DNA of 64,000 nucleotides from Roseovarius sp. A-2 (GTDB lineage: Bacteria; Pseudomonadota; Alphaproteobacteria; Rhodobacterales; Rhodobacteraceae), in the NCBI RefSeq assembly GCF_002072155.1, contig NZ_BDIY01000014.1, positions 1 to 64,000 of the forward strand, written 5' to 3'. A model generated the notes under the pieces. The model was not told where the DNA came from. It saw only the letters and a program-made list of their open reading frames with translations, and did no database searches. Numbering within the stretch: position 1 is the first letter of the stretch; each line of letters opens with the position of its first letter. The translations under genes and the position numbers were made by a program. This document shows positions 1 through 64,000 of this stretch, in pieces.

Positions 1-124
1 CGATAACCTGAAGTTCACCGTCGACCTGATCGCGCCCATTGCGATGGAAGACGGGCTGCGCTTCGCCATCCGCGAAGGCGGCCGCACCGTCGGCGCAGGC
101 GTCGTCAGCAAAATCCTCGAGTAA
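1..124 (+). CDS. tuf: Elongation factor Tu, C-terminal end (partial)
   Basis: The reading frame open from the left edge ends at TAA (122-124). It encodes the last 40 residues of EF-Tu, the GTPase that carries aminoacyl-tRNA to the ribosome. Domain III is recognisable from the segments [20 protein letters not shown] and RTVGAGVV, which are almost invariant in bacterial EF-Tu. The gene starts outside the window. A strong hairpin follows, so it is probably the last gene of its transcript. Identity is very secure. Which of the usual two tuf copies this is cannot be told. Confidence 0.96.
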
Positions 125-146
125 CACTGATCCGCTTCGACATTTA

Positions 147-178
147 GGGGGCGCGCGGATCATCTGCGCGCCCCCTTG
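147..178 (+). terminator. Hairpin terminator after tuf
   Basis: A perfect 10-bp stem (147-156 with 166-175, GGGGGCGCGC arm, 9-nt loop) starts 22 bases after the tuf stop. It is followed by only a short T-containing tail (TTGCATTT), so it looks like an intrinsic terminator with a weak U-tract. It separates tuf from the ABC exporter. Confidence 0.75.
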
Positions 179-194
179 CATTTCGGAGACGGAG

Positions 195-2042
195 ATGAAG
201 CGGATTTTTGACTATTTCGAAGCGCGGATCGATCCCTATCCCGCCGATCCGCCCACGCAACCGCCGGCGCGGTTCTGGTCGTTCCTGTGGCATTACGCGC
301 GCCCGCTGGCGCCGTGGCTGATCGCCATGGCGGGCATTTCCGCGCTGTTTGCGGCGGTCGAGATCGTGCTGATGGGCTATCTCGGAACGCTGGTCAATCG
401 CATGGCCGAGCTGGGGCCGGAGCGGTTTCTGGCGGAGGAATCCGCACGGCTGGGCGGTATGGGGGTGCTGCTGCTGTTCGTGTTGCCCGCGCTCAGCGTG
501 ATCGGGGCGCTGATCATGTACCAGACCCTGATGGGCAATTTCCCGCAACGCATCCGTTGGCAGGGGCATCGCTGGCTGTTGGGACAATCGCTGGGATATT
601 TTCAGGATGAATTCGCCGGGCGCATCGCCACGCGGTTGATGCAGACCGCGCTCGCGGTGCGCGAGACGGTGATGAAATTGATGGATGTGGCGGTCTATAT
701 CCTGGCCTATTTCCTCGGTGCACTGGTGTTGGCCGGGGCGCAGGATCTGAGGCTGGCGGTGCCCTTCGCGCTATGGGCGCTGGCCTATGGCGCAATGCTG
801 GCGGTGATCGTGCCCCGTCTGGGCCGGGTGTCGCAGGAACAGGCCGACGCGCGCGCGGATATGACGGGCCGCGTGGTCGACAGCTATACCAATATCGCCA
901 CGGTCAAGCTGTTCAGCCATGCCGCGCGGGAAGAGGCGCATGCACGCACCGGGCTCGACGGGTTCCTGCAAACCGTGCACCGGCAGATGCGGCTGGTGGC
1001 GGTGCAGGACATGGCGGTCAATCTGCTCAACGCGTTTTTGGCCGGGGCGGTGACGGGCCTTGGCCTGTGGCTGTGGCTGCATGGGCGGATTGATCTGGGC
1101 GCGCTGGCGGTGGCGATCCCGCTGGCGCTGCGGCTGGGGAACATGTCGCACTGGATCATGTGGGAGTTTTCGGCCCTGTTCGAGAATATCGGCACCGCGC
1201 GCGACGGGCTCGCGACGCTGTCGATGCCGCGCAAGGTGCAGGATACGCCTGTCGCGCGCCCGTTGGTGGTGGCGCAGGGCGCGATCCGGTTCGACGCGGT
1301 GCGGTTCGATTATGATCAGGCGGTCGGTGCCAAACCGGCGGTGATCGACGGGCTCGACCTTGCTCTGGCACCCGGCGAGAAGGTTGGTCTCGTGGGACGC
1401 TCTGGCGCGGGCAAGTCAACGCTGGTGAACCTGCTTTTGCGGTTCCATGACCTGAGCGGCGGGCGCATCGAGATCGACGGGCAGGATATCCGCGAGGTGA
1501 CCCAGGACAGCCTGCGCGCCGCCATCGGCGTGGTGACGCAGGACACCGCCCTCCTGCATCGCTCGGTGCGCGACAACATCGCCTATGGCCGCCCGGGGGC
1601 CACCGAGGCCGAGATCCTGGCTGCCGCCGATCTGGCTGAGGCGGGGGAGTTCATCGCCGGGCTGTCGGATGCGCGCGGGCGGCGCGGCCTTGACGCGCAT
1701 GTCGGCGAGCGTGGCGTCAAGCTTTCGGGTGGGCAGCGACAGCGCATTGCGATTGCGCGCGCCGCCCTAAAGGATGCGCCGATCCTGATGCTGGACGAAG
1801 CGACGTCGGCGCTCGACTCGGAGGTCGAGGCGGCGATTCAGGCGCAGCTTTACCGGCTGATGCAGGGCAAGACGGTGATCGCCATCGCGCACCGGCTCTC
1901 GACCATCGCGGCGATGGACCGGCTGATCGTGATGGACGAGGGGCGCATCGTCGAAGAGGGCACGCATGCCGCGCTCCTCGCGCAGGGCGGGCTTTACGCC
2001 CGGCTCTGGTCGCGGCAATCGGGCGGGTTTCTGAGCGAATAG
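195..2042 (+). CDS. ABC exporter, fused permease and ATPase (ABCB/MsbA type)
   Basis: A 615-residue half-transporter expected in the inner membrane. Residues ~35-330 hold six hydrophobic segments of an ABC_membrane domain. The nucleotide-binding domain follows with Walker A GRSGAGKS (401-408), signature LSGGQ (510-514), Walker B ILMLDE (530-535) and a switch histidine in IAHRLST (~567). It should act as a homodimer exporting a lipid or hydrophobic compound; the substrate cannot be inferred. The ATG at 195 is chosen because GGAG lies 6 nt upstream. The frame is open further upstream, but that part would run through the tuf end and its terminator. It appears to be a single-gene unit. Confidence 0.9.
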   Translation: MKRIFDYFEARIDPYPADPPTQPPARFWSFLWHYARPLAPWLIAMAGISALFAAVEIVLMGYLGTLVNRMAELGPERFLAEESARLGGMGVLLLFVLPALSVIGALIMYQTLMGNFPQRIRWQGHRWLLGQSLGYFQDEFAGRIATRLMQTALAVRETVMKLMDVAVYILAYFLGALVLAGAQDLRLAVPFALWALAYGAMLAVIVPRLGRVSQEQADARADMTGRVVDSYTNIATVKLFSHAAREEAHARTGLDGFLQTVHRQMRLVAVQDMAVNLLNAFLAGAVTGLGLWLWLHGRIDLGALAVAIPLALRLGNMSHWIMWEFSALFENIGTARDGLATLSMPRKVQDTPVARPLVVAQGAIRFDAVRFDYDQAVGAKPAVIDGLDLALAPGEKVGLVGRSGAGKSTLVNLLLRFHDLSGGRIEIDGQDIREVTQDSLRAAIGVVTQDTALLHRSVRDNIAYGRPGATEAEILAAADLAEAGEFIAGLSDARGRRGLDAHVGERGVKLSGGQRQRIAIARAALKDAPILMLDEATSALDSEVEAAIQAQLYRLMQGKTVIAIAHRLSTIAAMDRLIVMDEGRIVEEGTHAALLAQGGLYARLWSRQSGGFLSE

Positions 2043-2304
2043 GCCTGCCATGGCCGCTCTGGGGCAATCTGCCGCGCCGGTCCGGAGCGCCGACGCGGTA
2101 GTTGCATCCGCAGAACAGGGGGGCCGGGCGCAGGGCTTTGGCGCGCAATTCGTGATGAAAATCAAAGTGTCGTATTGATGCTGCACCTGCACAATCCGCT
2201 CTGCATGCAATGGTATTCAAGTAAGTTATTGAAATATTGACTTATTTTCGGCGTCCGGCACACTTGCCTCCCGAAGATAGTGGCCGCAGGGGCGAGGAGA
2301 CGGC

Positions 2305-3543
2305 ATGGGCGGAATACTCAAGGGAATGCGCGTGGTCGAAGGCTCGGCCTTTGTGGCGGTGCCGCTGGCGGGGATGACGCTGGCGCAGATGGGGGCCGAG
2401 GTGATCCGCTTTGACCGGATCGGCGGCGGGCTCGATGTCGGGCGCTGGCCACTGGCGCCAAGCGGGCAGAGCCTGTTCTGGGCCGGGCTGAACAAGGGCA
2501 AGAAATCCATCGCCGTGGATATGCGCCGCCCCGAGGGGCAGGAACTTGTGACCCGGATCGTGACCGCGCCGGGCGAGGATGCGGGGCTGTTCCTGACCAA
2601 TCTGCGGGTGCGGGGCTGGATGGATTACGAGACGCTGAGCAAGTTTCGCGAGGATCTGATCATGGTCACCCTGATGGGAGACCGGCAGGGCCGCCCGCAG
2701 GTGGATTATACCGTGAATCCGGCGCTTGGCGTGCCCGCAATGACCGGCCCGGTGGGCTGGCCGGAGCCGGTGGCGCATGCGCTGCCCGCCTGGGATCTGA
2801 TCGCGGGGCAATTGGTGGTGTCGTCGCTATTGACGGCGGAGCGGGACCGGCTGCGGCGCGGGCGGGGGCAGGAGGTGGAACTGTCGCTCAAGGATGTGGC
2901 GGCGGCCACGATGGGGCATCTGGGGATGATCGGAGATGCGGTGGTCAACGAGCGGGACAGGCCAAAATCGGGCAATGCGCTTTACGGTGCTTACGGTCAG
3001 GATTTCGTCTGCGCCTGCGGGCGGAGGGTGATGGTGATCGGCCTGACAGCCCGGCAATGGCGTGGGCTGGTCAAGGCCACCGGCACCGGGGCGGCGATGG
3101 CCGCGCTGGCCGGGCGCAAGGGCCGCGATCTGGATGACGAGGGCGCGCGGTGGGAGTTGCGCCGCGAGATCACCGCCATCCTGCGCCCGTGGTTTGCCTG
3201 CCGCGAGGTGGGTGATTTCGCCGAAGATTTCGACGCGGCGGGGCTGACCTGGTCGGTATTTCACACCCTGCGCGAGGCGCTGGCGGAGGATGCCGACCTG
3301 AGCGCGGCGAACCCGATGTTCGAGATGCTCGATCAGCCGGGGCTGGGCCAGTTTCCGGTGCCGGGGCATCCGGCGGTGTTCTCTGGGCATGGCCGCAGCG
3401 CCCCACGCGCGGCCCCGGTGCTGGGGGCCGACACCGAGGCGGTTCTGGGCGATGTGGTGGGTTTGAGCGATACCGAGATCGCGCAGCTTTTCGATGGTGG
3501 CGTCGTGCAGAGCCCGCGTTTCAAGGCGCGTCCAGCCGCCTGA
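2305..3543 (+). CDS. CaiB/BaiF class III CoA-transferase, similar to 2-methylfumaryl-CoA isomerase
   Basis: 412 residues of the formyl-CoA transferase (CaiB/BaiF) family. The N-terminal half has the family pattern (GMRVVEGSAFVAVPLAG, LAQMGAEVIRFD). Asp164 in LPAWDL sits where the catalytic aspartate that forms the acyl-enzyme anhydride is expected. The sequence resembles the alphaproteobacterial branch annotated as 2-methylfumaryl-CoA isomerase (mesaconyl C1-C4 CoA transferase). That assignment is from memory of the family, and no other gene of the 3-hydroxypropionate or ethylmalonyl-CoA pathways is nearby. GAGGAG lies 5-10 nt upstream of the ATG. The 3' end overlaps the convergent kinase gene by 23 bp. 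Confidence 0.8.
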   Translation: MGGILKGMRVVEGSAFVAVPLAGMTLAQMGAEVIRFDRIGGGLDVGRWPLAPSGQSLFWAGLNKGKKSIAVDMRRPEGQELVTRIVTAPGEDAGLFLTNLRVRGWMDYETLSKFREDLIMVTLMGDRQGRPQVDYTVNPALGVPAMTGPVGWPEPVAHALPAWDLIAGQLVVSSLLTAERDRLRRGRGQEVELSLKDVAAATMGHLGMIGDAVVNERDRPKSGNALYGAYGQDFVCACGRRVMVIGLTARQWRGLVKATGTGAAMAALAGRKGRDLDDEGARWELRREITAILRPWFACREVGDFAEDFDAAGLTWSVFHTLREALAEDADLSAANPMFEMLDQPGLGQFPVPGHPAVFSGHGRSAPRAAPVLGADTEAVLGDVVGLSDTEIAQLFDGGVVQSPRFKARPAA

Positions 3544-5047
3544 GTGCCCGTATCAGCGTGGCCTCGGGCGTGCCGCTGGCATCGATCTGCGCCCAGTCCG
3601 GTGCCGGGCCGAACTGCTCCAGTTGGTGGCGCACGACGGCGGCATCGGCATCGGAGGCGTCGCCCTGCCGGGTTTCGACCCGCTCGACCATGGTTTCGGC
3701 ATCAACGGTCAGCCACAGCCCGGTAAGGTTCGCGTCGGACGCCTTTGCCAAGTCGCCGAGCCTGCGACGTTCGTCCTCGCGTGCGAAGACGGCATCCACG
3801 ACCACCGAATGCCCCGCCGACAAGACGCGCCGCGCCTTGTCGAGAAGCCGGTCGTAGACCCGCGCGCTGACCTCGGGCGTATAGGCCGTGTTGGGCAGAG
3901 GGGTGAGCGGATCGACACCGTAAAGGGCCTTGCGTTCGAGATCACTGCGCAGATGGATCGCGCCGGGAGGGGGCCCGACATGCGGGGACAGCCGCGTTGC
4001 GAGGGTGGTCTTGCCGGTGCCCGAAAGCCCGCCCACGGCAATCAGGCGTGGCGGCGGGGGCGACAGATGCGCGCGCGCCGCGTCGAGATAGGCACGGGCC
4101 TCGGCGTAGCGGGCGCTGCGGTCTTCGTCGGAGAGCCGCCCGGCCTGCACCGAGACCATCGCGCGAATCGCCGCGCGCAGCGCGAGAAAGAGCGGCATCA
4201 GTGCCAGAGCGTCGAGATGGTCGGGCGCACCCGCGTGAAACAGGTAGGAGGTCAGCGCCGCATTGGCCGCCTCGGACAGGTCGCGATGCAACAGGTCCAT
4301 CAGCAGGAAGGCCAGATCGTAGAGCACATCGAGCGTGCCGAGTCGCTCGCTGAATTCCAGCGCATCGAAGGGCACCGGGCGTCCGTCCAGCAGAACGATA
4401 TTGCCGAGATGCAGATCGCCATGGCCGCGCCGGATGAAGCCTGCGCGCCCGCGCGCGCGGAGCAGGTCCGACTGCCGGTCGATGCGATCCCGCAAAGCGC
4501 CGCGCAGCTCCGTAACCGCGTCGTGCGGCAGGACATCCGTCATCCCGGCCAGCGTCGTCTCCAACTCGTCCGCGACCGCAGAGACGAGCGCGGCACCGTC
4601 GGCGTCGCGGATCTCGGCGCGCGCGTGCAGTGCTGCGACGACGCGGCCCAAATCCTCGGCGATGGTGCGTGTGAGCATGCCGCGCGCAGCCATTTCCGAC
4701 AGTTCAGCCCCTTTCGGAAAGCGGCGCATATGCAAGCACCATTCGACCACCTGCCCCTCGCCACCAAGCCGCAAGCCGCCGTCCGCCGCCCGCGTGACCG
4801 GCACCAGCCCGAGGTAGATCTCGGGTGCGGTGGGGCGGTTGAGCTCAAGCTCGCGGTCCAGCATGGCCTTGCGTTTCTCGAGGGTCGAGAAATCGAGATA
4901 GTCGTAGGTGACCGGGCGCTTGACCTTGTAGGCGTCGGCCTCGCTCAGAAAGACCAGCGCGCCATGCGTCCGGACCACCTCGACCGGCGTGGGTGTGCCG
5001 TGGGTCGCAGGGTCGGACAGAAAGGCTGTGATCGCGTCGAAGGACAT
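3521..5047 (-). CDS. Aminoglycoside-phosphotransferase-like kinase fused to a P-loop ATPase
   Basis: 508 residues in two modules. The N-terminal ~320 residues are an APH/choline-kinase-like fold with the catalytic loop HGDLHLGN (209-216) followed by FDALEF (227-232). The C-terminal ~170 residues are a gluconokinase/zeta-toxin-like P-loop domain with Walker A GGLSGTGKTT (339-348) and LRSDLERK shortly after. Fusions of this kind are widespread in proteobacteria and have no settled substrate; antibiotic resistance should not be assumed. Its last 23 bp overlap the end of the convergent CoA-transferase gene. The sigma-factor gene upstream on the same strand ends 85 bp before its start. Confidence 0.85.
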   Translation of the reverse strand: MSFDAITAFLSDPATHGTPTPVEVVRTHGALVFLSEADAYKVKRPVTYDYLDFSTLEKRKAMLDRELELNRPTAPEIYLGLVPVTRAADGGLRLGGEGQVVEWCLHMRRFPKGAELSEMAARGMLTRTIAEDLGRVVAALHARAEIRDADGAALVSAVADELETTLAGMTDVLPHDAVTELRGALRDRIDRQSDLLRARGRAGFIRRGHGDLHLGNIVLLDGRPVPFDALEFSERLGTLDVLYDLAFLLMDLLHRDLSEAANAALTSYLFHAGAPDHLDALALMPLFLALRAAIRAMVSVQAGRLSDEDRSARYAEARAYLDAARAHLSPPPPRLIAVGGLSGTGKTTLATRLSPHVGPPPGAIHLRSDLERKALYGVDPLTPLPNTAYTPEVSARVYDRLLDKARRVLSAGHSVVVDAVFAREDERRRLGDLAKASDANLTGLWLTVDAETMVERVETRQGDASDADAAVVRHQLEQFGPAPDWAQIDASGTPEATLIRALRRLDAP

Positions 5048-5132
5048 GAGGTCTCCCGGGTTTGCTGTCCGTGTCGGGTATCCGCGGCCATCCTAGCGGC
5101 GCAGGCGCGCGGCACAATGCGTCACGGGTGCC

Positions 5133-6005
5133 TCAGCCGTGGCTTGGTATCGCGCGGTGATCGCCCAGGGCGTCGCGCATCGAATGGCGCAGGCGTTCTA
5201 GGCCGCGCTCGCGCAATTGCCGGACACGCTCGCGCGATATGCCGTAGACCGTGCCCAGCTGTTCGAGCGTCATGGGCGGATCCTTGAGCACGGTCGAGAC
5301 GATGATCACCCGCTCCCGGTCGGGCAGTTTACCGAAATGGGTCTTCGCCTCCTTCCAGAAGGTGCGGCGATCCAGGCGGTCAGCGACATCCTGTTCGACA
5401 TTGGAATTCGGGTCCTCGAGAAGGTGAATGATGTCATCGCCCTCGCCCTGCGCTGCGGGCTGATTGAGCGAGCTGTCATTGCCCGCAAAGGCCAGTCTGA
5501 AGCCGTCAAGCTCTGACGGCTCGAGCCCGAGGGCGGTGGCGACGCGCAGGTTTCTGGCCTCGCGGGTCTCGCCGGGGGGGGCGTTCACGTCATCCTCGAG
5601 CCGGTGGAGGTTGAAGAACACCTTGCGCGACTTGGCGGTGCGCGTGCGCTGCACCAGAGACCAGGTGCGAATGCGGTATTCCTGCAATTCGGCCCTGATC
5701 CACCAGGCAGCATAGGTCGAGAAGCGAAAGCCCTTTTCCGGGTCAAACCCGTTCGCGGCCTTGATCAGGCCGATATAGGCGTGTTGCAGCAGGTCGGGAT
5801 CGTCGAGTTTCTTGTTGCGCGAATGGCGCTTGGCGGTCGCCATGGCGAGCGGGGCGAAGGCGTTGACCAAACGGTTTCGCGCCGCGACGTCGCGGTTTTC
5901 CTGCCAGGCGCGCGCCAGATGCTGCTCTTGCTGTGCGCTGAGAAAGCCCGGACGGGGCCGGTTGCCATGTGTCTTGGGGTCGCTCGGGATGAAGGGTTTG
6001 TTCAT
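5133..6005 (-). CDS. rpoH: RpoH-type alternative sigma factor (sigma-32 family)
   Basis: 290 residues of the sigma-70 group 3 (heat-shock) family. Region 2 carries FRFSTYAAWWIRAELQEY and WSLVQ, which match RpoH rather than RpoD. Region 4 ends with GISRERVRQLRERGLERLR, the -35 recognition helix. It directs RNA polymerase to stress promoters; Rhodobacterales often have two RpoH copies, and this may be the RpoHII type. The ATG at 6005 is preferred over one 42 bp upstream because GGCGGGG precedes it. The upstream frame would also start inside the promoter. A near-consensus promoter with a palindrome over its -10 lies just upstream, shared with the divergent marR gene. Confidence 0.9.
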   Translation of the reverse strand: MNKPFIPSDPKTHGNRPRPGFLSAQQEQHLARAWQENRDVAARNRLVNAFAPLAMATAKRHSRNKKLDDPDLLQHAYIGLIKAANGFDPEKGFRFSTYAAWWIRAELQEYRIRTWSLVQRTRTAKSRKVFFNLHRLEDDVNAPPGETREARNLRVATALGLEPSELDGFRLAFAGNDSSLNQPAAQGEGDDIIHLLEDPNSNVEQDVADRLDRRTFWKEAKTHFGKLPDRERVIIVSTVLKDPPMTLEQLGTVYGISRERVRQLRERGLERLRHSMRDALGDHRAIPSHG

Positions 6006-6030
6006 GATCCCCGCCTGTGACGATAACTTG

Positions 6031-6088
6031 TTTCGATTCGAAATCATATAGGTGTATGCGCTCTTGTCAAACTGGTTTCGATTCGATA
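6031..6088. promoter_or_regulatory. Back-to-back rpoH/marR promoters with two palindromic operators
   Basis: On the minus strand TTGACA (6070-6065), 16 bp and TATGAT (6048-6043) form a near-consensus promoter for the sigma-factor gene, with a start expected near 6036. On the plus strand TTGTCA (6064-6069), 17 bp and TATCGG (6087-6092) form a weaker promoter for marR, so the two -35 boxes overlap. The palindrome TTTCGATTCGAAA (6031-6043) covers the rpoH -10/+1. A near copy, TTTCGATTCGATA (6076-6088), covers the marR -10. The arrangement fits a repressor, most simply the adjacent MarR protein, controlling both genes; this is inferred. Confidence 0.65.
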
Positions 6089-6098
6089 TCGGTTTTGC

Positions 6099-6701
6099 AT
6101 GTCATCCCGAAGTCACACCACCGACCGTCTGGAAAAGCTGGCCGAGATGCTGGTACATGTCGGGCGATCCGCGCGTGCCGAGGGGCGCGAGGATATCCTG
6201 ACCGCCGCGCAATGGACGGCCCTGCGGTTCTTTGCCCGCGCCAACCGGGCCTCGCGCACGCCCTCGGCCTTTGCCAGCTTTCAGGCGACGACACGGGGCA
6301 CGGCCTCGCAGGTGATCAAGTCATTGGTGCGGGGCGGATATCTGGAACGGCATGCCTCGGAGACCGACAAGCGCAGCGCGCGCTTTGAGGTGACGACGCG
6401 AGGCCGCGAGATCCTCGAACGTGACCCGCTTCGCCACCTTGTTTCGGCCCTTGCCGGGCTGAGCGAGGCCGATCACACCACCCTCGCCCGCGCGCTTCCG
6501 GAGATCGCCTCGAACCTCGCACGCCGTCGTGGTGATCGCGGTTTTGGCACCTGCGGCGATTGCCGCTATTTCGAAGATCGCGACGGGGCTGCCTATTGCG
6601 CCTGCGTGGCCAGCGACCTTGCCCCGTTCGAGATCGGTCAGCTTTGCGCGAATTTCTCCACCACCCCGACAGAGACCGAGCCCACAGGATCCAAGCCATG
6701 A
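6099..6701 (+). CDS. MarR-family regulator with a C-terminal cysteine motif
   Basis: 200 residues. Residues ~10-140 are a MarR winged helix (LTAAQWTALRFF, GTASQVIKSLVRGGYLER, TDKRSARFEVTTRG). An unusual tail follows with Cys152, Cys155, Cys167, Cys169 and Cys183 (CGDCRYF ... YCACV ... LCANF), a spacing that suggests a metal or Fe-S site. No Shine-Dalgarno sequence precedes the ATG, and the predicted start of transcription falls on it, so the message may be leaderless. The stop overlaps the mrp ATG (ATGA), indicating translational coupling. The context implies a regulator sensing Fe-S, metal or redox state; the ligand is unknown. Confidence 0.88.
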   Translation: MSSRSHTTDRLEKLAEMLVHVGRSARAEGREDILTAAQWTALRFFARANRASRTPSAFASFQATTRGTASQVIKSLVRGGYLERHASETDKRSARFEVTTRGREILERDPLRHLVSALAGLSEADHTTLARALPEIASNLARRRGDRGFGTCGDCRYFEDRDGAAYCACVASDLAPFEIGQLCANFSTTPTETEPTGSKP

Positions 6702-7885
6702 GCCAGACCAACCAGAATGACGACCCGCGCAGCGGCCTGCCCGCAATGATCGCAGTCAGCAGCGGCAAGGGCGGTGTCGGCAAATCGACCGTGACGGTCA
6801 ATCTCGCGCTCGCCCTGCGCGAAAGCGGCTTGCGCGTCGGGATCGTCGATGCCGATCTTTACGGCCCCTCGATCCCCGGCATGCTGGGGCTGGCCGAGAG
6901 CGGCACTCCCGCCATGTCGCCCGCGAAAAAGGTGATTCCCGCAGAGGGGCATGGCATCAAGGTGATCTCGATGGCGATGCTGACCAGCGACGACAAACCC
7001 GCCGTGCTGCGCGGGCCGATGGTGACCAAGTACTTGCAGATGTTCATCACGCAGGTCGATTGGGCGGGCATCGACCTGTTGCTGCTCGACCTACCGCCGG
7101 GGACGGGGGATATTCAACTCACTTTGGCGCAGGCCTTTCCGCTGACCGGTGCGGTGGTGGTGACGACGCCGCAGGACGTCAGCCTGCGGATCGTGCGGCG
7201 CGGGCTGCGGATGATGGAACAAGTCAACGTGCCGATCCTCGGCGTGGTCGAGAACATGAGCGGCTTTACCTGCCCGTGCTGCGGCACGGTCACGGATATT
7301 TTCAGTCAGGGCGGCGGTGCGCGGATTGCGCAGGCGCTGCAGGTGCCGTTTCTGGGCAGCGTGCCGCTTGACCCGGAGGTGGTGGAGAGCGGCGATAGCG
7401 GGCGGCCCGCCATCCTGAGCGCGCCGCAGAGCAAGGCGGCGCAGGCGTATCGCGATGTGGCCTCGGCGCTCTCGGGCCGTGTGGATGGGGCCCGGCGCGG
7501 TCTGCACATCCCGTTCGACTGGCAGGTGACCAAGGGCACGGGACAGCCCGCCCCCGGTGCCGTCGATCCGGACGGCAACCCGGAATTGCCGGTCGCATTG
7601 CGCTATGACGATGCCACCCTGCGGATCACATGGGAAGACGGGGCCGAGATGGCGGTGAGCCCGCGCGACCTGCGGCTCGCCTGCCAATGCGCCGCCTGCC
7701 GCGACGAGATGTCGGGCGCGCGCCTGCTCGATCCCGCGAGCGTGCCGCTGGACGTGGCACCCACGCGGATCTGGAATGTCGGAAATTACGGGATCGGTGT
7801 GGCGTTCAGCGATGGTCACCGTTCGGGGATTTATACCTTCAAGGCGCTGCGCGCGATGGAGGCGAGCGATCTCGAAGATGTCTGA
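6698..7885 (+). CDS. mrp: Mrp/NBP35-type Fe-S carrier ATPase with C-terminal DUF971 domain
   Basis: 395 residues. Residues ~14-262 are a Mrp/ApbC P-loop ATPase with deviant Walker A GKGGVGKS (23-30), DLPPGTGD (131-138) and the cluster-binding CPCC motif (193-196). Residues ~268-395 are a DUF971 (gamma-butyrobetaine hydroxylase N-terminal-like) domain with Cys329-x-Cys331-x2-Cys334 and His374, matching the zinc-ligand pattern of that fold. The N-terminal DUF59/FSCA domain of many Mrp proteins is absent. It should bind and transfer Fe-S clusters in the cytoplasm. It lies in an overlapped operon with marR and nfu; its stop overlaps the nfu start region by 8 bp. Confidence 0.92.
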   Translation: MSQTNQNDDPRSGLPAMIAVSSGKGGVGKSTVTVNLALALRESGLRVGIVDADLYGPSIPGMLGLAESGTPAMSPAKKVIPAEGHGIKVISMAMLTSDDKPAVLRGPMVTKYLQMFITQVDWAGIDLLLLDLPPGTGDIQLTLAQAFPLTGAVVVTTPQDVSLRIVRRGLRMMEQVNVPILGVVENMSGFTCPCCGTVTDIFSQGGGARIAQALQVPFLGSVPLDPEVVESGDSGRPAILSAPQSKAAQAYRDVASALSGRVDGARRGLHIPFDWQVTKGTGQPAPGAVDPDGNPELPVALRYDDATLRITWEDGAEMAVSPRDLRLACQCAACRDEMSGARLLDPASVPLDVAPTRIWNVGNYGIGVAFSDGHRSGIYTFKALRAMEASDLEDV

Positions 7886-9101
7886 CGTTACACAGCCCAG
7901 GCGCCGGATCCGCGCCCAGGCCTCAGACCGCGATCCGACGGCCATGCGGTTCCTGCTCGACAGCGATATTCAGCCCGGCCAGAGTGCGCGCTTCACGGCG
8001 GCCGAGGCGGGTAGCGCCCCCTTGGCCGAAGCCCTTTTTGCCATCGACGGGGTGGCGCAGGTGCAGGTCAGCGGCGCGTCGATCCATGTCCGGCGCGTCG
8101 ACGGGGCAGACTGGGCGGCCCTGAAGCCGCGCATCGCAGAGGCGATCCGCACGGTCCTTGATACCAGCGACCATCCGCTTGGCGCGGCGCAGGCGCACCG
8201 GGATGACGATGCGCGCATCTTGAGCCGGGTGCAGGACCTGCTCGACCGGCAGGCCAATCCGGCGATTGCCGCGCATGGCGGCAGTGTGCGCGTTGACCGG
8301 GTGGAGAAGGCCCGCGTCTATCTGCGCTTTGCCGGGGGGTGCCAGGGCTGTGCGGCCTCGTCGCAAACCCTGCGCGAGGGGATCGAGACGATGCTGCGCG
8401 CGGCCCTGCCCGAGATCGCGGAGATCATCGACGTGACCGATCACGACGCCGGGGTGAACCCCTATTACACGTCCGATGATGGCCCGTCGCCAAAGTTGAT
8501 GCGCCCGGTTCCCGCCACGGTCGTGGATCGCAGTGAGGGCGAGTTGCGGATCGACCCGGAGTTTCTGGCACGGCGTCTCGGGCTGACACCGGACACGCTG
8601 TCGGCGGGCCTCGCCAATGGCGATATCGAGCGTCATGTCGAGACGCGCGCCGGTCAGAGCGGTCCAATCACCCGCGTCGCCGTGTTTGCGCCGACCCGGG
8701 CCTGGGCTGCGGATCTGCACGACGACGGCCGGATTTTCGAGGTGCCGCCGCCGCGCAGATCGACACCGGAAAAGGCGCAGGATCAAACCCTCGCCGACCG
8801 GCTGCGCGCGCATCTTGCGCGGCTCGGCCCCGAGGAGATACCGATCACCTATGGCGCGCTGGCGCGGGGCGTGGGGCTCTATCTGCCCGGCTCGGTGCGC
8901 AAGGTGACCGCAGCGCTGGAAACCACGATGCGCGAGGATGCCGCCGCCGGTCGGCCCTTTGTGGCGGCACAGGTGGTCAACCGTCATTCCGGAGTGCCGG
9001 GGCAGGGGTTCTTTGATCTGGCAGAACAGCTTGGCACGCCATTGGTGCCCGATCCGGCGGTTCTGGCCCGCTATCGCCAAGGCCTGCCCGCCCGCGCCTG
9101 A
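7878..9101 (+). CDS. Multidomain Nfu-type Fe-S scaffold protein
   Basis: 407 residues. Residues ~20-95 resemble the Nfu N-terminal domain. Residues ~112-190 are a NifU C-terminal domain with the cluster-binding CxxC in GGCQGCAASS (Cys155, Cys158). Two further parts follow: ~222-290, which resembles a small Rhodobacterales domain (DUF6522-like, from memory), and ~303-390, with ITYGALARGVGL, GSVRKVTAALE and GFFDLAEQLG, which I recognise only as a recurring uncharacterised module. Ordinary Nfu proteins are about half this length. The start overlaps the mrp end, so the two are probably translated together. Likely role: Fe-S cluster scaffold or delivery, with the extra domains giving target choice. 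Confidence 0.88.
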   Translation: MSDVTQPRRRIRAQASDRDPTAMRFLLDSDIQPGQSARFTAAEAGSAPLAEALFAIDGVAQVQVSGASIHVRRVDGADWAALKPRIAEAIRTVLDTSDHPLGAAQAHRDDDARILSRVQDLLDRQANPAIAAHGGSVRVDRVEKARVYLRFAGGCQGCAASSQTLREGIETMLRAALPEIAEIIDVTDHDAGVNPYYTSDDGPSPKLMRPVPATVVDRSEGELRIDPEFLARRLGLTPDTLSAGLANGDIERHVETRAGQSGPITRVAVFAPTRAWAADLHDDGRIFEVPPPRRSTPEKAQDQTLADRLRAHLARLGPEEIPITYGALARGVGLYLPGSVRKVTAALETTMREDAAAGRPFVAAQVVNRHSGVPGQGFFDLAEQLGTPLVPDPAVLARYRQGLPARA

Positions 9102-9200
9102 CACTGCTGCGGCGCGAATCCGCGCAAGGCGGTGCGCCGCGCTTGCACTTGCATGGCGAAGCGCTGACATATTTCGCAGATCATAGAGGAGTGATGCCCG

Positions 9201-10820
9201 ATGCGTGCCCTTTGTCTTTCGCTCATGTTGGTGGCGCCCCCCGCGCTTGCCGACGATATCGCGCTCGGCAGTCGGGTCAGCGACGTGACCCTCTATCCGC
9301 AGGGTGCGACGGTGACCCGCGAGGTGCCCTTTGCCGCGCCTGAGGGCGCGCATGAATTGATCCTCGCCGATCTGCCGCGCGGCACGCCGCTTGCCTCGGT
9401 GCGGGTCAGCGTGGAGGGTGCCCGCATCGGCGGGGTGACGACGCGGCGCGATTATGTGCCGCCCCGCGACATCGCCGAGAGCCCGGACCTGCTGGCCGCC
9501 CGCGCCGAGGTGGAGCGGCTGGAAGAGGCGCTGCGCACCGCCCGCGCCGGGATCGAGGATATCCGGCTGGAGGCCGAGGCGGCGCGCGCGCGCCTCGCCT
9601 TTCTCGACCGGATCGGGCAGGGCGACGATGTGGCCACGCTCGACCTCGACCGTCTGCGTGCGCTGTCGCAGATGATCGGCAGCGAAACCCTTGCTGCGCG
9701 TCAGGTCGCGCTTGACGCCACCCGCCGGGCCGAGGCCGCGACCCGTGCGCTTGCCGATCAGGACGCGGCGCTAAAGGACGCGCGCAGGGCGCTTGCCGCA
9801 CTTGTCCCCGAGCAGGAGGCGCGCGCCATGCTGGCCGTTGCGATCACCGCCGAGACGGCGACCGAGGGGCGCATGACCGTCACCTATACCATCCCCAATG
9901 CAGGCTGGCAGCCGCTATATGACCTGCATCTCGCCCGCGACAGCGGCGCGCTGCGGATCGAGCGCGGGGCCCTTGTGCGCCAATCCACCGGCGAGAACTG
10001 GCAGGATGTGGCGCTGAGCCTCTCGACCTCGCGCCCGTCGGAGCAGACAGAGCCCGGGCAGATCTGGCCCTGGGTGCCGCGTGTTGTTGACCCGGAGGAG
10101 GTCCGGCCGCTTGCGCGTCAGAAGGGGGGCGAGGCGGCGATGTCACTGGCCGCGCCGATGGCCGAGATGGCCGATAGCGTGACGGCGGAGGCCGATTTCG
10201 ACGGTCTTTCGGTGACCTACCGCTACCCGGCGCCGGTCGATGTCGCGACCGGGGCGGATCATGTGCGGCTGATGCTGGGAACGCTGGAGGCCGAGGCCGA
10301 AATCGTTGCGCAGGCAGTACCGATGGTCGATCAGACCGCCTACGTAATGGCCGATTTCACCAATGACACGGGCGAGATCCTGTTGCCCACGTCCGAGGCG
10401 CGGTTCTATCTGGATGGTCGGTATGTCGGGCAGCGCGGCCTTGACCTGATCGCCGCCGGGGAGGACGCGAAGCTGTCCTTCGGCCCGGTCGACGGTCTCC
10501 GCCTGAGCCGCGTGCTGCGGGATCGCAACGAGGGCGACCGGGGCCTTGTCCGCAAGTCCAACGAGATGTCGGAGAGCGTCATGATCGAGGTCGAGAACTT
10601 GACCGATACGGTCTGGCCGCTGCGGGTGATCGACCGGGTGCCGGTGTCGGAACAGGAGGATCTGGAGATCACCTGGAGCGCCTCGCCCGAGCCGACCGGT
10701 GAAAATGTCGATGATCGGCGCGGTATCCTGGCATGGGAGTTCGATCTGCCCGCAGGCGCGACGCAGACCATCCGGCTCGACACCGCGATGGAGTGGCCCG
10801 GGGGCAAGGTGCTGCGCTGA
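9201..10820 (+). CDS. MuiA-like secreted protein (DUF4140/DUF4139)
   Basis: 539 residues with a signal peptide cleaved after ALA (about residue 17). An N-terminal DUF4140 domain follows, then an alanine- and charge-rich coiled coil (~95-200) and a C-terminal DUF4139 beta domain (~205-535). The family is named for the mucoidy inhibitor MuiA and has no agreed biochemical function; an envelope role is likely. The start is supported by the signal peptide that follows it. The gap of 99 bp after nfu and the terminator after the stop suggest its own transcription unit. Confidence 0.85.
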   Translation: MRALCLSLMLVAPPALADDIALGSRVSDVTLYPQGATVTREVPFAAPEGAHELILADLPRGTPLASVRVSVEGARIGGVTTRRDYVPPRDIAESPDLLAARAEVERLEEALRTARAGIEDIRLEAEAARARLAFLDRIGQGDDVATLDLDRLRALSQMIGSETLAARQVALDATRRAEAATRALADQDAALKDARRALAALVPEQEARAMLAVAITAETATEGRMTVTYTIPNAGWQPLYDLHLARDSGALRIERGALVRQSTGENWQDVALSLSTSRPSEQTEPGQIWPWVPRVVDPEEVRPLARQKGGEAAMSLAAPMAEMADSVTAEADFDGLSVTYRYPAPVDVATGADHVRLMLGTLEAEAEIVAQAVPMVDQTAYVMADFTNDTGEILLPTSEARFYLDGRYVGQRGLDLIAAGEDAKLSFGPVDGLRLSRVLRDRNEGDRGLVRKSNEMSESVMIEVENLTDTVWPLRVIDRVPVSEQEDLEITWSASPEPTGENVDDRRGILAWEFDLPAGATQTIRLDTAMEWPGGKVLR

Positions 10821-10831
10821 GCGAAAAGAAA

Positions 10832-10864
10832 GCGGCGGTGCCGATCCGGCCCGCCGCCTTTTTT
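10832..10864. terminator. Bidirectional intrinsic terminator between muiA-like and ialB-like genes
   Basis: A 7-bp GC stem (GCGGCGG 10832-10838, CCGCCGC 10851-10857, 12-nt loop) is followed on the plus strand by CTTTTTT. On the minus strand it is followed by TTTCTTTTCG. The convergent genes end on either side, so it probably serves both. Confidence 0.8.
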
Positions 10865-10880
10865 CCTGTGGTCCGCCGCG

Positions 10881-11408
10881 TTACTGGCAGCGTTTCTCGG
10901 CCTCTCCGACCGCCGCCGTATAGCCCATGAGCGAGAACGTATCCTTGGTCTGCGTGCCGCGCGAGGATCGCGCCGTCAGCACCGCATCCGCCCCACGCTT
11001 CATCGCCGCGAGGATCTTGGCATCGTCCTCGGTGGTGGCAGGCCAGGCCCATTCGCCTTCGGTGAACAGCTCGAACTCGCTGCCGTCGATCTTCATGTTG
11101 ACGGTTGAACCACCGGCAAAGGGATAGCCGCCGGTAAAGGTGATCTGCCCCTGCACGCCCGCGCCGGGGCGAAAGAAGGTCATCAGCAGGATATCGCCCC
11201 GCCGCACGGCAACGACGCGCCCGTCGCGGGTATTGACCGTTTCGGTGGGGGCCGAGACCGCCCAGCATTCGCGCGGGTCGCTGTCCTCGAACACGCTCCA
11301 CGCCGTATTGGCGGCGACCTGATTGTTGCTGGTGTCCTGCGCGAGGGGGGCCGTTGCCATCAACGCTGCCAGTGCCAGTGCCAGTCCGCCCGCAAATCGT
11401 GATACCAT
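10881..11408 (-). CDS. Invasion-associated locus B (IalB) family protein
   Basis: 175 residues with an N-terminal signal peptide (cleavage near APLAQ) and a small beta-rich domain typical of the IalB family (WSVFEDSDPRECWAVSAPTE, FSLMGYTAAV). In Rhodobacterales these periplasmic proteins are common and not linked to invasion; their function is unknown. The ATG at 11408 has GGAGG 8 nt upstream and is preferred to one 15 bp upstream. It converges with the MuiA-like gene on a shared terminator. Confidence 0.85.
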   Translation of the reverse strand: MVSRFAGGLALALAALMATAPLAQDTSNNQVAANTAWSVFEDSDPRECWAVSAPTETVNTRDGRVVAVRRGDILLMTFFRPGAGVQGQITFTGGYPFAGGSTVNMKIDGSEFELFTEGEWAWPATTEDDAKILAAMKRGADAVLTARSSRGTQTKDTFSLMGYTAAVGEAEKRCQ

Positions 11409-11605
11409 ATGTCCAGCCTCCAAGCTGTCCTGAGCCTCAATTTAAAGGGCCGCTTGCATTCCTTCCCGGAATTCTTTTGATATGCGGCCAGTCCTGTCTC
11501 GACAGTGCAACATTAGCCTGAAACAGGCGAGTAATGAAAGATGGTATTGGCGGATTTTCGCACAGTTCGCACAGCCCTCTCGCCTTTATGAACCGGAGCC
11601 CCCGA

Positions 11606-12601
11606 ATGACCAGCCCCATTCCCCTGACCGAAATCTGGCGCGGCCCGCGCCCCGAGAGCGTGCATCTGGGTCACGCGGTGATCTGCGATGCGTCGGGCGG
11701 GATCGTCGAGGCCTGGGGCAACCCCGAAGAGGTTGTGCTGCCACGCTCCTCGGCCAAGATGTTGCAGGCGTTGCCGCTGATCACCAGCGGGGCGGCGCAT
11801 GCGCATGGGCTCGGGACGGAACAATTGGCGCTGGCCTGTGCGTCGCATGAGGGCGGTGAAATCCACACGTCACGGGTGCGCCGCTGGGTCGGGGATCTGG
11901 GGCTTTCGGATGACGATTTCCGCTGTGGTGCGCATATGCCGTGGGACAAAGACGCCCACAAGCTCCTGCTCTGCTCCGAGACTGCACCCTGTCAGGTGCA
12001 TAACAACTGCTCGGGCAAGCATGCCGGGTTTCTGACGCTCAATCGCCATCTTGGCGGCGGGCCAGATTATGTCGCGCCCGACCACCCTGTACAAAAGGCG
12101 GTGATGGAGGCGTTTGAGGAAATCACCGGCGAGACCTCGCCCTATTTCGGCATCGACGGCTGTTCCGCGCCGAACCCGGCCTGTTCCCTGCATGGCATGG
12201 CGCGCGCGATGGCGTGGTTTGCGGGCGCGTCCGAGACCGGCGGCATGGTCGAGAACGCCGCCGTGCGGCTCTGGCAGGCGATGGTGGCGCATCCCGAACT
12301 GGTGGCGGGCAAAGGGCGCGCCTGCACCGAGTTGATGCGCGCCTGTTCCGAGCCGGTAGCGCTCAAGACCGGGGCCGAGGCGTTCTTTATCGCGATCCTG
12401 CCGCAGCGCAGGCTGGGGGTCGCGCTCAAGATCGCCGATGGCGGCACGCGCGGCGCGGAATGCGCCATCGCTTCAATCCTCGTGCGGCTTGGCGCGCTCG
12501 ATCCCGAACACCCTACCGCGCGCAGGTTCCGCAACGCGCCGATCGTCAACTGGCGCGGAATCGAGACGGGGATGATCAAGCCCGCCGCCGCGCTCGCCTG
12601 A
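11606..12601 (+). CDS. Rhizobium-type (ReAV-like) L-asparaginase
   Basis: 331 residues of the L-asparaginase II family typified by Rhizobium etli. Residues equivalent to the ReAV active site are present: Ser48 and Lys51 (RSSAKM), Ser80 in CASHEGGE, Cys135 and Lys138 in NNCSGKHAG and Cys186 in GIDGCSAPNPA. It hydrolyses L-asparagine to aspartate and ammonia in the cytoplasm, probably for nitrogen or carbon use. The ATG at 11606 is taken because GGAG lies 7 nt upstream; an ATG at 11588 and one further upstream are alternatives. A small hairpin follows the stop. It stands alone, with no transporter beside it. Confidence 0.88.
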   Translation: MTSPIPLTEIWRGPRPESVHLGHAVICDASGGIVEAWGNPEEVVLPRSSAKMLQALPLITSGAAHAHGLGTEQLALACASHEGGEIHTSRVRRWVGDLGLSDDDFRCGAHMPWDKDAHKLLLCSETAPCQVHNNCSGKHAGFLTLNRHLGGGPDYVAPDHPVQKAVMEAFEEITGETSPYFGIDGCSAPNPACSLHGMARAMAWFAGASETGGMVENAAVRLWQAMVAHPELVAGKGRACTELMRACSEPVALKTGAEAFFIAILPQRRLGVALKIADGGTRGAECAIASILVRLGALDPEHPTARRFRNAPIVNWRGIETGMIKPAAALA

Positions 12602-12631
12602 GTCGCGGCCCTCGGCAATCTTTCACCGATC

Positions 12632-12648
12632 GGGCAAGGTGCCCTTTT
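12632..12648 (+). terminator. Possible weak terminator after the asparaginase gene
   Basis: A short stem GGGCA/TGCCC with a 3-nt loop is followed by TTTTC, 30 bases after the stop codon. The stem is only 5 bp, so this is tentative. Confidence 0.4.
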
Positions 12649-12870
12649 CGGGCGGTGTTCCGCCTGAACGCAGCGTGCGCACGGGCAGGTTCCCGCCCGG
12701 ATCGCGCGGACGGCGTTGGTCCGCCCATGGCGCCCCTGCGTTTTGGCTGATTTCCGCATGTTTTTCAGGTGTTTGGTGCGATCCGATGACAGGGTGACCG
12801 GACGGTCCCATCTTGGTGCCACGGTCGCGCAGAGGCGTGGCCCGAACACTGAAACGAAAGGATGTCTGAG

Positions 12871-13122
12871 ATGACCAAGACAACGCTTGCCACCGGCTTT
12901 GCCCTGACCCTTGCCCTGCCTGGCCTCGCGCTGGCGGGGGAATTCGCGTCGATGGATGCCAATGGCGATGGGTATATCACCATGTCGGAGTTCCAGCAGG
13001 CCATGCCCGAAGCCCCGTCGGAAGCCTTCATGGAGGCCGACGCCGATGCCGACGGCGCGCTCAACGAAGAGGAACTCGCCGCCGCGAAAGAGGAAGGCAT
13101 CCTGCCGCCGAGCGAAGGCTGA
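12871..13122 (+). CDS. Small secreted EF-hand calcium-binding protein
   Basis: 83 residues with a signal peptide (cleavage near ALAG) and two canonical 12-residue EF-hand loops, DANGDGYITMSE and DADADGALNEEE, each with acidic residues at positions 1, 3, 5 and 12. It should bind calcium in the periplasm or outside the cell. The second of two close ATGs is chosen because AAAGGA lies 8 nt before it; the first (12862) overlaps that ribosome site. The partner is unknown. Confidence 0.85.
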   Translation: MTKTTLATGFALTLALPGLALAGEFASMDANGDGYITMSEFQQAMPEAPSEAFMEADADADGALNEEELAAAKEEGILPPSEG

Positions 13123-13128
13123 TTCAAC

Positions 13129-13160
13129 GTTCGGGGCACGCCACCACGTGTGCCCCGAAC
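13129..13160. terminator. Hairpin between the EF-hand and Hint genes
   Basis: A perfect 11-bp inverted repeat (13129-13139 with 13150-13160, arm GTTCGGGGCAC, 10-nt loop) lies between two convergent stop codons. No T-run follows on either strand, so it may act as a bidirectional Rho-assisted or mRNA-stabilising hairpin. Confidence 0.6.
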
Positions 13161-13177
13161 GCCCGCCCGCCTGCGGG

Positions 13178-14185
13178 TCAGGCGACCAATCTGGTTTCCC
13201 ACCGGCGCAGACAGCGCCGCGCGGCTGCATCCGCCATGTCCCCGTCCATGGGATCGACATTGAATAGCTCCGGGAACAACGCCTTGAGCTCCGCATGCTC
13301 CGCCGCACTCAGCGCGCCGAGTGCCATCTCGCCCAGATGCAGGCTCTCGCTCGGGATACCCTCGGCAAGAACCACCTCGTGCCGATCGAACGCCAGATGC
13401 ACATAGCGCACCCGTGATCGAGGCACCTGACGGATCGTGTCGCCGTTCACAAGATGCAGCGCCGCGACCAGCACCTGCGGTTGGCCGAAATACATTTCCG
13501 TGCGCCAGTCGCCAATCAGCATCCGATGTTGCGGTGACACCACCAGCTTGCGCCAGTTGCCAAGCGCCCCTGCCGCGATCTCGATCGGGGCCATGGGACC
13601 GCGCCCCGGAACTTCGCGTTGGCCGCTCCACCGCACGGGTTGCAGACCATGATCGAGGGTGCGCACCAGATCGCCCGCGCGGATCACCTCGACCGGAAGC
13701 GGCCCGGTCTCGGTCTCGATCAGGGTGCCGGCGGCAAAACAGGGAAAGACCGGCGCATCGGGAGAGAACGTGTCGAACGAGAGTTGCTGGTCGCGGCGCG
13801 GTTCCAGCCCCGGGCCGAATTGCACGGTGCCTGCGGTCAGCCCGTTGATATCGAACACGATATTCGCCGGGCTGGTGATGACCTGATGCTCGGCGGATGA
13901 GGCCCGCCCCTGAAACTGGTCGTGCTGGGGATTGAGGTTTGAAAAAATCGGCGGTTCGGGCGGATCAGCGTCGGGCCAGGCGTAGATATCGACGAACTGC
14001 CCGTTGCTGAACAGGTTGTCGCCCGGGTTCACCTGCCGGATCACGACGCGGAACACGTCGCTGGATGTGCCAAGCGGCTCGACCCCTTGCAGGGTCACCT
14101 TAACGCCGTTGCTGTTGCCGGATGTCGAAACGCTGGAAAAGGTGCCGACCTCGTCCCCGGTCACGAATATTTCCACTTCGGCCAC
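13178..14185 (-). CDS. Hint-domain protein
   Basis: 335 residues. The first ~145 residues are a beta-rich region without a recognised family. The Hint (hedgehog/intein) domain begins at Cys149 in CFAAGTLIETETGPLPVEVI, with AGDLVRTLDHG and VVSPQHRMLI downstream. Such proteins are frequent in Rhodobacterales, often secreted, and may cleave themselves at the N-terminal cysteine. No C-terminal extein motif was recognised. The GTG start at 14185 is supported by AGGAGA 6 nt upstream. The natural role is unknown. Confidence 0.82.
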   Translation of the reverse strand: MAEVEIFVTGDEVGTFSSVSTSGNSNGVKVTLQGVEPLGTSSDVFRVVIRQVNPGDNLFSNGQFVDIYAWPDADPPEPPIFSNLNPQHDQFQGRASSAEHQVITSPANIVFDINGLTAGTVQFGPGLEPRRDQQLSFDTFSPDAPVFPCFAAGTLIETETGPLPVEVIRAGDLVRTLDHGLQPVRWSGQREVPGRGPMAPIEIAAGALGNWRKLVVSPQHRMLIGDWRTEMYFGQPQVLVAALHLVNGDTIRQVPRSRVRYVHLAFDRHEVVLAEGIPSESLHLGEMALGALSAAEHAELKALFPELFNVDPMDGDMADAAARRCLRRWETRLVA

Positions 14186-14273
14186 GCCGGGTCTCCTTGC
14201 AACTCATCCCCCCAGGATTTGTTGCCGGATCGGTTGCGCTTAATCTGCCTGAAAGATGATATACGATCAATAG

Positions 14274-15152
14274 TTAAGAGGCAGAGCCATGGAACTCTTC
14301 GCGACCGTAGCCCTGCACATACAACAGTGCCGTCAAATCGCCGTGAGTGATGCGGATATCGCAGTCTGCGGCCACCGAGGGCTTGGCATGCAGTGCCACG
14401 CCCGCGCCCGCGCGCCCGAGCATGCCCAGATCATTCGCCCCGTCGCCGACGGCGATCACGTCCGCCTCGGAAATCCCCAAACGGGTGCTGATTTCTTCCA
14501 GCGCCTGCACCTTGGCGGCGCGCCCCAGAATGGGCCGCGCAACATCGCCTACTAGCGTGCCACCCTCGGCCAGCAGCGTGTTGGCGCGGTGCTCGTCAAA
14601 GCCCAGATGCGCCGCGACGGCATCGGTGAAGGCGGTGAACCCGCCCGAGACCAGCGCGCAATAGGCGCCCTGTGCGCGCATCGTCGCCACCAGCGTGGCA
14701 CCGCCCGGCATGTAGGTGATGCGGGTGCGCAGCACCTCGCCGATCACCGCCTCATCGAGGCCCCTGAGCAGCGCCACACGTTCCAGCAGGGCCGCTTCGA
14801 AATCAAGCTCGCCATTCATCGCCCGCGCGGTGATCTCGCGCACATGCGCGCCGACGCCTGCGACCTCGGCCAGCTCGTCGATGCATTCCTGCTCGATCAT
14901 CGTGCTGTCCATATCCGCCAGCAGCATCCGCTTGCGCCGCCCCGCGGTGGGTTGCACCACCAGGTCGACGCTTTGCGCCTGCAGATCGGCCCAAACCTCC
15001 CAGCGGTTGCCGGGGATCTCGGCGAGGGGAAATTCGGCGGCCTCGTCCGGGGCCAGCCAGAGCACATCGCCGCCGCCCCAGGCATTGCGCAGGCTTTCGA
15101 CAAGGGCAGGCTCCAGCGTGGCGGGGCGCGCGATCAGGGTGGCTGTGAACAT
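14274..15152 (-). CDS. serB: Phosphoserine phosphatase
   Basis: 292 residues. The last ~210 residues are a HAD-superfamily phosphatase with the nucleophile motif DMDSTMIEQE, a serine motif in LVSGGFTAF and the acidic motif GDGANDLGML. The N-terminal ~75 residues correspond to the regulatory region of SerB. It removes phosphate from O-phosphoserine in the last step of serine synthesis. The ATG at 15152 is preferred because upstream residues look non-coding. It is divergent from the AcoR-like gene (160-bp gap). Confidence 0.93.
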   Translation of the reverse strand: MFTATLIARPATLEPALVESLRNAWGGGDVLWLAPDEAAEFPLAEIPGNRWEVWADLQAQSVDLVVQPTAGRRKRMLLADMDSTMIEQECIDELAEVAGVGAHVREITARAMNGELDFEAALLERVALLRGLDEAVIGEVLRTRITYMPGGATLVATMRAQGAYCALVSGGFTAFTDAVAAHLGFDEHRANTLLAEGGTLVGDVARPILGRAAKVQALEEISTRLGISEADVIAVGDGANDLGMLGRAGAGVALHAKPSVAADCDIRITHGDLTALLYVQGYGREEFHGSAS

Positions 15153-15312
15153 GCGGTCGGGTTCCGGTCTCGGGCGCGTGGTGGCGCGGATGTCACTCGG
15201 CGTGCTTTTAGCGCCCTTTCCGGCGTGGCGAAAGGGGGCGCCACACCGACCAAATGCCAATCGTCGTAGGGCGGCGAGTTGTGTTATGGTCGCCCAAACA
15301 CGGGAGGACGTG

Positions 15313-17073
<1,761 letters not shown>

Positions 17074-17096
17074 GCGCGCAAGCATCCTGCGTGCAG

Positions 17097-17294
17097 TCAG
17101 GCCCCGAGGGTCTTGGCGGCCCAGACCAGCATTAACCCGATCACCAGCGCGAGAAATCCCAGAAGCCGACGTGCCTCGGGCGGCAGGGTGGCGAGGGCGA
17201 CAAGCATCTGGTCGATAAGCGAAGGGGCCAGCGCATAGACCAGCCCCTCCACGATCAGCACCAGCCCGAGGGCCAGAAGCGCGGTTTCGATCAT
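17097..17294 (-). CDS. DUF2065 small membrane protein
   Basis: 65 residues with two hydrophobic segments (about 3-23 and 43-61), the length and pattern of DUF2065. It is the last gene of the hflK-hflC operon and its ATG overlaps the hflC stop (ATGA). In this order of bacteria a periplasmic protease gene (degP-like) often follows; here the next gene is convergent, so the operon ends. Function is unknown but membrane quality control is likely from context. Confidence 0.82.
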   Translation of the reverse strand: MIETALLALGLVLIVEGLVYALAPSLIDQMLVALATLPPEARRLLGFLALVIGLMLVWAAKTLGA

Positions 17295-18169
17295 TGGTCG
17301 GGAGTACCCGAACGCAGATAATCGAAGAATTCGCTGTCCGGTGTCATCACCATCGAGGAATTGCTGCCCTGAAGCGCCTTTTCATACGCTTCGAGCGAAC
17401 GGTAGAAAGAATAGAACTCCTGATCCGCGCCGTAGGCGGCGGCATAGATCGCGCTGCGTTCGGCGTCGGCCTCGCCCCGGATCACCTGCGCTTCGCGCTC
17501 GGCATCCGACAGGGTTTCGGTCACGGTCCGGTCGGCAAGGGCACGCACGCGCTGCGCCGCCTCGTTACCTCTGGCGATCTCGTCGGCGGCCTCGCGTTCC
17601 CGCTCGGCGCGCATCCGGGCGAAGGTGGCGTCAAGGTTCTGCTCCGGCAGGTTGGTCTGCTTGAGGCGCACGTCGACCACGTCGAGGCCAAGACCCTGCG
17701 CGCTGAGTTGAGACTGTCGCTGGATGCGGCGCATCAATTCGCGCCGATCCTCGGAGAGGATGGTGTCGGACGTCACCTGATCGGCACCCAGCACCTCGCG
17801 GATCTGAGCGTTGAGAACCGAGGACAGGCGATTCTCGGCTACCGCGAGACCGCCCACGCCGACGGCTTGGCGGAACTGGACCACGTCGTTGATCCGGTAG
17901 CGCGCGAAGGCATCGACCACGAGACGGCGGTCATCCGACGGGGTGACTTCGATCGTGTCGGTATCGAGCGACAGGATCCGGTCGTCATAGCGCACGACCT
18001 CCTGGATGAAGGGGATCTTGAAGGCGAGTCCCGGCTCTTCCTTGACGTCCTTGATCTGGCCGAACTGAAGGACCAGGGCCTTTTCACGCTCGTCCACCAC
18101 GAAGATCGAGGAGAGGCCGAGAAAGACGACCACGACGAGGAACGGAATGATAAACTTCGTCTTGCCCAT
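17291..18169 (-). CDS. hflC: HflC, SPFH protein of the FtsH-modulating complex
   Basis: 292 residues with one N-terminal membrane anchor (FIIPFLVVVVFLGLSSIFVV) and an SPFH/band 7 domain (VDEREKALVLQFGQI), then an alanine- and glutamate-rich coiled region. With HflK it forms a large periplasmic-facing assembly around the FtsH protease. It starts 4 nt after the hflK stop and overlaps the DUF2065 gene by 4 bp, so the three are translated together. Confidence 0.95.
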   Translation of the reverse strand: MGKTKFIIPFLVVVVFLGLSSIFVVDEREKALVLQFGQIKDVKEEPGLAFKIPFIQEVVRYDDRILSLDTDTIEVTPSDDRRLVVDAFARYRINDVVQFRQAVGVGGLAVAENRLSSVLNAQIREVLGADQVTSDTILSEDRRELMRRIQRQSQLSAQGLGLDVVDVRLKQTNLPEQNLDATFARMRAEREREAADEIARGNEAAQRVRALADRTVTETLSDAEREAQVIRGEADAERSAIYAAAYGADQEFYSFYRSLEAYEKALQGSNSSMVMTPDSEFFDYLRSGTPDQ

Positions 18170-18173
18170 GATC

Positions 18174-19331
18174 TCAGTTCCCCTGATTGGTGGCGCTGTT
18201 GCGGCGCAGTTCGTTCAGCGGCAGGTACGGCACTATGCCACTGCCTTCGCCGGATCCGATAACCGACTGATCGAGGATCGTCTTGTCGATATCGCCCAGA
18301 ACCTGCTCCATGCGCTCCAGATAGAGGCGCTTGCGCGTGACTTCGGGTGCTTTCAAGTATTCCTCGAGAACCGAGGTGAAGCGGCTGGCGTCACCTTGCG
18401 CCTCGTTGACCACGCGGGCGCGGTAGCCTTCGGCCTCTTCCAGCGTCTGCGCGGCCTCACCACGGGCCTCGGCGAGCACGCGGTTGGCGTAGGCGTCGGC
18501 CTGGCGTTGCAGGCGGTCGCGTTCCTGTTCGGCGGCCTGCACCTCGCGGAAGGCGTCGATCACCTCGCGCGGCGGGTCGGCCTTGTCGAGGTTGACACGA
18601 ACGATGCGAATGCCGCTTTTGTATTCGTCCATGGTCGCCTGAATGTCCTCCATCGCGGTGTCAGCGATGATGCCACGGTCGCGGTTGAGGATCGGGGCAA
18701 GGTTCGAGGCCGCGATGATTTCGCGCATCACGGATTCGGACACCGCCTGTACGGTCAGTTGCGGATCGCGGATGTTGAACAGGAGCAGGGCCGGGTCGGC
18801 GATGTTCCAGACCACCTGAAAGTTGATGTCCACGATATTGGCATCGGTGGTCAGCATCAGCCCTTTATTGCCGCGCCCCTGTCGCTCGCCGATATCCTCG
18901 GTGCGCTCCGAGGTCACGTTGACGATCTCGTGGCTCACGACCGGCCAAGGCGCGAAGTTCAGGCCGGGCTGTCCGGTCTGGTAATACTCGCCGAGAAACA
19001 ACTCGACGGATTGTTCTTCGGGTTTGACGGTATAGAGGCTGGCGAACACCCAGAGCGCTACCGCGCCGAGTGCGGCCAGACCGATCGTGCCCTTGCCGAA
19101 TTGCGGGCCGTCGCCGCCACCCCCGCCGGTGCCGTTCGCGCCGCCACCGCGACCGCCCATCAGAACGCGAAGCTGGTCCTGACCCTTGCGCACCAGATCG
19201 TCGATCTCGGGCAGTTGCGAGCCGCCTTCAGGGGGGCGTCGCCCGCCGCCCTTGTTGGGGCCACGGTCGCCGCCGTTGCCGCCGCCCGAATTGCCGCCGC
19301 CGCCCCAGGGGCCGCCAGAATTTCCAGCCAT
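18174..19331 (-). CDS. hflK: HflK, SPFH protein of the FtsH-modulating complex
   Basis: 385 residues. The N-terminal ~80 residues are glycine-rich and cytoplasmic. A membrane segment spans ~81-100, followed by the SPFH domain (TVKPEEQSVELFLGEY) and a coiled C-terminal part. It is the partner of HflC in controlling FtsH proteolysis. The ATG at 19331 is selected because the frame upstream runs into the intergenic hairpin at 19381-19395. It lies 80 bp downstream of gor on the same strand. Confidence 0.95.
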   Translation of the reverse strand: MAGNSGGPWGGGGNSGGGNGGDRGPNKGGGRRPPEGGSQLPEIDDLVRKGQDQLRVLMGGRGGGANGTGGGGGDGPQFGKGTIGLAALGAVALWVFASLYTVKPEEQSVELFLGEYYQTGQPGLNFAPWPVVSHEIVNVTSERTEDIGERQGRGNKGLMLTTDANIVDINFQVVWNIADPALLLFNIRDPQLTVQAVSESVMREIIAASNLAPILNRDRGIIADTAMEDIQATMDEYKSGIRIVRVNLDKADPPREVIDAFREVQAAEQERDRLQRQADAYANRVLAEARGEAAQTLEEAEGYRARVVNEAQGDASRFTSVLEEYLKAPEVTRKRLYLERMEQVLGDIDKTILDQSVIGSGEGSGIVPYLPLNELRRNSATNQGN

Positions 19332-19380
19332 ACGTTGTCTCTTCCCTTGTTGTCCCAGCCGTTTGCGACTTTGCCTTCTA

Positions 19381-19395
19381 CCTGTGCAGCACAGG
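19381..19395. repeat. Short inverted repeat between gor and hflK
   Basis: CCTGTG, CAG, CACAGG form a perfect 6-bp hairpin in the 80-bp gap between the gor stop and hflK. It could be an operator for hflK or a processing hairpin; no T-run follows, so it is a poor terminator. Confidence 0.4.
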
Positions 19396-19410
19396 CGAAA
19401 AATCAAGCCG

Positions 19411-20757
19411 TCAGATAGGCGTTTTCATTGTTACCAGCTCTTCCGACATGGTCGGGTGCACCGCGACTGTGCGGTCGAAATCCTCTTTGGTGGCACCCAT
19501 CTTTACGGCGATGCCTGCCAGCTGGATCATTTCGCCCGCACCGGGTGCTACGATATGACACCCCAGCACCTTGCGGGTTTCCCGGCTTACGACGAGTTTC
19601 ATCAGCACCCGATCGGGGCGGCCGGCAAAGGCGGTCTGCATCGGTTTGAACGAGGTGCAGTAGACATCGATCGGCTCCTGATCGCGCGCCGCTTCTTCGC
19701 TCAGGCCCACGGTGCCCATCTCGGGTTGGGTGAAGATCGCGGTCGGGATAAGGTCGTGATCGACCGGAGTCGGGTTGCCGTTGAACACGGTTTCCACGAA
19801 GGCCATGCCCTCGCGGATCGCCACCGGGGTGAGGTTCACCCGATCGGTCACATCGCCGATGGCATAGACGGAAGGAACGCCGGTCTGGCTATACTCATCG
19901 ACCACGATTTCGCCCTTGCGCCCGGTGGCGACGCCTGCGGCCTCAAGCCCCAGATCCTCGGTGTTGGGGGCGCGTCCGGTGGCGAACATCACCTGTTGAT
20001 ACATGGCCTCGGTGCCGTTGGTGGCGGTGACGCGATAGCCATCCTCGGCGGGCTCCATCGCCTCGATATTGGTGCCAAGATGCAGGTCGATACCGGATTG
20101 GATCATCTCGTCCGAGACCAGCCCGCGCGCCTCGCCGTCAAAGCCGCGCAGGATCTGCGCGCCGCGATAGAACTGCGTCACCTGCACGCCGAGGCCGTTG
20201 AGGATGCAGGCAAACTCGCAGGCGATATAGCCGCCGCCGATGATCAGAATCGACTTGGGCAGCGTTTCAAGGTGAAAGATGTCGTTCGAGGTGATGGCGT
20301 GTTCGGCCCCCGGCAGATCGGGTTTCACGGGCCGTCCGCCGGTGGCGATCAGGATATGCCGCGCGCTCTTTCGTGTTCCGTCGGCCAGTTCCACGGTATG
20401 CGGATCGACCAGCCGCGCACGGGCGTCGAAACTCTCGACCCCGTTGTTGCGCAGGATGCCGCGATAGACCCCTTCGAGCCGGTCAAGCTCAGTGTGCAAC
20501 TTGGTCTTGAACGCATCCCAGTCAAAGCCACCGGCATGCACCGTCCAGCCATAGGATTGCGCGTCGGCCATGGCCGCGTGATATTCCGAGGCGAAGACCA
20601 TCAGCTTTTTCGGCACGCAGCCCCGGATCACGCAGGTGCCACCGTAGCGGTCCTCTTCGGCAAGCGCGACCTTTGCCCCGCCTTGCGCGGCCACCCGCGC
20701 TGCGCGCACCCCGCCGGAGCCGCCGCCAATCACGAAAAGATCGTAGTCGAATGCCAT
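19411..20757 (-). CDS. gor: Glutathione-disulfide reductase
   Basis: 448 residues of the class I pyridine nucleotide disulfide oxidoreductases. The FAD-binding GGGSGG (11-16) is followed by the redox pair Cys42/Cys47 in GGTCVIRGCVPKK, a NAD(P) motif (GGGYIACEFA) and the C-terminal active-site histidine segment (AVHPTMSEE). It regenerates reduced glutathione with NADPH in the cytoplasm. It starts 14 nt after rpiA ends, so both are probably co-transcribed, linking NADPH supply from the pentose pathway to thiol defence. Confidence 0.95.
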   Translation of the reverse strand: MAFDYDLFVIGGGSGGVRAARVAAQGGAKVALAEEDRYGGTCVIRGCVPKKLMVFASEYHAAMADAQSYGWTVHAGGFDWDAFKTKLHTELDRLEGVYRGILRNNGVESFDARARLVDPHTVELADGTRKSARHILIATGGRPVKPDLPGAEHAITSNDIFHLETLPKSILIIGGGYIACEFACILNGLGVQVTQFYRGAQILRGFDGEARGLVSDEMIQSGIDLHLGTNIEAMEPAEDGYRVTATNGTEAMYQQVMFATGRAPNTEDLGLEAAGVATGRKGEIVVDEYSQTGVPSVYAIGDVTDRVNLTPVAIREGMAFVETVFNGNPTPVDHDLIPTAIFTQPEMGTVGLSEEAARDQEPIDVYCTSFKPMQTAFAGRPDRVLMKLVVSRETRKVLGCHIVAPGAGEMIQLAGIAVKMGATKEDFDRTVAVHPTMSEELVTMKTPI

Positions 20758-20771
20758 GCCGGTTCCTTGTA

Positions 20772-21560
20772 TCAGTCGTTCAGATCAGTGAAAAGATTGT
20801 CGTTCTCGACGAAATCAAGCCGGTCTTCCTCGACCGTGCCCTCGTTGATGTCGCGCGTCTCGACCCGGCCATCCCCGTAACCGAGGATCACCACGTCGCA
20901 GATATCGAGAAAGAGCCCGTTCTCGACCACCCCCGGCATCTGGTTGAGCGCCATCGACAGTTGATGCGCGTTGCCGATGCGGCCCAGGTGCAGGTCGATG
21001 ATGTAATTGCCCTCATCGGTGATGAAGGGCCGCTCGCCGTTCATCCGCAGCGTCGCGTCGCGGCCCAGAACGTCCATGTTGATCAGCAACTCCTCGACCA
21101 GCGACTTGGTGGTCTGCCAGCCGAAGGGGATCACCTCGACCGGCAGGGGGAAGGCGCCGAGCGCCTCGACCTCCTTGCCGACATCGGCGATCACCACCAT
21201 CTGATCGCTTGCCGTTGCCACGATCTTTTCCTGCAAGAGCGCACCGCCGCCGCCCTTGATCAGGTTGAGATTGGCGTCGAATTCATCGGCCCCGTCGATG
21301 GTGACGTCGAGCCATTTGGCCTCGTCGAGGCTGATCACCTCGATGCCCACTTCGCGGGCCAGTTCGGCGGTACGGGTCGAGGTGGGCACGCCCCTGATCT
21401 TTAGCCCGTCCTCGCGCACCATCTCGCCCAGGCAGCGCACCATCCAGGCGGCTGTGCTGCCGGTGCCAAGACCCACGCGCATCCCGTCCTCGACGAAATC
21501 CACCGAGCGTTTGGCCGCCACGAACTTGGCCTTGTCGATGGGCGATAATTCTCCGGTCAT
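20772..21560 (-). CDS. rpiA: Ribose-5-phosphate isomerase A
   Basis: 262 residues with the RpiA motifs GLGTGSTAAW (phosphate loop), TIDGADEFD and KGGGGALLQEK. It interconverts ribose 5-phosphate and ribulose 5-phosphate in the pentose phosphate pathway. It appears to be the first gene of the rpiA-gor operon. The C-terminal ~25 acidic residues (NEGTVEEDRLDF) extend beyond the E. coli protein. Confidence 0.96.
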   Translation of the reverse strand: MTGELSPIDKAKFVAAKRSVDFVEDGMRVGLGTGSTAAWMVRCLGEMVREDGLKIRGVPTSTRTAELAREVGIEVISLDEAKWLDVTIDGADEFDANLNLIKGGGGALLQEKIVATASDQMVVIADVGKEVEALGAFPLPVEVIPFGWQTTKSLVEELLINMDVLGRDATLRMNGERPFITDEGNYIIDLHLGRIGNAHQLSMALNQMPGVVENGLFLDICDVVILGYGDGRVETRDINEGTVEEDRLDFVENDNLFTDLND

Positions 21561-21645
21561 GGCTGCGACTCCCCGTGTGTTCCGCCCGGGTTATAGGAGA
21601 GTTGGGGCCGGGGTGCGAGGGGCAATTGCGCGGCTCGGCCCCGGT

Positions 21646-22071
21646 TCAGATGGTCAAGTGCCGGGCCCGCGCGCCCCGTTCGATGGCCGCCGCATGCAGC
21701 CGGTCGATGTTCAGCTCGTAGCGGATTTCCTCCAACAGGCGCAATTCGCGGTCATTGAGCCTACCGTCGGCCGCCGCCACATCGCAGGCGAGCGCATAAG
21801 CGGTCTCGAACAGTTGCTCGGGCAGGTTGTCGCGTATGAGGCCGAACAGCGCGTCGAGCCCATCCTCGACGCTGAAGAGATCAAACACCGTCTGCGACAT
21901 CACCCGCAGGCGGTCGAGATCGTAGGCGGCAAAGATCGGCAGGTTGTTCACCGTGCTCTCGATCTTGACGAGTTCCGCGGTGCGCATGTCCTCGTCCGAG
22001 GCGGAAACGGCGATCATGACCGCGACAAGACAGTCCTGCGGGGTCAACGGGTGGGAGATCGGATCGGTCAT
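21646..22071 (-). CDS. TerB-family protein
   Basis: 141 residues, mostly helical, with the TerB/TerB-like pattern [30 protein letters not shown] split over two helices and conserved acidic residues. TerB-type proteins are named for tellurite resistance, but single copies in alphaproteobacteria have no defined role. The ATG at 22071 follows an AAAGG site. It is divergent from lysS with a 118-bp gap. Confidence 0.78.
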
Positions 22072-22189
22072 TCTGAGCCTTTCAAGCCGGGCGGTGTTGC
22101 AGTGCAGAATATTGACTGTTCCGCCCCCCCGCAATAGGAACCGGCGAAGCCTTGCCGGTGGCCTGACCGGCGTTGCAGGAGACGATCCG

Positions 22190-23764
22190 ATGTCCGAGAT
22201 GCGCGAAGCCGCGATGAATTCGAAAGCCTGGCCTTTTGAAGAGGCGCGCCGCGTGCTCAAACGGTATGAGAAAAACCCGCCGGAAAAGGGCCATGTGCTG
22301 TTCGAGACCGGCTATGGCCCTTCTGGCCTGCCGCATATTGGCACCTTCGGCGAGGTGTTGCGCACCACGATGATCCGCCGCGCCTTTGAGGTGATCAGCG
22401 ATATTCCGACGCGGTTGATCTGCTTCTCCGACGATCTCGACGGGATGCGCAAGGTGCCGGGCAATGTGCCCAACCGTGAGATGTTGGCCGAGCATCTGCA
22501 AAAGCCGCTGACCTCGGTGCCCGACCCGTTTGGCACGCATGACAGCTTTGGCGCGCATAACAACGCCATGCTGCGCCGATTTCTCGACACGTTCGGGTTC
22601 GAGTATGAGTTCATTTCGGCGACCGAGTTCTACGCCTCGGGGCAGTTCGACGAGGTGCTGCTGCGCGCCGCCGCGCGCTATGACGACATCATGAAGATCA
22701 TGCTGAAATCCCTGCGCGAGGAGCGTCAGCAGACCTATTCGATCTTCCTGCCCATCCATCCCGAAACGGGGCGTGTCCTTTATGTCCCGATGAAGGAGGT
22801 CAACGCCAAGGACGGCACCGTGACCTTTGACGACGAGACCGGCCGAGAATGGACGCTGCCGGTGACGGGCGGCAATGTGAAGCTGCAATGGAAGCCCGAT
22901 TTCGGCGCCCGTTGGGCCGCGCTCGGCGTCGATTTCGAGATGTATGGCAAGGACCATTCCACCAACACGCCGATCTATGACGGCATCTGCCGCGCGCTTG
23001 GGATGCGCGCGCCGGAGCATTTCACCTATGAGCTGTTTCTGGATGAGAACGGGCAGAAGATCTCCAAGTCGAGTGGCAACGGAATCTCGATCGACGAATG
23101 GCTGAGCTATGCCGCGACGGAATCCCTGAGCTATTTCATGTATCAAAAGCCCAAGACCGCCAAGCGCATGCATTTCGACGTGATCCCCAAGGCGGTGGAT
23201 GAGTATCACCAGCAATTGCGCGCCTATGCCGGGCAGGACATCACGCAGCGCCTGAACAACCCGGTTCATCACATCCATAATGGCGACGTGCCCGAGAGCC
23301 GTATGGTGGTGCCGTTCTCGATGCTGCTGAACCTGGCCTCGGTTTCGGCCGCGCATGACAAGGAGACGCTCTGGGGCTTTATCCGCCGCTACGCGCCCGA
23401 GACGAGCGCCGAGACCCATCCCGACATGGATGCCGCCGCCGGTTACGCGGTGCGCTATTACGAGGATTTCGTCGCCCCCGCCAAGACCTATCGCGCGCCT
23501 ACCGATCTGGAGCGCGAGGCACTGACCGATCTGCGCGACCAACTGGCAGCCTATGACGGGCCGGTGGAGGACGAGGCGCTGCAATCCATCGTCTATGCCG
23601 TGGGCCGTGACCGGTTCGACCCGCTGCGCGACTGGTTCAAGGCGCTTTACGAGGTGCTGCTCGGGGCCTCGCAGGGGCCGCGCTTTGGCGGGTTCATAGC
23701 ACTTTATGGCGTTCAGGAGACGGTGGCGCTGATTGACAGGGGGCTGGCGGGCGAGTTGGCCTGA
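22190..23764 (+). CDS. lysS: Lysyl-tRNA synthetase, class I
   Basis: 524 residues of the class I LysRS, which differs from the class II enzyme of most bacteria and is usual in alphaproteobacteria. The class I signatures are present: PHIGTFGE (HIGH-like) near residue 43 and KISKSSGNG (KMSKS-like) near residue 292. It attaches lysine to tRNA-Lys. The ATG at 22190 has GCAGGAGA 7 nt upstream; the frame is open further upstream into the promoter region of the divergent gene, which is not expected to be translated. Confidence 0.96.
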
Positions 23765-23827
23765 TCTGGATCATTGCGCGGCTTTGGCCCGCTTGCTACC
23801 TTTCGGGAAAAGAACAAGGGGCGAGCG

Positions 23828-24226
23828 ATGCGGACCATAGCCATTTTGACAGCAGCGGCACTTGCGGCCTGCGCGCAGACAGTATCCATGCCGGATGCGC
23901 GCGAGGGGGCCGCAATCTATGCCGATAAGTGCGCGCAGTGCCACGGGGCCTCGGGCAAGGGCGACGGGCCGTGGGCCGCGGGCATGGTGCCGCCGCCTTC
24001 GGATCTCACGCAACTGACGATGGACGGGGAATTCCCGCGCGCGCATGTGCTGTCGGTGATCGACGGATATGACCGCACCGACCTGCCGGGCAAGGATATG
24101 CCGGAATTTGGGCTGCTGCTGGAAGGCGATACCGTTCCGGTCGATGTGGGCGACGGGGTGCTGACACCGACGCCGCGCCCTCTGGCGGCGCTGATGGCCT
24201 ATCTGGAAGGTATTCAAGAGGGGTGA
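23828..24226 (+). CDS. Cytochrome c lipoprotein
   Basis: 132 residues with a lipoprotein signal (LAAC, Cys15) and one c-type heme site CAQCH (35-39). Conserved methionine candidates follow in the C-terminal half (PGKDMPEFG). It is expected to be anchored on the periplasmic side as an electron carrier; the partner oxidase is not nearby. It lies 63 bp after lysS and converges with the DUF3775 gene (12-bp gap). Confidence 0.9.
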   Translation: MRTIAILTAAALAACAQTVSMPDAREGAAIYADKCAQCHGASGKGDGPWAAGMVPPPSDLTQLTMDGEFPRAHVLSVIDGYDRTDLPGKDMPEFGLLLEGDTVPVDVGDGVLTPTPRPLAALMAYLEGIQEG

Positions 24227-24238
24227 CGCCCGCAGGAA

Positions 24239-24565
24239 TCAGCCGCCCCGGATCAGCTCATCCTCATCATCCGAGGCCGACAGCCCGAGCGCATCGAGCC
24301 CGTTTTCCAGATGATCCGACAAATGCGGCGTGCCGAGCAGGTAATCGGCGCAGGGGGTCGTCGCCTCCTCAGAGGCGGTGCGCTTGGCCTCTTCCAGATC
24401 CTCGGCCTCGAAGCTGCCGCGTCCGATCCACATGACGGCGACGAGGCTGGCCTGTTCCTCCTCGCTCAATCGTTCGATGAAGGCGCGCAGTTCCCCCTCT
24501 GCCCGGTCCAGTTCCCGGGACATCAAAATGATCTGCGCGATCTTGTGCACTGTGATGTCGATCAT
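24239..24565 (-). CDS. DUF3775 family protein
   Basis: 108 residues, acidic and helical, with the DUF3775 pattern (LSEEEQASLVAVMWIGRG, CADYLLGTPHLSDHLENGL). No function is known for the family. AGGAGGGG lies 5 nt upstream of the ATG, which makes it a very strong translation start. A perfect palindrome sits immediately upstream of that site. Confidence 0.82.
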   Translation of the reverse strand: MIDITVHKIAQIILMSRELDRAEGELRAFIERLSEEEQASLVAVMWIGRGSFEAEDLEEAKRTASEEATTPCADYLLGTPHLSDHLENGLDALGLSASDDEDELIRGG

Positions 24566-24580
24566 GGCATCCCCTCCTGT

Positions 24581-24597
24581 TGTGCTATTCTAGCACA
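24581..24597. promoter_or_regulatory. Palindrome in front of the DUF3775 gene
   Basis: TGTGCTA-TTC-TAGCACA is a perfect 7-bp inverted repeat located 16-32 bp upstream of the DUF3775 start, just before its ribosome site. Read on the minus strand its centre contains TAGAAT, a possible -10 hexamer. It could be an operator over the promoter. No good -35 was found. Confidence 0.5.
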
Positions 24598-24631
24598 GGA
24601 ATGCCGCGCGGGTCGTCCCCCGTCCTTGATC

Positions 24632-25366
24632 TTACGCAAATAGCCGGTAATAGGCCCAGTCCGGCAAAAACCGGGACAGGCGGAAGAGATAGCTGAACAG
24701 GCGTGGGAAATGGCGCTGAAAGGCGCTGTCATCGCACATCAATTCGAACATCTCCTGCGCCGCATCCTCGGGCGACATGAGGAACGGCATCTTGAAATTG
24801 TTCTTGTCGGTCAGCCGCGTCTTGATGAAGCCGGGATTGGCCAGCTGCACGCGCACGCCGGTGCGCCACAGATCGGCGCGCATCGATTCGGCGAGGTTCA
24901 TCACCCCCGCCTTGGAGGCGGTGTAGCCGATCGCTCCCGGCAGGCCGCGAAACCCCGAGAGCGAGCCCGTGAGCACCACATGGCCCGCATCGCGCGCCAC
25001 CATGCCGGGGATCACCGCGCCCAGCACACGCACCGCACCGGTGAAATTCACATCGGCCATGGCCGTCACCTCTCCGGCCTGCCATTCGGTCGCGGGCATC
25101 GGCCAGTAGACACCGGCGAGATAGACCAGACCGTCGACCGCGCCCACCTCGGCGGCGGCCTCGGTAACGCTGGCACCGTCGCGCGCATCCATCGCCACGG
25201 CGCGTGCGCGACCCGGCAGGCTCTGCACCAATTCTTCAAGCCGCTCGGCATTGCGGGCCGACACGATCACCTCGGCCCCCGCCGCGCTGATCTTGTGGGC
25301 AAGGGCCGCACCCAGCCCCTCGCTTGCGCCCACCAGCCAATAGCGTTTGCCCTGCCAGTCGGTCAT
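24632..25366 (-). CDS. Short-chain dehydrogenase/reductase
   Basis: 244 residues of the SDR family with the cofactor loop GASEGLG, a catalytic serine in LTGSLSG and the YTASK motif (Tyr-x3-Lys). The C-terminal ~40 residues are aromatic and hydrophobic (YLFRLSRFLPDWAYYRLF), suggesting membrane association. It is the last gene of the five-gene cluster beside rpoE-chrR; its start overlaps the DUF3833 stop by 4 bp. In Rhodobacter sphaeroides a similar SDR sits at the same place. The substrate is unknown, perhaps a lipid intermediate. Confidence 0.88.
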   Translation of the reverse strand: MTDWQGKRYWLVGASEGLGAALAHKISAAGAEVIVSARNAERLEELVQSLPGRARAVAMDARDGASVTEAAAEVGAVDGLVYLAGVYWPMPATEWQAGEVTAMADVNFTGAVRVLGAVIPGMVARDAGHVVLTGSLSGFRGLPGAIGYTASKAGVMNLAESMRADLWRTGVRVQLANPGFIKTRLTDKNNFKMPFLMSPEDAAQEMFELMCDDSAFQRHFPRLFSYLFRLSRFLPDWAYYRLFA

Positions 25367-25923
25367 GCCTCCACCCGGCGCATCGTTGCCACGAGTTCCG
25401 CCACCTTGACCCCGAACTTGCGAAACTGGCTACGGTTGACCACCACGCCACCCGGCGTGAGATACATCCAGTCGGTCACGCTGAGGACATGGCCGCCCGC
25501 CTGCTTGGGCAGGCGGATGCGATAGGAGAGCCGCGTGGCCGCGCCCATCTGCTGACCGCTGCCGGGGCCGACCAGATCATCGGCCTCTGCCCGGATACTG
25601 CCGTCATTGCCCAGTTCCAGCTGCCATTCGCGATCCTGGCTGTTGCCGCTGTCATAGTGGAAATGCTCGCGCATGATGCCGCGATTGCCCTGCCACTGCG
25701 CCTCGAATTCGCCGGTGAAGCGCGAGGCGACACGGCCCAACGGGCCATAGATCACGCCCTCGCATTTGATCGGGCCGTTGAGATGCTCGCGCAGGTCAAA
25801 GCGCGGTTCAAGCTGCGCGTAGTCCCGTGGGGTTTGTGCGGAAAACCCTGTGAGCCGCTCATTTAGCAGCGTCAGCGCCAGCATGATCGCGGCCCCCAGC
25901 AAGATGAAACCAAAAGCGTCCAT
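25363..25923 (-). CDS. DUF3833 family protein
   Basis: 186 residues with an N-terminal membrane segment (FGFILLGAAIMLALTLL) and a soluble beta-rich domain of the DUF3833 type (FTGEFEAQWQGNRGIMREHF, DWMYLTPGGVVVNRSQFRKFG). The lipocalin-like pattern suggests hydrophobic ligand binding, though this is inferred. It lies between MFS (4-bp gap) and SDR (4-bp overlap) in one operon. Confidence 0.83.
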   Translation of the reverse strand: MDAFGFILLGAAIMLALTLLNERLTGFSAQTPRDYAQLEPRFDLREHLNGPIKCEGVIYGPLGRVASRFTGEFEAQWQGNRGIMREHFHYDSGNSQDREWQLELGNDGSIRAEADDLVGPGSGQQMGAATRLSYRIRLPKQAGGHVLSVTDWMYLTPGGVVVNRSQFRKFGVKVAELVATMRRVEA

Positions 25924-25927
25924 CGGG

Positions 25928-27169
25928 TCAGTTCCTTTCCTCAATCGGTGTTCGGGCCAAGAGCGCAATGGCCATGAGTTTGAGCGCGCAGGGCAGCCCG
26001 CCATAGAGCAGGCTGAGCAGGCGCAGCGCACCCTCGTCGTTGTCCTGTCCCGCCGAAAACCCGCCCGCCTGCAACAGCGGCAAGAGGCCTACGGCGGCCA
26101 GCGCGAGGGTGAATTTCGACACGAAGGACCAAAGGCCAAAGCCTTCGGCGGCACCGGGCGAGATATCCGACAGGCGGTGCGCGAAGAGCGCGGGCAGCAG
26201 CGTCATGTCGGCGCCCACAGCCGCGCCCGACACGACGCAGATGATGCCGAAGGCCCAGAGATCTCCCGCGCCCAGCAGGATTGCCCAGGCAAAGGCCGCG
26301 ATGGCCAGCACCATGGCGCCGAGCAGCACGCGCTTGGCCCCGTAGACCTCGGCCAGCTTACCCCAGACCGGCGCAGCCAGGGCGGCGGACAGGAAGAAGA
26401 TAAGCAGGAACGGCCCCTCCCATCCCGGGGCCTGCAATCGGCTTTCGACAAAGAACAGAAAGAGCGTGGAACTGACCGCGACGGGGGCTGCGTTGAACAG
26501 CGCCACGATCAGCAACCGGCGCGCGGTTTGATCGCGCAGGACCGGGGCGAACCCGGTGCCGTCGGGAACATCCGCGGCCCCCCACTGCCCGGTCATGGCA
26601 AGGGCTGCGACTAGGGCGAGGGCGGCAAAACCCACCGCAAACCCGGTATAACCGCCAAGCGCCAGCGGGGCCACGGCGGCGGCGCAGATGCCCAGAAGCG
26701 CGCCGGTTTCGCGCCAGCGGGCGAGGCGCAGATGGCCCTGACCCGGCAGATACGCGGCGCTTGCCACGCCTTGGGCGTAAAAGCAGATGGTGAGGTAGCT
26801 GAAGGCGGAAAAGACCACGGTGAGCATGGCTGCAAACCACCAGAGCGGCGCAATCAACGGGGTCACGGCGAACAATCCAAGCATCGCCGCCGCCATTGCC
26901 ACGACAGCCACCGCAACGCTCACTGCGCGGTGCCTGCGCAGCCGCGCGCTCAGCCGTCCAAGCAGCGGGTCCTGCACCACGTCGAGCAGGCGTAGCACGA
27001 AGAGCACCGAGCCGAGAGCGGCCAGCGAGAGGCCATATTCATCGACGTAAAACTTGGGCGCGTGAATATAGAGCGGCAGCCCCGCCGCGGCCAGAAGCGC
27101 GGCGAATACGGCGAAGCCGGGCAGTCGCGGGGCAATGCCCGGCGCGGATATGGTGGCGGCATGGCTCAC
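25928..27169 (-). CDS. MFS/GPH-type transporter
   Basis: 413 residues with about twelve hydrophobic segments and an MFS loop pattern (LLDVVQDPLLGRLSARLRRHR between segments 2 and 3), typical of the glycoside-pentoside-hexuronide group. The GTG start at 27169 overlaps the DUF1365 stop (GTGA), which argues for this start over an ATG 60 bp upstream inside the previous gene. Substrate unknown; a counterpart belongs to the sigma-E-linked cluster in R. sphaeroides. Confidence 0.86.
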   Translation of the reverse strand: MSHAATISAPGIAPRLPGFAVFAALLAAAGLPLYIHAPKFYVDEYGLSLAALGSVLFVLRLLDVVQDPLLGRLSARLRRHRAVSVAVAVVAMAAAMLGLFAVTPLIAPLWWFAAMLTVVFSAFSYLTICFYAQGVASAAYLPGQGHLRLARWRETGALLGICAAAVAPLALGGYTGFAVGFAALALVAALAMTGQWGAADVPDGTGFAPVLRDQTARRLLIVALFNAAPVAVSSTLFLFFVESRLQAPGWEGPFLLIFFLSAALAAPVWGKLAEVYGAKRVLLGAMVLAIAAFAWAILLGAGDLWAFGIICVVSGAAVGADMTLLPALFAHRLSDISPGAAEGFGLWSFVSKFTLALAAVGLLPLLQAGGFSAGQDNDEGALRLLSLLYGGLPCALKLMAIALLARTPIEERN

Positions 27170-27921
27170 CGGCTGATTTCGTCGGAGGGTGGCTGCGGCG
27201 GCGAGCGGAAGCGCGCGCCCTTCCACCACAGCTTGAGCGCCTGCCAGTGGATGAGGCCCAGTACCCGGCGCGAGCCGAACGGCCGACGCAGTGCGGCCAT
27301 GATCATACCCCCGGTCGTAAGTGGCTTTCGCGGCCCGACCAGTGTGGCGATCATCCCGCCATTGCCGCCCGAGAAATCTATCCAGATGCCGATCCGGTCG
27401 GGCCGCAGATCAAAGCGGAATTCATAGCCGCCTTCGATCCGCAGGAAGGGCGAAACGTAAAAGATCTTGGTCGCATGGAGACGGTCCTGAGCTGTGATCG
27501 GTTCCAGATCATCGCGATGACACAGGTAGGAATGCCGCTCGCCATAAGTGTTGGACACCTCGGCGATGATCACCCGCACGTCATCTTGCGCGTCGCGGCA
27601 GATCCAGAACGAGACGGGGTTGAACACGTGCCCCAGCATGCGCGGCTGCGCCAACAGCTCGATCCGGTCGGGCGCGGGCAGGCCGCGTTCTGCCAGCGTC
27701 TCACGCACCCATGCCGCACCCCGCCCGTGCCCTGGCGCGCCGCCATGATCGCTGTCCCACAGCGAGACGGGCGCGCGGCGATTGCGGCCAAAGATCAACG
27801 GCGCATGCGGCTCTGCCTCGGCATCCAGAAGAACATAGTCGATCCCGTAGCGAAAGGCATTCTCGACCGCGCCCTTGCGCCCGTGCCAGGTGTGGCCCGC
27901 GATATGATCAACCCTGCTCAT
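27166..27921 (-). CDS. DUF1365 family protein
   Basis: 251 residues matching DUF1365 (HTWHGRKGAVENAFRYGIDY at the start, QPRMLGHVFNPVSFWICRD in the middle, FYVSPF further on). The family is repeatedly found beside FAD oxidoreductases and cyclopropane fatty-acid synthase-like genes and is thought to act on membrane fatty acids. The ATG overlaps the oxidoreductase stop (ATGA). In R. sphaeroides the equivalent gene is part of the RpoE response. Confidence 0.87.
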   Translation of the reverse strand: MSRVDHIAGHTWHGRKGAVENAFRYGIDYVLLDAEAEPHAPLIFGRNRRAPVSLWDSDHGGAPGHGRGAAWVRETLAERGLPAPDRIELLAQPRMLGHVFNPVSFWICRDAQDDVRVIIAEVSNTYGERHSYLCHRDDLEPITAQDRLHATKIFYVSPFLRIEGGYEFRFDLRPDRIGIWIDFSGGNGGMIATLVGPRKPLTTGGMIMAALRRPFGSRRVLGLIHWQALKLWWKGARFRSPPQPPSDEISR

Positions 27922-29216
27922 TCCGCCGCCATCGCCAGAGCGTCGCGGGCGCAGATCGCCTCGGCCACTTCCAGACCGCTCGACAGCCCGTCTTCGTGAA
28001 ATCCGTGCCGCATCCACGCGCCGCAGAACCACGTGTTGCGCCGCCCGTTCATCGCCCGCACCCGGCCCTGTGCGGCGAGGGTGGCCATGTCATAGACCGG
28101 GTGGCGCAATGTCACCTGATCGTAGATCAGGTCCTCGCGGATGGGGCGCGTGGTGTTGAGGGTGACGAAATGCGGATCGTCCTGCGGGATCGGTTGCAGG
28201 CTGTTCATCCAGTAGGTGAGATCGATCTGGCCGGTGCGTTTGGCCTTTGCCTCGGTATAGTTCCAGGACGACCAGACCGCGCGCCGCCTGGGCATCACCG
28301 AGGCGTCGGCATGCAGCGTGATGTCATTGGGCTGATAGGTGATCGCCCCAAGATCGGCGCGCTCGATTTCGTCAGCATCGGACAGCAGGTGCAGCGCGTC
28401 GTCGCCATGGGCTGCGATCACCACCTCGTCGAACAGCTCCCAGTCACCGCCTGTCGCGCGGATCTTGACGCCATCCTCCAGACGGATGACCCCGTCCACG
28501 GGCGCGCCGAGGCGGATATCGACGCCCTTACTGCGCATCGCCTGCTCCAGCCGGTTGACATAGGCGACAGAACCGCCTTGAACCGTGAACCACTGATGCT
28601 GATCGTCAAAGCCCAGAAGACCGTGGTTCTTGAAAAACTGCACCATGGCATGGGCCGGGAAATCGAGGATCTTCTCGACCGGAGTTGACCAGATCGCTCC
28701 GGAAAAGGGCCGCAGGTAATAATCACGGAAATAGCGGCCAAGGCGCATTTTCTCGATCAGCCCGCCGATGGTCAGACCCGGCTCTGCCGAGGCGGCGAGT
28801 GCGCCCGCGTTGAAGCGGAAGACGTCGCGCAGCATGGCAAGAAAGCGCGGGTTGAGCGCGTTGCGCCTTTGTGCAAAGAACGCCGCCGCACCGTCGAGCC
28901 CGTATTCGAATGTCCCGCCCCTGATCGAGGCGCCAAAGCTCATGTTGCTCTTGACCACGGGCACGCCCAACCGGTCGAACAGCGCGGTCAGATGCGGATA
29001 GGTGGCATAGTTGAAGACGATAAAGCCGGTATCGACCGGGCGGTCGCCATGCTTGCCCGCGATGATGGTGCGGGCATGGCCGCCAAGGCGCGGCTCGGCC
29101 TCGAAAAGCACCACATTGTGAGAGGCTGAAAGGCGTTCCGCCGCGCCCATCCCCGAGATCCCCGCGCCGATTACGGCAATCCGCTTGCGCGCAATGGCGC
29201 CTGTTTCGAATGGCAT
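27918..29216 (-). CDS. FAD-dependent amine-oxidase-like protein of the singlet-oxygen cluster
   Basis: 432 residues with an N-terminal Rossmann fold (IAVIGAGISGMGAAERL, then LFEAEPRLGGHARTI) and a C-terminal FAD segment (NTWFCGAWMRHGFHEDG). It belongs to the flavin-containing amine oxidase/desaturase-like group. The homologous gene next to rpoE-chrR in R. sphaeroides is linked to modified membrane fatty acids and to loss of ChrR under singlet oxygen (from memory). It heads the five-gene minus-strand operon and is divergent from rpoE. No clear sigma-E promoter was found in front of it. Confidence 0.88.
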   Translation of the reverse strand: MPFETGAIARKRIAVIGAGISGMGAAERLSASHNVVLFEAEPRLGGHARTIIAGKHGDRPVDTGFIVFNYATYPHLTALFDRLGVPVVKSNMSFGASIRGGTFEYGLDGAAAFFAQRRNALNPRFLAMLRDVFRFNAGALAASAEPGLTIGGLIEKMRLGRYFRDYYLRPFSGAIWSTPVEKILDFPAHAMVQFFKNHGLLGFDDQHQWFTVQGGSVAYVNRLEQAMRSKGVDIRLGAPVDGVIRLEDGVKIRATGGDWELFDEVVIAAHGDDALHLLSDADEIERADLGAITYQPNDITLHADASVMPRRRAVWSSWNYTEAKAKRTGQIDLTYWMNSLQPIPQDDPHFVTLNTTRPIREDLIYDQVTLRHPVYDMATLAAQGRVRAMNGRRNTWFCGAWMRHGFHEDGLSSGLEVAEAICARDALAMAAE

Positions 29217-29301
29217 GGATATGTTTACCTGCGTTCTGAGTGTTGCACAGACTTACGCGGCGGATCCGGAAACGGATTAGAAAGAAATCCGACCGGCCCG
29301 G

Positions 29302-29331
29302 TGATCCGATCCTTGCCTGCCCGCGTACAAG
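29302..29331 (+). promoter_or_regulatory. RpoE (sigma-E) autoregulatory promoter
   Basis: TGATCC (29302-29307), an 18-bp spacer and TACAAG (29326-29331) match the Rhodobacter sigma-E promoter pattern TGATCC-N18-TA(A/C)(G/A)A recalled from published R. sphaeroides work. Transcription would begin near 29338, in front of rpoE-chrR. That rules out the in-frame ATG at 29336 as the rpoE start. Confidence 0.7.
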
Positions 29332-29422
29332 GTCCATGTACACCGATGCCACATCCATTGACGCGCCTGCGCCCTCGCCCGTGTCGGCGGCGCGTGGTAA
29401 GAGATGGCCTATCGCAGGCGAG

Positions 29423-30004
29423 ATGGCAGGAACGGCAATCGTGACATCGAAGACCGGAACGAAAAGACAGGCGGAGAACGAGGAATGGGTGGCTTGCATC
29501 GCCCGTATCCGCGACGCTCAGGACGAGGCCGCCTTTGCCCGGCTGTTCGCGCATTTCGCGCCCCGCGTCAAAGCCTTCCTGATGCGCTCGGGCGCGGATG
29601 CGACACTGGCCGAGGAATGCACGCAGGAGGTGATGGCTGCCCTTTGGCAGAAGGCGCACATGTTCGACCCCGCGCGCGCCTCTGCCGCGACCTGGATCTT
29701 CACGATCGCGCGGAATCGCAAGATTGACGCGCTGCGCAAGCAAAAACGCCCCGAGCCCGAGGATCTGCCCTGGGGTCAGGACCCGGAACCGGACCAGGCC
29801 GATGTTCTGGCCCTGCAACAGGAAAGCGACCAATTGGGCGACGCCATCGCCGCCCTGCCCGAAAAACAGAGGGTGCTGATCGAAAAGGCGTATTTCGGCG
29901 ATCTGAGCCATTCCGAGATCGCCGAGCAGACCGGGCTGCCGCTCGGCACGATCAAATCACGTATCAGACTGGCGCTGGACCGTTTGCGCCACGCAATGAA
30001 ATGA
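29423..30004 (+). CDS. rpoE: ECF sigma factor RpoE (singlet-oxygen response)
   Basis: 193 residues from the ATG at 29423. Region 2 is DEAAFARLFAHFAPRVKAFLM followed by ATWIFTIARNRKIDALRK; region 4 is SHSEIAEQTGLPLGTIKSRIRLALDRLR. It closely resembles R. sphaeroides RpoE. A longer frame begins at 29240, but the predicted sigma-E transcription start near 29338 excludes the upstream ATGs. A GTG at 29441 gives an N-terminus closer in length to the known protein and is a serious alternative. It overlaps nothing but is followed 10 nt later by its anti-sigma factor gene. Confidence 0.92.
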   Translation: MAGTAIVTSKTGTKRQAENEEWVACIARIRDAQDEAAFARLFAHFAPRVKAFLMRSGADATLAEECTQEVMAALWQKAHMFDPARASAATWIFTIARNRKIDALRKQKRPEPEDLPWGQDPEPDQADVLALQQESDQLGDAIAALPEKQRVLIEKAYFGDLSHSEIAEQTGLPLGTIKSRIRLALDRLRHAMK

Positions 30005-30014
30005 AGTGAATGCC

Positions 30015-30668
30015 ATGACCGAAACCATGATCAAACATCATCTGACCGACGCCCTGCTGATGGCCTATTCCGCAGGGACATTGCCCGAGGCGTTCAGCCT
30101 GACGGTGGCGACGCATATTTCGATGTGCGATGAGTGCCGCGCACGGCTCGCCTCGTTCGACACGGTGGGCGGCACCTTGCTGGACCGGTGCGAAAGTGTC
30201 GAGATGGGGGCCGACAGCCTTGCGGCGACGATGGCGCTCATCCGGGGTGGTGCGGCGGTCGAGAAACCTGCACCGCGCAGGGTGTCGCATGGCGTGCCCG
30301 CACCGCTGCGCGACTATATCGGCGGTGATCTGGACAGCGTGCGCTGGCGGCCCGTGGGCATGGGGGTCAAGCAGGCGATCCTGCCCACATCGCGCGATGC
30401 CACGGCGCGGCTGCTCTTTATTCCCGCCGGGGCCTCGGTGCCCGATCATGGCCATCGCGGCACCGAACTGACGCTGGTTTTGCAAGGCGCTTTCGTCGAC
30501 GAGGTCGATCATTTCGGCCCCGGCGATATCGAGGTGGCGAACGAAGACCTGAACCACACCCCGGTAGCCGATATCGGCGCGGATTGCATCTGCCTTGCCG
30601 CGACAGACGCGCCGCTGCGTTTCCGGTCGATCATACCCCGCCTCGCACAGCCGTTCCTGCGCATCTGA
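30015..30668 (+). CDS. chrR: ChrR anti-sigma factor (zinc, cupin-type)
   Basis: 217 residues. The N-terminal zinc anti-sigma domain has His9, His34, Cys38 and Cys41 (THISMCDEC), matching the four zinc ligands of R. sphaeroides ChrR. The C-terminal cupin domain has PDHGHRGTELTLVLQGAF. It holds RpoE inactive until singlet oxygen or organic peroxides trigger its loss. A GTG at 30006 and an ATG at 30027 are alternative starts; no clear ribosome site marks any of them, so coupling to rpoE translation is likely. Confidence 0.92.
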   Translation: MTETMIKHHLTDALLMAYSAGTLPEAFSLTVATHISMCDECRARLASFDTVGGTLLDRCESVEMGADSLAATMALIRGGAAVEKPAPRRVSHGVPAPLRDYIGGDLDSVRWRPVGMGVKQAILPTSRDATARLLFIPAGASVPDHGHRGTELTLVLQGAFVDEVDHFGPGDIEVANEDLNHTPVADIGADCICLAATDAPLRFRSIIPRLAQPFLRI

Positions 30669-30683
30669 GACCGGCCCTGCGGA

Positions 30684-30977
30684 TCACCCGTCGGTCAGGA
30701 TGCCGCTGACCTTGAGCGCGCGTTGTACATTGCCCTCGACCTTCAGCTTGCCCGACATGTAGGCCATGACCGGGTTTTGCGCGCCTGACAGGATGTTGCG
30801 GAACACCTCGTCGCTGGCCGACAGGACCACATCCGCCGCCTCGTCGCCCTGCGCGGCCCCGTATTCGGTCAGCATGACGGTGCCATGATCAGCGATGATC
30901 AGCTTGGCCACCCCCTTGATGCGCCCGCGCGCCCTGGGCGTGAGGGTGGTGATATAATCGTCGATGATCGTGGTCAT
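30684..30977 (-). CDS. SCP2 sterol-binding-domain protein
   Basis: 97 residues consisting of one SCP2 domain (KGVAKLIIADHGTVMLTEYG, NPVMAYMSGKLKVEGNVQRALKV). Such proteins bind lipids or acyl-CoA. AAAGGAG lies before the ATG at 30977; a longer frame is less likely. It converges with chrR (15-bp gap) and is divergent from dddP. Confidence 0.87.
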   Translation of the reverse strand: MTTIIDDYITTLTPRARGRIKGVAKLIIADHGTVMLTEYGAAQGDEAADVVLSASDEVFRNILSGAQNPVMAYMSGKLKVEGNVQRALKVSGILTDG

Positions 30978-31142
30978 GAAAGCGCTCCTTTGCGGCCGGA
31001 TCATCCCGGTCGCGCGGACTGGTTCAAGCGGAACCTTGCGTCACGTCGCAGGCACGGCAAGAATACGACCACGCGCCATGTCGCAATCTGGCGCGCCACG
31101 CGCGCGGTATCTGCCACTCTTGTTGTAGGAGGAGGACCGCCG

Positions 31143-32483
31143 ATGAACACCCATTACCGCGACACCCGCAAGATCGACCCGACGCGCGGGGCCACCCTGG
31201 GCGACAACACGCCCAACAATGCCGACCGGATCGAGATCGGGCCGACGCAACTGGCCTTTGCCGAATGGGCGGCGGCGGGGCTTGAGTTGCCCGACCTGCA
31301 GGAAATGCGCCGCTATCGCTGGGCGCGGCTGACGCAGCATATCGTTGACCGCGATTATGCGGGCCTTTTGATGTTCGACCCCTTGAACATCCGCTACGCC
31401 ACTGACAGCACCAACATGCAGCTGTGGAACGCGCATAACCCGTTCCGCGCCGTGCTGCTCTGTGCCGACGGGCACATGGTGATGTGGGATTACAAGAACG
31501 CGCCGTTCCTGTCGTCGTTCAACCCGCTGGTGCGCGAGGTGCGCTCGGGTGCTGATCTGTTTTATTTCGACCGGGGCGACAAGGCGGACGTGGCCGCCGA
31601 TGCCTTTGCGGGTGACGTGCGCGCGATCCTGGCCGAGCATGCGCCGGGCAACCGGCGGCTGGCGGTGGACAAGCCGATGGTGCATGGCTTGCGCGCGCTC
31701 GAGGTGCAGGGGCTGACGATGATGGAGGGCGAGGAGGTCACCGAGAAGGCGCGCAGCGTCAAGGGGCCAGATGAGATCCGCGCCATGCGCTGCGCGAGCC
31801 ACGCCTGCGAGGCGGCAGTCGCCGAGATGGAGGCGTTCGCGCGCGCCAATGTGCCGCTCGGCCAGACCAGCGAGGATGACATCTGGGCGGTGCTGCATGC
31901 CGAGAACATCCGTCGTGGCGGTGAATGGATCGAGACGCGGCTTCTGGCCTCGGGGCCACGCACCAACCCGTGGTTTCAGGAATGCGGGCCGCGCATCGCG
32001 CAGAATAACGAGATCGTCAGTTTCGACACTGACCTCATAGGCAGCTACGGCATCTGCGTCGATATCTCGCGCAGCTGGTGGATCGGTGATGCACGCCCAC
32101 GCCCCGACATGATCCACGCCATGCGCCATGCGGTCGAGCATATCCAGACCAACATGGAGATGCTCAGACCCGGCGTGATGATCCCCGAACTTAGCGCCAA
32201 CACCCATGTTCTGGAGGACCGCTATCAGGCGCAGAAATACGGCTGTCTGATGCACGGCGTCGGGCTCTGCGATGAGTGGCCGCTGGTGGCCTATCCGGAT
32301 CGCGCCGTGCCCGGCGCCTTTGATTATCCGCTGGAGGCCGGCATGGTGCTCTGCGTCGAGGCGCTGGTGGGCGAGGTGGGGGGCGATTTCTCGATCAAGC
32401 TGGAGGATCAGGTTCTCATCACCGAGGACGGGTACGAGAACCTGACGCGCTATCCGTTCGACGCGGCGCTGATGGGCGACTGA
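31143..32483 (+). CDS. dddP: DMSP lyase DddP
   Basis: 446 residues of the M24 metallopeptidase fold, but with the full set of DddP-specific residues. The metal ligands Asp295, Asp297, Asp307, His371, Glu406 and Glu421, and the catalytic Asp377 (HGVGLCDEW), fall at the same numbers as described for Ruegeria lacuscaerulensis DddP. The N-terminal NPFRAVLL and IRYATDSTNMQLWN segments also match. It cleaves dimethylsulfoniopropionate to dimethyl sulfide and acrylate. AGGAGGA precedes the ATG. No DMSP transporter, regulator or acrylate gene is adjacent. Confidence 0.95.
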   Translation: MNTHYRDTRKIDPTRGATLGDNTPNNADRIEIGPTQLAFAEWAAAGLELPDLQEMRRYRWARLTQHIVDRDYAGLLMFDPLNIRYATDSTNMQLWNAHNPFRAVLLCADGHMVMWDYKNAPFLSSFNPLVREVRSGADLFYFDRGDKADVAADAFAGDVRAILAEHAPGNRRLAVDKPMVHGLRALEVQGLTMMEGEEVTEKARSVKGPDEIRAMRCASHACEAAVAEMEAFARANVPLGQTSEDDIWAVLHAENIRRGGEWIETRLLASGPRTNPWFQECGPRIAQNNEIVSFDTDLIGSYGICVDISRSWWIGDARPRPDMIHAMRHAVEHIQTNMEMLRPGVMIPELSANTHVLEDRYQAQKYGCLMHGVGLCDEWPLVAYPDRAVPGAFDYPLEAGMVLCVEALVGEVGGDFSIKLEDQVLITEDGYENLTRYPFDAALMGD

Positions 32484-32493
32484 CCCCGGTCAG
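32480..32493. repeat. Palindrome containing both stop codons of dddP and the next gene
   Basis: CTGACCCCGGTCAG is a perfect inverted repeat (6-bp arms). The dddP TGA is at 32481-32483 and the TGA of the convergent small gene reads from 32492-32490. It could fold in either transcript, but the loop of 2 nt makes a stable hairpin unlikely. Confidence 0.4.
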
Positions 32494-32678
32494 CGTGAGC
32501 GGCGCACATTGCCGTGCCAATCCTCATGGGCGGGCGCGGCGGCGGTCGTGTTGCTCGGTTCCGGCGCGGGACTTGAGGCGAGGATCGCCACAAGCAGCGC
32601 CAGAAGGCCAAGCCCCAGAGCAAAGCGGGGCATGTGACCGGGGCGGGAGGCGGGGGTGAGATGGATATCGTGTGGCAT
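32490..32678 (-). CDS. Small single-pass membrane protein
   Basis: 62 residues with one hydrophobic segment (FALGLGLLALLVAILAS, about 19-35), a Ala/Pro-rich linker and a basic tail. AAAGGA lies 7 nt before the ATG. I do not recognise a family. It converges on dddP and has a histidine-rich N-terminus (MPHDIHL). Could be a short membrane regulator; no function is proposed. Confidence 0.55.
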   Translation of the reverse strand: MPHDIHLTPASRPGHMPRFALGLGLLALLVAILASSPAPEPSNTTAAAPAHEDWHGNVRRSR

Positions 32679-32795
32679 CGTGCTGTCCTTTGTATGGTGG
32701 GTACAGGACAAGAGGTAGGCATGCGCCTTTCATCATGAAAACGAATGTTTATGATCTATGACATCACGTTTCGTGATTTTACCTGTTGTGTGGGG

Positions 32796-33539
32796 TCAAC
32801 TCACTTCGCGCAGCGTCGCCGGACCGTCCAACCCGGGGTGATAACGGCACACGCGGTCACGCCCGGCGTGCTTGGCCTGATATAGCGCCCGGTCGGCCTG
32901 CTGGATCGCCTGATCCATGTCTCCACCCGCTTGCACCGGCGCAACACCGAAACTCGCGGTCAGCGACAGGCTGCGCTCTCCCACGTAGATGGCGCTCGAA
33001 CGCACCCGGTCGGCGAGGCGGTCTGCGATCCTGCCGCCCTGTTTCATGTCGACCCCCGGCAGCACGATCACGAATTCCTCGCCCCCGAACCGTGCGACGA
33101 GGTCCGTGCCCCGGCAATTGCTGGCCAGGATGGTCGCGAACTGGCGCAGGGCTTGATCGCCCGCGAAATGGCCATGGCAATCGTTGAACCCTTTGAAATG
33201 GTCGATATCCGCGACGATCACCGCGCAGGGCTGGCCTTCGAGCGCGGCCACGGCCTCGTGAAAGCTGGCCCGCGTACGCACGCCGGTCAGCAGATCGTGA
33301 TGCAGCGCGTGTTCCAGCCGCGCGCTGAGATCATGCACGGCCCGCAGGCGTCGCGCGACGATCCAGCCGATCGGTGCAGCGATCATAATTGCCATAACGG
33401 ACCCCGGAAAAAGCGTCGGTGCCACAAGCTCGGGCGGGAGCATCAGGGGGCGCAGCGCTGTGCTGATCGCCAGAACGATCAGTGCCATCGCCACGGTGAA
33501 GCGGATTTGATCTCCTCGCGTTTGGACCTGCCAAAGCAT
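32796..33539 (-). CDS. Membrane-bound diguanylate cyclase
   Basis: 247 residues with two membrane segments (~14-33 and ~44-63) and a GGDEF domain. The active-site motif is GGEEF (152-156), the metal aspartate is in ADIDHFKGFND, and an inhibitory site RxxD (Arg143-Asp146) sits five residues before GGEEF. It makes cyclic di-GMP from two GTP and is probably feedback-inhibited. The ATG at 33539 has AAAGGGG 5 nt upstream. No sensor domain is evident. Confidence 0.92.
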   Translation of the reverse strand: MLWQVQTRGDQIRFTVAMALIVLAISTALRPLMLPPELVAPTLFPGSVMAIMIAAPIGWIVARRLRAVHDLSARLEHALHHDLLTGVRTRASFHEAVAALEGQPCAVIVADIDHFKGFNDCHGHFAGDQALRQFATILASNCRGTDLVARFGGEEFVIVLPGVDMKQGGRIADRLADRVRSSAIYVGERSLSLTASFGVAPVQAGGDMDQAIQQADRALYQAKHAGRDRVCRYHPGLDGPATLREVS

Positions 33540-33737
33540 GGGCACCCCTTTCCTTCAACCCCGGTCCAGGATGGCGCGCAACCGTTAATGCCCGGTGGCT
33601 GCTGCCCTGCGAAATGCGCAGGATTTGAAGAAATTGCGACAAACCCTCACCTTCGCGTGACGCCTTCCGGCGGGGGGTAGCGATGCGTCGGGCGGTTGCC
33701 TAGTCTCAGGACAACGCGATTTGCAAGAGGACCTGCC

Positions 33738-34949
33738 ATGCCCACCGAACGCCTCACCTTCACCGGACATTCCGGCGACGATCTCGTCGCGCGGCTCGAT
33801 CTGCCGGAGGGGCCGCATCTCGCGACCGCACTTTTTGCGCATTGCTTTACCTGCTCCAAGGACATTCCCGCCGCCCGGCGCATCGCCGCGCGACTGGCAG
33901 GTGCAGGCATCGCGGTGCTGCGCTTCGATTTCACCGGGCTGGGCCATTCAGGGGGCGAGTTCGAGAACACCTCCTTTACCTCGAATGTGCGCGATCTGGA
34001 GTTGGCCGCCGAGGCGCTTTCCGCGCGCGATATGGCCCCGCGCCTGCTGATCGGGCATAGCCTGGGCGGTGCGGCGGTGCTCGCGGCGGCGGGCAAGATC
34101 GACAGCGTGCGCGCCGTCGCCACCATCGGTGCCCCCTTCGATCCCAGCCATGTGACGCATAATTTCGACGGCGCGCTGGAGCAGATCGAGGCCGATGGCG
34201 TGGCCGAGGTCACGCTTGGCGGGCGACCCATCCGGATCGGCAAATCCTTTGTCGAGGATGTGCGCGCCGAGAACCTCGGCGAGCGGATCGCGCATTTGCG
34301 CCGCGCGCTCCTCGTCATGCATGCCACGCGCGACGCGACCGTCGGGATCGAAAACGCCGCCGAGATCTTCAAGGCGGCCAAACACCCCAAAAGCTTTGTC
34401 ACGCTCGACGATGCCGATCACCTGATCAGCAATCCCGAGGATGCCGAATATGCCGCGCAGGTGATCGCGGCCTGGGCCACGCGGTATCTCGACCTTTCGC
34501 CGCCGGCCCCCCCGCCTGGCGCGCCCGAAGGCGTGGTTCGCGTCTCCGAGGCCGATGCGGAGGGGTTTTTGCAGGATGTGAACGCGGGCCCCGGCCATCA
34601 CATGCTGGCCGACGAGCCCTCGGCCTATGGCGGCACCGATCGCGGCATGTCGCCCTATGGCTTTCTCGCCGCAGGGCTGGGGGCCTGTACCTCGATGACC
34701 ATCCGCATGTATGCCCGCCGCAAGGGCTGGCCGCTGGATCACGTCAGCGTCGATGTCTGCCACGACAAGGTGCACGCGCAGGATGCCGACAGCCGCAGCG
34801 ACGCCAAGGCCGACAAGTTCACCCGCGTGGTGCGGCTCGAGGGCGATCTGACTGCGGAGCAGCGCGACAAGCTGATGGAGATCGCCGACAAATGCCCGGT
34901 GCACCGCACATTGGAGCGGTCCTCGATCGTCGAGACGCGGGCAGGGTAG
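33738..34949 (+). CDS. Alpha/beta hydrolase fused to OsmC domain
   Basis: 403 residues. Residues ~1-255 are an alpha/beta hydrolase with the nucleophile elbow GHSLGG and a late histidine in DDADHL. Residues ~275-403 are an OsmC/Ohr-like domain with its two cysteines in LGACTSMT and DKCPVHRTL. Such fusions are common in proteobacteria and suggest hydrolysis of an ester coupled to thiol-dependent peroxide reduction; the substrate is unknown. AAGAGGA lies upstream of the ATG at 33738. Confidence 0.9.
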   Translation: MPTERLTFTGHSGDDLVARLDLPEGPHLATALFAHCFTCSKDIPAARRIAARLAGAGIAVLRFDFTGLGHSGGEFENTSFTSNVRDLELAAEALSARDMAPRLLIGHSLGGAAVLAAAGKIDSVRAVATIGAPFDPSHVTHNFDGALEQIEADGVAEVTLGGRPIRIGKSFVEDVRAENLGERIAHLRRALLVMHATRDATVGIENAAEIFKAAKHPKSFVTLDDADHLISNPEDAEYAAQVIAAWATRYLDLSPPAPPPGAPEGVVRVSEADAEGFLQDVNAGPGHHMLADEPSAYGGTDRGMSPYGFLAAGLGACTSMTIRMYARRKGWPLDHVSVDVCHDKVHAQDADSRSDAKADKFTRVVRLEGDLTAEQRDKLMEIADKCPVHRTLERSSIVETRAG

Positions 34950-34958
34950 CGGGCAGGG

Positions 34959-35609
34959 CTATTCCAGCGTTGCGATCACGCTGCGCAGGGTCGCGATGCC
35001 AGAGCCTTTCTCACTCGATGTGAGAATCAGTTCGGGATAGGCCGCCGGATGCGGCGCCAGCTTGCCGCGGACCTGCTCCAGCACCTTTTCGCGGGCGCTC
35101 TCGCTGATCTTGTCGGTTTTGGTCAGCACGCATTGAAAGGTCACGGCAGAGCTGTCGAGCAGCGTCATGATCTCTTCGTCCACCGGCTTGATCCCGTGGC
35201 GGGCATCGACCAGTACGAAGGCGCGGCGCAGGGTCTGGCGGCCCGACAGATACTGCTTGAGCAGCGCCTGCCATTTGCGCACCACATCGAGCGGCGCGTT
35301 GGCATAGCCATAGCCGGGCAGGTCGACCAGGTAGCGGCTGTCGCCCAAGGTGAAATAGTTGATCTCCTGCGTGCGCCCCGGCGTGTTCGAGGCCCGCGCC
35401 AGCGCTTTGCGTCCGGTCAGCGCATTGATGAGCGTCGACTTGCCCACGTTCGAGCGCCCGGCGAAGCAGACCTCCAGCCGGTCGGCGGGGGGCAGGCCTG
35501 ACATCGCCACCACGCCCTTGAGAAAATCGACCGGCCCGGCGAAGAGCTTGCGGCCCTGCTCGGCGCTGGCCGGGTCGGGGGCCTCGGCTTCGGGAAAATG
35601 CATCTGCAT
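34959..35609 (-). CDS. engB: Ribosome-biogenesis GTP-binding protein EngB/YsxC
   Basis: 216 residues of the TRAFAC GTPases with G1 AGRSNVGKS, G2 region NTPGRTQEINYF, G3 DLPGYGYA and G4 TKTDK. It acts in assembly of the large ribosomal subunit. The ATG at 35609 shares its A with the stop of the MOSC gene (TGATG), so both are coupled. The gene ends 9 bp from the convergent hydrolase-OsmC gene. Confidence 0.94.
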   Translation of the reverse strand: MQMHFPEAEAPDPASAEQGRKLFAGPVDFLKGVVAMSGLPPADRLEVCFAGRSNVGKSTLINALTGRKALARASNTPGRTQEINYFTLGDSRYLVDLPGYGYANAPLDVVRKWQALLKQYLSGRQTLRRAFVLVDARHGIKPVDEEIMTLLDSSAVTFQCVLTKTDKISESAREKVLEQVRGKLAPHPAAYPELILTSSEKGSGIATLRSVIATLE

Positions 35610-36352
35610 CACAGCACCTCTATCGGGGCGCCGACGGCGATGGCACCGGTCCGGGTGACCTCGGCATAGATGCCGAAATCCTGATGGTTCCAATTGGCGT
35701 TGAGCGCGCCCAACGTGTCGAGATCGCGCGCGCCGGTGGCCGGGTTGGCGGTGGTCGCCATGCAGCGCCGGATCGGCTCGCGCACCTGCAATTCCGCGTC
35801 ACCGATGCGCAGCGTCCGCCCCACTAGATCGAACTCTGCCCAGGGCGCCAGCCCATCGAGATGGATGTTGCAGCGCCAGCGCAGCGGCGACACCTCGGCC
35901 CCCATGCGCGCCGCCAGATCGGCGTTGGACGCAAGGTTGAGCAGGCTCACCGACGGGTAATCCGTATCCGTCACCCCGCGCCCTTCGAGCCGGAAAAACC
36001 GCAGCGATTGCGCACGGTTGTCCGGCATCAGCGGCCGCACCCAATCGAGAAACGCCTGGTTGTCGCGGTCAGGATCAAACGTCAGGTCGGGCCGGTCGGG
36101 ATGGCTCAGCGTCACCAGACCCGCCGTCTCGTCCACTCGCGCGTTGATCGCCATCAGCGCCGGGGCCTTGGCCCCGATGGAGAAATTGGTGCACGGGGCC
36201 CATTCGCCTTCGGTCAGGCGCGCCAGTTCATGCGCCACGGCCCAAAGCCTGTCCCATGGCATGGCCTGCCCTGCGGCAAGGGTGACATCGGTCAGCGCCT
36301 CGCGCCCGTGCCCCTTGATAGGGTGCCGCCAGAGGGCGCTGACCCGTGTCAT
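35609..36352 (-). CDS. MOSC-domain protein
   Basis: 247 residues with an N-terminal MOSC beta-barrel part (SALWRHPIKGHGREAL) and a C-terminal MOSC domain (RWRCNIHLDGLAPWAEFDLVG split around the conserved Cys, then VREPIRRCMATTANP). MOSC proteins bind sulfur via a conserved cysteine and may handle molybdenum-cofactor sulfuration. It overlaps yidC upstream and engB downstream by one base each (TGATG). In Rhodobacterales it is usually found between those genes. Confidence 0.85.
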   Translation of the reverse strand: MTRVSALWRHPIKGHGREALTDVTLAAGQAMPWDRLWAVAHELARLTEGEWAPCTNFSIGAKAPALMAINARVDETAGLVTLSHPDRPDLTFDPDRDNQAFLDWVRPLMPDNRAQSLRFFRLEGRGVTDTDYPSVSLLNLASNADLAARMGAEVSPLRWRCNIHLDGLAPWAEFDLVGRTLRIGDAELQVREPIRRCMATTANPATGARDLDTLGALNANWNHQDFGIYAEVTRTGAIAVGAPIEVL

Positions 36353-38184
36353 CACTTCTTCTTGCCCGTATCCGGGGCCGCCTTGTCCCGCTTGAAGCCG
36401 GACATGATGTTGCCGAACACGTCCGGCTTGTAGCCCTGGCTGCGCATGATCAGGTATTGCTGCGTGAAGGTGATCAAGTTGTTCGCGATCCAGTAGACCA
36501 CAAGGCCGCTGGCAAAGCTGCCCAGCATGAACATGAAGACCCAGGGCATCCAGGCAAAGATCATCTTTTGCGTCGGATCGGTCGGCGACGGATTCAGCTT
36601 TTGCTGCAGCCACATCGACACGCCAAGGCAGAGCGGCAGGATACCGATGAAGATCAGAGCCGTGATCGAGCCCGGTTCCGGCGCGGCCCAGGGCAGGATG
36701 CCCCAGAGATTGTAGAGCGACGACGGGTCAGGCGCCGACAGGTCGTTGATCCAACCGATCCAGGATGCGTGCCGCAATTCCAGCGTGACGAAGATCACCT
36801 TGTAGAGCGAAAAGAAAATCGGGATCTGCAACAGGATCGGCAGACAGCCCGAGGCCGGGTTGACCTTTTCCTTCTTGTAGAGCGCCATCATCTCCTGCTG
36901 GAGCTTCTGACGGTCGTCGCCGGCGCTCTCCTTGATCTTCTCCATCTCCGGCTGAAGCTCTTTCATCTTCGCCATCGAGACGTAGGATTTAAAGGCCAGC
37001 GGCAGCAGGATGACTTTGATCAGCAGGGTCAGGCCGATGATCGCCCAGCCCATGTTGCCGATAAGCGCGTTGAGCCAGTGCAGAACCGCAAAGATCGGCT
37101 TGGTCAGGAAAAAGAACCAGCCCCAGTCGATCGAGTCGAGAAAACCTTGGACGCCTTCCTCGTTTTCGTAGTTGCGGATGATGGCCCATTCCTTGGCCCC
37201 GGCAAACAGCCGGGTTTCGGCGACCGAGGTCTCGCCTGGGGCGAGGCTGCGCGTCGCCTGCACCGTCTCGGTCTGGAAAATGCCGCGCTGCGGGTCGTAT
37301 TTGGTGACCGCCTTGAACGGGTTGCCTTGCTCGGGGATCAGCGCGGTCATCCAGTAGTGATCGGTGAACCCGATCCAGCCATTCTCGGTGACCTGCGTGA
37401 CCTCGGCAGGCGCGCCTTCGCGCGGGTTGAATTCGTATTCCTCGACATCGTCATAGTCGATTTCCGCGAGCGTGCCGTCGGCCATGCCGACGATGCCCTC
37501 GTGCAGGATGAAGAAATTCTTCAGATCATCCGGCCGCCCGTGCCGCGCGAGAATGCCGTAAGGCGCAAGGCTCACCTCGCTCTCGCCGGTGTTCTCGACA
37601 CTCTGACGCACCGAGAACATGAAGTCCTCATCGACGCTCAACTCGCGGCGAAAGATCAGGCCCGCGCCGTTGTCCCAGACCAGCGTGACGGGGTTATCGG
37701 GCGTCAGGGTCTCGCCGCTCTCGACCTGCCAGAGCGTGTTGGCTCCGGGTACATTGTCGATGGTCAGGCCCGCGCCGGGGGCCCAGCCATAGAGCGCATA
37801 ATAAGGCGTTTCGCTGCCAACGGGCGACAGCAGGCGCACGATCTCGGAGGAGGGGTCGATGGTCTCATGATAGGTCTTGAGCAGCAACTCGTCGATCCGC
37901 CCGCCCTGTAGCGAGACCGTGCCGGTCAGGCTTGGCGTCTCGATGTCGAGCCGCGGGGCGTCGGGGGTTTCGGCGGTCTCGGTGCCGGTGGCTGCCGCAC
38001 CTGCGGTGCTGGCCGGGGCATCCGCCGACGGTGTGGAAGGGGTCAGTTCTCCGTCGGTCGCGGTAATCGGCGCGTTGGGATCGGTCGGCGCGGTGTCCGG
38101 TGGCGGAAACATCACGAACCAGACAAGGATCACGAGAAAGCTGAGCGCCGTCGCGAGTATGAGGTTCTTGTTCTGATCATCCAT
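36352..38184 (-). CDS. yidC: Membrane protein insertase YidC
   Basis: 610 residues. An N-terminal membrane anchor (NLILATALSFLVILVWFVMF) is followed by a large periplasmic beta domain (~100-370). Five membrane segments with the conserved translocation region (SGCLPILLQIPIFFSLYKV) and a basic tail complete it. It inserts membrane proteins alone or with SecYEG. The ATG at 38184 is chosen for its anchor position. The rnpA and rpmH genes that usually precede yidC are not here. Confidence 0.96.
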   Translation of the reverse strand: MDDQNKNLILATALSFLVILVWFVMFPPPDTAPTDPNAPITATDGELTPSTPSADAPASTAGAAATGTETAETPDAPRLDIETPSLTGTVSLQGGRIDELLLKTYHETIDPSSEIVRLLSPVGSETPYYALYGWAPGAGLTIDNVPGANTLWQVESGETLTPDNPVTLVWDNGAGLIFRRELSVDEDFMFSVRQSVENTGESEVSLAPYGILARHGRPDDLKNFFILHEGIVGMADGTLAEIDYDDVEEYEFNPREGAPAEVTQVTENGWIGFTDHYWMTALIPEQGNPFKAVTKYDPQRGIFQTETVQATRSLAPGETSVAETRLFAGAKEWAIIRNYENEEGVQGFLDSIDWGWFFFLTKPIFAVLHWLNALIGNMGWAIIGLTLLIKVILLPLAFKSYVSMAKMKELQPEMEKIKESAGDDRQKLQQEMMALYKKEKVNPASGCLPILLQIPIFFSLYKVIFVTLELRHASWIGWINDLSAPDPSSLYNLWGILPWAAPEPGSITALIFIGILPLCLGVSMWLQQKLNPSPTDPTQKMIFAWMPWVFMFMLGSFASGLVVYWIANNLITFTQQYLIMRSQGYKPDVFGNIMSGFKRDKAAPDTGKKK

Positions 38185-38322
38185 ATCCGGGGGCCGTCCG
38201 TCTGTTATCTGTCCCGCGCGTTCAACAGAGTGCGGCCCCAAAGGTCAAGCGGATTCCGTTGTTTTGCAGGCGGGCGCGAGGATTCGCCGCCTCTGCGTGG
38301 CGGGGCCCGTTTCGCGGTCACG

Positions 38323-38955
38323 CTAGCGCCGCGAGGATGGACCGGGGTCATGGACAAGCAAGGTAGAGGGTCCGCGACGGGCCGCCTCTTCGAGCGTCAC
38401 CGTGAGGCCGTCGAGCAGCGCGGTGCCGGACCGGGTGCGCCCTGCCGGGGCAAGGCAAAGGGCCAATGATGCGGTCGGATGAAGTGGGGAATCCTCGGTA
38501 AAAACCTGTTCTTTCACAATGGCTTGGAACCTGAGACCAAGGGTGGGAAGCGCCGATTCGCCGAGGCCGGGTACCGGGGCGAGGAGGAGGGCGATCTGGC
38601 CCTCCGACAGATCGAAAATCCGGTCGTCGGGGCGGATCGACTGGCGCAGGCGTGTTAGGGTCAGCGGGGTGATCTGCGCAGGCGTGATCCGCAGCAGGAT
38701 GCAGGCGAAATCATGGCCTGAGTTCAGGGGCTTATCCAGTTCCCGGTCAAGCGCGCGGCGCAGGTCCGTGGCGGCATCGCCGGTGCGCCGTCGATCCTGC
38801 GAGAGCGGGATAAGACCAAGACAAACAAAGGGTAAGGCAAAGACCAGCGCCTGTGCCCCGAACCACGACAGGGCCAGCGCCACGGCCAGCAGAAAGACGA
38901 AGGCCGCAGGCAGATACGCCCGAATTATCCCAGATTTACCCAACAGGTGTGACAT
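38323..38955 (-). CDS. Membrane protein with degenerate GGDEF-like domain
   Basis: 210 residues. Two hydrophobic segments (~14-31 and ~35-51) lead to a domain with the outline of a GGDEF fold (DFACILLRITPAQ, then RLRQSIRPDDRIFDLSEGQIA split around 108-121). The catalytic GGDEF is replaced by SEGQI (117-121), so it should not synthesise c-di-GMP. An RxxD motif (Arg108-Asp111) sits exactly five residues before it, the place of the inhibitory c-di-GMP site. It may be a c-di-GMP receptor; this is inferred. GGGGAAAG precedes the ATG. Confidence 0.7.
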   Translation of the reverse strand: MSHLLGKSGIIRAYLPAAFVFLLAVALALSWFGAQALVFALPFVCLGLIPLSQDRRRTGDAATDLRRALDRELDKPLNSGHDFACILLRITPAQITPLTLTRLRQSIRPDDRIFDLSEGQIALLLAPVPGLGESALPTLGLRFQAIVKEQVFTEDSPLHPTASLALCLAPAGRTRSGTALLDGLTVTLEEAARRGPSTLLVHDPGPSSRR

Positions 38956-38992
38956 CTTTCCCCTCGTTGGGGCGTAGCATGGCAGGCAAAGG

Positions 38993-39862
38993 TTAACGAA
39001 GCTTGGGCAAGCCTTCGGGATTTCCGTCGGATTTTAGCGGCTCTGTGCTCAGCCCCGCGAAATCAAACAGCTTGGGGTCGAGCAGATGCGAGGGCCGGGC
39101 GTTCATCAGCGCGCGAAACATCACCTGACGGCGGCCCGGCGAATTGGCCTCCCACCCGTCGAGGATCTGCTTCACCTGCTGGCGTTGCAACCCGTCTTGG
39201 CTTCCGCACAGATCGCAGGGAATGATCGGGTAATTCATCGCCCGCGCGAACCGCTCGCAATCGGCCTCGGCGACATGGGCGAGGGGGCGGTAGAGAAACA
39301 GATCGCCCTCCTCGTTCACCAGCTTGGGCGGCATCGTGGCCAGCCGCCCGCCGTGAAAGAGGTTCATGAAGAACGTCTCAAGGATATCGTCGCGGTGATG
39401 GCCGAGCACGACCGCCGTACACCCCTCCTCGCGCGCGATGCGGTAGAGATTGCCCCGCCGCAAACGGGAGCAAAGCGCGCAATAGGTGCGCCCCTGCGGC
39501 ACCTTGTCGACGACGATGGAATAGGTGTCCTGATACTCGATCCGGTGCGGCACGCCACGCTGTTGCAGGAATTCGGGCAGGACGGTGGCGGGAAATCCGG
39601 GCTGCCCCTGATCGAGATTGCAGGCCAGCAACTCCACCGGCAGGAGGCCGCGCCATTGCAACTCGTGCAGCACGGCGAGCAGCGTGTAACTGTCCTTGCC
39701 GCCCGACAGACAGACCAGCCATTTGCCGCCCGGCTCAACCATGCCGTACTGCTCCACCGCCTCGCGCGTGTGCCGCACGATGCGCTTGCGCAGCTTCTTG
39801 AACTCGGTGCTGGCGGGGGCCCCGTGAAAGAGCGGATGGATATCGTCGGTCTCGTCAAGCAT
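38993..39862 (-). CDS. ttcA: tRNA 2-thiocytidine(32) synthetase TtcA
   Basis: 289 residues with the PP-loop SGGKDS (53-58) and two CxxC pairs (Cys128/Cys131 in YCALC, Cys216/Cys219 in CDLC), which hold the Fe-S cluster in this family. It adds sulfur to cytidine 32 of certain tRNAs. It is upstream of the degenerate GGDEF gene on the same strand (37-bp gap). As an Fe-S enzyme it is a possible client of the Mrp/Nfu system in the same window. Confidence 0.95.
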
Positions 39863-39941
39863 GGGCTGGCTTTAGGGGGTTTGAGGGGGGCAGGCAAGGG
39901 TTTGGGGGGGGGATGGCAAGAGGGCGGTTGGGTTCGGCGCG

Positions 39942-39969
39942 CGGTGCAGACCTATACCTCCGGTGCAGA
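39942..39969 (+). repeat. Direct repeat in front of the AT-richer orphan gene
   Basis: CGGTGCAGA occurs at 39942-39950 and 39961-39969 (19-bp spacing, close to two helical turns). The pair lies ~75-100 bp upstream of the orphan gene and could be a tandem regulator site or chance. Confidence 0.35.
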
Positions 39970-40042
39970 ATATCATGTTCGGATGAGAGGGACAGGAGTG
40001 ATAAGTTTGGGTTAAGAAGTGATGGGTAGGCAGGTAAGAAGA

Positions 40043-40729
40043 ATGAAAAAACTGAATCTCAAAAGGGCTCAAAAAAGGGCTGACGCGCGAGAACAGGCGA
40101 AGGCTCCCAGAGGAAGAGCGGGTCAAATCAAGTGCCATATTTCTCGTGTCTGGCGTTACCCGAAGCTAATCTATCCAGCTTTAGTAGTGGCTGCCGGAAC
40201 TTTTGCATATGTTTTGGGGTTACCAAAACTGATTGGAGACTTTGGCGATTATTATCCGAAAGCCACCAAATATGTGGAGGAGTTATTTTATTCTCCGTCG
40301 GAATGGTCAGGAATTTTCGACGCGTTTCCAGAAGGAAGAGTGGATATTAACGACTTGAGATTATCTAGCCCCGTGAAGGCTGCCTTAGAGCTGGAGGTGT
40401 ATGATGGGAACAAACTTGATGGCCGAATTTGGTGGCAGGGCTCTTGCGATCTTGGCATGCCTCACAAAGGCATTCTAATTAGTGGTGACATTGAGTTTGG
40501 CGGAAGTACAGCAAACGTTGAAGTCTTTGATTTCTCTCAGGGCCGCCGTGTTTCATTCTTCACGGGAAAATTAGAAAATCACGAGTCAATTATACAATTT
40601 TCTGAATTTCCCGCCGATACCGGCTTGAATGGAAGCAGAATCGCCAAGAACCCGTTGCCAAGCCAGCTTAAGGACTGGGGTGAGCCTTACTGTGCATGGT
40701 TTTTAGACTTAATGAGGCAAACGCAATAA
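40043..40729 (+). CDS. Orphan membrane-anchored protein, atypical composition
   Basis: 228 residues that I do not recognise. A basic N-terminus is followed by one membrane segment (LIYPALVVAAGTFAYVLGLP, ~38-57) and an exported domain with DINDLRLSSPVKAALELEVY and RIWWQGSCDLGMPHKG. The DNA is clearly AT-richer than its neighbours (AAAAA runs, TTA, ATA and AGA codons), suggesting transfer. ATG 40043 is preferred for its start with lysines; GTG 40019 and ATG 40022 are alternatives. No mobile gene flanks it. It lies between ttcA and tlpA on its own. Confidence 0.7.
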   Translation: MKKLNLKRAQKRADAREQAKAPRGRAGQIKCHISRVWRYPKLIYPALVVAAGTFAYVLGLPKLIGDFGDYYPKATKYVEELFYSPSEWSGIFDAFPEGRVDINDLRLSSPVKAALELEVYDGNKLDGRIWWQGSCDLGMPHKGILISGDIEFGGSTANVEVFDFSQGRRVSFFTGKLENHESIIQFSEFPADTGLNGSRIAKNPLPSQLKDWGEPYCAWFLDLMRQTQ

Positions 40730-40838
40730 TGAATGGAGCGTTCAAGCAACGCTTTCGTTTATCGGTTTAATATACTTGTCCCGGGGTCGGTTTGTTTGAC
40801 CTTTCCACTGAGGCTGCCCTAAGCGCGGCGGTTGCCCC

Positions 40839-41405
40839 TCAACTCCCCCCACCCCCATCAATCAACGCCGCAATAATCGCCTTGGCGCTCTCGCTGTCCC
40901 AATGGGCGTCGCCTTGCAGGCGGGCGATCTCATTTCCCTCCGGGTCGAGTATCACCGTGATGGGCAGGCCGAAGACGCCCATTTGACGCGCGAGCGCGCT
41001 TTTGGGGTCGCGGTGGAGGGGCAGGTTGTCGACGCCGATCTCGTCAAAGAACGCCTTCATCGCCGGGGGCGGGTTGCGGCCGGTGGCGATGGTGACGACG
41101 GCGAAGTCCTCGCCGCCCATCTGCGCCTGAAGGTTCGACAGCATCGGCATTTCCACCCGGCAGGGCGCGCACCATGTGGCCCAGAAATTGAGCACGATAT
41201 GCTTGCCCTGATAGTCGGCAAGCGTGGCGGTGGCACCGTCCTCGCGCTCGAATTCCACCTGCGGCGCGGGCTTGGGCGCGGAATGGAACATCAGTTTCTT
41301 CATGTCCCCCTCGCGCAGCGCGTTGAGCGCGGCTGTATCGGCCACTGCGGCGTTTGCACCGAGGGCGAGGGCCATATAAAGGACGATCTGACGAATGGTT
41401 TTCAT
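40839..41405 (-). CDS. TlpA-type thiol:disulfide oxidoreductase
   Basis: 188 residues with a signal peptide (~1-22) and a thioredoxin fold containing the active site WCAPC (Cys79, Cys82) and a cis-proline region ([13 protein letters not shown]). It should reduce disulfides in the periplasm, often for cytochrome c maturation. It is divergent from argH with a 24-bp gap between starts, so their control regions must overlap the genes. Confidence 0.9.
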
Positions 41406-41429
41406 AAATCCCTCCGAAGGGCAAAAGAC

Positions 41430-42821
41430 ATGACTGACACGACCTCGAACCAGATGTGGGGCGGCCGCTTTGCCGCCGGGCCGGATGCGATCATGGAGGC
41501 AATTAATGCCTCGATCTCATTCGACAAGCGGATGGCGGCGCAGGATATCGCCGGGTCGCGTGCCCATGCCGCCATGCTGGCCGCCACGGGTATCGTCAGT
41601 GATAAGGATGCCGAGGCGATGAGGGAAGGGCTTCTCACGGTCTTGTCAGAAATTGAAGGCGGGGAGTTCGAGTTTTCGACGGCGCTGGAGGATATTCACA
41701 TGAATGTCGAGGCACGGTTGAAGGCGTTGGTGGGGGAGCCCGCCGGGCGGCTGCATACCGGGCGGAGCCGCAATGATCAGGTGGCGACGGATTTTCGGCT
41801 CTGGGTGCGGGATCAACTGGATGCCGCCGATGGGGCGCTGGTGGCGCTGATGCGCGCGTTGGTCGCACAGGCCGAGGCGGGGGCGGAGTGGGTGATGCCC
41901 GGCTTCACCCATCTGCAGACCGCACAGCCGGTCACATGGGGCCATCACATGATGGCCTATGTCGAGATGTTCGGGCGCGACCTGAGCCGGGTGCGCGATG
42001 CGCGCGCGCGGATGAACGAATGCCCCTTGGGCGCGGCTGCGCTGGCCGGAACCAGCTTTCCGATTGACCGCGAGATGACGGCGCGGGCGTTGGGGTTTGA
42101 CCGGCCCTGCGCCAATTCCCTCGATGCGGTGAGCGATCGGGATTTCGCGCTGGAGTTCCTCGGCATGGCGAGCATCTGCGCCATGCATCTCAGTCGCTTT
42201 GCCGAGGAACTGGTGATCTGGTCCTCGGCGCAGTTCCGGTTCGTGGCGCTGTCGGACCGGTTCTCGACCGGGTCGAGCATCATGCCGCAAAAGAAGAACC
42301 CCGACGCGGCGGAGCTGATCCGCGCCAAGGTGGGACGGATCTTCGGGGCCAATGTGGCGCTGATGATGGTGATGAAGGGGCTGCCGCTGGCCTATTCCAA
42401 GGACATGCAGGAGGACAAGGAACAGGTATTCGATGCCGCCGACAACCTGATGCTGGCGCTGGCGGCTATGGAGGGGATGGTGCGCGATATGCAGGCACAA
42501 ACCGACAATCTGGAGGCTGCCGCCGGGTCGGGCTTTTCCACCGCGACGGATCTGGCGGATTGGTTGGTGCGGGTTGCGGGCATGCCGTTTCGCGAGGCGC
42601 ATCATGTGACCGGTGCACTGGTGGCCCGCGCCGAGGCCAAGGGCTGTGACCTGCCGGACCTGAGCCTTGACGAGATGAAGCAAGTGCATGGCGAAATCGA
42701 CGCGTCGGTCTATGATGTGCTGGGTGTGCATAATTCGGTGGCGTCAAGGATGAGCTATGGCGGCACCGCCCCCGAACAAGTGCGCACGCAGGTGGCACGG
42801 TGGAAGGAGCGTCTGGCATGA
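41430..42821 (+). CDS. argH: Argininosuccinate lyase
   Basis: 463 residues of the fumarase/aspartase superfamily with the signature [12 protein letters not shown] (~283-294), [10 protein letters not shown] and TGFTHLQ-like segment [11 protein letters not shown]. It cleaves argininosuccinate to arginine and fumarate. AAGGG lies ~9 nt before the ATG at 41430. Its stop overlaps the start of the next small gene (ATGA). Confidence 0.96.
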
Positions 42822-43000
42822 TGAGAGCAATTTTGGTCGGTCTCGGTCTCATGGCCCTTCTGGGCTGCGGCGTGGATGGCGAGCCGGTGCGGCCGTCGGT
42901 CAACACCACGGTGAGCGCGGGCAGCGGCGGCGTGCATACGCGCGTCGGCACCGGGGTGCGCGTGGGTGGCGTCAACCTTGGTGTGGGGCTGGGCCTGTGA
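42818..43000 (+). CDS. Small lipoprotein between argH and DUF2834
   Basis: 60 residues. A lipoprotein signal (LMALLGCG, Cys at 17) is followed by a short glycine- and valine-rich tail ([20 protein letters not shown]). The ATG overlaps the argH stop (ATGA) and its stop overlaps the GTG of the next gene (GTGA). Its position between argH and lysA is conserved in this lineage (from memory). Similar small proteins accompany lysA in other proteobacteria. Function unknown. Confidence 0.75.
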
Positions 43001-43305
43001 GATGGGTGTTCGCGGCGCTGGCCGTCTGGGGGGCCGTGCATCCGGTGTATTATTCTCTCGCGTGGTTTCGCGAGAACGGCTTTGACCTTGGCGGCATGGT
43101 CGACGCCTGGCACGTGAATGCGGCGAGTTCGGGGTTGGTCTGGGCCCTGACCATCGCGGCGCTGGCACTGACCGTCTGGGTGCTGGTCGAGGTGCTGCGG
43201 CACCGGCATTGGACGGGGCTGATCGCGATTCCGGCGTCCTTCTCCATCGGGGTAAGCTGTGGCTTGCCGCTCTACCTTTTTCTGCGGATGCCGCGAGAGG
43301 TGTAA
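42997..43305 (+). CDS. DUF2834 membrane protein
   Basis: 102 residues with about three hydrophobic segments and the DUF2834 pattern (WVFAALAVWGAVHPVYY, AWHVNAASSGLVWALTIAA, SCGLPLYLFLR). The GTG start at 42997 overlaps the lipoprotein stop (GTGA). No function is known. It belongs to the argH-lysA row. Confidence 0.82.
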   Translation: MRWVFAALAVWGAVHPVYYSLAWFRENGFDLGGMVDAWHVNAASSGLVWALTIAALALTVWVLVEVLRHRHWTGLIAIPASFSIGVSCGLPLYLFLRMPREV

Positions 43306-43354
43306 GGGCCGGATTTGAGTATTTTTGGAACGATGAAACGGGGCGGGAGCGCGC

Positions 43355-44620
43355 GTGGATCATTTTCTCTATCGTGACGGCGTGTTGCATGCCGAGAATG
43401 TGCCGCTGACGGAGATCGCCCGCGCGGTGGGCACGCCGTTCTACTGCTATTCCACCGCGACGCTGGTGCGGCATTTCCGGCTGTTCGACGAGGCGCTGGC
43501 GGGAACAGAGCATCTGGTCTGCTATGCCATGAAGGCGGCGAGCAATCAGGCCATTCTGCGCACATTGGCGGGGCTGGGCGCGGGGATGGATGTGGTGTCG
43601 GGCGGGGAATACCTGCGTGCGCGGGCGGCGGGCGTGCCAGGAGAGCGCATCGTCTTTTCCGGCGTCGGCAAAACCCGGGATGAGATGCGTCTGGCGCTGG
43701 AGGGCGGCATCCGGCAGTTCAATGTCGAGAGCGAGCCCGAGATGCGCGCGCTGAGCGAGGAGGCGGTGAGCCTGGGGGTCGTGGCCCCCATCACCGTGCG
43801 GGTCAATCCGGATGTGGACGCGAAAACCCATGCCAAGATTGCCACCGGCAAGAGCGAGAACAAGTTCGGCATTCCCATATCGCGCGCCCGCGCGGTCTAT
43901 GCCGAGGCCGCCGCCCTGCCGGGGCTGGAAGTGATCGGCATCGACGTGCATATCGGCAGCCAACTGACCGAGTTGGAGCCGTTCCGCCAAGCCTATCAGA
44001 AGGTGGCCGACCTGACGGAGAAATTGCGCGCCGAGGGGCATGATATTCGCCGGCTCGACCTTGGGGGTGGCCTTGGTATTCCTTATACCCGCTCGAACGA
44101 GGCACCGCCGCTGCCCACCGAATACGGCGCGCTAATTCGCGAGACATTGGGCCATCTGGGCTGCGAGATCGAGATCGAACCGGGGCGGCTGGTGGCCGGG
44201 AATGCCGGGATTTTAGTCAGCAAAGTGATCTATGTGAAAGAAGGCGAAGGCCGCGATTTCCTGATCCTCGATGCCGCGATGAACGATCTGATCCGCCCGG
44301 CCATGTATGACGCCCATCACGATATCATTCCCGTGGTCGAACCGGCCCCGGGTGTCGAGCAGAGCGCCTATGACGTGGTCGGCCCGGTCTGCGAATCGGG
44401 CGATACTTTTGCCAAGGGGCGGATGTTGCCGCCTCTGCGCGAGGACGATCTGGTGGCGTTTCGCAGTGCCGGGGCCTATGGCGCGGTGATGTCGAGCGAG
44501 TACAATACGCGCCCCCTGATCCCCGAGGTTCTGGTCAATGGGCGTGACTTTGCCGTGATCCGGGCGCGCCCGACCTTTGACGAAATGATAAATCGCGATA
44601 CCATCCCCGAATGGCTCTGA
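43355..44620 (+). CDS. lysA: Diaminopimelate decarboxylase
   Basis: 421 residues with the PLP lysine at residue 60 (YAMKAASN), HIGSQ (a substrate-side motif), GGGLGIPY and EPGRLVAGNAG, and the catalytic cysteine in GPVCESGD. It makes lysine from meso-diaminopimelate. The start is a GTG at 43355 with GGGAG upstream; an ATG at 43333 is out of frame. Confidence 0.96.
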   Translation: MDHFLYRDGVLHAENVPLTEIARAVGTPFYCYSTATLVRHFRLFDEALAGTEHLVCYAMKAASNQAILRTLAGLGAGMDVVSGGEYLRARAAGVPGERIVFSGVGKTRDEMRLALEGGIRQFNVESEPEMRALSEEAVSLGVVAPITVRVNPDVDAKTHAKIATGKSENKFGIPISRARAVYAEAAALPGLEVIGIDVHIGSQLTELEPFRQAYQKVADLTEKLRAEGHDIRRLDLGGGLGIPYTRSNEAPPLPTEYGALIRETLGHLGCEIEIEPGRLVAGNAGILVSKVIYVKEGEGRDFLILDAAMNDLIRPAMYDAHHDIIPVVEPAPGVEQSAYDVVGPVCESGDTFAKGRMLPPLREDDLVAFRSAGAYGAVMSSEYNTRPLIPEVLVNGRDFAVIRARPTFDEMINRDTIPEWL

Positions 44621-44657
44621 CGCGATACCCGCGTCTGACCCAAGAGAGGCGTGGCCC

Positions 44658-47285
44658 ATGGCAAAGACGCGAAAGCCCCTGAACGACGTGACGGCGCGGC
44701 TGCGGCGGCCCTTGGCGCTGACCTGGGCCGGGCTGACCGCCGAGCGGCTGGTGCGCGCCTTCTGGCCGGTTTGGAGCCTTTTGGCGGGTGCGGCGGCGCT
44801 CGCCATGCTGGGCGTGCAGGATATCGCAAGCGTCGAGTCGGTCTGGGCTGCTGTGCTGCTGTGCGGTCTGGCGCTGGTGGTCTTTGCCGCGCGGGGGGTC
44901 ACGCGGTTCCGTTTTCCGACCTGGGCCGAGGCACTGGCGCGGCTGGATGCGACGTTGCCGGGGCGGCCGCTGGCGGCGTTGGCCGACACACAGGCGGTGG
45001 GCGCGCAGGATACCGGGTCACAGGCGCTGTGGCGGGCGCATCAGGCGCGGATGGCGGCGCGCGCGGCTGGGGCAAAGGCGGTCGAGCCCGATCTGCGCCT
45101 GTCGCGGCAGGATCCGTTCGGATTGCGTTACGTGGCGCTTCTGGGGCTGGTGGTGGCGTTGCTCTTCGGCTCGGTCTGGCGGGCAGGCTCGGTGGCCGAG
45201 ATGGTGCCCGGTGCGGGCGGCGGCGCGGCGCTCGCCTCTGGCCCGACATGGGAAGGCTGGATCGAGCCGCCCGCCTATACCGGGTTGCCGAGCCTTTACC
45301 TGGCCGATCAGTCAGGGCAGATTCGCGTGCCCGAGGGCAGCGAGATCACTCTTCGGTTCTACGGCGAGGTCGGCGCGCTCAGCCTGAATGAGACGGTCTC
45401 GGGCCGGGCCGGTGACGTGCCGCTCGCGACTGGGACGGAACAGGAATTCACCATTGCGCAGGATGGCGAGATGCGTATCGACGGCCCCGGTGGCCGCAGC
45501 TGGCAGGTCGAGGCGATCGCCGATGCCGCGCCTGACGTTCGGATCCTGGAGAACGAGGCCAAGACCGCTTTTGACGGTCAGATGAGCCAGCCCTTCGAGG
45601 CGCGCGACGATTATGGCGTGGTGGCCGGAGGGGCTGTCTTCGAACTGGACATGGACCGCATTAACCGGCGCCACGGGCTCAGCACCGAGCCGGAGCCGCG
45701 CCAGGCCATTCGGCTCGACCTGCCGATGCCGCTTGCGGGGGATCGCAGTGAGTTTACCGAGACACTGATCGAAAACCTTTCCGAGCATCCATGGGCGCAT
45801 CTGCCGGTGACTTTGCGCTTGCGGGTCGAGGATGCGGCGGGGCAGGAGGGGCTGTCAAAGCCGGTCGAGATGGACCTGCCCGCGCGGCGGTTTTTCAACC
45901 CGATGGCGGCAGCAGTGATCGAACAGCGGCGCGATCTGCTGTGGTCGCGCGACAATGCGACCCGGGTGGCGCAGGTGCTGCGGGCGGTGTCCTACAAGCC
46001 GCGCGAGGGGCTTTTCCGGTCCGAGAAGGCCTATCTGCGGCTGCGGGTGATCCTGCGGCAGCTTGAGGCGATGACCGACAGTGGGGACGGGCTGAACGGC
46101 GACGAGCGCGACGAGATCGCGCAGGCGCTGTGGGATCTGGGCGTGCTGCTGGAAGACGGGGATGTGGGCGACGCGCTGGAGCGGATGCGCGCCGCGCAGG
46201 AACGCCTGAGCGAGGCGATGAAGAACGGCGCCAGCGAGGAGGAAATCGCCCGGCTGATGCAGGACTTGCGCGACGCCACGCAGGATTACCTGCGCCAGAA
46301 GATGCAGCAGGCGCAGCGCGAGGACCCCGAGAACAGCGGCGATCAGCAGAGCGCCGAGAACATGATGCAGATGAACAGCCAGGATCTGCAGGACATGATG
46401 GACCGCATTCAGGAACTGATGGAGCAAGGCCGCTTTGCCGAGGCGCAGCAGGCTCTGGAAGAGTTCCAGCAGATGATGGAGAACATGCAGGTCACCCAAG
46501 GCCAGGGCCAGCAGGGCCAGTCGCCGGGGCAACAGGCGATGGAGGGCCTGGCCGAGACGCTGCGCGAGCAGCAAGGCCTGTCGGATCAGGCGTTCCGCGA
46601 TTTGCAGGAACAGTTCAACCCCGGCGCACAATCCGGGCAATCGCAGAGCAATGAGGGCCAGAGCGGCGGCGAGGGCCGGGGCCAGAGCCATGAGAGCCAG
46701 CCCGGGCAGGGCGGTCAGGGTGGCCAGCAACAGGGTCAGGGCGGTGAAGGTCAGGAGCGCGCTGACGATCAGGGCCAAGGCGGGCAGCAGGGGGCCGAAG
46801 GCGAACTGGCTGACCGGCAAGAGGCGCTGCGCCGTGAACTGGAGCGGCAGCGGCAGGGCCTGCCGGGGCTCGGTGGCGAGGCCGGCGAGGCCGCGCGCGA
46901 TGCACTGGAACGGGCCGAACGTGCGATGGAAGGGGCCGAGGAGGCGCTGCGCAACGACGATCTCGCGGGGGCCATCGACGACCAGGCCGACGCCATGGAG
47001 GCACTGCGCGAAGGTATGCGCAACATGGGCGAGGCGATGGCCAACGAACAAAACCCGGGCGGGCAGGGCGATCAGCAGGGCGCGCCGGGGCAGGCGCAGG
47101 CCGATCCCTTGGGCCGCGAGGCCGGGCAGGGGCGACGCGCGGGCACGCAGGACAATCTCTTGCAGGGCGAGGATGTCTATCGCCGGGCCCGCGATCTGCT
47201 GGACGAAATCCGGCGGCGCTCGGGCGAGGGCGACCGGCCAGACGTGGAACGCGACTATCTCGAACGGTTGCTGGATCGGTTCTGA
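44658..47285 (+). CDS. TIGR02302/DUF4175 family membrane protein with Gln/Gly-rich tail
   Basis: 875 residues. Three hydrophobic segments near the N-terminus (~35-50, 58-75, 155-172) precede a periplasmic part (~200-430). From about residue 480 it becomes helical and rich in Gln, Glu and Met (QDLQDMMDRIQELMEQ), then low-complexity Gly/Gln/Ser (~620-720), then Ala/Glu helices. The family is confined to alphaproteobacteria and uncharacterised. Gene length fits the family. It follows lysA by 37 bp. The Gln-rich tail suggests an oligomer or a wall-spanning element. Confidence 0.85.
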   Translation: MAKTRKPLNDVTARLRRPLALTWAGLTAERLVRAFWPVWSLLAGAAALAMLGVQDIASVESVWAAVLLCGLALVVFAARGVTRFRFPTWAEALARLDATLPGRPLAALADTQAVGAQDTGSQALWRAHQARMAARAAGAKAVEPDLRLSRQDPFGLRYVALLGLVVALLFGSVWRAGSVAEMVPGAGGGAALASGPTWEGWIEPPAYTGLPSLYLADQSGQIRVPEGSEITLRFYGEVGALSLNETVSGRAGDVPLATGTEQEFTIAQDGEMRIDGPGGRSWQVEAIADAAPDVRILENEAKTAFDGQMSQPFEARDDYGVVAGGAVFELDMDRINRRHGLSTEPEPRQAIRLDLPMPLAGDRSEFTETLIENLSEHPWAHLPVTLRLRVEDAAGQEGLSKPVEMDLPARRFFNPMAAAVIEQRRDLLWSRDNATRVAQVLRAVSYKPREGLFRSEKAYLRLRVILRQLEAMTDSGDGLNGDERDEIAQALWDLGVLLEDGDVGDALERMRAAQERLSEAMKNGASEEEIARLMQDLRDATQDYLRQKMQQAQREDPENSGDQQSAENMMQMNSQDLQDMMDRIQELMEQGRFAEAQQALEEFQQMMENMQVTQGQGQQGQSPGQQAMEGLAETLREQQGLSDQAFRDLQEQFNPGAQSGQSQSNEGQSGGEGRGQSHESQPGQGGQGGQQQGQGGEGQERADDQGQGGQQGAEGELADRQEALRRELERQRQGLPGLGGEAGEAARDALERAERAMEGAEEALRNDDLAGAIDDQADAMEALREGMRNMGEAMANEQNPGGQGDQQGAPGQAQADPLGREAGQGRRAGTQDNLLQGEDVYRRARDLLDEIRRRSGEGDRPDVERDYLERLLDRF

Positions 47286-47306
47286 GCCCGGTTCTGAGCG
47301 GGGTGG

Positions 47307-47329
47307 GAAGGCCTTTGCAAAAGGCCTTC
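47307..47329 (+). terminator. Hairpin after the TIGR02302 gene
   Basis: GAAGGCCTTT, GCA, AAAGGCCTTC is a perfect 10-bp stem with a 3-nt loop, 21 bp after the stop. It lacks a T-run (followed by GCCC). It is the first of several inverted repeats in this gap. Confidence 0.6.
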
Positions 47330-47683
47330 GCCCGTGGCTGACGGTGCTTTGAATTGGTGAGAGATGGGTGCTTGGTTTGGGATTTATCTGGCTCTGCCGC
47401 ATCCCGTGCGAGACGCTCTGAGCGTGCCGCGCAATCGTCATGCCGAAGGCATGCCTCTGGCATGACGCCGTCCTGCGGCATCTTCTGGCGAGGCGCAATG
47501 TTCGCTTCAGGCCATTAATACCGACAGCTGCAACCCGGTATGACGCAACAGCCGGGCAGGGACGGGTTATATTTCGCGTGTGTCGCGAACGTCCGCAACC
47601 GTGCCAAACCTACAAGTGCCCTGCCCGCATCACCTCCGACACCCCCCTTGAGGGTCCCGCGTTCGGGTCTCCTCTCATCCCGC
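47330..47683. other. Intergenic region with nested inverted repeats
   Basis: No gene is seen here. From ~47395 to ~47481 an outer pair TGCCGCA/TGCGGCA encloses two inner hairpins, ACGCTC-T-GAGCGT and CATGCC-GAA-GGCATG, which could fold into a branched structure. A further hairpin TTCGCG-TGTGT-CGCGAA lies at 47573-47589. The rest is featureless. It may be a repetitive palindromic element or an unrecognised structured RNA. Confidence 0.5.
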
Positions 47684-48244
47684 CTATCGGAACGAGATCA
47701 CCTCGGCCTCTGTCACCACCATGTCGAGCGGCTGATCGGTCGGCTCCAGCGGCAGACCTTCGGCCTCCTGCGCGGTATAGGCGAAACCGATCGCCAGGGT
47801 CGCGCGACGGCTGCGCAGACGCTCCAGCGTGCGGTCATAGAACCCGCCCCCATAGCCGAGCCGCCCGCCTGCGCGGTCGAAGGCCACCAGCGGCACGATC
47901 AGGATTTCCGGCTCGATGAAGCGGTCGACCTCGGGCACCATTGCGCCGAATGGGCCCTCGCGCAGCGCACAGTCCGGTTCCCACACCGAAAAATCGAGCG
48001 GCAGGCCCGCGCCCGCGATGACCGGCACGGCGACGGGGCCATGTGCTGCGGCCTCGGCCATCGCGGGCAGCGGGTCGATCTCGGACCGGATCGGCATGTA
48101 GCCCGCCAGCGGCACGCCGCGATAGCCCGCCAGAACGCTTGAGAGCAGGCCCGCGCCAGCCCCGGCATCCGCCCGGTGCGCCGCCGCCCGTCGGGCAAAG
48201 GCGGCCTTGCGTGCCACCTGCTTGATCTCTGCCAAATCGCTCAT
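47684..48244 (-). CDS. 5-formyltetrahydrofolate cyclo-ligase
   Basis: 186 residues with the family motif LGYGGGFYDRTLE and an N-terminal phosphate-binding arginine/lysine helix (KQVARKAAFARR). It converts 5-formyltetrahydrofolate to 5,10-methenyltetrahydrofolate with ATP. The ATG at 48244 overlaps the mgtE stop by 4 bp (ATGA), which fixes this start rather than the longer frame. Confidence 0.92.
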   Translation of the reverse strand: MSDLAEIKQVARKAAFARRAAAHRADAGAGAGLLSSVLAGYRGVPLAGYMPIRSEIDPLPAMAEAAAHGPVAVPVIAGAGLPLDFSVWEPDCALREGPFGAMVPEVDRFIEPEILIVPLVAFDRAGGRLGYGGGFYDRTLERLRSRRATLAIGFAYTAQEAEGLPLEPTDQPLDMVVTEAEVISFR

Positions 48245-49626
48245 AACAGGAACATCGCCGCCAGCCCCAGAAAGGCGCAGAACCCGACCACATCGGTCAC
48301 CGTGGTGACAAACGTGCCAGAGCCAAGCGCCGGGTCCACACCCAGCCGATCCATGACCACGGGAATGCCCGCCCCGGCAAACCCGGCAACGACCAGATTG
48401 ATCACCATTGCGGCGGCGGTCACATAACCAAGCTCCGGCCCTCCGAACCACACCGCCCCCACGACGCCCATGGCGGCGGCAAAGATCACCCCGTTGATCA
48501 GACCCACCAGCACCTCGCGCATCAGCACGCGCCAGACGTTCGATCCGGTCAAGTCCTTGGTCGCGAGCGCCCGCACTGCGACGGTCAGCGACTGCGTCGC
48601 AGCATTGCCCCCCATCGAGGCCACGATCGGCATCAGTACCGCCAGGGCCACCAGCTGTGCAATCGCCGCCTCGAACTGCGCGATCACCAGCGAGGCGAGA
48701 ATCGCCGTCGCGAGGTTCACCGCCAGCCACGGCACCCGCTGTTTGGAGGTCGCGATCACGCTGTCGTTGAGCCCGCCCTCGCCGACACCGGCAAGGCGCA
48801 TGATGTCCTCTTCATGCTCTTCATCGAGCACGATCATCGCGTCGTCGATGGTGATGACGCCCACGAGCCGACCCTCTTCATCGACGACCGGCGCGGAAAT
48901 CAGGTGATACTGGTTGAACGCATAGGCCACATCCCCCTCGTACTGAGTGACCGGGATGACGTGAAACGTCTCCTCGACCAGATCATTCAGCGCCACATCG
49001 CGCCGCGCCGCCATGATCCGCCCCAGCGTCACATTGCCCACCGGATGCAGGCGCGGATCGACCAGAATGATGTGATAAAACTGCTCCGGCAGGTCCTCGG
49101 CATTGCGCATGAAGTCGATGACATCGCCCACGCTCCAATGCTCGGGTGCCATCACCACCTCGCGCTGCATCAAACGGCCTGCGGAATAGTCCGGATAGGT
49201 CAGCGATTGCTGCACCGCCAGACGGTCGCTGTCCTCGAGATATTCAAGGATCGCGTCCTGCTGTTTATCCTCAAGGTCCTCAACCAGATCGACCACGTCA
49301 TCGGAATCAAGTTCGCGCACCGCCTCGGCCAGAACTTCGGGATGCAAGAGGCCGATCACCTCTTCGCGAATCGACTCGTCGAGTTCCGACAGGATGTCGC
49401 CGTCGAATTCCCCGCCATAGAGTGTGATCAGCCGCCGCCGGTCATAGGCGTTGCTCTGTTCCAGAAGGTCGGCGATGTCGGCGGGGTGCAGCGGCTCCAT
49501 CTCGGCCCAGAGCATCTCGCGGTCATCGGTATCAACGGCATACATGATCCGCGACACGGCCTGTTTGTTCAGCGGATAGCCGTCCTCGTCGCGCTCGTTC
49601 CCGGTCTCCTGGTTCTGCTCTGCCAT
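48241..49626 (-). CDS. mgtE: Magnesium transporter MgtE
   Basis: 461 residues. The acidic N-domain (~30-135), two CBS domains (VVMAPEHWSVGDVIDFM, AYAFNQYHLISAPVVDEEGRL split at ~210-260) and five C-terminal membrane segments with LMPIVASMGGNAATQS follow the MgtE order. It imports Mg2+ and closes when intracellular Mg2+ is high. It is the upstream partner of the cyclo-ligase gene. Confidence 0.94.
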   Translation of the reverse strand: MAEQNQETGNERDEDGYPLNKQAVSRIMYAVDTDDREMLWAEMEPLHPADIADLLEQSNAYDRRRLITLYGGEFDGDILSELDESIREEVIGLLHPEVLAEAVRELDSDDVVDLVEDLEDKQQDAILEYLEDSDRLAVQQSLTYPDYSAGRLMQREVVMAPEHWSVGDVIDFMRNAEDLPEQFYHIILVDPRLHPVGNVTLGRIMAARRDVALNDLVEETFHVIPVTQYEGDVAYAFNQYHLISAPVVDEEGRLVGVITIDDAMIVLDEEHEEDIMRLAGVGEGGLNDSVIATSKQRVPWLAVNLATAILASLVIAQFEAAIAQLVALAVLMPIVASMGGNAATQSLTVAVRALATKDLTGSNVWRVLMREVLVGLINGVIFAAAMGVVGAVWFGGPELGYVTAAAMVINLVVAGFAGAGIPVVMDRLGVDPALGSGTFVTTVTDVVGFCAFLGLAAMFLL

Positions 49627-49760
49627 CTCGCCCTCCCCTCACGCCGCCTTGGTGCAGGAGTAATCAAGCGCCGCGCGAAAAACAATGACATTGGGATGAT
49701 TTACGCCGCCTTCTACCGCGCGTATCGTGGCGCTGCACAGCCCCTCGACAGACGGACACC

Positions 49761-51044
49761 ATGACCGACCAAACCCTCCTCACCGGCCAGATCCTGGCCT
49801 TTGACCGCACGCCCTTCGATGGCGACCCGGCCAACTCCGCCCGCCTGCACGAGGCACTGGTGATCGAGGGTGGACATATCGCCGCCATCGGCCCCGTCGC
49901 CGAGTTGCGCGCCGCCTATCCGCAGGCCCGGCGTCACGACATGGGCGCGCATCTGATTACCGCGGGCTTTGTCGACGCGCATGTCCATTATCCGCAGACC
50001 GCGATGATCGCCAGCTGGGGCAAGCGCCTGATCGACTGGCTGAATACCTACACCTTTCCCGAGGAAATGCGTTTTGCCGATCCCGCCTATGCCGCCGAGA
50101 TTGCCGCCCGCTATCTCGACCTGACGTTGGCGCATGGCACCACCACCTGCGTCAGCTATTGCACCATCCACCCCGCCAGCGTGACCGCCTTTTTCGAGGC
50201 GGCGCAGGCGCGCGGGCTGCGCGCGGTGGCGGGCAAGACCTGCATGGACCGCAACGCGCCCGACGGCCTGCGCGACACACCGCAGTCGGCCTATGACGAC
50301 TCGCGCCGTCTGCTCGACCGCTGGCACGGGGTGGATCGGCTGTCTTACGCCATCACCCCGCGCTTTTCGCCTACCTCAACGCCCGAGCAACTGGGTGCGT
50401 TGGGGCACCTCTGGGCGGACCATCCCGATTGCCTGATGCAGACCCATCTGAGCGAGCAGACCGACGAGATCGAGTGGGTGAAATCCCTCTACCCGGAGGC
50501 GCGCGATTATCTCGATACCTATGAGATGTACGGGCTGTTGGGCGAGCGCGGGCTCTACGGCCACGCCATCCACCTCACCCCGCGTGAACGGGACCGGCTG
50601 CGCGAGGTGGGCGCGGCGCTGATCCATTGCCCTACCTCGAACACGTTTATCGGCTCGGGCCTTTTCGACATGGCCGCCCGCGTGGCCGAGGGCCATCGTG
50701 TGGGCCTTGCCACCGATACCGGGGGCGGTTCATCCTTCTCGATGCTGCGCACAATGGCGGCGGCCTATGAAATCGGGCAGCTGACCGGCACGGCCCTGCA
50801 CCCGGCGCAACTTCTCTGGCTTGGCACCGCCGGGTCGGCGCAAGCGCTGCATATGGGCCATCTTATCGGCACTATCGCCCCGGGGATGGAGGCGGATCTG
50901 GTGGCGCTCGATCTGGTCTCGACGCCGGCCATTGCGCAGCGTTCGGAGCGTGCAGGCGATATATGGGAGGCGCTCTTTCCGACGATCATGATGGGCGATG
51001 ATCGCGCGGTCGCGCAGGTCTGGGTCGCGGGGCGCGCGGTCTGA
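49761..51044 (+). CDS. guaD: Guanine deaminase
   Basis: 427 residues of the amidohydrolase superfamily with metal ligands in DAHVHYPQ, QTHLSEQ, YGHAIHLT and ATDTGGGSS. The spacing TYTFPEE and RFSPTST support guanine deaminase rather than other members. It converts guanine to xanthine plus ammonia. It starts 134 bp from mgtE's divergent start. A gene remnant and then a convergent 8-oxoguanine deaminase follow. Confidence 0.92.
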   Translation: MTDQTLLTGQILAFDRTPFDGDPANSARLHEALVIEGGHIAAIGPVAELRAAYPQARRHDMGAHLITAGFVDAHVHYPQTAMIASWGKRLIDWLNTYTFPEEMRFADPAYAAEIAARYLDLTLAHGTTTCVSYCTIHPASVTAFFEAAQARGLRAVAGKTCMDRNAPDGLRDTPQSAYDDSRRLLDRWHGVDRLSYAITPRFSPTSTPEQLGALGHLWADHPDCLMQTHLSEQTDEIEWVKSLYPEARDYLDTYEMYGLLGERGLYGHAIHLTPRERDRLREVGAALIHCPTSNTFIGSGLFDMAARVAEGHRVGLATDTGGGSSFSMLRTMAAAYEIGQLTGTALHPAQLLWLGTAGSAQALHMGHLIGTIAPGMEADLVALDLVSTPAIAQRSERAGDIWEALFPTIMMGDDRAVAQVWVAGRAV

Positions 51045-51100
51045 GCGGTTCGCTTGCAGACAATTGGGCCCGCTGCCTTGTCTCTTGCATCGGACAGTGA

Positions 51101-51346
51101 CGGGCGCCCGCAACGACCGACAGCACCCAAGCCTGCCATCTTGCCGATGCGGTTCGGGCCATCGACGCCAAGTTTGGTGACGGCTATGCGCGCGAGCCCC
51201 CCCCCGACCTTATCCAGGGCGCGAGCATCGAGGCCCCCGTCGCCACCGGACATGGTGTCCACCAGAAGGTGCTGGCCGCCGTGCGCCAGATCAGTGCCGA
51301 GATGGCTGAGACGATCCTGAACCTCACGCCCCGCATCTTCGGGTGA
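51101..51346 (+). pseudogene. Start-less remnant of a small conserved protein
   Basis: The frame reading ADAVRAIDAKFGDGYARE to ISAEMAETILNLTPRIFG looks protein-like (Rhodobacterales small proteins with AIDAKFGxGYA are familiar to me but unnamed). It has an in-frame stop (TGA 51098-51100) before any ATG, GTG or TTG. A run of nine C lies at 51197-51205. It is best read as the 3' part of a decayed gene; a frameshift in the C-run or a missing start is possible. It fills most of the gap between guaD and the convergent deaminase. Confidence 0.5.
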
Positions 51347-51349
51347 AGG

Positions 51350-52690
51350 CTATACCCGCTCCGCCAGACGCCGCGCCAGCCGGGTCTGCTGCGCGATCAC
51401 CTGCGGCAGATCGAGCGTGGTGATATGCCCATCCCGCACCACCTGACGGCCCTCGACGAACAGGTCGCGCACCTCTTGCGGCCCTGCCAGCACCAGCGCG
51501 GCGGGGTCCCAACTGCCAGCACTTTCGATGCCGCTGACATCCCAGATCGCGATATCGGCGCGCTTTCCCGGGGAGATCTGGCCACAGTCGTTACGCCCCA
51601 GAACCTCCGCACCGCCACGCGTCGCGATCTCGAGGGCCTCGCGTGCGCTCATCGCGTCCGCCCCGCGTGACACCCGCTGCAACAGCATCGCCTGCCGCGT
51701 CTCGGCCATCATGTTGGCCGAATCGTTGCTGGCCGAGCCATCGACGCCCAGCCCGACCCGAACACCCCGGTCCCGCATTTCGCGAACCGGGGCGATTCCC
51801 GAACCCAACCGACAGTTGGAGCAGGGGCAATGCGCAACGCCGGTTCTTGTTTCTGAAAATAACTCAATCTCCTGACCGTCAAGTTTCACGCAATGCGCAT
51901 GCCAGACATCCGGCCCGGTCCAGCCCAGATCCTCGGCATACTGCCCCGGTCGACACCCGAACCGTTCCAGCGAATAGGTGACGTCTTCGGCATTTTCAGC
52001 AAGGTGGGTATGCATCATAACCCCTTGATTGCGGGCGAGATTGGCAGATTCGCGCATCAGGTCGCGGCTGACCGAGAACGGAGAGCAAGGGGCGACACCC
52101 ACCCGGCACATCGAACCGTCCCTTGGGTCGTGAAAGCGATCTATGACGCGAATACAATCACCCAGGATGTACTTTTCATCTTCCACCAGCGCATCCGGCG
52201 GCAAGCCTCCGGCGCTCTCACCGATGCTCATCGCGCCGCGCGTGGGATGAAACCGCAGACCGACCTCCACTGCCGCCTCGATCGTATCATCGAGCCGGGC
52301 CCCATTCGGAAAAAGGTAGAGGTGATCGGCGCTTAGCGTGCATCCTGAGCGTGCCAATTCGGCCAGGCCAATCATCGCAGAGACGCGCATTTCCTCCGGT
52401 CCGAACCGCGCCCAAATCGGATAGAGTGTCTTGAGCCACCCGAACAACAGCGCATCCTGCCCGCCCGGCACGGCCCTTGTAAGGGTTTGGAACAAATGGT
52501 GATGTGTGTTCACCAACCCCGGCGTGACGATGCATCCCGTGGCCCGGATCACCTCGCCCGAACTCTCCAGCCCATGGCCCACTTCTGCAATCACACCATC
52601 GCGAATCAGGATATCCGCACCGCGTAATTCCCGGCGCGCGTCATCTATCGTGATCACGTAATCCGCAGCCTGTATCAGGTATTCGGCCAT
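51350..52690 (-). CDS. 8-oxoguanine deaminase
   Basis: 446 residues of the amidohydrolase superfamily (ATZ/TRZ group) with PGLVNTHHHLFQTLTR, MHTHLAEN, WHAHCVKL and LGVDGSASND as metal and substrate motifs. It matches the 8-oxoguanine deaminase subgroup and would convert 8-oxoguanine to urate, scavenging oxidised purine. Related enzymes act on hydroxy-s-triazines, so the substrate is not certain. It converges with guaD and lies 84 bp downstream of hisN on the same strand. Confidence 0.85.
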   Translation of the reverse strand: MAEYLIQAADYVITIDDARRELRGADILIRDGVIAEVGHGLESSGEVIRATGCIVTPGLVNTHHHLFQTLTRAVPGGQDALLFGWLKTLYPIWARFGPEEMRVSAMIGLAELARSGCTLSADHLYLFPNGARLDDTIEAAVEVGLRFHPTRGAMSIGESAGGLPPDALVEDEKYILGDCIRVIDRFHDPRDGSMCRVGVAPCSPFSVSRDLMRESANLARNQGVMMHTHLAENAEDVTYSLERFGCRPGQYAEDLGWTGPDVWHAHCVKLDGQEIELFSETRTGVAHCPCSNCRLGSGIAPVREMRDRGVRVGLGVDGSASNDSANMMAETRQAMLLQRVSRGADAMSAREALEIATRGGAEVLGRNDCGQISPGKRADIAIWDVSGIESAGSWDPAALVLAGPQEVRDLFVEGRQVVRDGHITTLDLPQVIAQQTRLARRLAERV

Positions 52691-52774
52691 TTGTTCCGCC
52701 CCTTATATGTGCTTCCTCACCCCCTCTGGAAGCAGGTGCACGGCGGAAAGGGGCCAGAACCGCGCAGGCAGTCG

Positions 52775-53566
52775 CTAGGCGATCCGTGACAGGATTTCAA
52801 GCGCCTCTGCATGCTGCTCCCGCCCACCGGCCGCCACAACGCGCCCTCCTGCATGTGCCGGACCGCCCTGCCAGTCGGTCACGATCCCGCCTGCAGCCTC
52901 GATCACGGCAATCGGTGCCTGAATGTCGTATACGGCCAGCCCGGCCTCGATCACGAGATCGATCTGGCCAGCGGCAATAAGAGAATAGGCATAACAATCA
53001 ATACCAAATCGGGTAAGCCTCACGTGGCGGGACACATCGGCAAAGGCGGCACCTTCGGCCTCGCTTCCTACCTCGGGAAAGGTTGTGAACAGGATCGATT
53101 CGGATAATGGCCGGTCACCGATCACCCGCAAATCGCGATGGCCTTGCGGTCCGCTGAGCGCCGCATGACCAAGCCCACCCTCAAAACGTTCGCCGATATA
53201 GGGCTGATCAATGATGCCATATATCGGGCCGCTCTCATCCGCGACCGCAATCAATACGCCCCATGTCGGCGTGCCGGACATGAATGCGCGCGTGCCGTCA
53301 ATCGGATCGAGCACCCAGGTCAGACCACTCGTCCCGGCCTGCACACCATATTCCTCGCCAATGATTGCGTCGTCCGGACGCATCCGCGCCAATACGTCGC
53401 GCATGGCGAGCTCGGTCGCCCGATCGCCTTCGGTCACGGGATCAAACCTGCCGTCAAAGAGTTTGTTATCCGCAGTCAGACCCGCGCTTCTGAAATACGG
53501 CAAAACCGCCCTACGTGCCGCATCCGCGACCGCGTGGGCGGTTTTTCTGAGTGCGTCCTTGTCCAT
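52775..53566 (-). CDS. hisN: Histidinol-phosphatase (inositol-monophosphatase family)
   Basis: 263 residues of the IMPase family with metal motifs GEEYG, DPIDGTRAF and YDIQAPIAVIEAAGG. The alphaproteobacterial HisN branch fits. It removes phosphate from L-histidinol phosphate. Other phosphatases of this fold act on inositol or sulfur nucleotides, so substrate is moderately sure. It follows the XRE gene by 53 bp on the same strand. Confidence 0.85.
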   Translation of the reverse strand: MDKDALRKTAHAVADAARRAVLPYFRSAGLTADNKLFDGRFDPVTEGDRATELAMRDVLARMRPDDAIIGEEYGVQAGTSGLTWVLDPIDGTRAFMSGTPTWGVLIAVADESGPIYGIIDQPYIGERFEGGLGHAALSGPQGHRDLRVIGDRPLSESILFTTFPEVGSEAEGAAFADVSRHVRLTRFGIDCYAYSLIAAGQIDLVIEAGLAVYDIQAPIAVIEAAGGIVTDWQGGPAHAGGRVVAAGGREQHAEALEILSRIA

Positions 53567-53619
53567 GCCCGCCCCCGATCAAAACACGAGAGGAGACTTA
53601 GCGCGCGAGGCGCGGTGGC

Positions 53620-53988
53620 TCAAGCCACCTCGCTCAGCACGCGTGCCAGATCGAACAGGCGACGACGCTGGTTTTCGGGAATCGCATAGTAGGAGCGCAC
53701 CAGATCAAGTGCTTCCTTATCCCCGATTATATCAACGGGCAGGTTGCCCGGCTTCGGCATTTCCTCTTCTTTTCCAAGACCTTCGAAGAAGAAACTAATT
53801 TCTACATCAAGTGCGTCCGCAATATCCCAGAGGCGTGATGCGCTTACCCGGTTTGCTCCGGTCTCGTATTTCTGGATCTGTTGAAACTTGATCCCGACCG
53901 CTTCGGCCAATTGTTGTTGTGTCATACCGACAAGCCATCGGCGATGACGAATTCTTTTCCCGACGTACAAATCAACGGGGTGCGTCAT
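53620..53988 (-). CDS. XRE-family transcriptional regulator
   Basis: 122 residues. An HTH_3 domain (~9-64) has the sequence GMTQQQLAEAVGIKFQQIQKYETGANRVS split over two helices. The C-terminal half (EALDLVRSYYAIPENQRRRLFDLARVL) is a common helical extension in Rhodobacterales XRE proteins. It may regulate itself and the downstream hisN. A 7-bp palindrome (GGTGGCT-CA-AGCCACC, 53614-53629) covers its stop codon. Confidence 0.88.
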   Translation of the reverse strand: MTHPVDLYVGKRIRHRRWLVGMTQQQLAEAVGIKFQQIQKYETGANRVSASRLWDIADALDVEISFFFEGLGKEEEMPKPGNLPVDIIGDKEALDLVRSYYAIPENQRRRLFDLARVLSEVA

Positions 53989-54289
53989 ACGATACTCCTC
54001 TCACTTCCAGTCCCGAACCTGATGAAGGCGGGCCAATACTCCAAAACCAGCACGCCACGCATCCCAGCAGCGTGTAATTCAAACTAGCAAATCCCGGCCG
54101 GATTACAAGAAATATCGCTAGCCGCCTGCGTGCCTTATACGAAAAACACTCAATCTAGACGGGATACCACCTTTTTGGGTGGGTCGGATCGGCACGCGCG
54201 ACAGTGCCGATTGCCCGGACAGGCGAATCGAATTGAACCTTCAACGTCCCGAGGGTAGCGTTTCGGGACAAGAACGAGGCTGGCAACTC
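53989..54289. promoter_or_regulatory. Divergent XRE/quinone-oxidoreductase control region with three inverted repeats
   Basis: No gene is seen in this 301-bp gap. Three inverted repeats lie toward the oxidoreductase: CCACC/GGTGG (54167-54182), ATCGGCAC/GTGCCGAT (54188-54211, 8-nt loop) and GTCCCGA/TCGGGAC (54246-54269, 10-nt loop). The last ends 20 bp before the start codon. They may be operators or 5' leader hairpins. No strong promoter match was found. Confidence 0.5.
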
Positions 54290-55258
54290 ATGCGCGCATA
54301 TCACATTCCCGCCACCGGTACCGCTCCGACGCTGCACAGTATCCCGCGACCGGCCCCGCAAATCGGCGAAATAGGCCTCGCCATCGCGGCCTGCGGGCTC
54401 AATTTTGCGGATCTGCTGATGATCAAGGGCGTGTATCAGGACACACCCGAGGCCCCGTTCACCCTCGGGATGGAGGTGGCGGGCACGGTCGAGGCGCTCG
54501 GTCCCGATACCCAAGGCCCGCCGCTCGGCACGCGCGTGGCGGTATTCGGCGGCCAGGGTGGCTTGGCCGAATATGGCTGTTTTCCGGCAGAGCGCGCCGT
54601 GGTCCTGCCTGATAAGATGGATTTCACCGATGCCGCCGCCTTTCAGATCGCCTATGGCACGAGCCATGTGGCCCTGAAGCACAGCGCGCGGCTGCGACCG
54701 GGCGAGACGCTTCTGGTGTTGGGGGCGGCGGGCGGCGTCGGCCTGACGGCGGTCGAGATCGGCAAGTTGATGGGCGCGCGCGTCATTGCCTGCGCCCGGG
54801 GGGGCGACAAGCTTGAGGTGGCACGCAAGGCCGGGGCGGATCACCTGATCGACGCTCAAACCGACGACATCCGCGCCATCTGCAAGGATTTGGGCGGCGT
54901 CGATGTGGTCTACGATCCGGTGGGCGGCGATTTGTTCAAGGCCGCAATGCGCGCCTGCAATCCCGAGGCACGCATATTGAGCATAGGTTTTGCCAGCGGT
55001 GAGGTGCCGCAAATCCCGGCCAATCACCTGCTGGTCAAGAACCTGAGCGTAATCGGCTTCTACTGGGGCGGCTATCTGAAATTCCGCCCCGAGGTGGTGA
55101 CCGACAGCCTGCGCACCCTCTTCACATGGTACGAGGAGGGGCGCATCAAGCCACATGTGAGCCACGTGCTGCCGCTCGAGCGCGCGGAAGAGGCGCTCGA
55201 GCTTTTGCGCAGCCGCCGCTCGACCGGCAAGGTCGTGGTCACGCCATCCGCAGGCTGA
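54290..55258 (+). CDS. NADPH:quinone oxidoreductase (zeta-crystallin-like, MDR family)
   Basis: 322 residues of the zinc-free medium-chain reductases. The N-terminal GroES-like part (CGLNFADLLMIKGVY, TLGMEVAGTV) is followed by the NADPH Rossmann motif LGAAGGVGLTAVEIGKL. Likely two-electron reduction of quinones. GAGG lies ~10 nt before the ATG. It converges with the LysR gene and overlaps its end by 20 bp. Confidence 0.9.
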   Translation: MRAYHIPATGTAPTLHSIPRPAPQIGEIGLAIAACGLNFADLLMIKGVYQDTPEAPFTLGMEVAGTVEALGPDTQGPPLGTRVAVFGGQGGLAEYGCFPAERAVVLPDKMDFTDAAAFQIAYGTSHVALKHSARLRPGETLLVLGAAGGVGLTAVEIGKLMGARVIACARGGDKLEVARKAGADHLIDAQTDDIRAICKDLGGVDVVYDPVGGDLFKAAMRACNPEARILSIGFASGEVPQIPANHLLVKNLSVIGFYWGGYLKFRPEVVTDSLRTLFTWYEEGRIKPHVSHVLPLERAEEALELLRSRRSTGKVVVTPSAG

Positions 55259-56114
55259 CCGGCGCGGGCTGCGCAAAGAAGCCCTGGCGCAGCATGTCGG
55301 ACAGCGGATCGATCAGCGCGTCGCCGCCTGCCCTTGCGTAGAGATTGATCTTCTGCACCCCGAGATCGGGCAGCGCATTGCCCGGCTCGATCGCCTCCTG
55401 ATGTGGCGGAATACTGTCTTCGAGCAGCGCACCGACGGCCAGATCCGCACTGACCAGGGCTTCTACCGCGCGATCATCCTCCGAAAGCACGGCCATCTCC
55501 CAGTCGATGCCCGCCTGCTCCAGCTTGCGCAGGACGATGGGTCGAAAGATGCAATTGGTGCAGAAGGCAAGCCGCAGCGGGCGGCGTTTCCAAGATGTGC
55601 CGCCCGGTGCCCCGGTCCAGCGCAGCGCCATTTCGGTCAGCGTCTCGCTGCCGTCGTCGACGCCCTCTTCGGTGGTCAGGATCAAATCCACCTCGCCGCG
55701 TGCGAATTCCTCGCGCAGCTTCATCGTGCTCGACGAGCGCAGATTCACATTGACCCGCGGATAGGCGGCGTTGAACTGCTTGAGCACGCGCGGCACCACC
55801 GGGTAGACGATGTCATGCGGCACGCCGAGGCGCAGCTCGCCCTCGTAGAGATCTTCGGTCAGACGCCCGATCGCCTCGTCGTTCAGCGCCAGGATGCGGC
55901 GCGCATAGCGCACCAGCTGCTCGCCCGAGGCGGTGAGCGATACCCGCCGGTTGCCGCGATCAAAGAGTGAGAGGCCCAGCATCTCCTCCAGCCGCTTGAT
56001 CTGCATCGAGACGGCGGATTGCGTGAGGTTGAGCATCGCCGCTGCCCGCGTCACGCCGCCATGATCGGTGACGGCAACAAGGGCCCGCAACGTCGTGATA
56101 TCGAGATTCCGCAT
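55239..56114 (-). CDS. LysR-family transcriptional regulator
   Basis: 291 residues with an N-terminal winged helix (LRALVAVTDHGGVTRAAAML, SQSAVSMQIKRLE-like segment TQSAVSMQIKRLEEMLG) and a substrate-binding domain (~90-285). The inducer is unknown. Its 3' end overlaps the quinone oxidoreductase by 20 bp. It is divergent from the DUF1127 gene (123-bp gap), which is a plausible target. Confidence 0.93.
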   Translation of the reverse strand: MRNLDITTLRALVAVTDHGGVTRAAAMLNLTQSAVSMQIKRLEEMLGLSLFDRGNRRVSLTASGEQLVRYARRILALNDEAIGRLTEDLYEGELRLGVPHDIVYPVVPRVLKQFNAAYPRVNVNLRSSSTMKLREEFARGEVDLILTTEEGVDDGSETLTEMALRWTGAPGGTSWKRRPLRLAFCTNCIFRPIVLRKLEQAGIDWEMAVLSEDDRAVEALVSADLAVGALLEDSIPPHQEAIEPGNALPDLGVQKINLYARAGGDALIDPLSDMLRQGFFAQPAPVSLRMA

Positions 56115-56237
56115 TCATCAATCCCCGTGATGCAACTTCTGACAAACATTCATTTTCAAAATTGAAGCAGTTGCGGCAAAAGATCAACAGAGAAAATGAA
56201 TAGTCACGAAACCATCACTAAGAGGAAAGGAAGCGCC

Positions 56238-56438
56238 ATGACCTTCCACGTTAACGTCCACGCCCAAGACCTGCCCCGCGCCTACGGACCGCGCCGCAAC
56301 ACGCTTGGCCTGATGCTTGATGTTTTCCGTCAACGGCGCGCGCTGTTGCGGTTGGATGACACCGCGCTGACCGATCTGGGTCTCACGCGGCGCGAGGCGC
56401 TGCGCGAGGCGACGCGGCCATTCTGGGACCTTCCCTGA
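56238..56438 (+). CDS. DUF1127 small protein
   Basis: 66 residues with the C-terminal DUF1127 pattern (LLRLDDTALTDLGLTRREAL). DUF1127 proteins in alphaproteobacteria influence RNA turnover and phosphate or carbon metabolism in a few cases studied. The ATG at 56238 is chosen because AGGAAAGGA lies 6 nt upstream; an ATG at 56196 has none. It is divergent from LysR. Confidence 0.85.
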   Translation: MTFHVNVHAQDLPRAYGPRRNTLGLMLDVFRQRRALLRLDDTALTDLGLTRREALREATRPFWDLP

Positions 56439-56579
56439 CGGTGAAATGCCCGGCACCGGGTGCGTGCCGGGCGAAACATGTCAAAAACTGTCGGAAAAAC
56501 TTGAAAACGGGTCCCCGCTCTCCGATATTACTGACAAAGCCTCAATACCGAGGCCGCCATTCACATATCGGAGGTATAT

Positions 56580-57359
56580 ATGGCTGAGTTCAACACGATC
56601 CGGACGGCGACGGGCACACGCACCGCCCAGATTGACGCGGGCCTGCGCGCGCATATGAACAAGGTCTACGGCACGATGTCCGTGGGCATGCTCATCACCG
56701 CGCTCGCAGCGTGGGCAATCGCGGGGCTCGCCGTAACGACCGACCCGTCGGCCGCCGCGGCACAGATGGGCAACGGCAAGATGCTCACAAGTCTGGGCGC
56801 TACGCTCTACCTGTCGCCGCTTCGCTGGGTGGTCATGCTGGCACCGCTCGCGTTCATCTTCCTCGGCTGGGGCGCACTGCTGCGCCGGGCACCGGCAGCG
56901 GGCGTGCAGCTTGGCTTCTTCGCCTTCGCGGCGCTGATCGGCATCTCGCTCAGCTCGATCTTTCTGGTCTTCACCAGCTTCTCGATCGCGCAGACCTTCA
57001 TCGTGACGGGGATCGCCTTCGCCGGTCTGTCGCTCTGGGGCTACACGACCAAGAAGGACATCTCTGGCTGGGGCAGCTTCCTCATCATGGGGGTGATCGG
57101 GCTTATCGTCGCGATGATCATCAACATCTTCCTGCAATCGCCGGCGATGATGTTCGCGATCTCGGCGATCGGTGTTCTGATCTTCGCCGGTCTCACCGCG
57201 TACTACACGCAGGAGATCAAGAGCACCTACGTGGCGCACGCCGCGCAGGGCGATCAGGACTGGCTCGACAAGGCCGCCTATGACGGCGCGCTGAACCTCT
57301 ACATCAGCTTTTTGAACATGTTCCAGTTCCTGCTGATGTTCATGGGACAGCAGGAATAG
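56580..57359 (+). CDS. Bax inhibitor-1/YccA-family membrane protein
   Basis: 259 residues with about seven hydrophobic segments and the BI-1 pattern (LGFFAFAALIGISLSSIFLVF split at ~122-142, GLTAYYTQEIKS, DGALNLYISFLNMFQFLL). Bacterial members act as membrane calcium or proton leaks or protect FtsH substrates; the role here is unknown. GGAGG lies 7 nt before the ATG. A strong terminator follows. Confidence 0.92.
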   Translation: MAEFNTIRTATGTRTAQIDAGLRAHMNKVYGTMSVGMLITALAAWAIAGLAVTTDPSAAAAQMGNGKMLTSLGATLYLSPLRWVVMLAPLAFIFLGWGALLRRAPAAGVQLGFFAFAALIGISLSSIFLVFTSFSIAQTFIVTGIAFAGLSLWGYTTKKDISGWGSFLIMGVIGLIVAMIINIFLQSPAMMFAISAIGVLIFAGLTAYYTQEIKSTYVAHAAQGDQDWLDKAAYDGALNLYISFLNMFQFLLMFMGQQE

Positions 57360-57381
57360 ACAGCCGCATCACTCACGCGAC

Positions 57382-57410
57382 AGGGCCGGTCAGAACGACC
57401 GGCCCTTTTC
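57382..57410. terminator. Terminator after the Bax-inhibitor gene
   Basis: AGGGCCGGTC (57382-57391), a 5-nt loop and GACCGGCCCT (57397-57406), then TTTC. It overlaps the last codons of the convergent GNAT gene. Confidence 0.85.
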
Positions 57411-57917
57411 GTATCCGGCAACCTCTCTTTGCATGTGAACGGCCGGAAATGACAGTTCCGGCGTTAGGCCCATGACCACCTCGCCCATGGTCTCGAACCC
57501 GGTCGCCTGACAGAACGCGACGGCGTTGAGCGGGCACAGGCTGTGCAGCAGCGTGACCCCCGCTTGTCCTGCCGCCGACGCCACCCGCCGCACAAGCGCC
57601 CGCCCCAACCCCTGACGCAACCTGTCAGGCGCACATGCAAGGTGGCGCAGATGCGCGTGCCCCGCCGGGCAGGTGCGGCCAAAGGGGCTGATGTCACTCC
57701 AGCCTGCGACGGCCAGGACGCGCTCCTGGTCTTCGACGACATAGTAGCGCCCGCCGAACAAGATTTGCGGCACGGTCAGGATGAGAATGGGCAGCGCCTT
57801 GCGCAAGAGCCCCTCGGAATAGAATTGGCCGAGTTGCACGGCGTAGCTTTGCCGCAGCAACTCGGAAATGGCCGCGTGATCGGCGGGATAGACGGGGCGG
57901 ATAGTGAAATCTGACAT
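57390..57917 (-). CDS. GNAT-family N-acetyltransferase
   Basis: 175 residues of the GNAT fold with the acetyl-CoA segment DRLRQGLGRALVRRV (Q/RxxGxG/A) after HLRHLACAP and a C-terminal LCPLNAVAFCQATGFE. The substrate is unknown. The gene ends inside the terminator of the convergent Bax-inhibitor gene. Confidence 0.88.
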   Translation of the reverse strand: MSDFTIRPVYPADHAAISELLRQSYAVQLGQFYSEGLLRKALPILILTVPQILFGGRYYVVEDQERVLAVAGWSDISPFGRTCPAGHAHLRHLACAPDRLRQGLGRALVRRVASAAGQAGVTLLHSLCPLNAVAFCQATGFETMGEVVMGLTPELSFPAVHMQREVAGYEKGRSF

Positions 57918-57967
57918 CGGATCGGGCTTTGTTCTGAAATCTCGCCGCCCGCCCGAACGCCCCCAAA

Positions 57968-57998
57968 GAAAAAGGCCGCGTCCGGGAGGCGCGGCCTT
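57968..57998 (-). terminator. Terminator of rpmG
   Basis: On the minus strand AAGGCCGCG, a 9-nt loop and CGCGGCCTT (57998-57972) are followed by TTTTCTTT. It lies 25 bp beyond the rpmG stop and is a convincing intrinsic terminator. Confidence 0.88.
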
Positions 57999-58022
57999 GT
58001 CTGTCTTGTCTGGGAGGCGATC

Positions 58023-58190
58023 TTACTTGATCTTGCCTTCCTTGTACTCGACATGCTTGCGCACCACGGGATCGTATTTACGTACGGTCATTTTCTCAGT
58101 CATGGTGCGCGCATTCTTCTTGGTCACGTAGAAATGGCCCGTGCCCGCGGTCGAGTTCAGACGGATCTTGATGGTCGTCGGCTTCGCCAT
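58023..58190 (-). CDS. rpmG: Ribosomal protein L33
   Basis: 55 residues, [11 protein letters not shown] at the start, then [14 protein letters not shown] and [18 protein letters not shown], matching bacterial L33 of the zinc-free type (no CxxC pairs). AGGAG lies 6 nt upstream. It is a component of the large ribosomal subunit and stands alone with its own terminator. Confidence 0.96.
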
Positions 58191-58326
58191 TGGTTATCTC
58201 CTGCGCCAGGCGCAATACGCGCCTGTGAATATCTCATGAAGCCTGCCTTTTACCGACGCGCGCGCCCAAGTCAACCGCGATTGTCAGCACAGGGCCAGGA
58301 ATTCCCGTCTTTGTCGCACCGCCCCG

Positions 58327-58938
58327 TCAGTTCTGCGAAAGCTGCGTGGGTTTGCGATAGAAATGATGTACGCCTATGGTCGTCGTCCGGGGATAGACGC
58401 GTGCCCACCGGGGGTTCACGGCGCGGGTGTGGTAATGCGTGGCCCCGTCGGTCAGACGGCGCGGCGCGCCCTGCACCATGAGGCGGGCCACCTTGTTCAC
58501 CTGATCGAAGGCAACGGGATTGGCGATATGCTCTTCATACCCGTCGCACGTGTAGGTGAACTGGCACTGGAACCTGCGACCTGTGCCCTGATGGATCACG
58601 CCGCAAACGGAGTCGGGAAAGGCGGCGCTGTCGACACGATTCATGATTACCTCAGCCACCGCGAACTGGCCACGCACGCTCTCGCCGCGCGCCTCGAAAT
58701 AAAGAGCCTCGGCGAGACAGGCAGATTGCACGTTGCCACCGCCCACCTCCAGACCGGCAAGCCAGTCGCGCGAGTATTCGATGCCAATCTCGGGACGGCT
58801 CAGATAGCTTGCCATCCGGTCCCCAGAAATCGACCGCAGCGCGCGCGTTTCCTGCTCCATCAGCCGGGTCACGGGCGTGTCCGCGACAACCGGTCCTGTC
58901 ATGACCGCAAGCGCGGCGACGAGTAGCGCTCGTTTCAT
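58327..58938 (-). CDS. SleB-like cell wall hydrolase
   Basis: 203 residues with a signal peptide (~1-19) and a Hydrolase_2 (SleB) domain with the catalytic glutamate region LAEALYFEARGES, then VIMNRVDSAAFPDSVCGV and THYHTRAVNP. It should cleave peptidoglycan in the periplasm. The ATG at 58938 is supported by AGGAGA and by the signal peptide. It lies 165 bp downstream of the ppdK stop. Confidence 0.92.
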   Translation of the reverse strand: MKRALLVAALAVMTGPVVADTPVTRLMEQETRALRSISGDRMASYLSRPEIGIEYSRDWLAGLEVGGGNVQSACLAEALYFEARGESVRGQFAVAEVIMNRVDSAAFPDSVCGVIHQGTGRRFQCQFTYTCDGYEEHIANPVAFDQVNKVARLMVQGAPRRLTDGATHYHTRAVNPRWARVYPRTTTIGVHHFYRKPTQLSQN

Positions 58939-59103
58939 GTGTGTTCTCCTTGCCACCGGGGACAGCCCCTTTGTCATCCGGCGGCGTTTAGACAAATAGA
59001 AGCTATCCGTCCACCCCGAGGAGAAGCGGGAAACCGCTCATGGATCTTTTCGGCCCAAAAAGCCCTTGCGTCCGTATCTATATTGCGTGTGTCGGCGCGT
59101 CGG

Positions 59104-61644
59104 CTACCCGATCTTGTCACGCACCGTCAGCTGTGCGGCAGCAAGTCGCGCCACCGGAACCCGGAACGGCGAACAGGACACGTAGGTGAATCCCGCATCC
59201 CGGCAGAAGGCAATCGATTCGGGATTGCCGCCATGCTCGCCGCAGATCGACAGGGTCACGTCTGGATTGGCTGCGCGACCGCGCTCTGCGCCGATCTTGA
59301 GCAACTCGCCCACCCCGTCGATATCGAGCATGTGAAACGGGTCCTCGGGATAGACCCCCTGCTTGACATAGTCCGACATGAAGCGGCCTGCATCGTCGCG
59401 CGACAGGCCATAGGTCATCTGCGTGAGATCATTGGTGCCAAAGCTCAGGAACGAGACCAGATGCGCAAATTCGCCCGCGCGCAGGCAGGCGCGTGGCGTC
59501 TCTACCATGACCCCCAGACGATAGGCGAAATCGCGCCCGGTCTCGTTGCGCACGGCGGCGGCGACCGCGTCGACGCGGGTCTTGACCAGTTCGACCTCGC
59601 GCTTAGCGCTGACCAGCGGGATCATGATCTCGGGCACCACCGGCGCGCCGTCCTTGCTCGCCTCCAGTGTCGCCTCGAAGATCGCCCGCGCCTGCATGTC
59701 GTAAATCTCGGGCACGGTGATGCCGAGACGCACGCCGCGCATGCCCAGCATGGGATTGTATTCGCTCAGCGCCTCGACCCGCCGGGTCACATCCGAGAGC
59801 GGCAGATCAAGCGCCTCGGCCAGTTGCAGATGGCCTGCGCGATCGGTCGGCAGGAACTCGTGCAGCGGCGGGTCAAAGAGCCGGATGCAGACCGGCAATC
59901 CGTGCATGATCCGAAAGAGCGCGGCCAGATCCTCGCGCTGCATCGGCAAGAGGCGTTCCAGCACGGCGGCCCGGTCCTCGCTCGCATCGGCAAAGATCAT
60001 CTCGCGCATCACCGTCAGCCGGTCGGTCTCGAAGAACATGTGCTCGGTCCGGCACAGACCGATACCGCGCGCGTTGAAATTGCGCGCCGTCTCGGCATCG
60101 GCGGCGGTGTCGGCATTGGCGCGGACGGCGATGTCGCGGACATTGTCGGCCCAGCTCATGAAGGTCTGGAACGATCCGTCGCGCGCCACCTCGAGCAGCG
60201 GGGCCTCGCCAGCCAGGACGATCCCGTTGGTGCCGTCGATGGTGAGCATCTCACCGGCCTTGACGACGCGCCCGCCGGGCATGGTCAACTGCTTGCGCCG
60301 CGACTGGAAATGGATCTCGGAGGCGCCCACTACGCAAGGAAGGCCGATGCCGCGCCCGATCACCGCCGCGTGGCTGGTCATGCCGCCGCGTTCGGTCAGC
60401 ACGCCCGCCGCGGCATGCATGCCACGGATATCCTCGGGACTGGTCTCGCGCCGCACCAGGATGCAGGCCTCGCCGCGCGCCTGGGCTGCCTGCGCCTCGG
60501 CGGCGGAAAACACCACCCGGCCCGACGCCGCCCCGGGGCTTGCCGCGATGCCGCGCGCCAGCACGTCGCGCTCGGCCTCAGGATCGACCTGCCGGTGCAA
60601 AAGTTCGTTGAGCGCGCGCGGTTCGACCCGCATCAGCGCTTCCTCGTGACTGATGATACCGTCCTCGGCTAGTGCGACCGCGATGCTCACCGCCGCGCGG
60701 CCATTGCGCGCCACGCGCAGCCCGTCGAGCAGCCAGACCTTACCGTTCTCGATGGTGAACTCCGCCTGCATCTCCTCGCGCAGATTTTCACGCATCAGCG
60801 CGGCATAGGCCTTGATCTCGGCGAATGCGTCAGGGGCCAGCTCCTCTAGCGAGGGCCCGCGCGTGTCGCGTTCGAGATAGAGCGCATCCGCGCCGCGTTC
60901 GAGCGCATCGCGGCCCTGACTCTGGCTCAGGTAGCGTCCTGTGATCTGGCGCGCGCCGGTCTGACTGTTCACGAGTTGCATCACGCCCGAGCCGCATTCC
61001 CCCTCGCCAAGACCCAACGCCAGTTCCTGCACCACAAGGCCGAGGCCTGCATCGGCGGGCGCACCCTTGGCCTGACGCAGAAGGCGCGCGGTCGTCCCCC
61101 CCCAGGCCCGCGCCATGGAGCGCAGCACCTCAGACAGCTGCACCGCCGGCTCCTGCGGGAATTCCTCGTCGGTCTCGGCCTCATAGGCGCGCAGCGCCCG
61201 GGGCAGCCCGGTTACCGGGTCCTCGGGAACATCCTCGAAGATATCCGGGTCGAGCCGCGCCACATGGACCGCGTAGGATTGCACGAAGCGCAGGTAGATC
61301 TCAGCCGCCGCCCGGGTGCCGATGCGTTCCGCCAGATCCTTGAGACGCGCGTCGTTGATGCCGATGTTCAGGACCGCTCCTGGTCCGCCCCAATCGGGGT
61401 CTTCCGAGGACGGGCGCACGCAGAGCAGCGGCACCTCGCCAAAGGGTTCCAGCAGCGCCGCCATGTCGGGCAACTCGCCCGCCGCGATGCGATGTACCGC
61501 CTGAAACGACAGCGCGATGGTGCGCGGTACCGGCAGGTCGAGCCGCACCAGCCGTTGCAGGCATTTTGCACGCCCCCCGTGGGTATTGGCATTCACCGGA
61601 GAGGTGGGGGTGATGAGCGTGATATGCGGGTCGTCTTGCTGCAC
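59104..61644 (-). CDS. ppdK: Pyruvate phosphate dikinase-like PEP-utilising enzyme
   Basis: 846 residues. An N-terminal ATP-grasp part (HGGRAKCLQRL, LCVRPSSEDPDWGGPGAVLNIG split over ~75-100) precedes a phospho-histidine domain with GGMTSHAAVIGRGIGLPCVVG (His ~425) and a PEP-binding TIM barrel ending in SICGEHGGNPESI and YVSCSPFRVPVARLAAAQ, the catalytic cysteine region. It interconverts pyruvate and PEP. The first ~60 residues are shorter and different from classical PPDK. The GTG at 61644 has GGAAAGG 7 nt upstream; the longer frame crosses three tandem repeats and is rejected. Confidence 0.88.
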   Translation of the reverse strand: MQQDDPHITLITPTSPVNANTHGGRAKCLQRLVRLDLPVPRTIALSFQAVHRIAAGELPDMAALLEPFGEVPLLCVRPSSEDPDWGGPGAVLNIGINDARLKDLAERIGTRAAAEIYLRFVQSYAVHVARLDPDIFEDVPEDPVTGLPRALRAYEAETDEEFPQEPAVQLSEVLRSMARAWGGTTARLLRQAKGAPADAGLGLVVQELALGLGEGECGSGVMQLVNSQTGARQITGRYLSQSQGRDALERGADALYLERDTRGPSLEELAPDAFAEIKAYAALMRENLREEMQAEFTIENGKVWLLDGLRVARNGRAAVSIAVALAEDGIISHEEALMRVEPRALNELLHRQVDPEAERDVLARGIAASPGAASGRVVFSAAEAQAAQARGEACILVRRETSPEDIRGMHAAAGVLTERGGMTSHAAVIGRGIGLPCVVGASEIHFQSRRKQLTMPGGRVVKAGEMLTIDGTNGIVLAGEAPLLEVARDGSFQTFMSWADNVRDIAVRANADTAADAETARNFNARGIGLCRTEHMFFETDRLTVMREMIFADASEDRAAVLERLLPMQREDLAALFRIMHGLPVCIRLFDPPLHEFLPTDRAGHLQLAEALDLPLSDVTRRVEALSEYNPMLGMRGVRLGITVPEIYDMQARAIFEATLEASKDGAPVVPEIMIPLVSAKREVELVKTRVDAVAAAVRNETGRDFAYRLGVMVETPRACLRAGEFAHLVSFLSFGTNDLTQMTYGLSRDDAGRFMSDYVKQGVYPEDPFHMLDIDGVGELLKIGAERGRAANPDVTLSICGEHGGNPESIAFCRDAGFTYVSCSPFRVPVARLAAAQLTVRDKIG

Positions 61645-61651
61645 TGCGGCA

Positions 61652-61766
61652 CCTTTCCTTTGTCCGCACCATACGCCGCACGGCGCGCAAGGCAAGGGAA
61701 AGGACGCCGCACGGCGCGCAAGGCAAGGGAAAGGACGCCGCACGGCGCGCAAGGCAAGGGAAAGGA
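61652..61766 (-). promoter_or_regulatory. ppdK leader: ribosome site and three 31-bp repeats able to pair with it
   Basis: The ribosome site GGAAAGG reads from 61658 to 61652. If transcription begins upstream of the repeats, each copy of CCTTTCC in the minus-strand repeat unit is exactly complementary to it (7 bp). Three copies could therefore compete to hide the start. The transcript start is unknown. Confidence 0.4.
61674..61766. repeat. Three perfect 31-bp tandem repeats upstream of ppdK
   Basis: Units at 61674-61704, 61705-61735 and 61736-61766 are identical. Each contains CGCCG-CA-CGGCG (a palindrome) followed by a purine-rich stretch (CAAGGCAAGGGAAAGGA). The unit length of 31 bp is about three helical turns and not a multiple of 3. 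Confidence 0.95.
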
Positions 61767-61896
61767 CTACGGATATGGGACAGGGCGAGGATGTGACGAA
61801 GGAAGGCGGATAGTTTGGCCTTCCGCGATGCGTTTCGCGCGTGATGCGGCGACGGTAACTCGAGACCAAAAGCCGCCGCATCAGACCAACACGACC

Positions 61897-62835
61897 CTAC
61901 TGTGCGAGCGCCGCATCCACGATCGGCTGCCACGTCTCCTCATTGGTGGCGCGCCACTCGCCGGCAACTTCGGCCACGGGGCGGCCGTCCTGCTCGACCG
62001 CGCGCAGCAGCGCCTCCTGCGTTTCTGTATCGAGCTGGAAATCTTCCAGCATGTACCACGCGGCGGGCCATTTGATCTTGGTGCCCTTGATCACCGTCTT
62101 CACTGCGGATAGCGAAGGTATGCCGCAATCGCCGGGCAGGTCCGGGTTCGGGCCCCAGCTTGGGGTCTCGTAACAGGCGGCCTCTGCCGTGGGCAGGGTG
62201 ACGAAGCGCAGATCCTGTGCAGCGACCGCCCAATGCGGCCGCCAGAACATAACCAGAGCGTTCTCGCCGGAGGTGCTCGCCTCGGTCAGGGTTTGCGCCA
62301 GATCGGTCTCGGTGGCGGCGGGGCGCACCTCGAAGGGCAGGCCCATGGCCTCGATGATGCTGGCGGCGGGGCCGTCCCATGCCTCGGGATAGTCGGTCAC
62401 CACCAGACCCGAGAGGGCGGCGCAATCGCGCAGCGCCTCCCAGTCGGGCAGGCCGGGGCAGGTCGCCTCCATATGCGCGGGATAGGCAAGGCCCTCGGAC
62501 AGGGTCACGCCCAGTTCGCCCATGTCCTGCAAGTCACCGTCAAGGATCATGTCGCGGTAATTGGCCGGGGCGCTGGCCTCCCAGACCTCGAGATTGACGT
62601 CGATGCGGCCCTGTTTCATGTCGCTGAACACGCGCATCTGCTCGGCCTCGACATACTCGACCGCGTAGCCCATGGCGGTGAGCACTTCACCGGCCACATG
62701 GGCGGTGATCCGTGCCCCGGTCTCGGGCAAGAGCGCCAGCTTGATCGCGGTGTCGGTATGGCCAAGCTCTGCGGCATGGCTGGCCATGGGAAGGGTCAGG
62801 CCGACAACGGCGAGGGCGTGGATTTTGGACGGCAT
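61897..62835 (-). CDS. ABC transporter substrate-binding protein, glycine-betaine type, without its transporter
   Basis: 312 residues with a signal peptide (~1-21) and the OpuAC/ProX-type fold (IKLALLPETGARITAHVAGEVL split at ~31-52, AWYMLEDFQLDTETQEALL). Tryptophans that could form a betaine cage are present (NLEVWEAS, WRPHW, PSWGPNP). No permease or ATPase gene lies nearby in the window, so it must work with a distant system. AGGAG lies 6 nt before the ATG at 62835. Confidence 0.85.
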   Translation of the reverse strand: MPSKIHALAVVGLTLPMASHAAELGHTDTAIKLALLPETGARITAHVAGEVLTAMGYAVEYVEAEQMRVFSDMKQGRIDVNLEVWEASAPANYRDMILDGDLQDMGELGVTLSEGLAYPAHMEATCPGLPDWEALRDCAALSGLVVTDYPEAWDGPAASIIEAMGLPFEVRPAATETDLAQTLTEASTSGENALVMFWRPHWAVAAQDLRFVTLPTAEAACYETPSWGPNPDLPGDCGIPSLSAVKTVIKGTKIKWPAAWYMLEDFQLDTETQEALLRAVEQDGRPVAEVAGEWRATNEETWQPIVDAALAQ

Positions 62836-63121
62836 TTCAAGCTCCTGATGCAATACTGGGCGCGTGGCCCGCATGGGTCAAACGTTTGGATCGGGACGCA
62901 GGGTGCTGAAAAGCGTTTGCGAGTAATGTGACGGCGCTTCCCGAATCGCGGGCAAGATAGCATGCGCGTCGGGCGGCGCACCCTTTTTCTGGCACCGGGC
63001 AAACCGGCACGTCTGGCGGTATGGCAGATGTTCAAACCGCAGGGCCGATCTGATAGGATGTGGTCGGTGCAGATGTCGCTGCGTTCCGTTGGCGATGGCC
63101 GCGACAGGCAAGGGGGCCGAG

Positions 63122-63817
63122 GTGAAAAATCCGATCAAAAGACCGGGACTGCTGGCTCTGATGCTCGTCCTGCTGATGGGCCTGATCGGGCCCGGCACGC
63201 GCGCCGCAGAGGACGGCGCACCGCGCGCCGGGCTGATGTGGAACCGGACCGGCCTGCCTGCCGTCTTCCCGCTTCAGGTCAAGAGCCCGCCGGGCCGCGA
63301 TTATTTCCTGCGATTGATCGAAGTCGAGACCGGAGACGCCGCACTCGCCGCCTATATCGAGGGCGGTGCGTTCTTCCGCGTGTTGGTGCCGCCGGGCACC
63401 TTTCGCCTGATATTTGCCGCCGGAACGGGCTGGCGTGGCGAGGACGACCTCTTTGGCCCGGGCGAGGCCACGCAGGTTTTCGAACTACGCCGCCCGCTGA
63501 CCTTCGAAACCCGGGGGCTGGACACCAAGGCCGGACATATCGTGCGCCTGATCGAGCGGCCGTCCGGTGAGATCCTCGAGGCTGCGGTGAAGGGGCAGGC
63601 GATCTGTCAGCGGTTCCGGCTGTCCTTGCCGATGTCGATCCATTCCGAGCAGACCAGAACGCGGCATTTCCGCCATAACCCCGGCCATATCGGCCTGTCC
63701 TCGCACGACGTGTCGCGCCTCGGGCCGAGGCTGGCTGATCCGCTACGGAACCACGACCGGTTTCACCGCTCCTTCGCGGGCCCGCGCCGGGATGTGCGGT
63801 CGCGCTATTGCGGCTGA
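63122..63817 (+). CDS. Secreted protein of unknown function
   Basis: 231 residues. A signal peptide (ALMLVLLMGLIGPGTRA, cleavage ~28) precedes a beta-rich domain (FFRVLVPPGTFRLIFAAGTGW, QVFELRRPLTFETRGL). The C-terminal ~50 residues are His/Arg-rich (NHDRFHRSF). A GTG at 63122 is chosen because the basic residues and hydrophobic core of the signal follow directly. I do not recognise a named family. Its last 13 bp overlap the convergent AraC gene. Confidence 0.65.
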   Translation: MKNPIKRPGLLALMLVLLMGLIGPGTRAAEDGAPRAGLMWNRTGLPAVFPLQVKSPPGRDYFLRLIEVETGDAALAAYIEGGAFFRVLVPPGTFRLIFAAGTGWRGEDDLFGPGEATQVFELRRPLTFETRGLDTKAGHIVRLIERPSGEILEAAVKGQAICQRFRLSLPMSIHSEQTRTRHFRHNPGHIGLSSHDVSRLGPRLADPLRNHDRFHRSFAGPRRDVRSRYCG

Positions 63818-64000
63818 CCGGCGCGCAATTGCCGGGGTGACAGGCCAAAGGCACGCCGGAACATGCGCGTCATCGCCGAGGCATCGTCATAGCCCACGCG
63901 CGCCGCGATTTCGGCCACCGATAGCGGCGTGCCCTTGACTAGCCGGTAAGCCTCGGACATGCGGATCAGGGCATAGATCCCCTGCGGCGACCGCCCCGAG
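63805..64000 (-). CDS. AraC-family regulator, C-terminal end (partial)
   Basis: The reading frame enters from the right edge on the minus strand and ends at TAG (63807-63805). It encodes an AraC HTH with IRMSEAYRLVKGTPLSVAEI followed by GYDDASAMTRMFRRAFGLSP. The first part is outside the window, so ligand domain and start are unknown. Confidence 0.9.
   Translation of the reverse strand, partial: SGRSPQGIYALIRMSEAYRLVKGTPLSVAEIAARVGYDDASAMTRMFRRAFGLSPRQLRAGQPQ

Follow-up and report, generated by a model that had tools for sequence, protein, structure and literature searches.

A putative two-way switch between a cysteine-tailed MarR regulator with Fe-S carrier genes and an RpoH-like sigma factor, predicted from paired palindromes in Roseovarius sp. 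A-2 and its relatives

Autoregulated divergent switches of the MarR family follow a general scheme with palindromic operators. SufR, a winged-helix regulator carrying a 4Fe-4S cluster on its C-terminal cysteines, controls Fe-S biogenesis genes. IscR is a member of the Rrf2 family, and RpoHII is controlled by RpoE and its anti-sigma factor, without a MarR protein. ArnR is a winged-helix regulator that binds DNA only with a 4Fe-4S cluster on its C-terminal cysteines (PMC12343034). At least two RpoH paralogues are present in several alphaproteobacteria, with the targets of most being little known (PMC3441632), and photooxidative stress destroys Fe-S clusters (PMC6956336).

As in the described MarR divergent switches, the locus presented here has a winged-helix MarR protein with palindromes at its own and at the divergent promoter; unlike in those, the divergent gene encodes an RpoH-type sigma factor, and the regulator has a four-cysteine tail without a sequence relative among solved structures. 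The MarR protein shares with ArnR and SufR an N-terminal winged helix and conserved C-terminal cysteines, but in ArnR the conserved cysteines number three and the targets are nitrate reductase and hmp, the consulted sections of PMC12343034 describe no sigma target for it, and the cluster of the MarR protein is a prediction. RpoHI and RpoHII of Rhodobacter sphaeroides are likewise RpoH-type stress sigma factors (PMC3441632, sections consulted), whereas the sigma factor of this locus is a further paralogue, and the word MarR is absent from the text of PMC3441632. The IscR protein of isc-suf in Rhodobacter likewise represses Fe-S genes locally in bacteria related to this one (PMC4618611), but it has a different operator and no adjacent sigma factor. 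Among the literature matches listed there was no report of a circuit of MarR and an RpoH-like sigma factor, and none on a coupling between a heat-shock-type sigma factor and Fe-S supply; subscription papers lay outside the search, and the absence of such reports is unproven.

The window, i.e., the whole 64,000-nucleotide stretch of DNA that was analysed, contains the following features of the locus:

5133–6005, minus strand: RpoH-like sigma factor gene, 290 aa (Sigma70_r2, Sigma70_r4), start taken from orthologue alignments
6031–6043, no strand: operator 1 (putative), TTTCGATTCGAAA, at the end of the sigma -10 and the likely start site, 22.2 of 22.2 bits
6043–6048, minus strand: sigma promoter -10, TATGAT
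6064–6070, no strand: TTGTCAA, common -35 element (TTGTCA on the plus strand, 6064–6069; TTGACA on the minus strand, 6070–6065)
6076–6088, no strand: operator 2 (putative), TTTCGATTCGATA, inside the MarR promoter spacer, 21.9 bits
6087–6092, plus strand: putative MarR promoter -10, TATCGG, register kept in relatives
6099–6701, plus strand: MarR-family regulator gene, 200 aa (PF12802), C-terminal C152, C155, C167 and C183
6698–7885, plus strand: Mrp/ApbC Fe-S carrier ATPase gene with a GBBH-like_N domain (PF10609, PF06155); queries began at 6701
7878–9101, plus strand: NfuA-type Fe-S carrier gene (Nfu_N, NifU), long in its C-terminal part, start placed by comparison with relatives; the query began at 7905

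The gap is bounded by the sigma gene (5133–6005, minus) and the MarR gene (6099–6701, plus). The mechanical open reading frame of the sigma gene begins at 6047 and overruns operator 1, but sigma orthologues align starting at the ATG at 6005 (MNKP...), and both operators were therefore taken as intergenic. In R. tolerans, the sigma, MarR, Mrp and NfuA proteins share 81–93% identity with those of the window. The first-pass annotation, made from the letters of the window, had described here a promoter towards the sigma gene, a promoter towards marR, overlapping -35 boxes and a pair of near-identical palindromes, and all of these are present: TTGACA-N16-TATGAT lies on the minus strand (6070–6065 and 6048–6043), TTGTCA-N17-TATCGG on the plus strand (6064–6069 and 6087–6092), positions 6065–6069 are common to both -35 boxes, and the palindromes occupy 6031–6043 and 6076–6088, 45 bp apart from start to start. 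The sigma promoter is the sole promoter-like match in 5900–6300, where shuffles gave a mean of 0.1. The MarR -10 is poor in the window, as TATCGG agrees with TATAAT at three of six positions, and its register fits the TAYYA found 3' of the operator in relatives. The palindromes had been placed on the sigma -10/+1 and on the marR -10, which holds in part: the first covers the likely start-site region of the sigma promoter and touches only the last base of its -10, and the second fills the spacer and reaches two bases into the marR -10. Due to the common -35, two polymerases should exclude each other.

The sigma protein contains regions 2 and 4 (PF04542, 51.2 bits; PF04545, 48.6 bits) and scores below the RpoH equivalog cut-offs (TIGR02392, 181 against 323.1; PRK07500, 204.9 against 315), which is why we call it RpoH-like and do not file it as RpoH; RpoHII of this genome is likewise under the TIGR02392 cut-off (273.9), the names RpoHI and RpoHII having been assigned to the paralogues of this genome from the order of their scores. 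In a tree of 100 rows, the protein stands among MarR-linked sigma factors (smallest starred groups of 2 and 9 rows) and apart from RpoHI and RpoHII of its own genome, with the deeper order and the root being unsure, while this RpoHII groups with those of genomes G004 and G034 (100/100), away from the window sigma. The earlier description as RpoH-like is supported, with the qualification that the protein is neither RpoHI nor RpoHII of the genome; by sequence, it is a third RpoH-type sigma factor, a further paralogue. The same genome has at C28:8181–8945 (L153) another sigma factor, with 114 bits to the RpoH model and a very long branch in the sigma tree.

The MarR domain scores above the curated thresholds (PF12802, 42.7 bits against 27; PF01047, 26.5 against 24.6), and the AlphaFold model of the protein (mean pLDDT 76.4; tail 62–70 and lower) retrieved FabT, SlyA, MepR and MarR with Foldseek (E down to 2.4e-06), with structures of ZitR and AdcR also among the matches. 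All four cysteines, C152, C155, C167 and C183, are kept in each of 120 aligned homologues, which were retrieved with an alignment that includes the tail, and 63 of the 120 have the pattern C-x2-C-x11-C-x15-C; weaker relatives without the tail occur (e.g., L022, and matches that stop near position 140). A sequence search of solved structures with the tail gave one chance-level match (E 4.3) and no relative, and the tail on its own gave a model too poor for a fold search. The tail may resemble the HiPIP-like Fe-S subunits of glycyl-radical enzymes. Downstream, the ATG of Mrp overlaps the MarR stop, and Mrp and the NfuA-type protein, which by family are Fe-S carriers, are second copies in this genome; Mrp lies within 1.2 kb after MarR in 57/81 loci. 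The four cysteines most likely hold an Fe-S cluster, and Fe-S or redox control is a well-founded guess for which the evidence consists of the conserved cysteines and the Fe-S-carrier neighbours.

To hypothesize, one autoregulated Cys-tailed MarR represses both promoters, senses the loss of its Fe-S cluster and releases the sigma factor together with spare carriers, and this is the reading towards which we lean, if only by a little. A MarR dimer on each 13-bp palindrome would block RNA polymerase at the MarR-Mrp-NfuA operon and at the divergent sigma gene; at operator 2 it would most likely occupy the spacer that separates -35 from -10 in the marR promoter, and at operator 1 the start region on the sigma side. 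With the cluster lost, damaged or undelivered, MarR would let go of both promoters, clusters would then come from the second Mrp and NfuA, and the third RpoH-type sigma factor would convert the local signal into a wider programme. Binding and repression are inferred in this proposal, as are the cluster, the way in which the response runs and the sigma regulon. If the cysteines do hold an Fe-S cluster, the circuit would couple a heat-shock-type sigma factor to the supply of Fe-S clusters.

The same double operator and MarR protein would also serve if the cysteines formed a zinc site or a thiol-oxidation switch and the signals were oxidants, electrophiles or metals. MarR-family zinc sensors and thiol sensors are known, the C-x2-C ... 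C ... C pattern suits zinc equally, and the tail is modelled at low confidence with short strands and a helix, which would also be in line with such a site. We nevertheless find zinc or thiol sensing rather unlikely, since Fe-S-carrier neighbours fit a general oxidant or zinc response less well, and since all four cysteines are conserved, while one or two are usually enough for a thiol switch.

The comparison of operators began from relatives of the MarR protein. An unconstrained de novo motif search, run on 77 of 80 upstream regions of MarR relatives, returned RTTTCGAWTCGMTAYYA, with a log-likelihood of 889 against 53 for one single-base-shuffled set, the rows of upstream regions not being independent. 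Made symmetric, this motif gave the scoring matrix (maximum 22.2 bits; site threshold 11 bits), and a scan of the 64-kb window with it found no site above 11 bits besides the two operators. The related loci are the best 80 of 398 relatives confirmed by the scan. Together with the window, the sigma gene is divergent in 53 of them (32 followed by Mrp and 21 without Mrp), 24 have MarR-Mrp without sigma, 2 lack both partners, and contig ends truncate the remaining 2. Operator counts cover 79 MarR loci, i.e., the window and 78 named records, and in 77 of these the motif adjoins MarR. The palindromes are thus conserved at Rhodobacterales-type loci, a lack of conservation in relatives being what the first-pass annotation had itself named as speaking against its proposal.

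Two operators are present in 50/53 loci with the divergent RpoH-like sigma gene against 7/26 without it (Fisher p 8e-10, a value that ignores descent). The tree of the 79 MarR proteins shows 13 changes in the presence of sigma and 12 in the number of operators, and a test corrected for descent found five independent pairs on supported branches, of which on average 2.9 agree and 0.1 oppose; the link is not significant once descent is counted (p at least 0.125), because five pairs are too few. The exceptions are L081, L105 and L111 (sigma, one operator), L055, L057, L064, L076, L083, L088 and L104 (no sigma, two operators), and L063 and L066 (neither operator nor sigma). Among the 50 sigma loci with two operators, the spacing is 45 bp in 28 and 43–46 bp in 45, with outliers of 16 bp (three loci) and 50 bp (two loci). 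TTGTCAA precedes the MarR-side operator in 43/53 loci with sigma against 8/24 without, the denominator being 24 as two of the 26 sigma-less loci have no site, and TTGCCAA, which weakens the -35 in the sigma direction, was seen in 6/24 sigma-less loci and 0/53 sigma loci. The MarR start codon lies 10–11 nt after the operator in 54/77 loci, so the transcript should start at or beside the AUG, and a leaderless mRNA is predicted.

A search for conserved neighbourhoods returned sigma, MarR, Mrp, NfuA and their shadow frames as the interpretable, widely shared clusters, and one further cluster in 28 loci. In three loci, a protein of ~92–100 aa that looks helix-turn-helix-like replaces sigma behind the operator pair (L064:5607–5882, L083:5556–5846 and L088:5580–5882, minus strand); the one tested against Pfam, from L064, had no match over the cut-off. 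An Rrf2-family regulator is divergent from the Cys-tailed MarR in the place of sigma at L203:4176–4631 and L104:5407–5871.

Within the bacterial family of the strain the Cys-tailed MarR is patchy, as it was found in 50/394 sampled genomes (E up to 1e-20). In a sample of the whole class, 91/385 genomes have a MarR relative (E up to 1e-12), and the Cys tail is absent from some of these relatives. Forty class-wide regions were compared, 36 outside the family and 4 inside; sigma is divergent from MarR in 24/40, all among the 36 outside and belonging to 13 other families, and 35/40 have a site above 11 bits close to MarR, the five without one being L207, L220, L228, L232 and L233. The linked sigma factors of 11 class-wide genomes score 256–297 bits with the RpoH model, above the 181 of the window and below the cut-off of 323. 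Outside the family, Nfu is a neighbour of MarR in L203, L214 and L231; no other common downstream partner was seen at the class-wide loci. It is possible, and we put it forward tentatively, that across much of Alphaproteobacteria a so far unrecognised Fe-S sensor of the MarR family controls the transcription of an RpoH-type sigma factor, and that in Rhodobacterales this sensor also releases a dedicated spare set of Fe-S carriers; if so, some RpoH paralogues would answer Fe-S status and not heat or RpoE. More distant Cys-tailed MarR relatives have secreted-looking proteins of ~250 aa divergent from them (L212, L225, L230 and L234), the two tested having no Pfam match and one family member being cut by its stretch, and L225 has a MOSC-domain gene after MarR.

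Another reading is that the palindromes are bound by a different regulator, or that MarR acts as an activator or as a looping pair, so that sigma is not simply repressed by MarR. The spacing of 43–46 bp, fixed in most sigma loci, could suit a looped or cooperative complex, and L064, L083, L088 and L104 have other putative regulators on the sigma side; however, the motif stands beside MarR in 77/79 and 35/40 loci whatever the partner gene, a single site suffices where sigma is absent, and the position of operator 2 between -35 and -10 suits repression, which makes this reading improbable. The simplest reading assigns one operator to each promoter, with no loop, given that the second site mostly disappears along with sigma. 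The comparison strongly supports the earlier suggestion that both promoters could be under a single repressor, namely the neighbouring Cys-tailed MarR: the palindromes are conserved in relatives, they accompany this MarR family also in distant genomes where the gene partners differ, and loci without sigma mostly have no second site. Counted against the MarR switch are the exceptions in operator number, the link to sigma that falls short of significance after correction for descent, the five class-wide loci without a site, the weaker relatives without the tail, the low confidence of the tail model and the poor MarR -10 of the window. A common -35 flanked by two operators and kept in many genera would represent a clean natural design of a two-way switch, and the conserved operator with its repressor offers a direct handle on the signal (one protein, ~60 bp) and on the sigma regulon.

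Natural separations of the genes are also informative. G441 is the record to which L063 belongs. Its sigma gene is located behind NfuA, ~3 kb away from the start of MarR, and retains a pair of operators at a spacing of 45 bp, whereas the MarR gene there shows none. In G013, an Mrp-NfuA operon preceded only by a remnant matching MarR residues 111–189 retains a strong operator with TTGTCAA, and ~14 kb away lies a complete MarR gene that has both a divergent sigma gene and two operators. In the six genomes searched, separate copies are 46–48% identical for Mrp and 32–36% for Nfu, and the only site above 11 bits within the 1.5 kb flanks of 13 such separate loci is internal to a gene (L310). Beside MarR, G015 and G293 have sigma and lack Mrp; both contain only separate Mrp/Nfu copies, and RpoHI and RpoHII of this genome have no upstream operator within the stretches scanned. 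In the cases studied, the operator therefore tracks its target rather than the neighbourhood.

The 17-bp consensus was found within one mismatch in 17 of 20 genomes with a Cys-tailed MarR, most of the listed places being MarR loci; off-locus places were inspected in part (G013, G022, G199, G253, G034 and G441). A strong operator-like match in G022 (L298) was set aside as chance, being inside a frame that resembles thiamine pyrophosphokinase. In G441, three operator-like sites (L300:14236–14308) lie upstream of a frame resembling lipoyl synthase, which is an Fe-S enzyme; the contig is the one that also carries the MarR operon, and a ferredoxin-like frame and an Nfu relative are in the vicinity.

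In the window alone, a search with two mismatches gave four strand-matches, a number also reached by 9/100 shuffles, and this indecisive test was dropped in favour of the matrix learned from relatives. In its own genome, the 13-bp core occurs at six other places at one mismatch (reversed control 2+1), while for the 17-bp consensus only the two window operators are within one mismatch and 10 places are found at two (reversed pattern 3+3, i.e., 6). That the palindromes arose by chance and have no role is very improbable in spite of the shuffles that match the two-mismatch count and the six further places of the core, as the spacing is fixed in many genera, the background above 11 bits in related contigs outside the gap is 18 per 826,852 positions, and operators persist after the genes separate, so that the comparison speaks strongly against chance.

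The genome also has TTTCGGTTCGAAA at C1:20874, C3:201513 and C4:219101, beside different genes, one of which resembles a universal stress protein. A reading of these places (L003–L005) as tRNA T-arms was dropped, since ARAGORN finds no tRNA there. Around TTTCGGTTCGAAA, ~35 bp (AGAAAAGTTGAYAG...TTTCGGTTCGAAATYGCGC) are common to L003, L004 and L005, near 1480–1530, and the repeats are perhaps another operator or the end of a mobile element.
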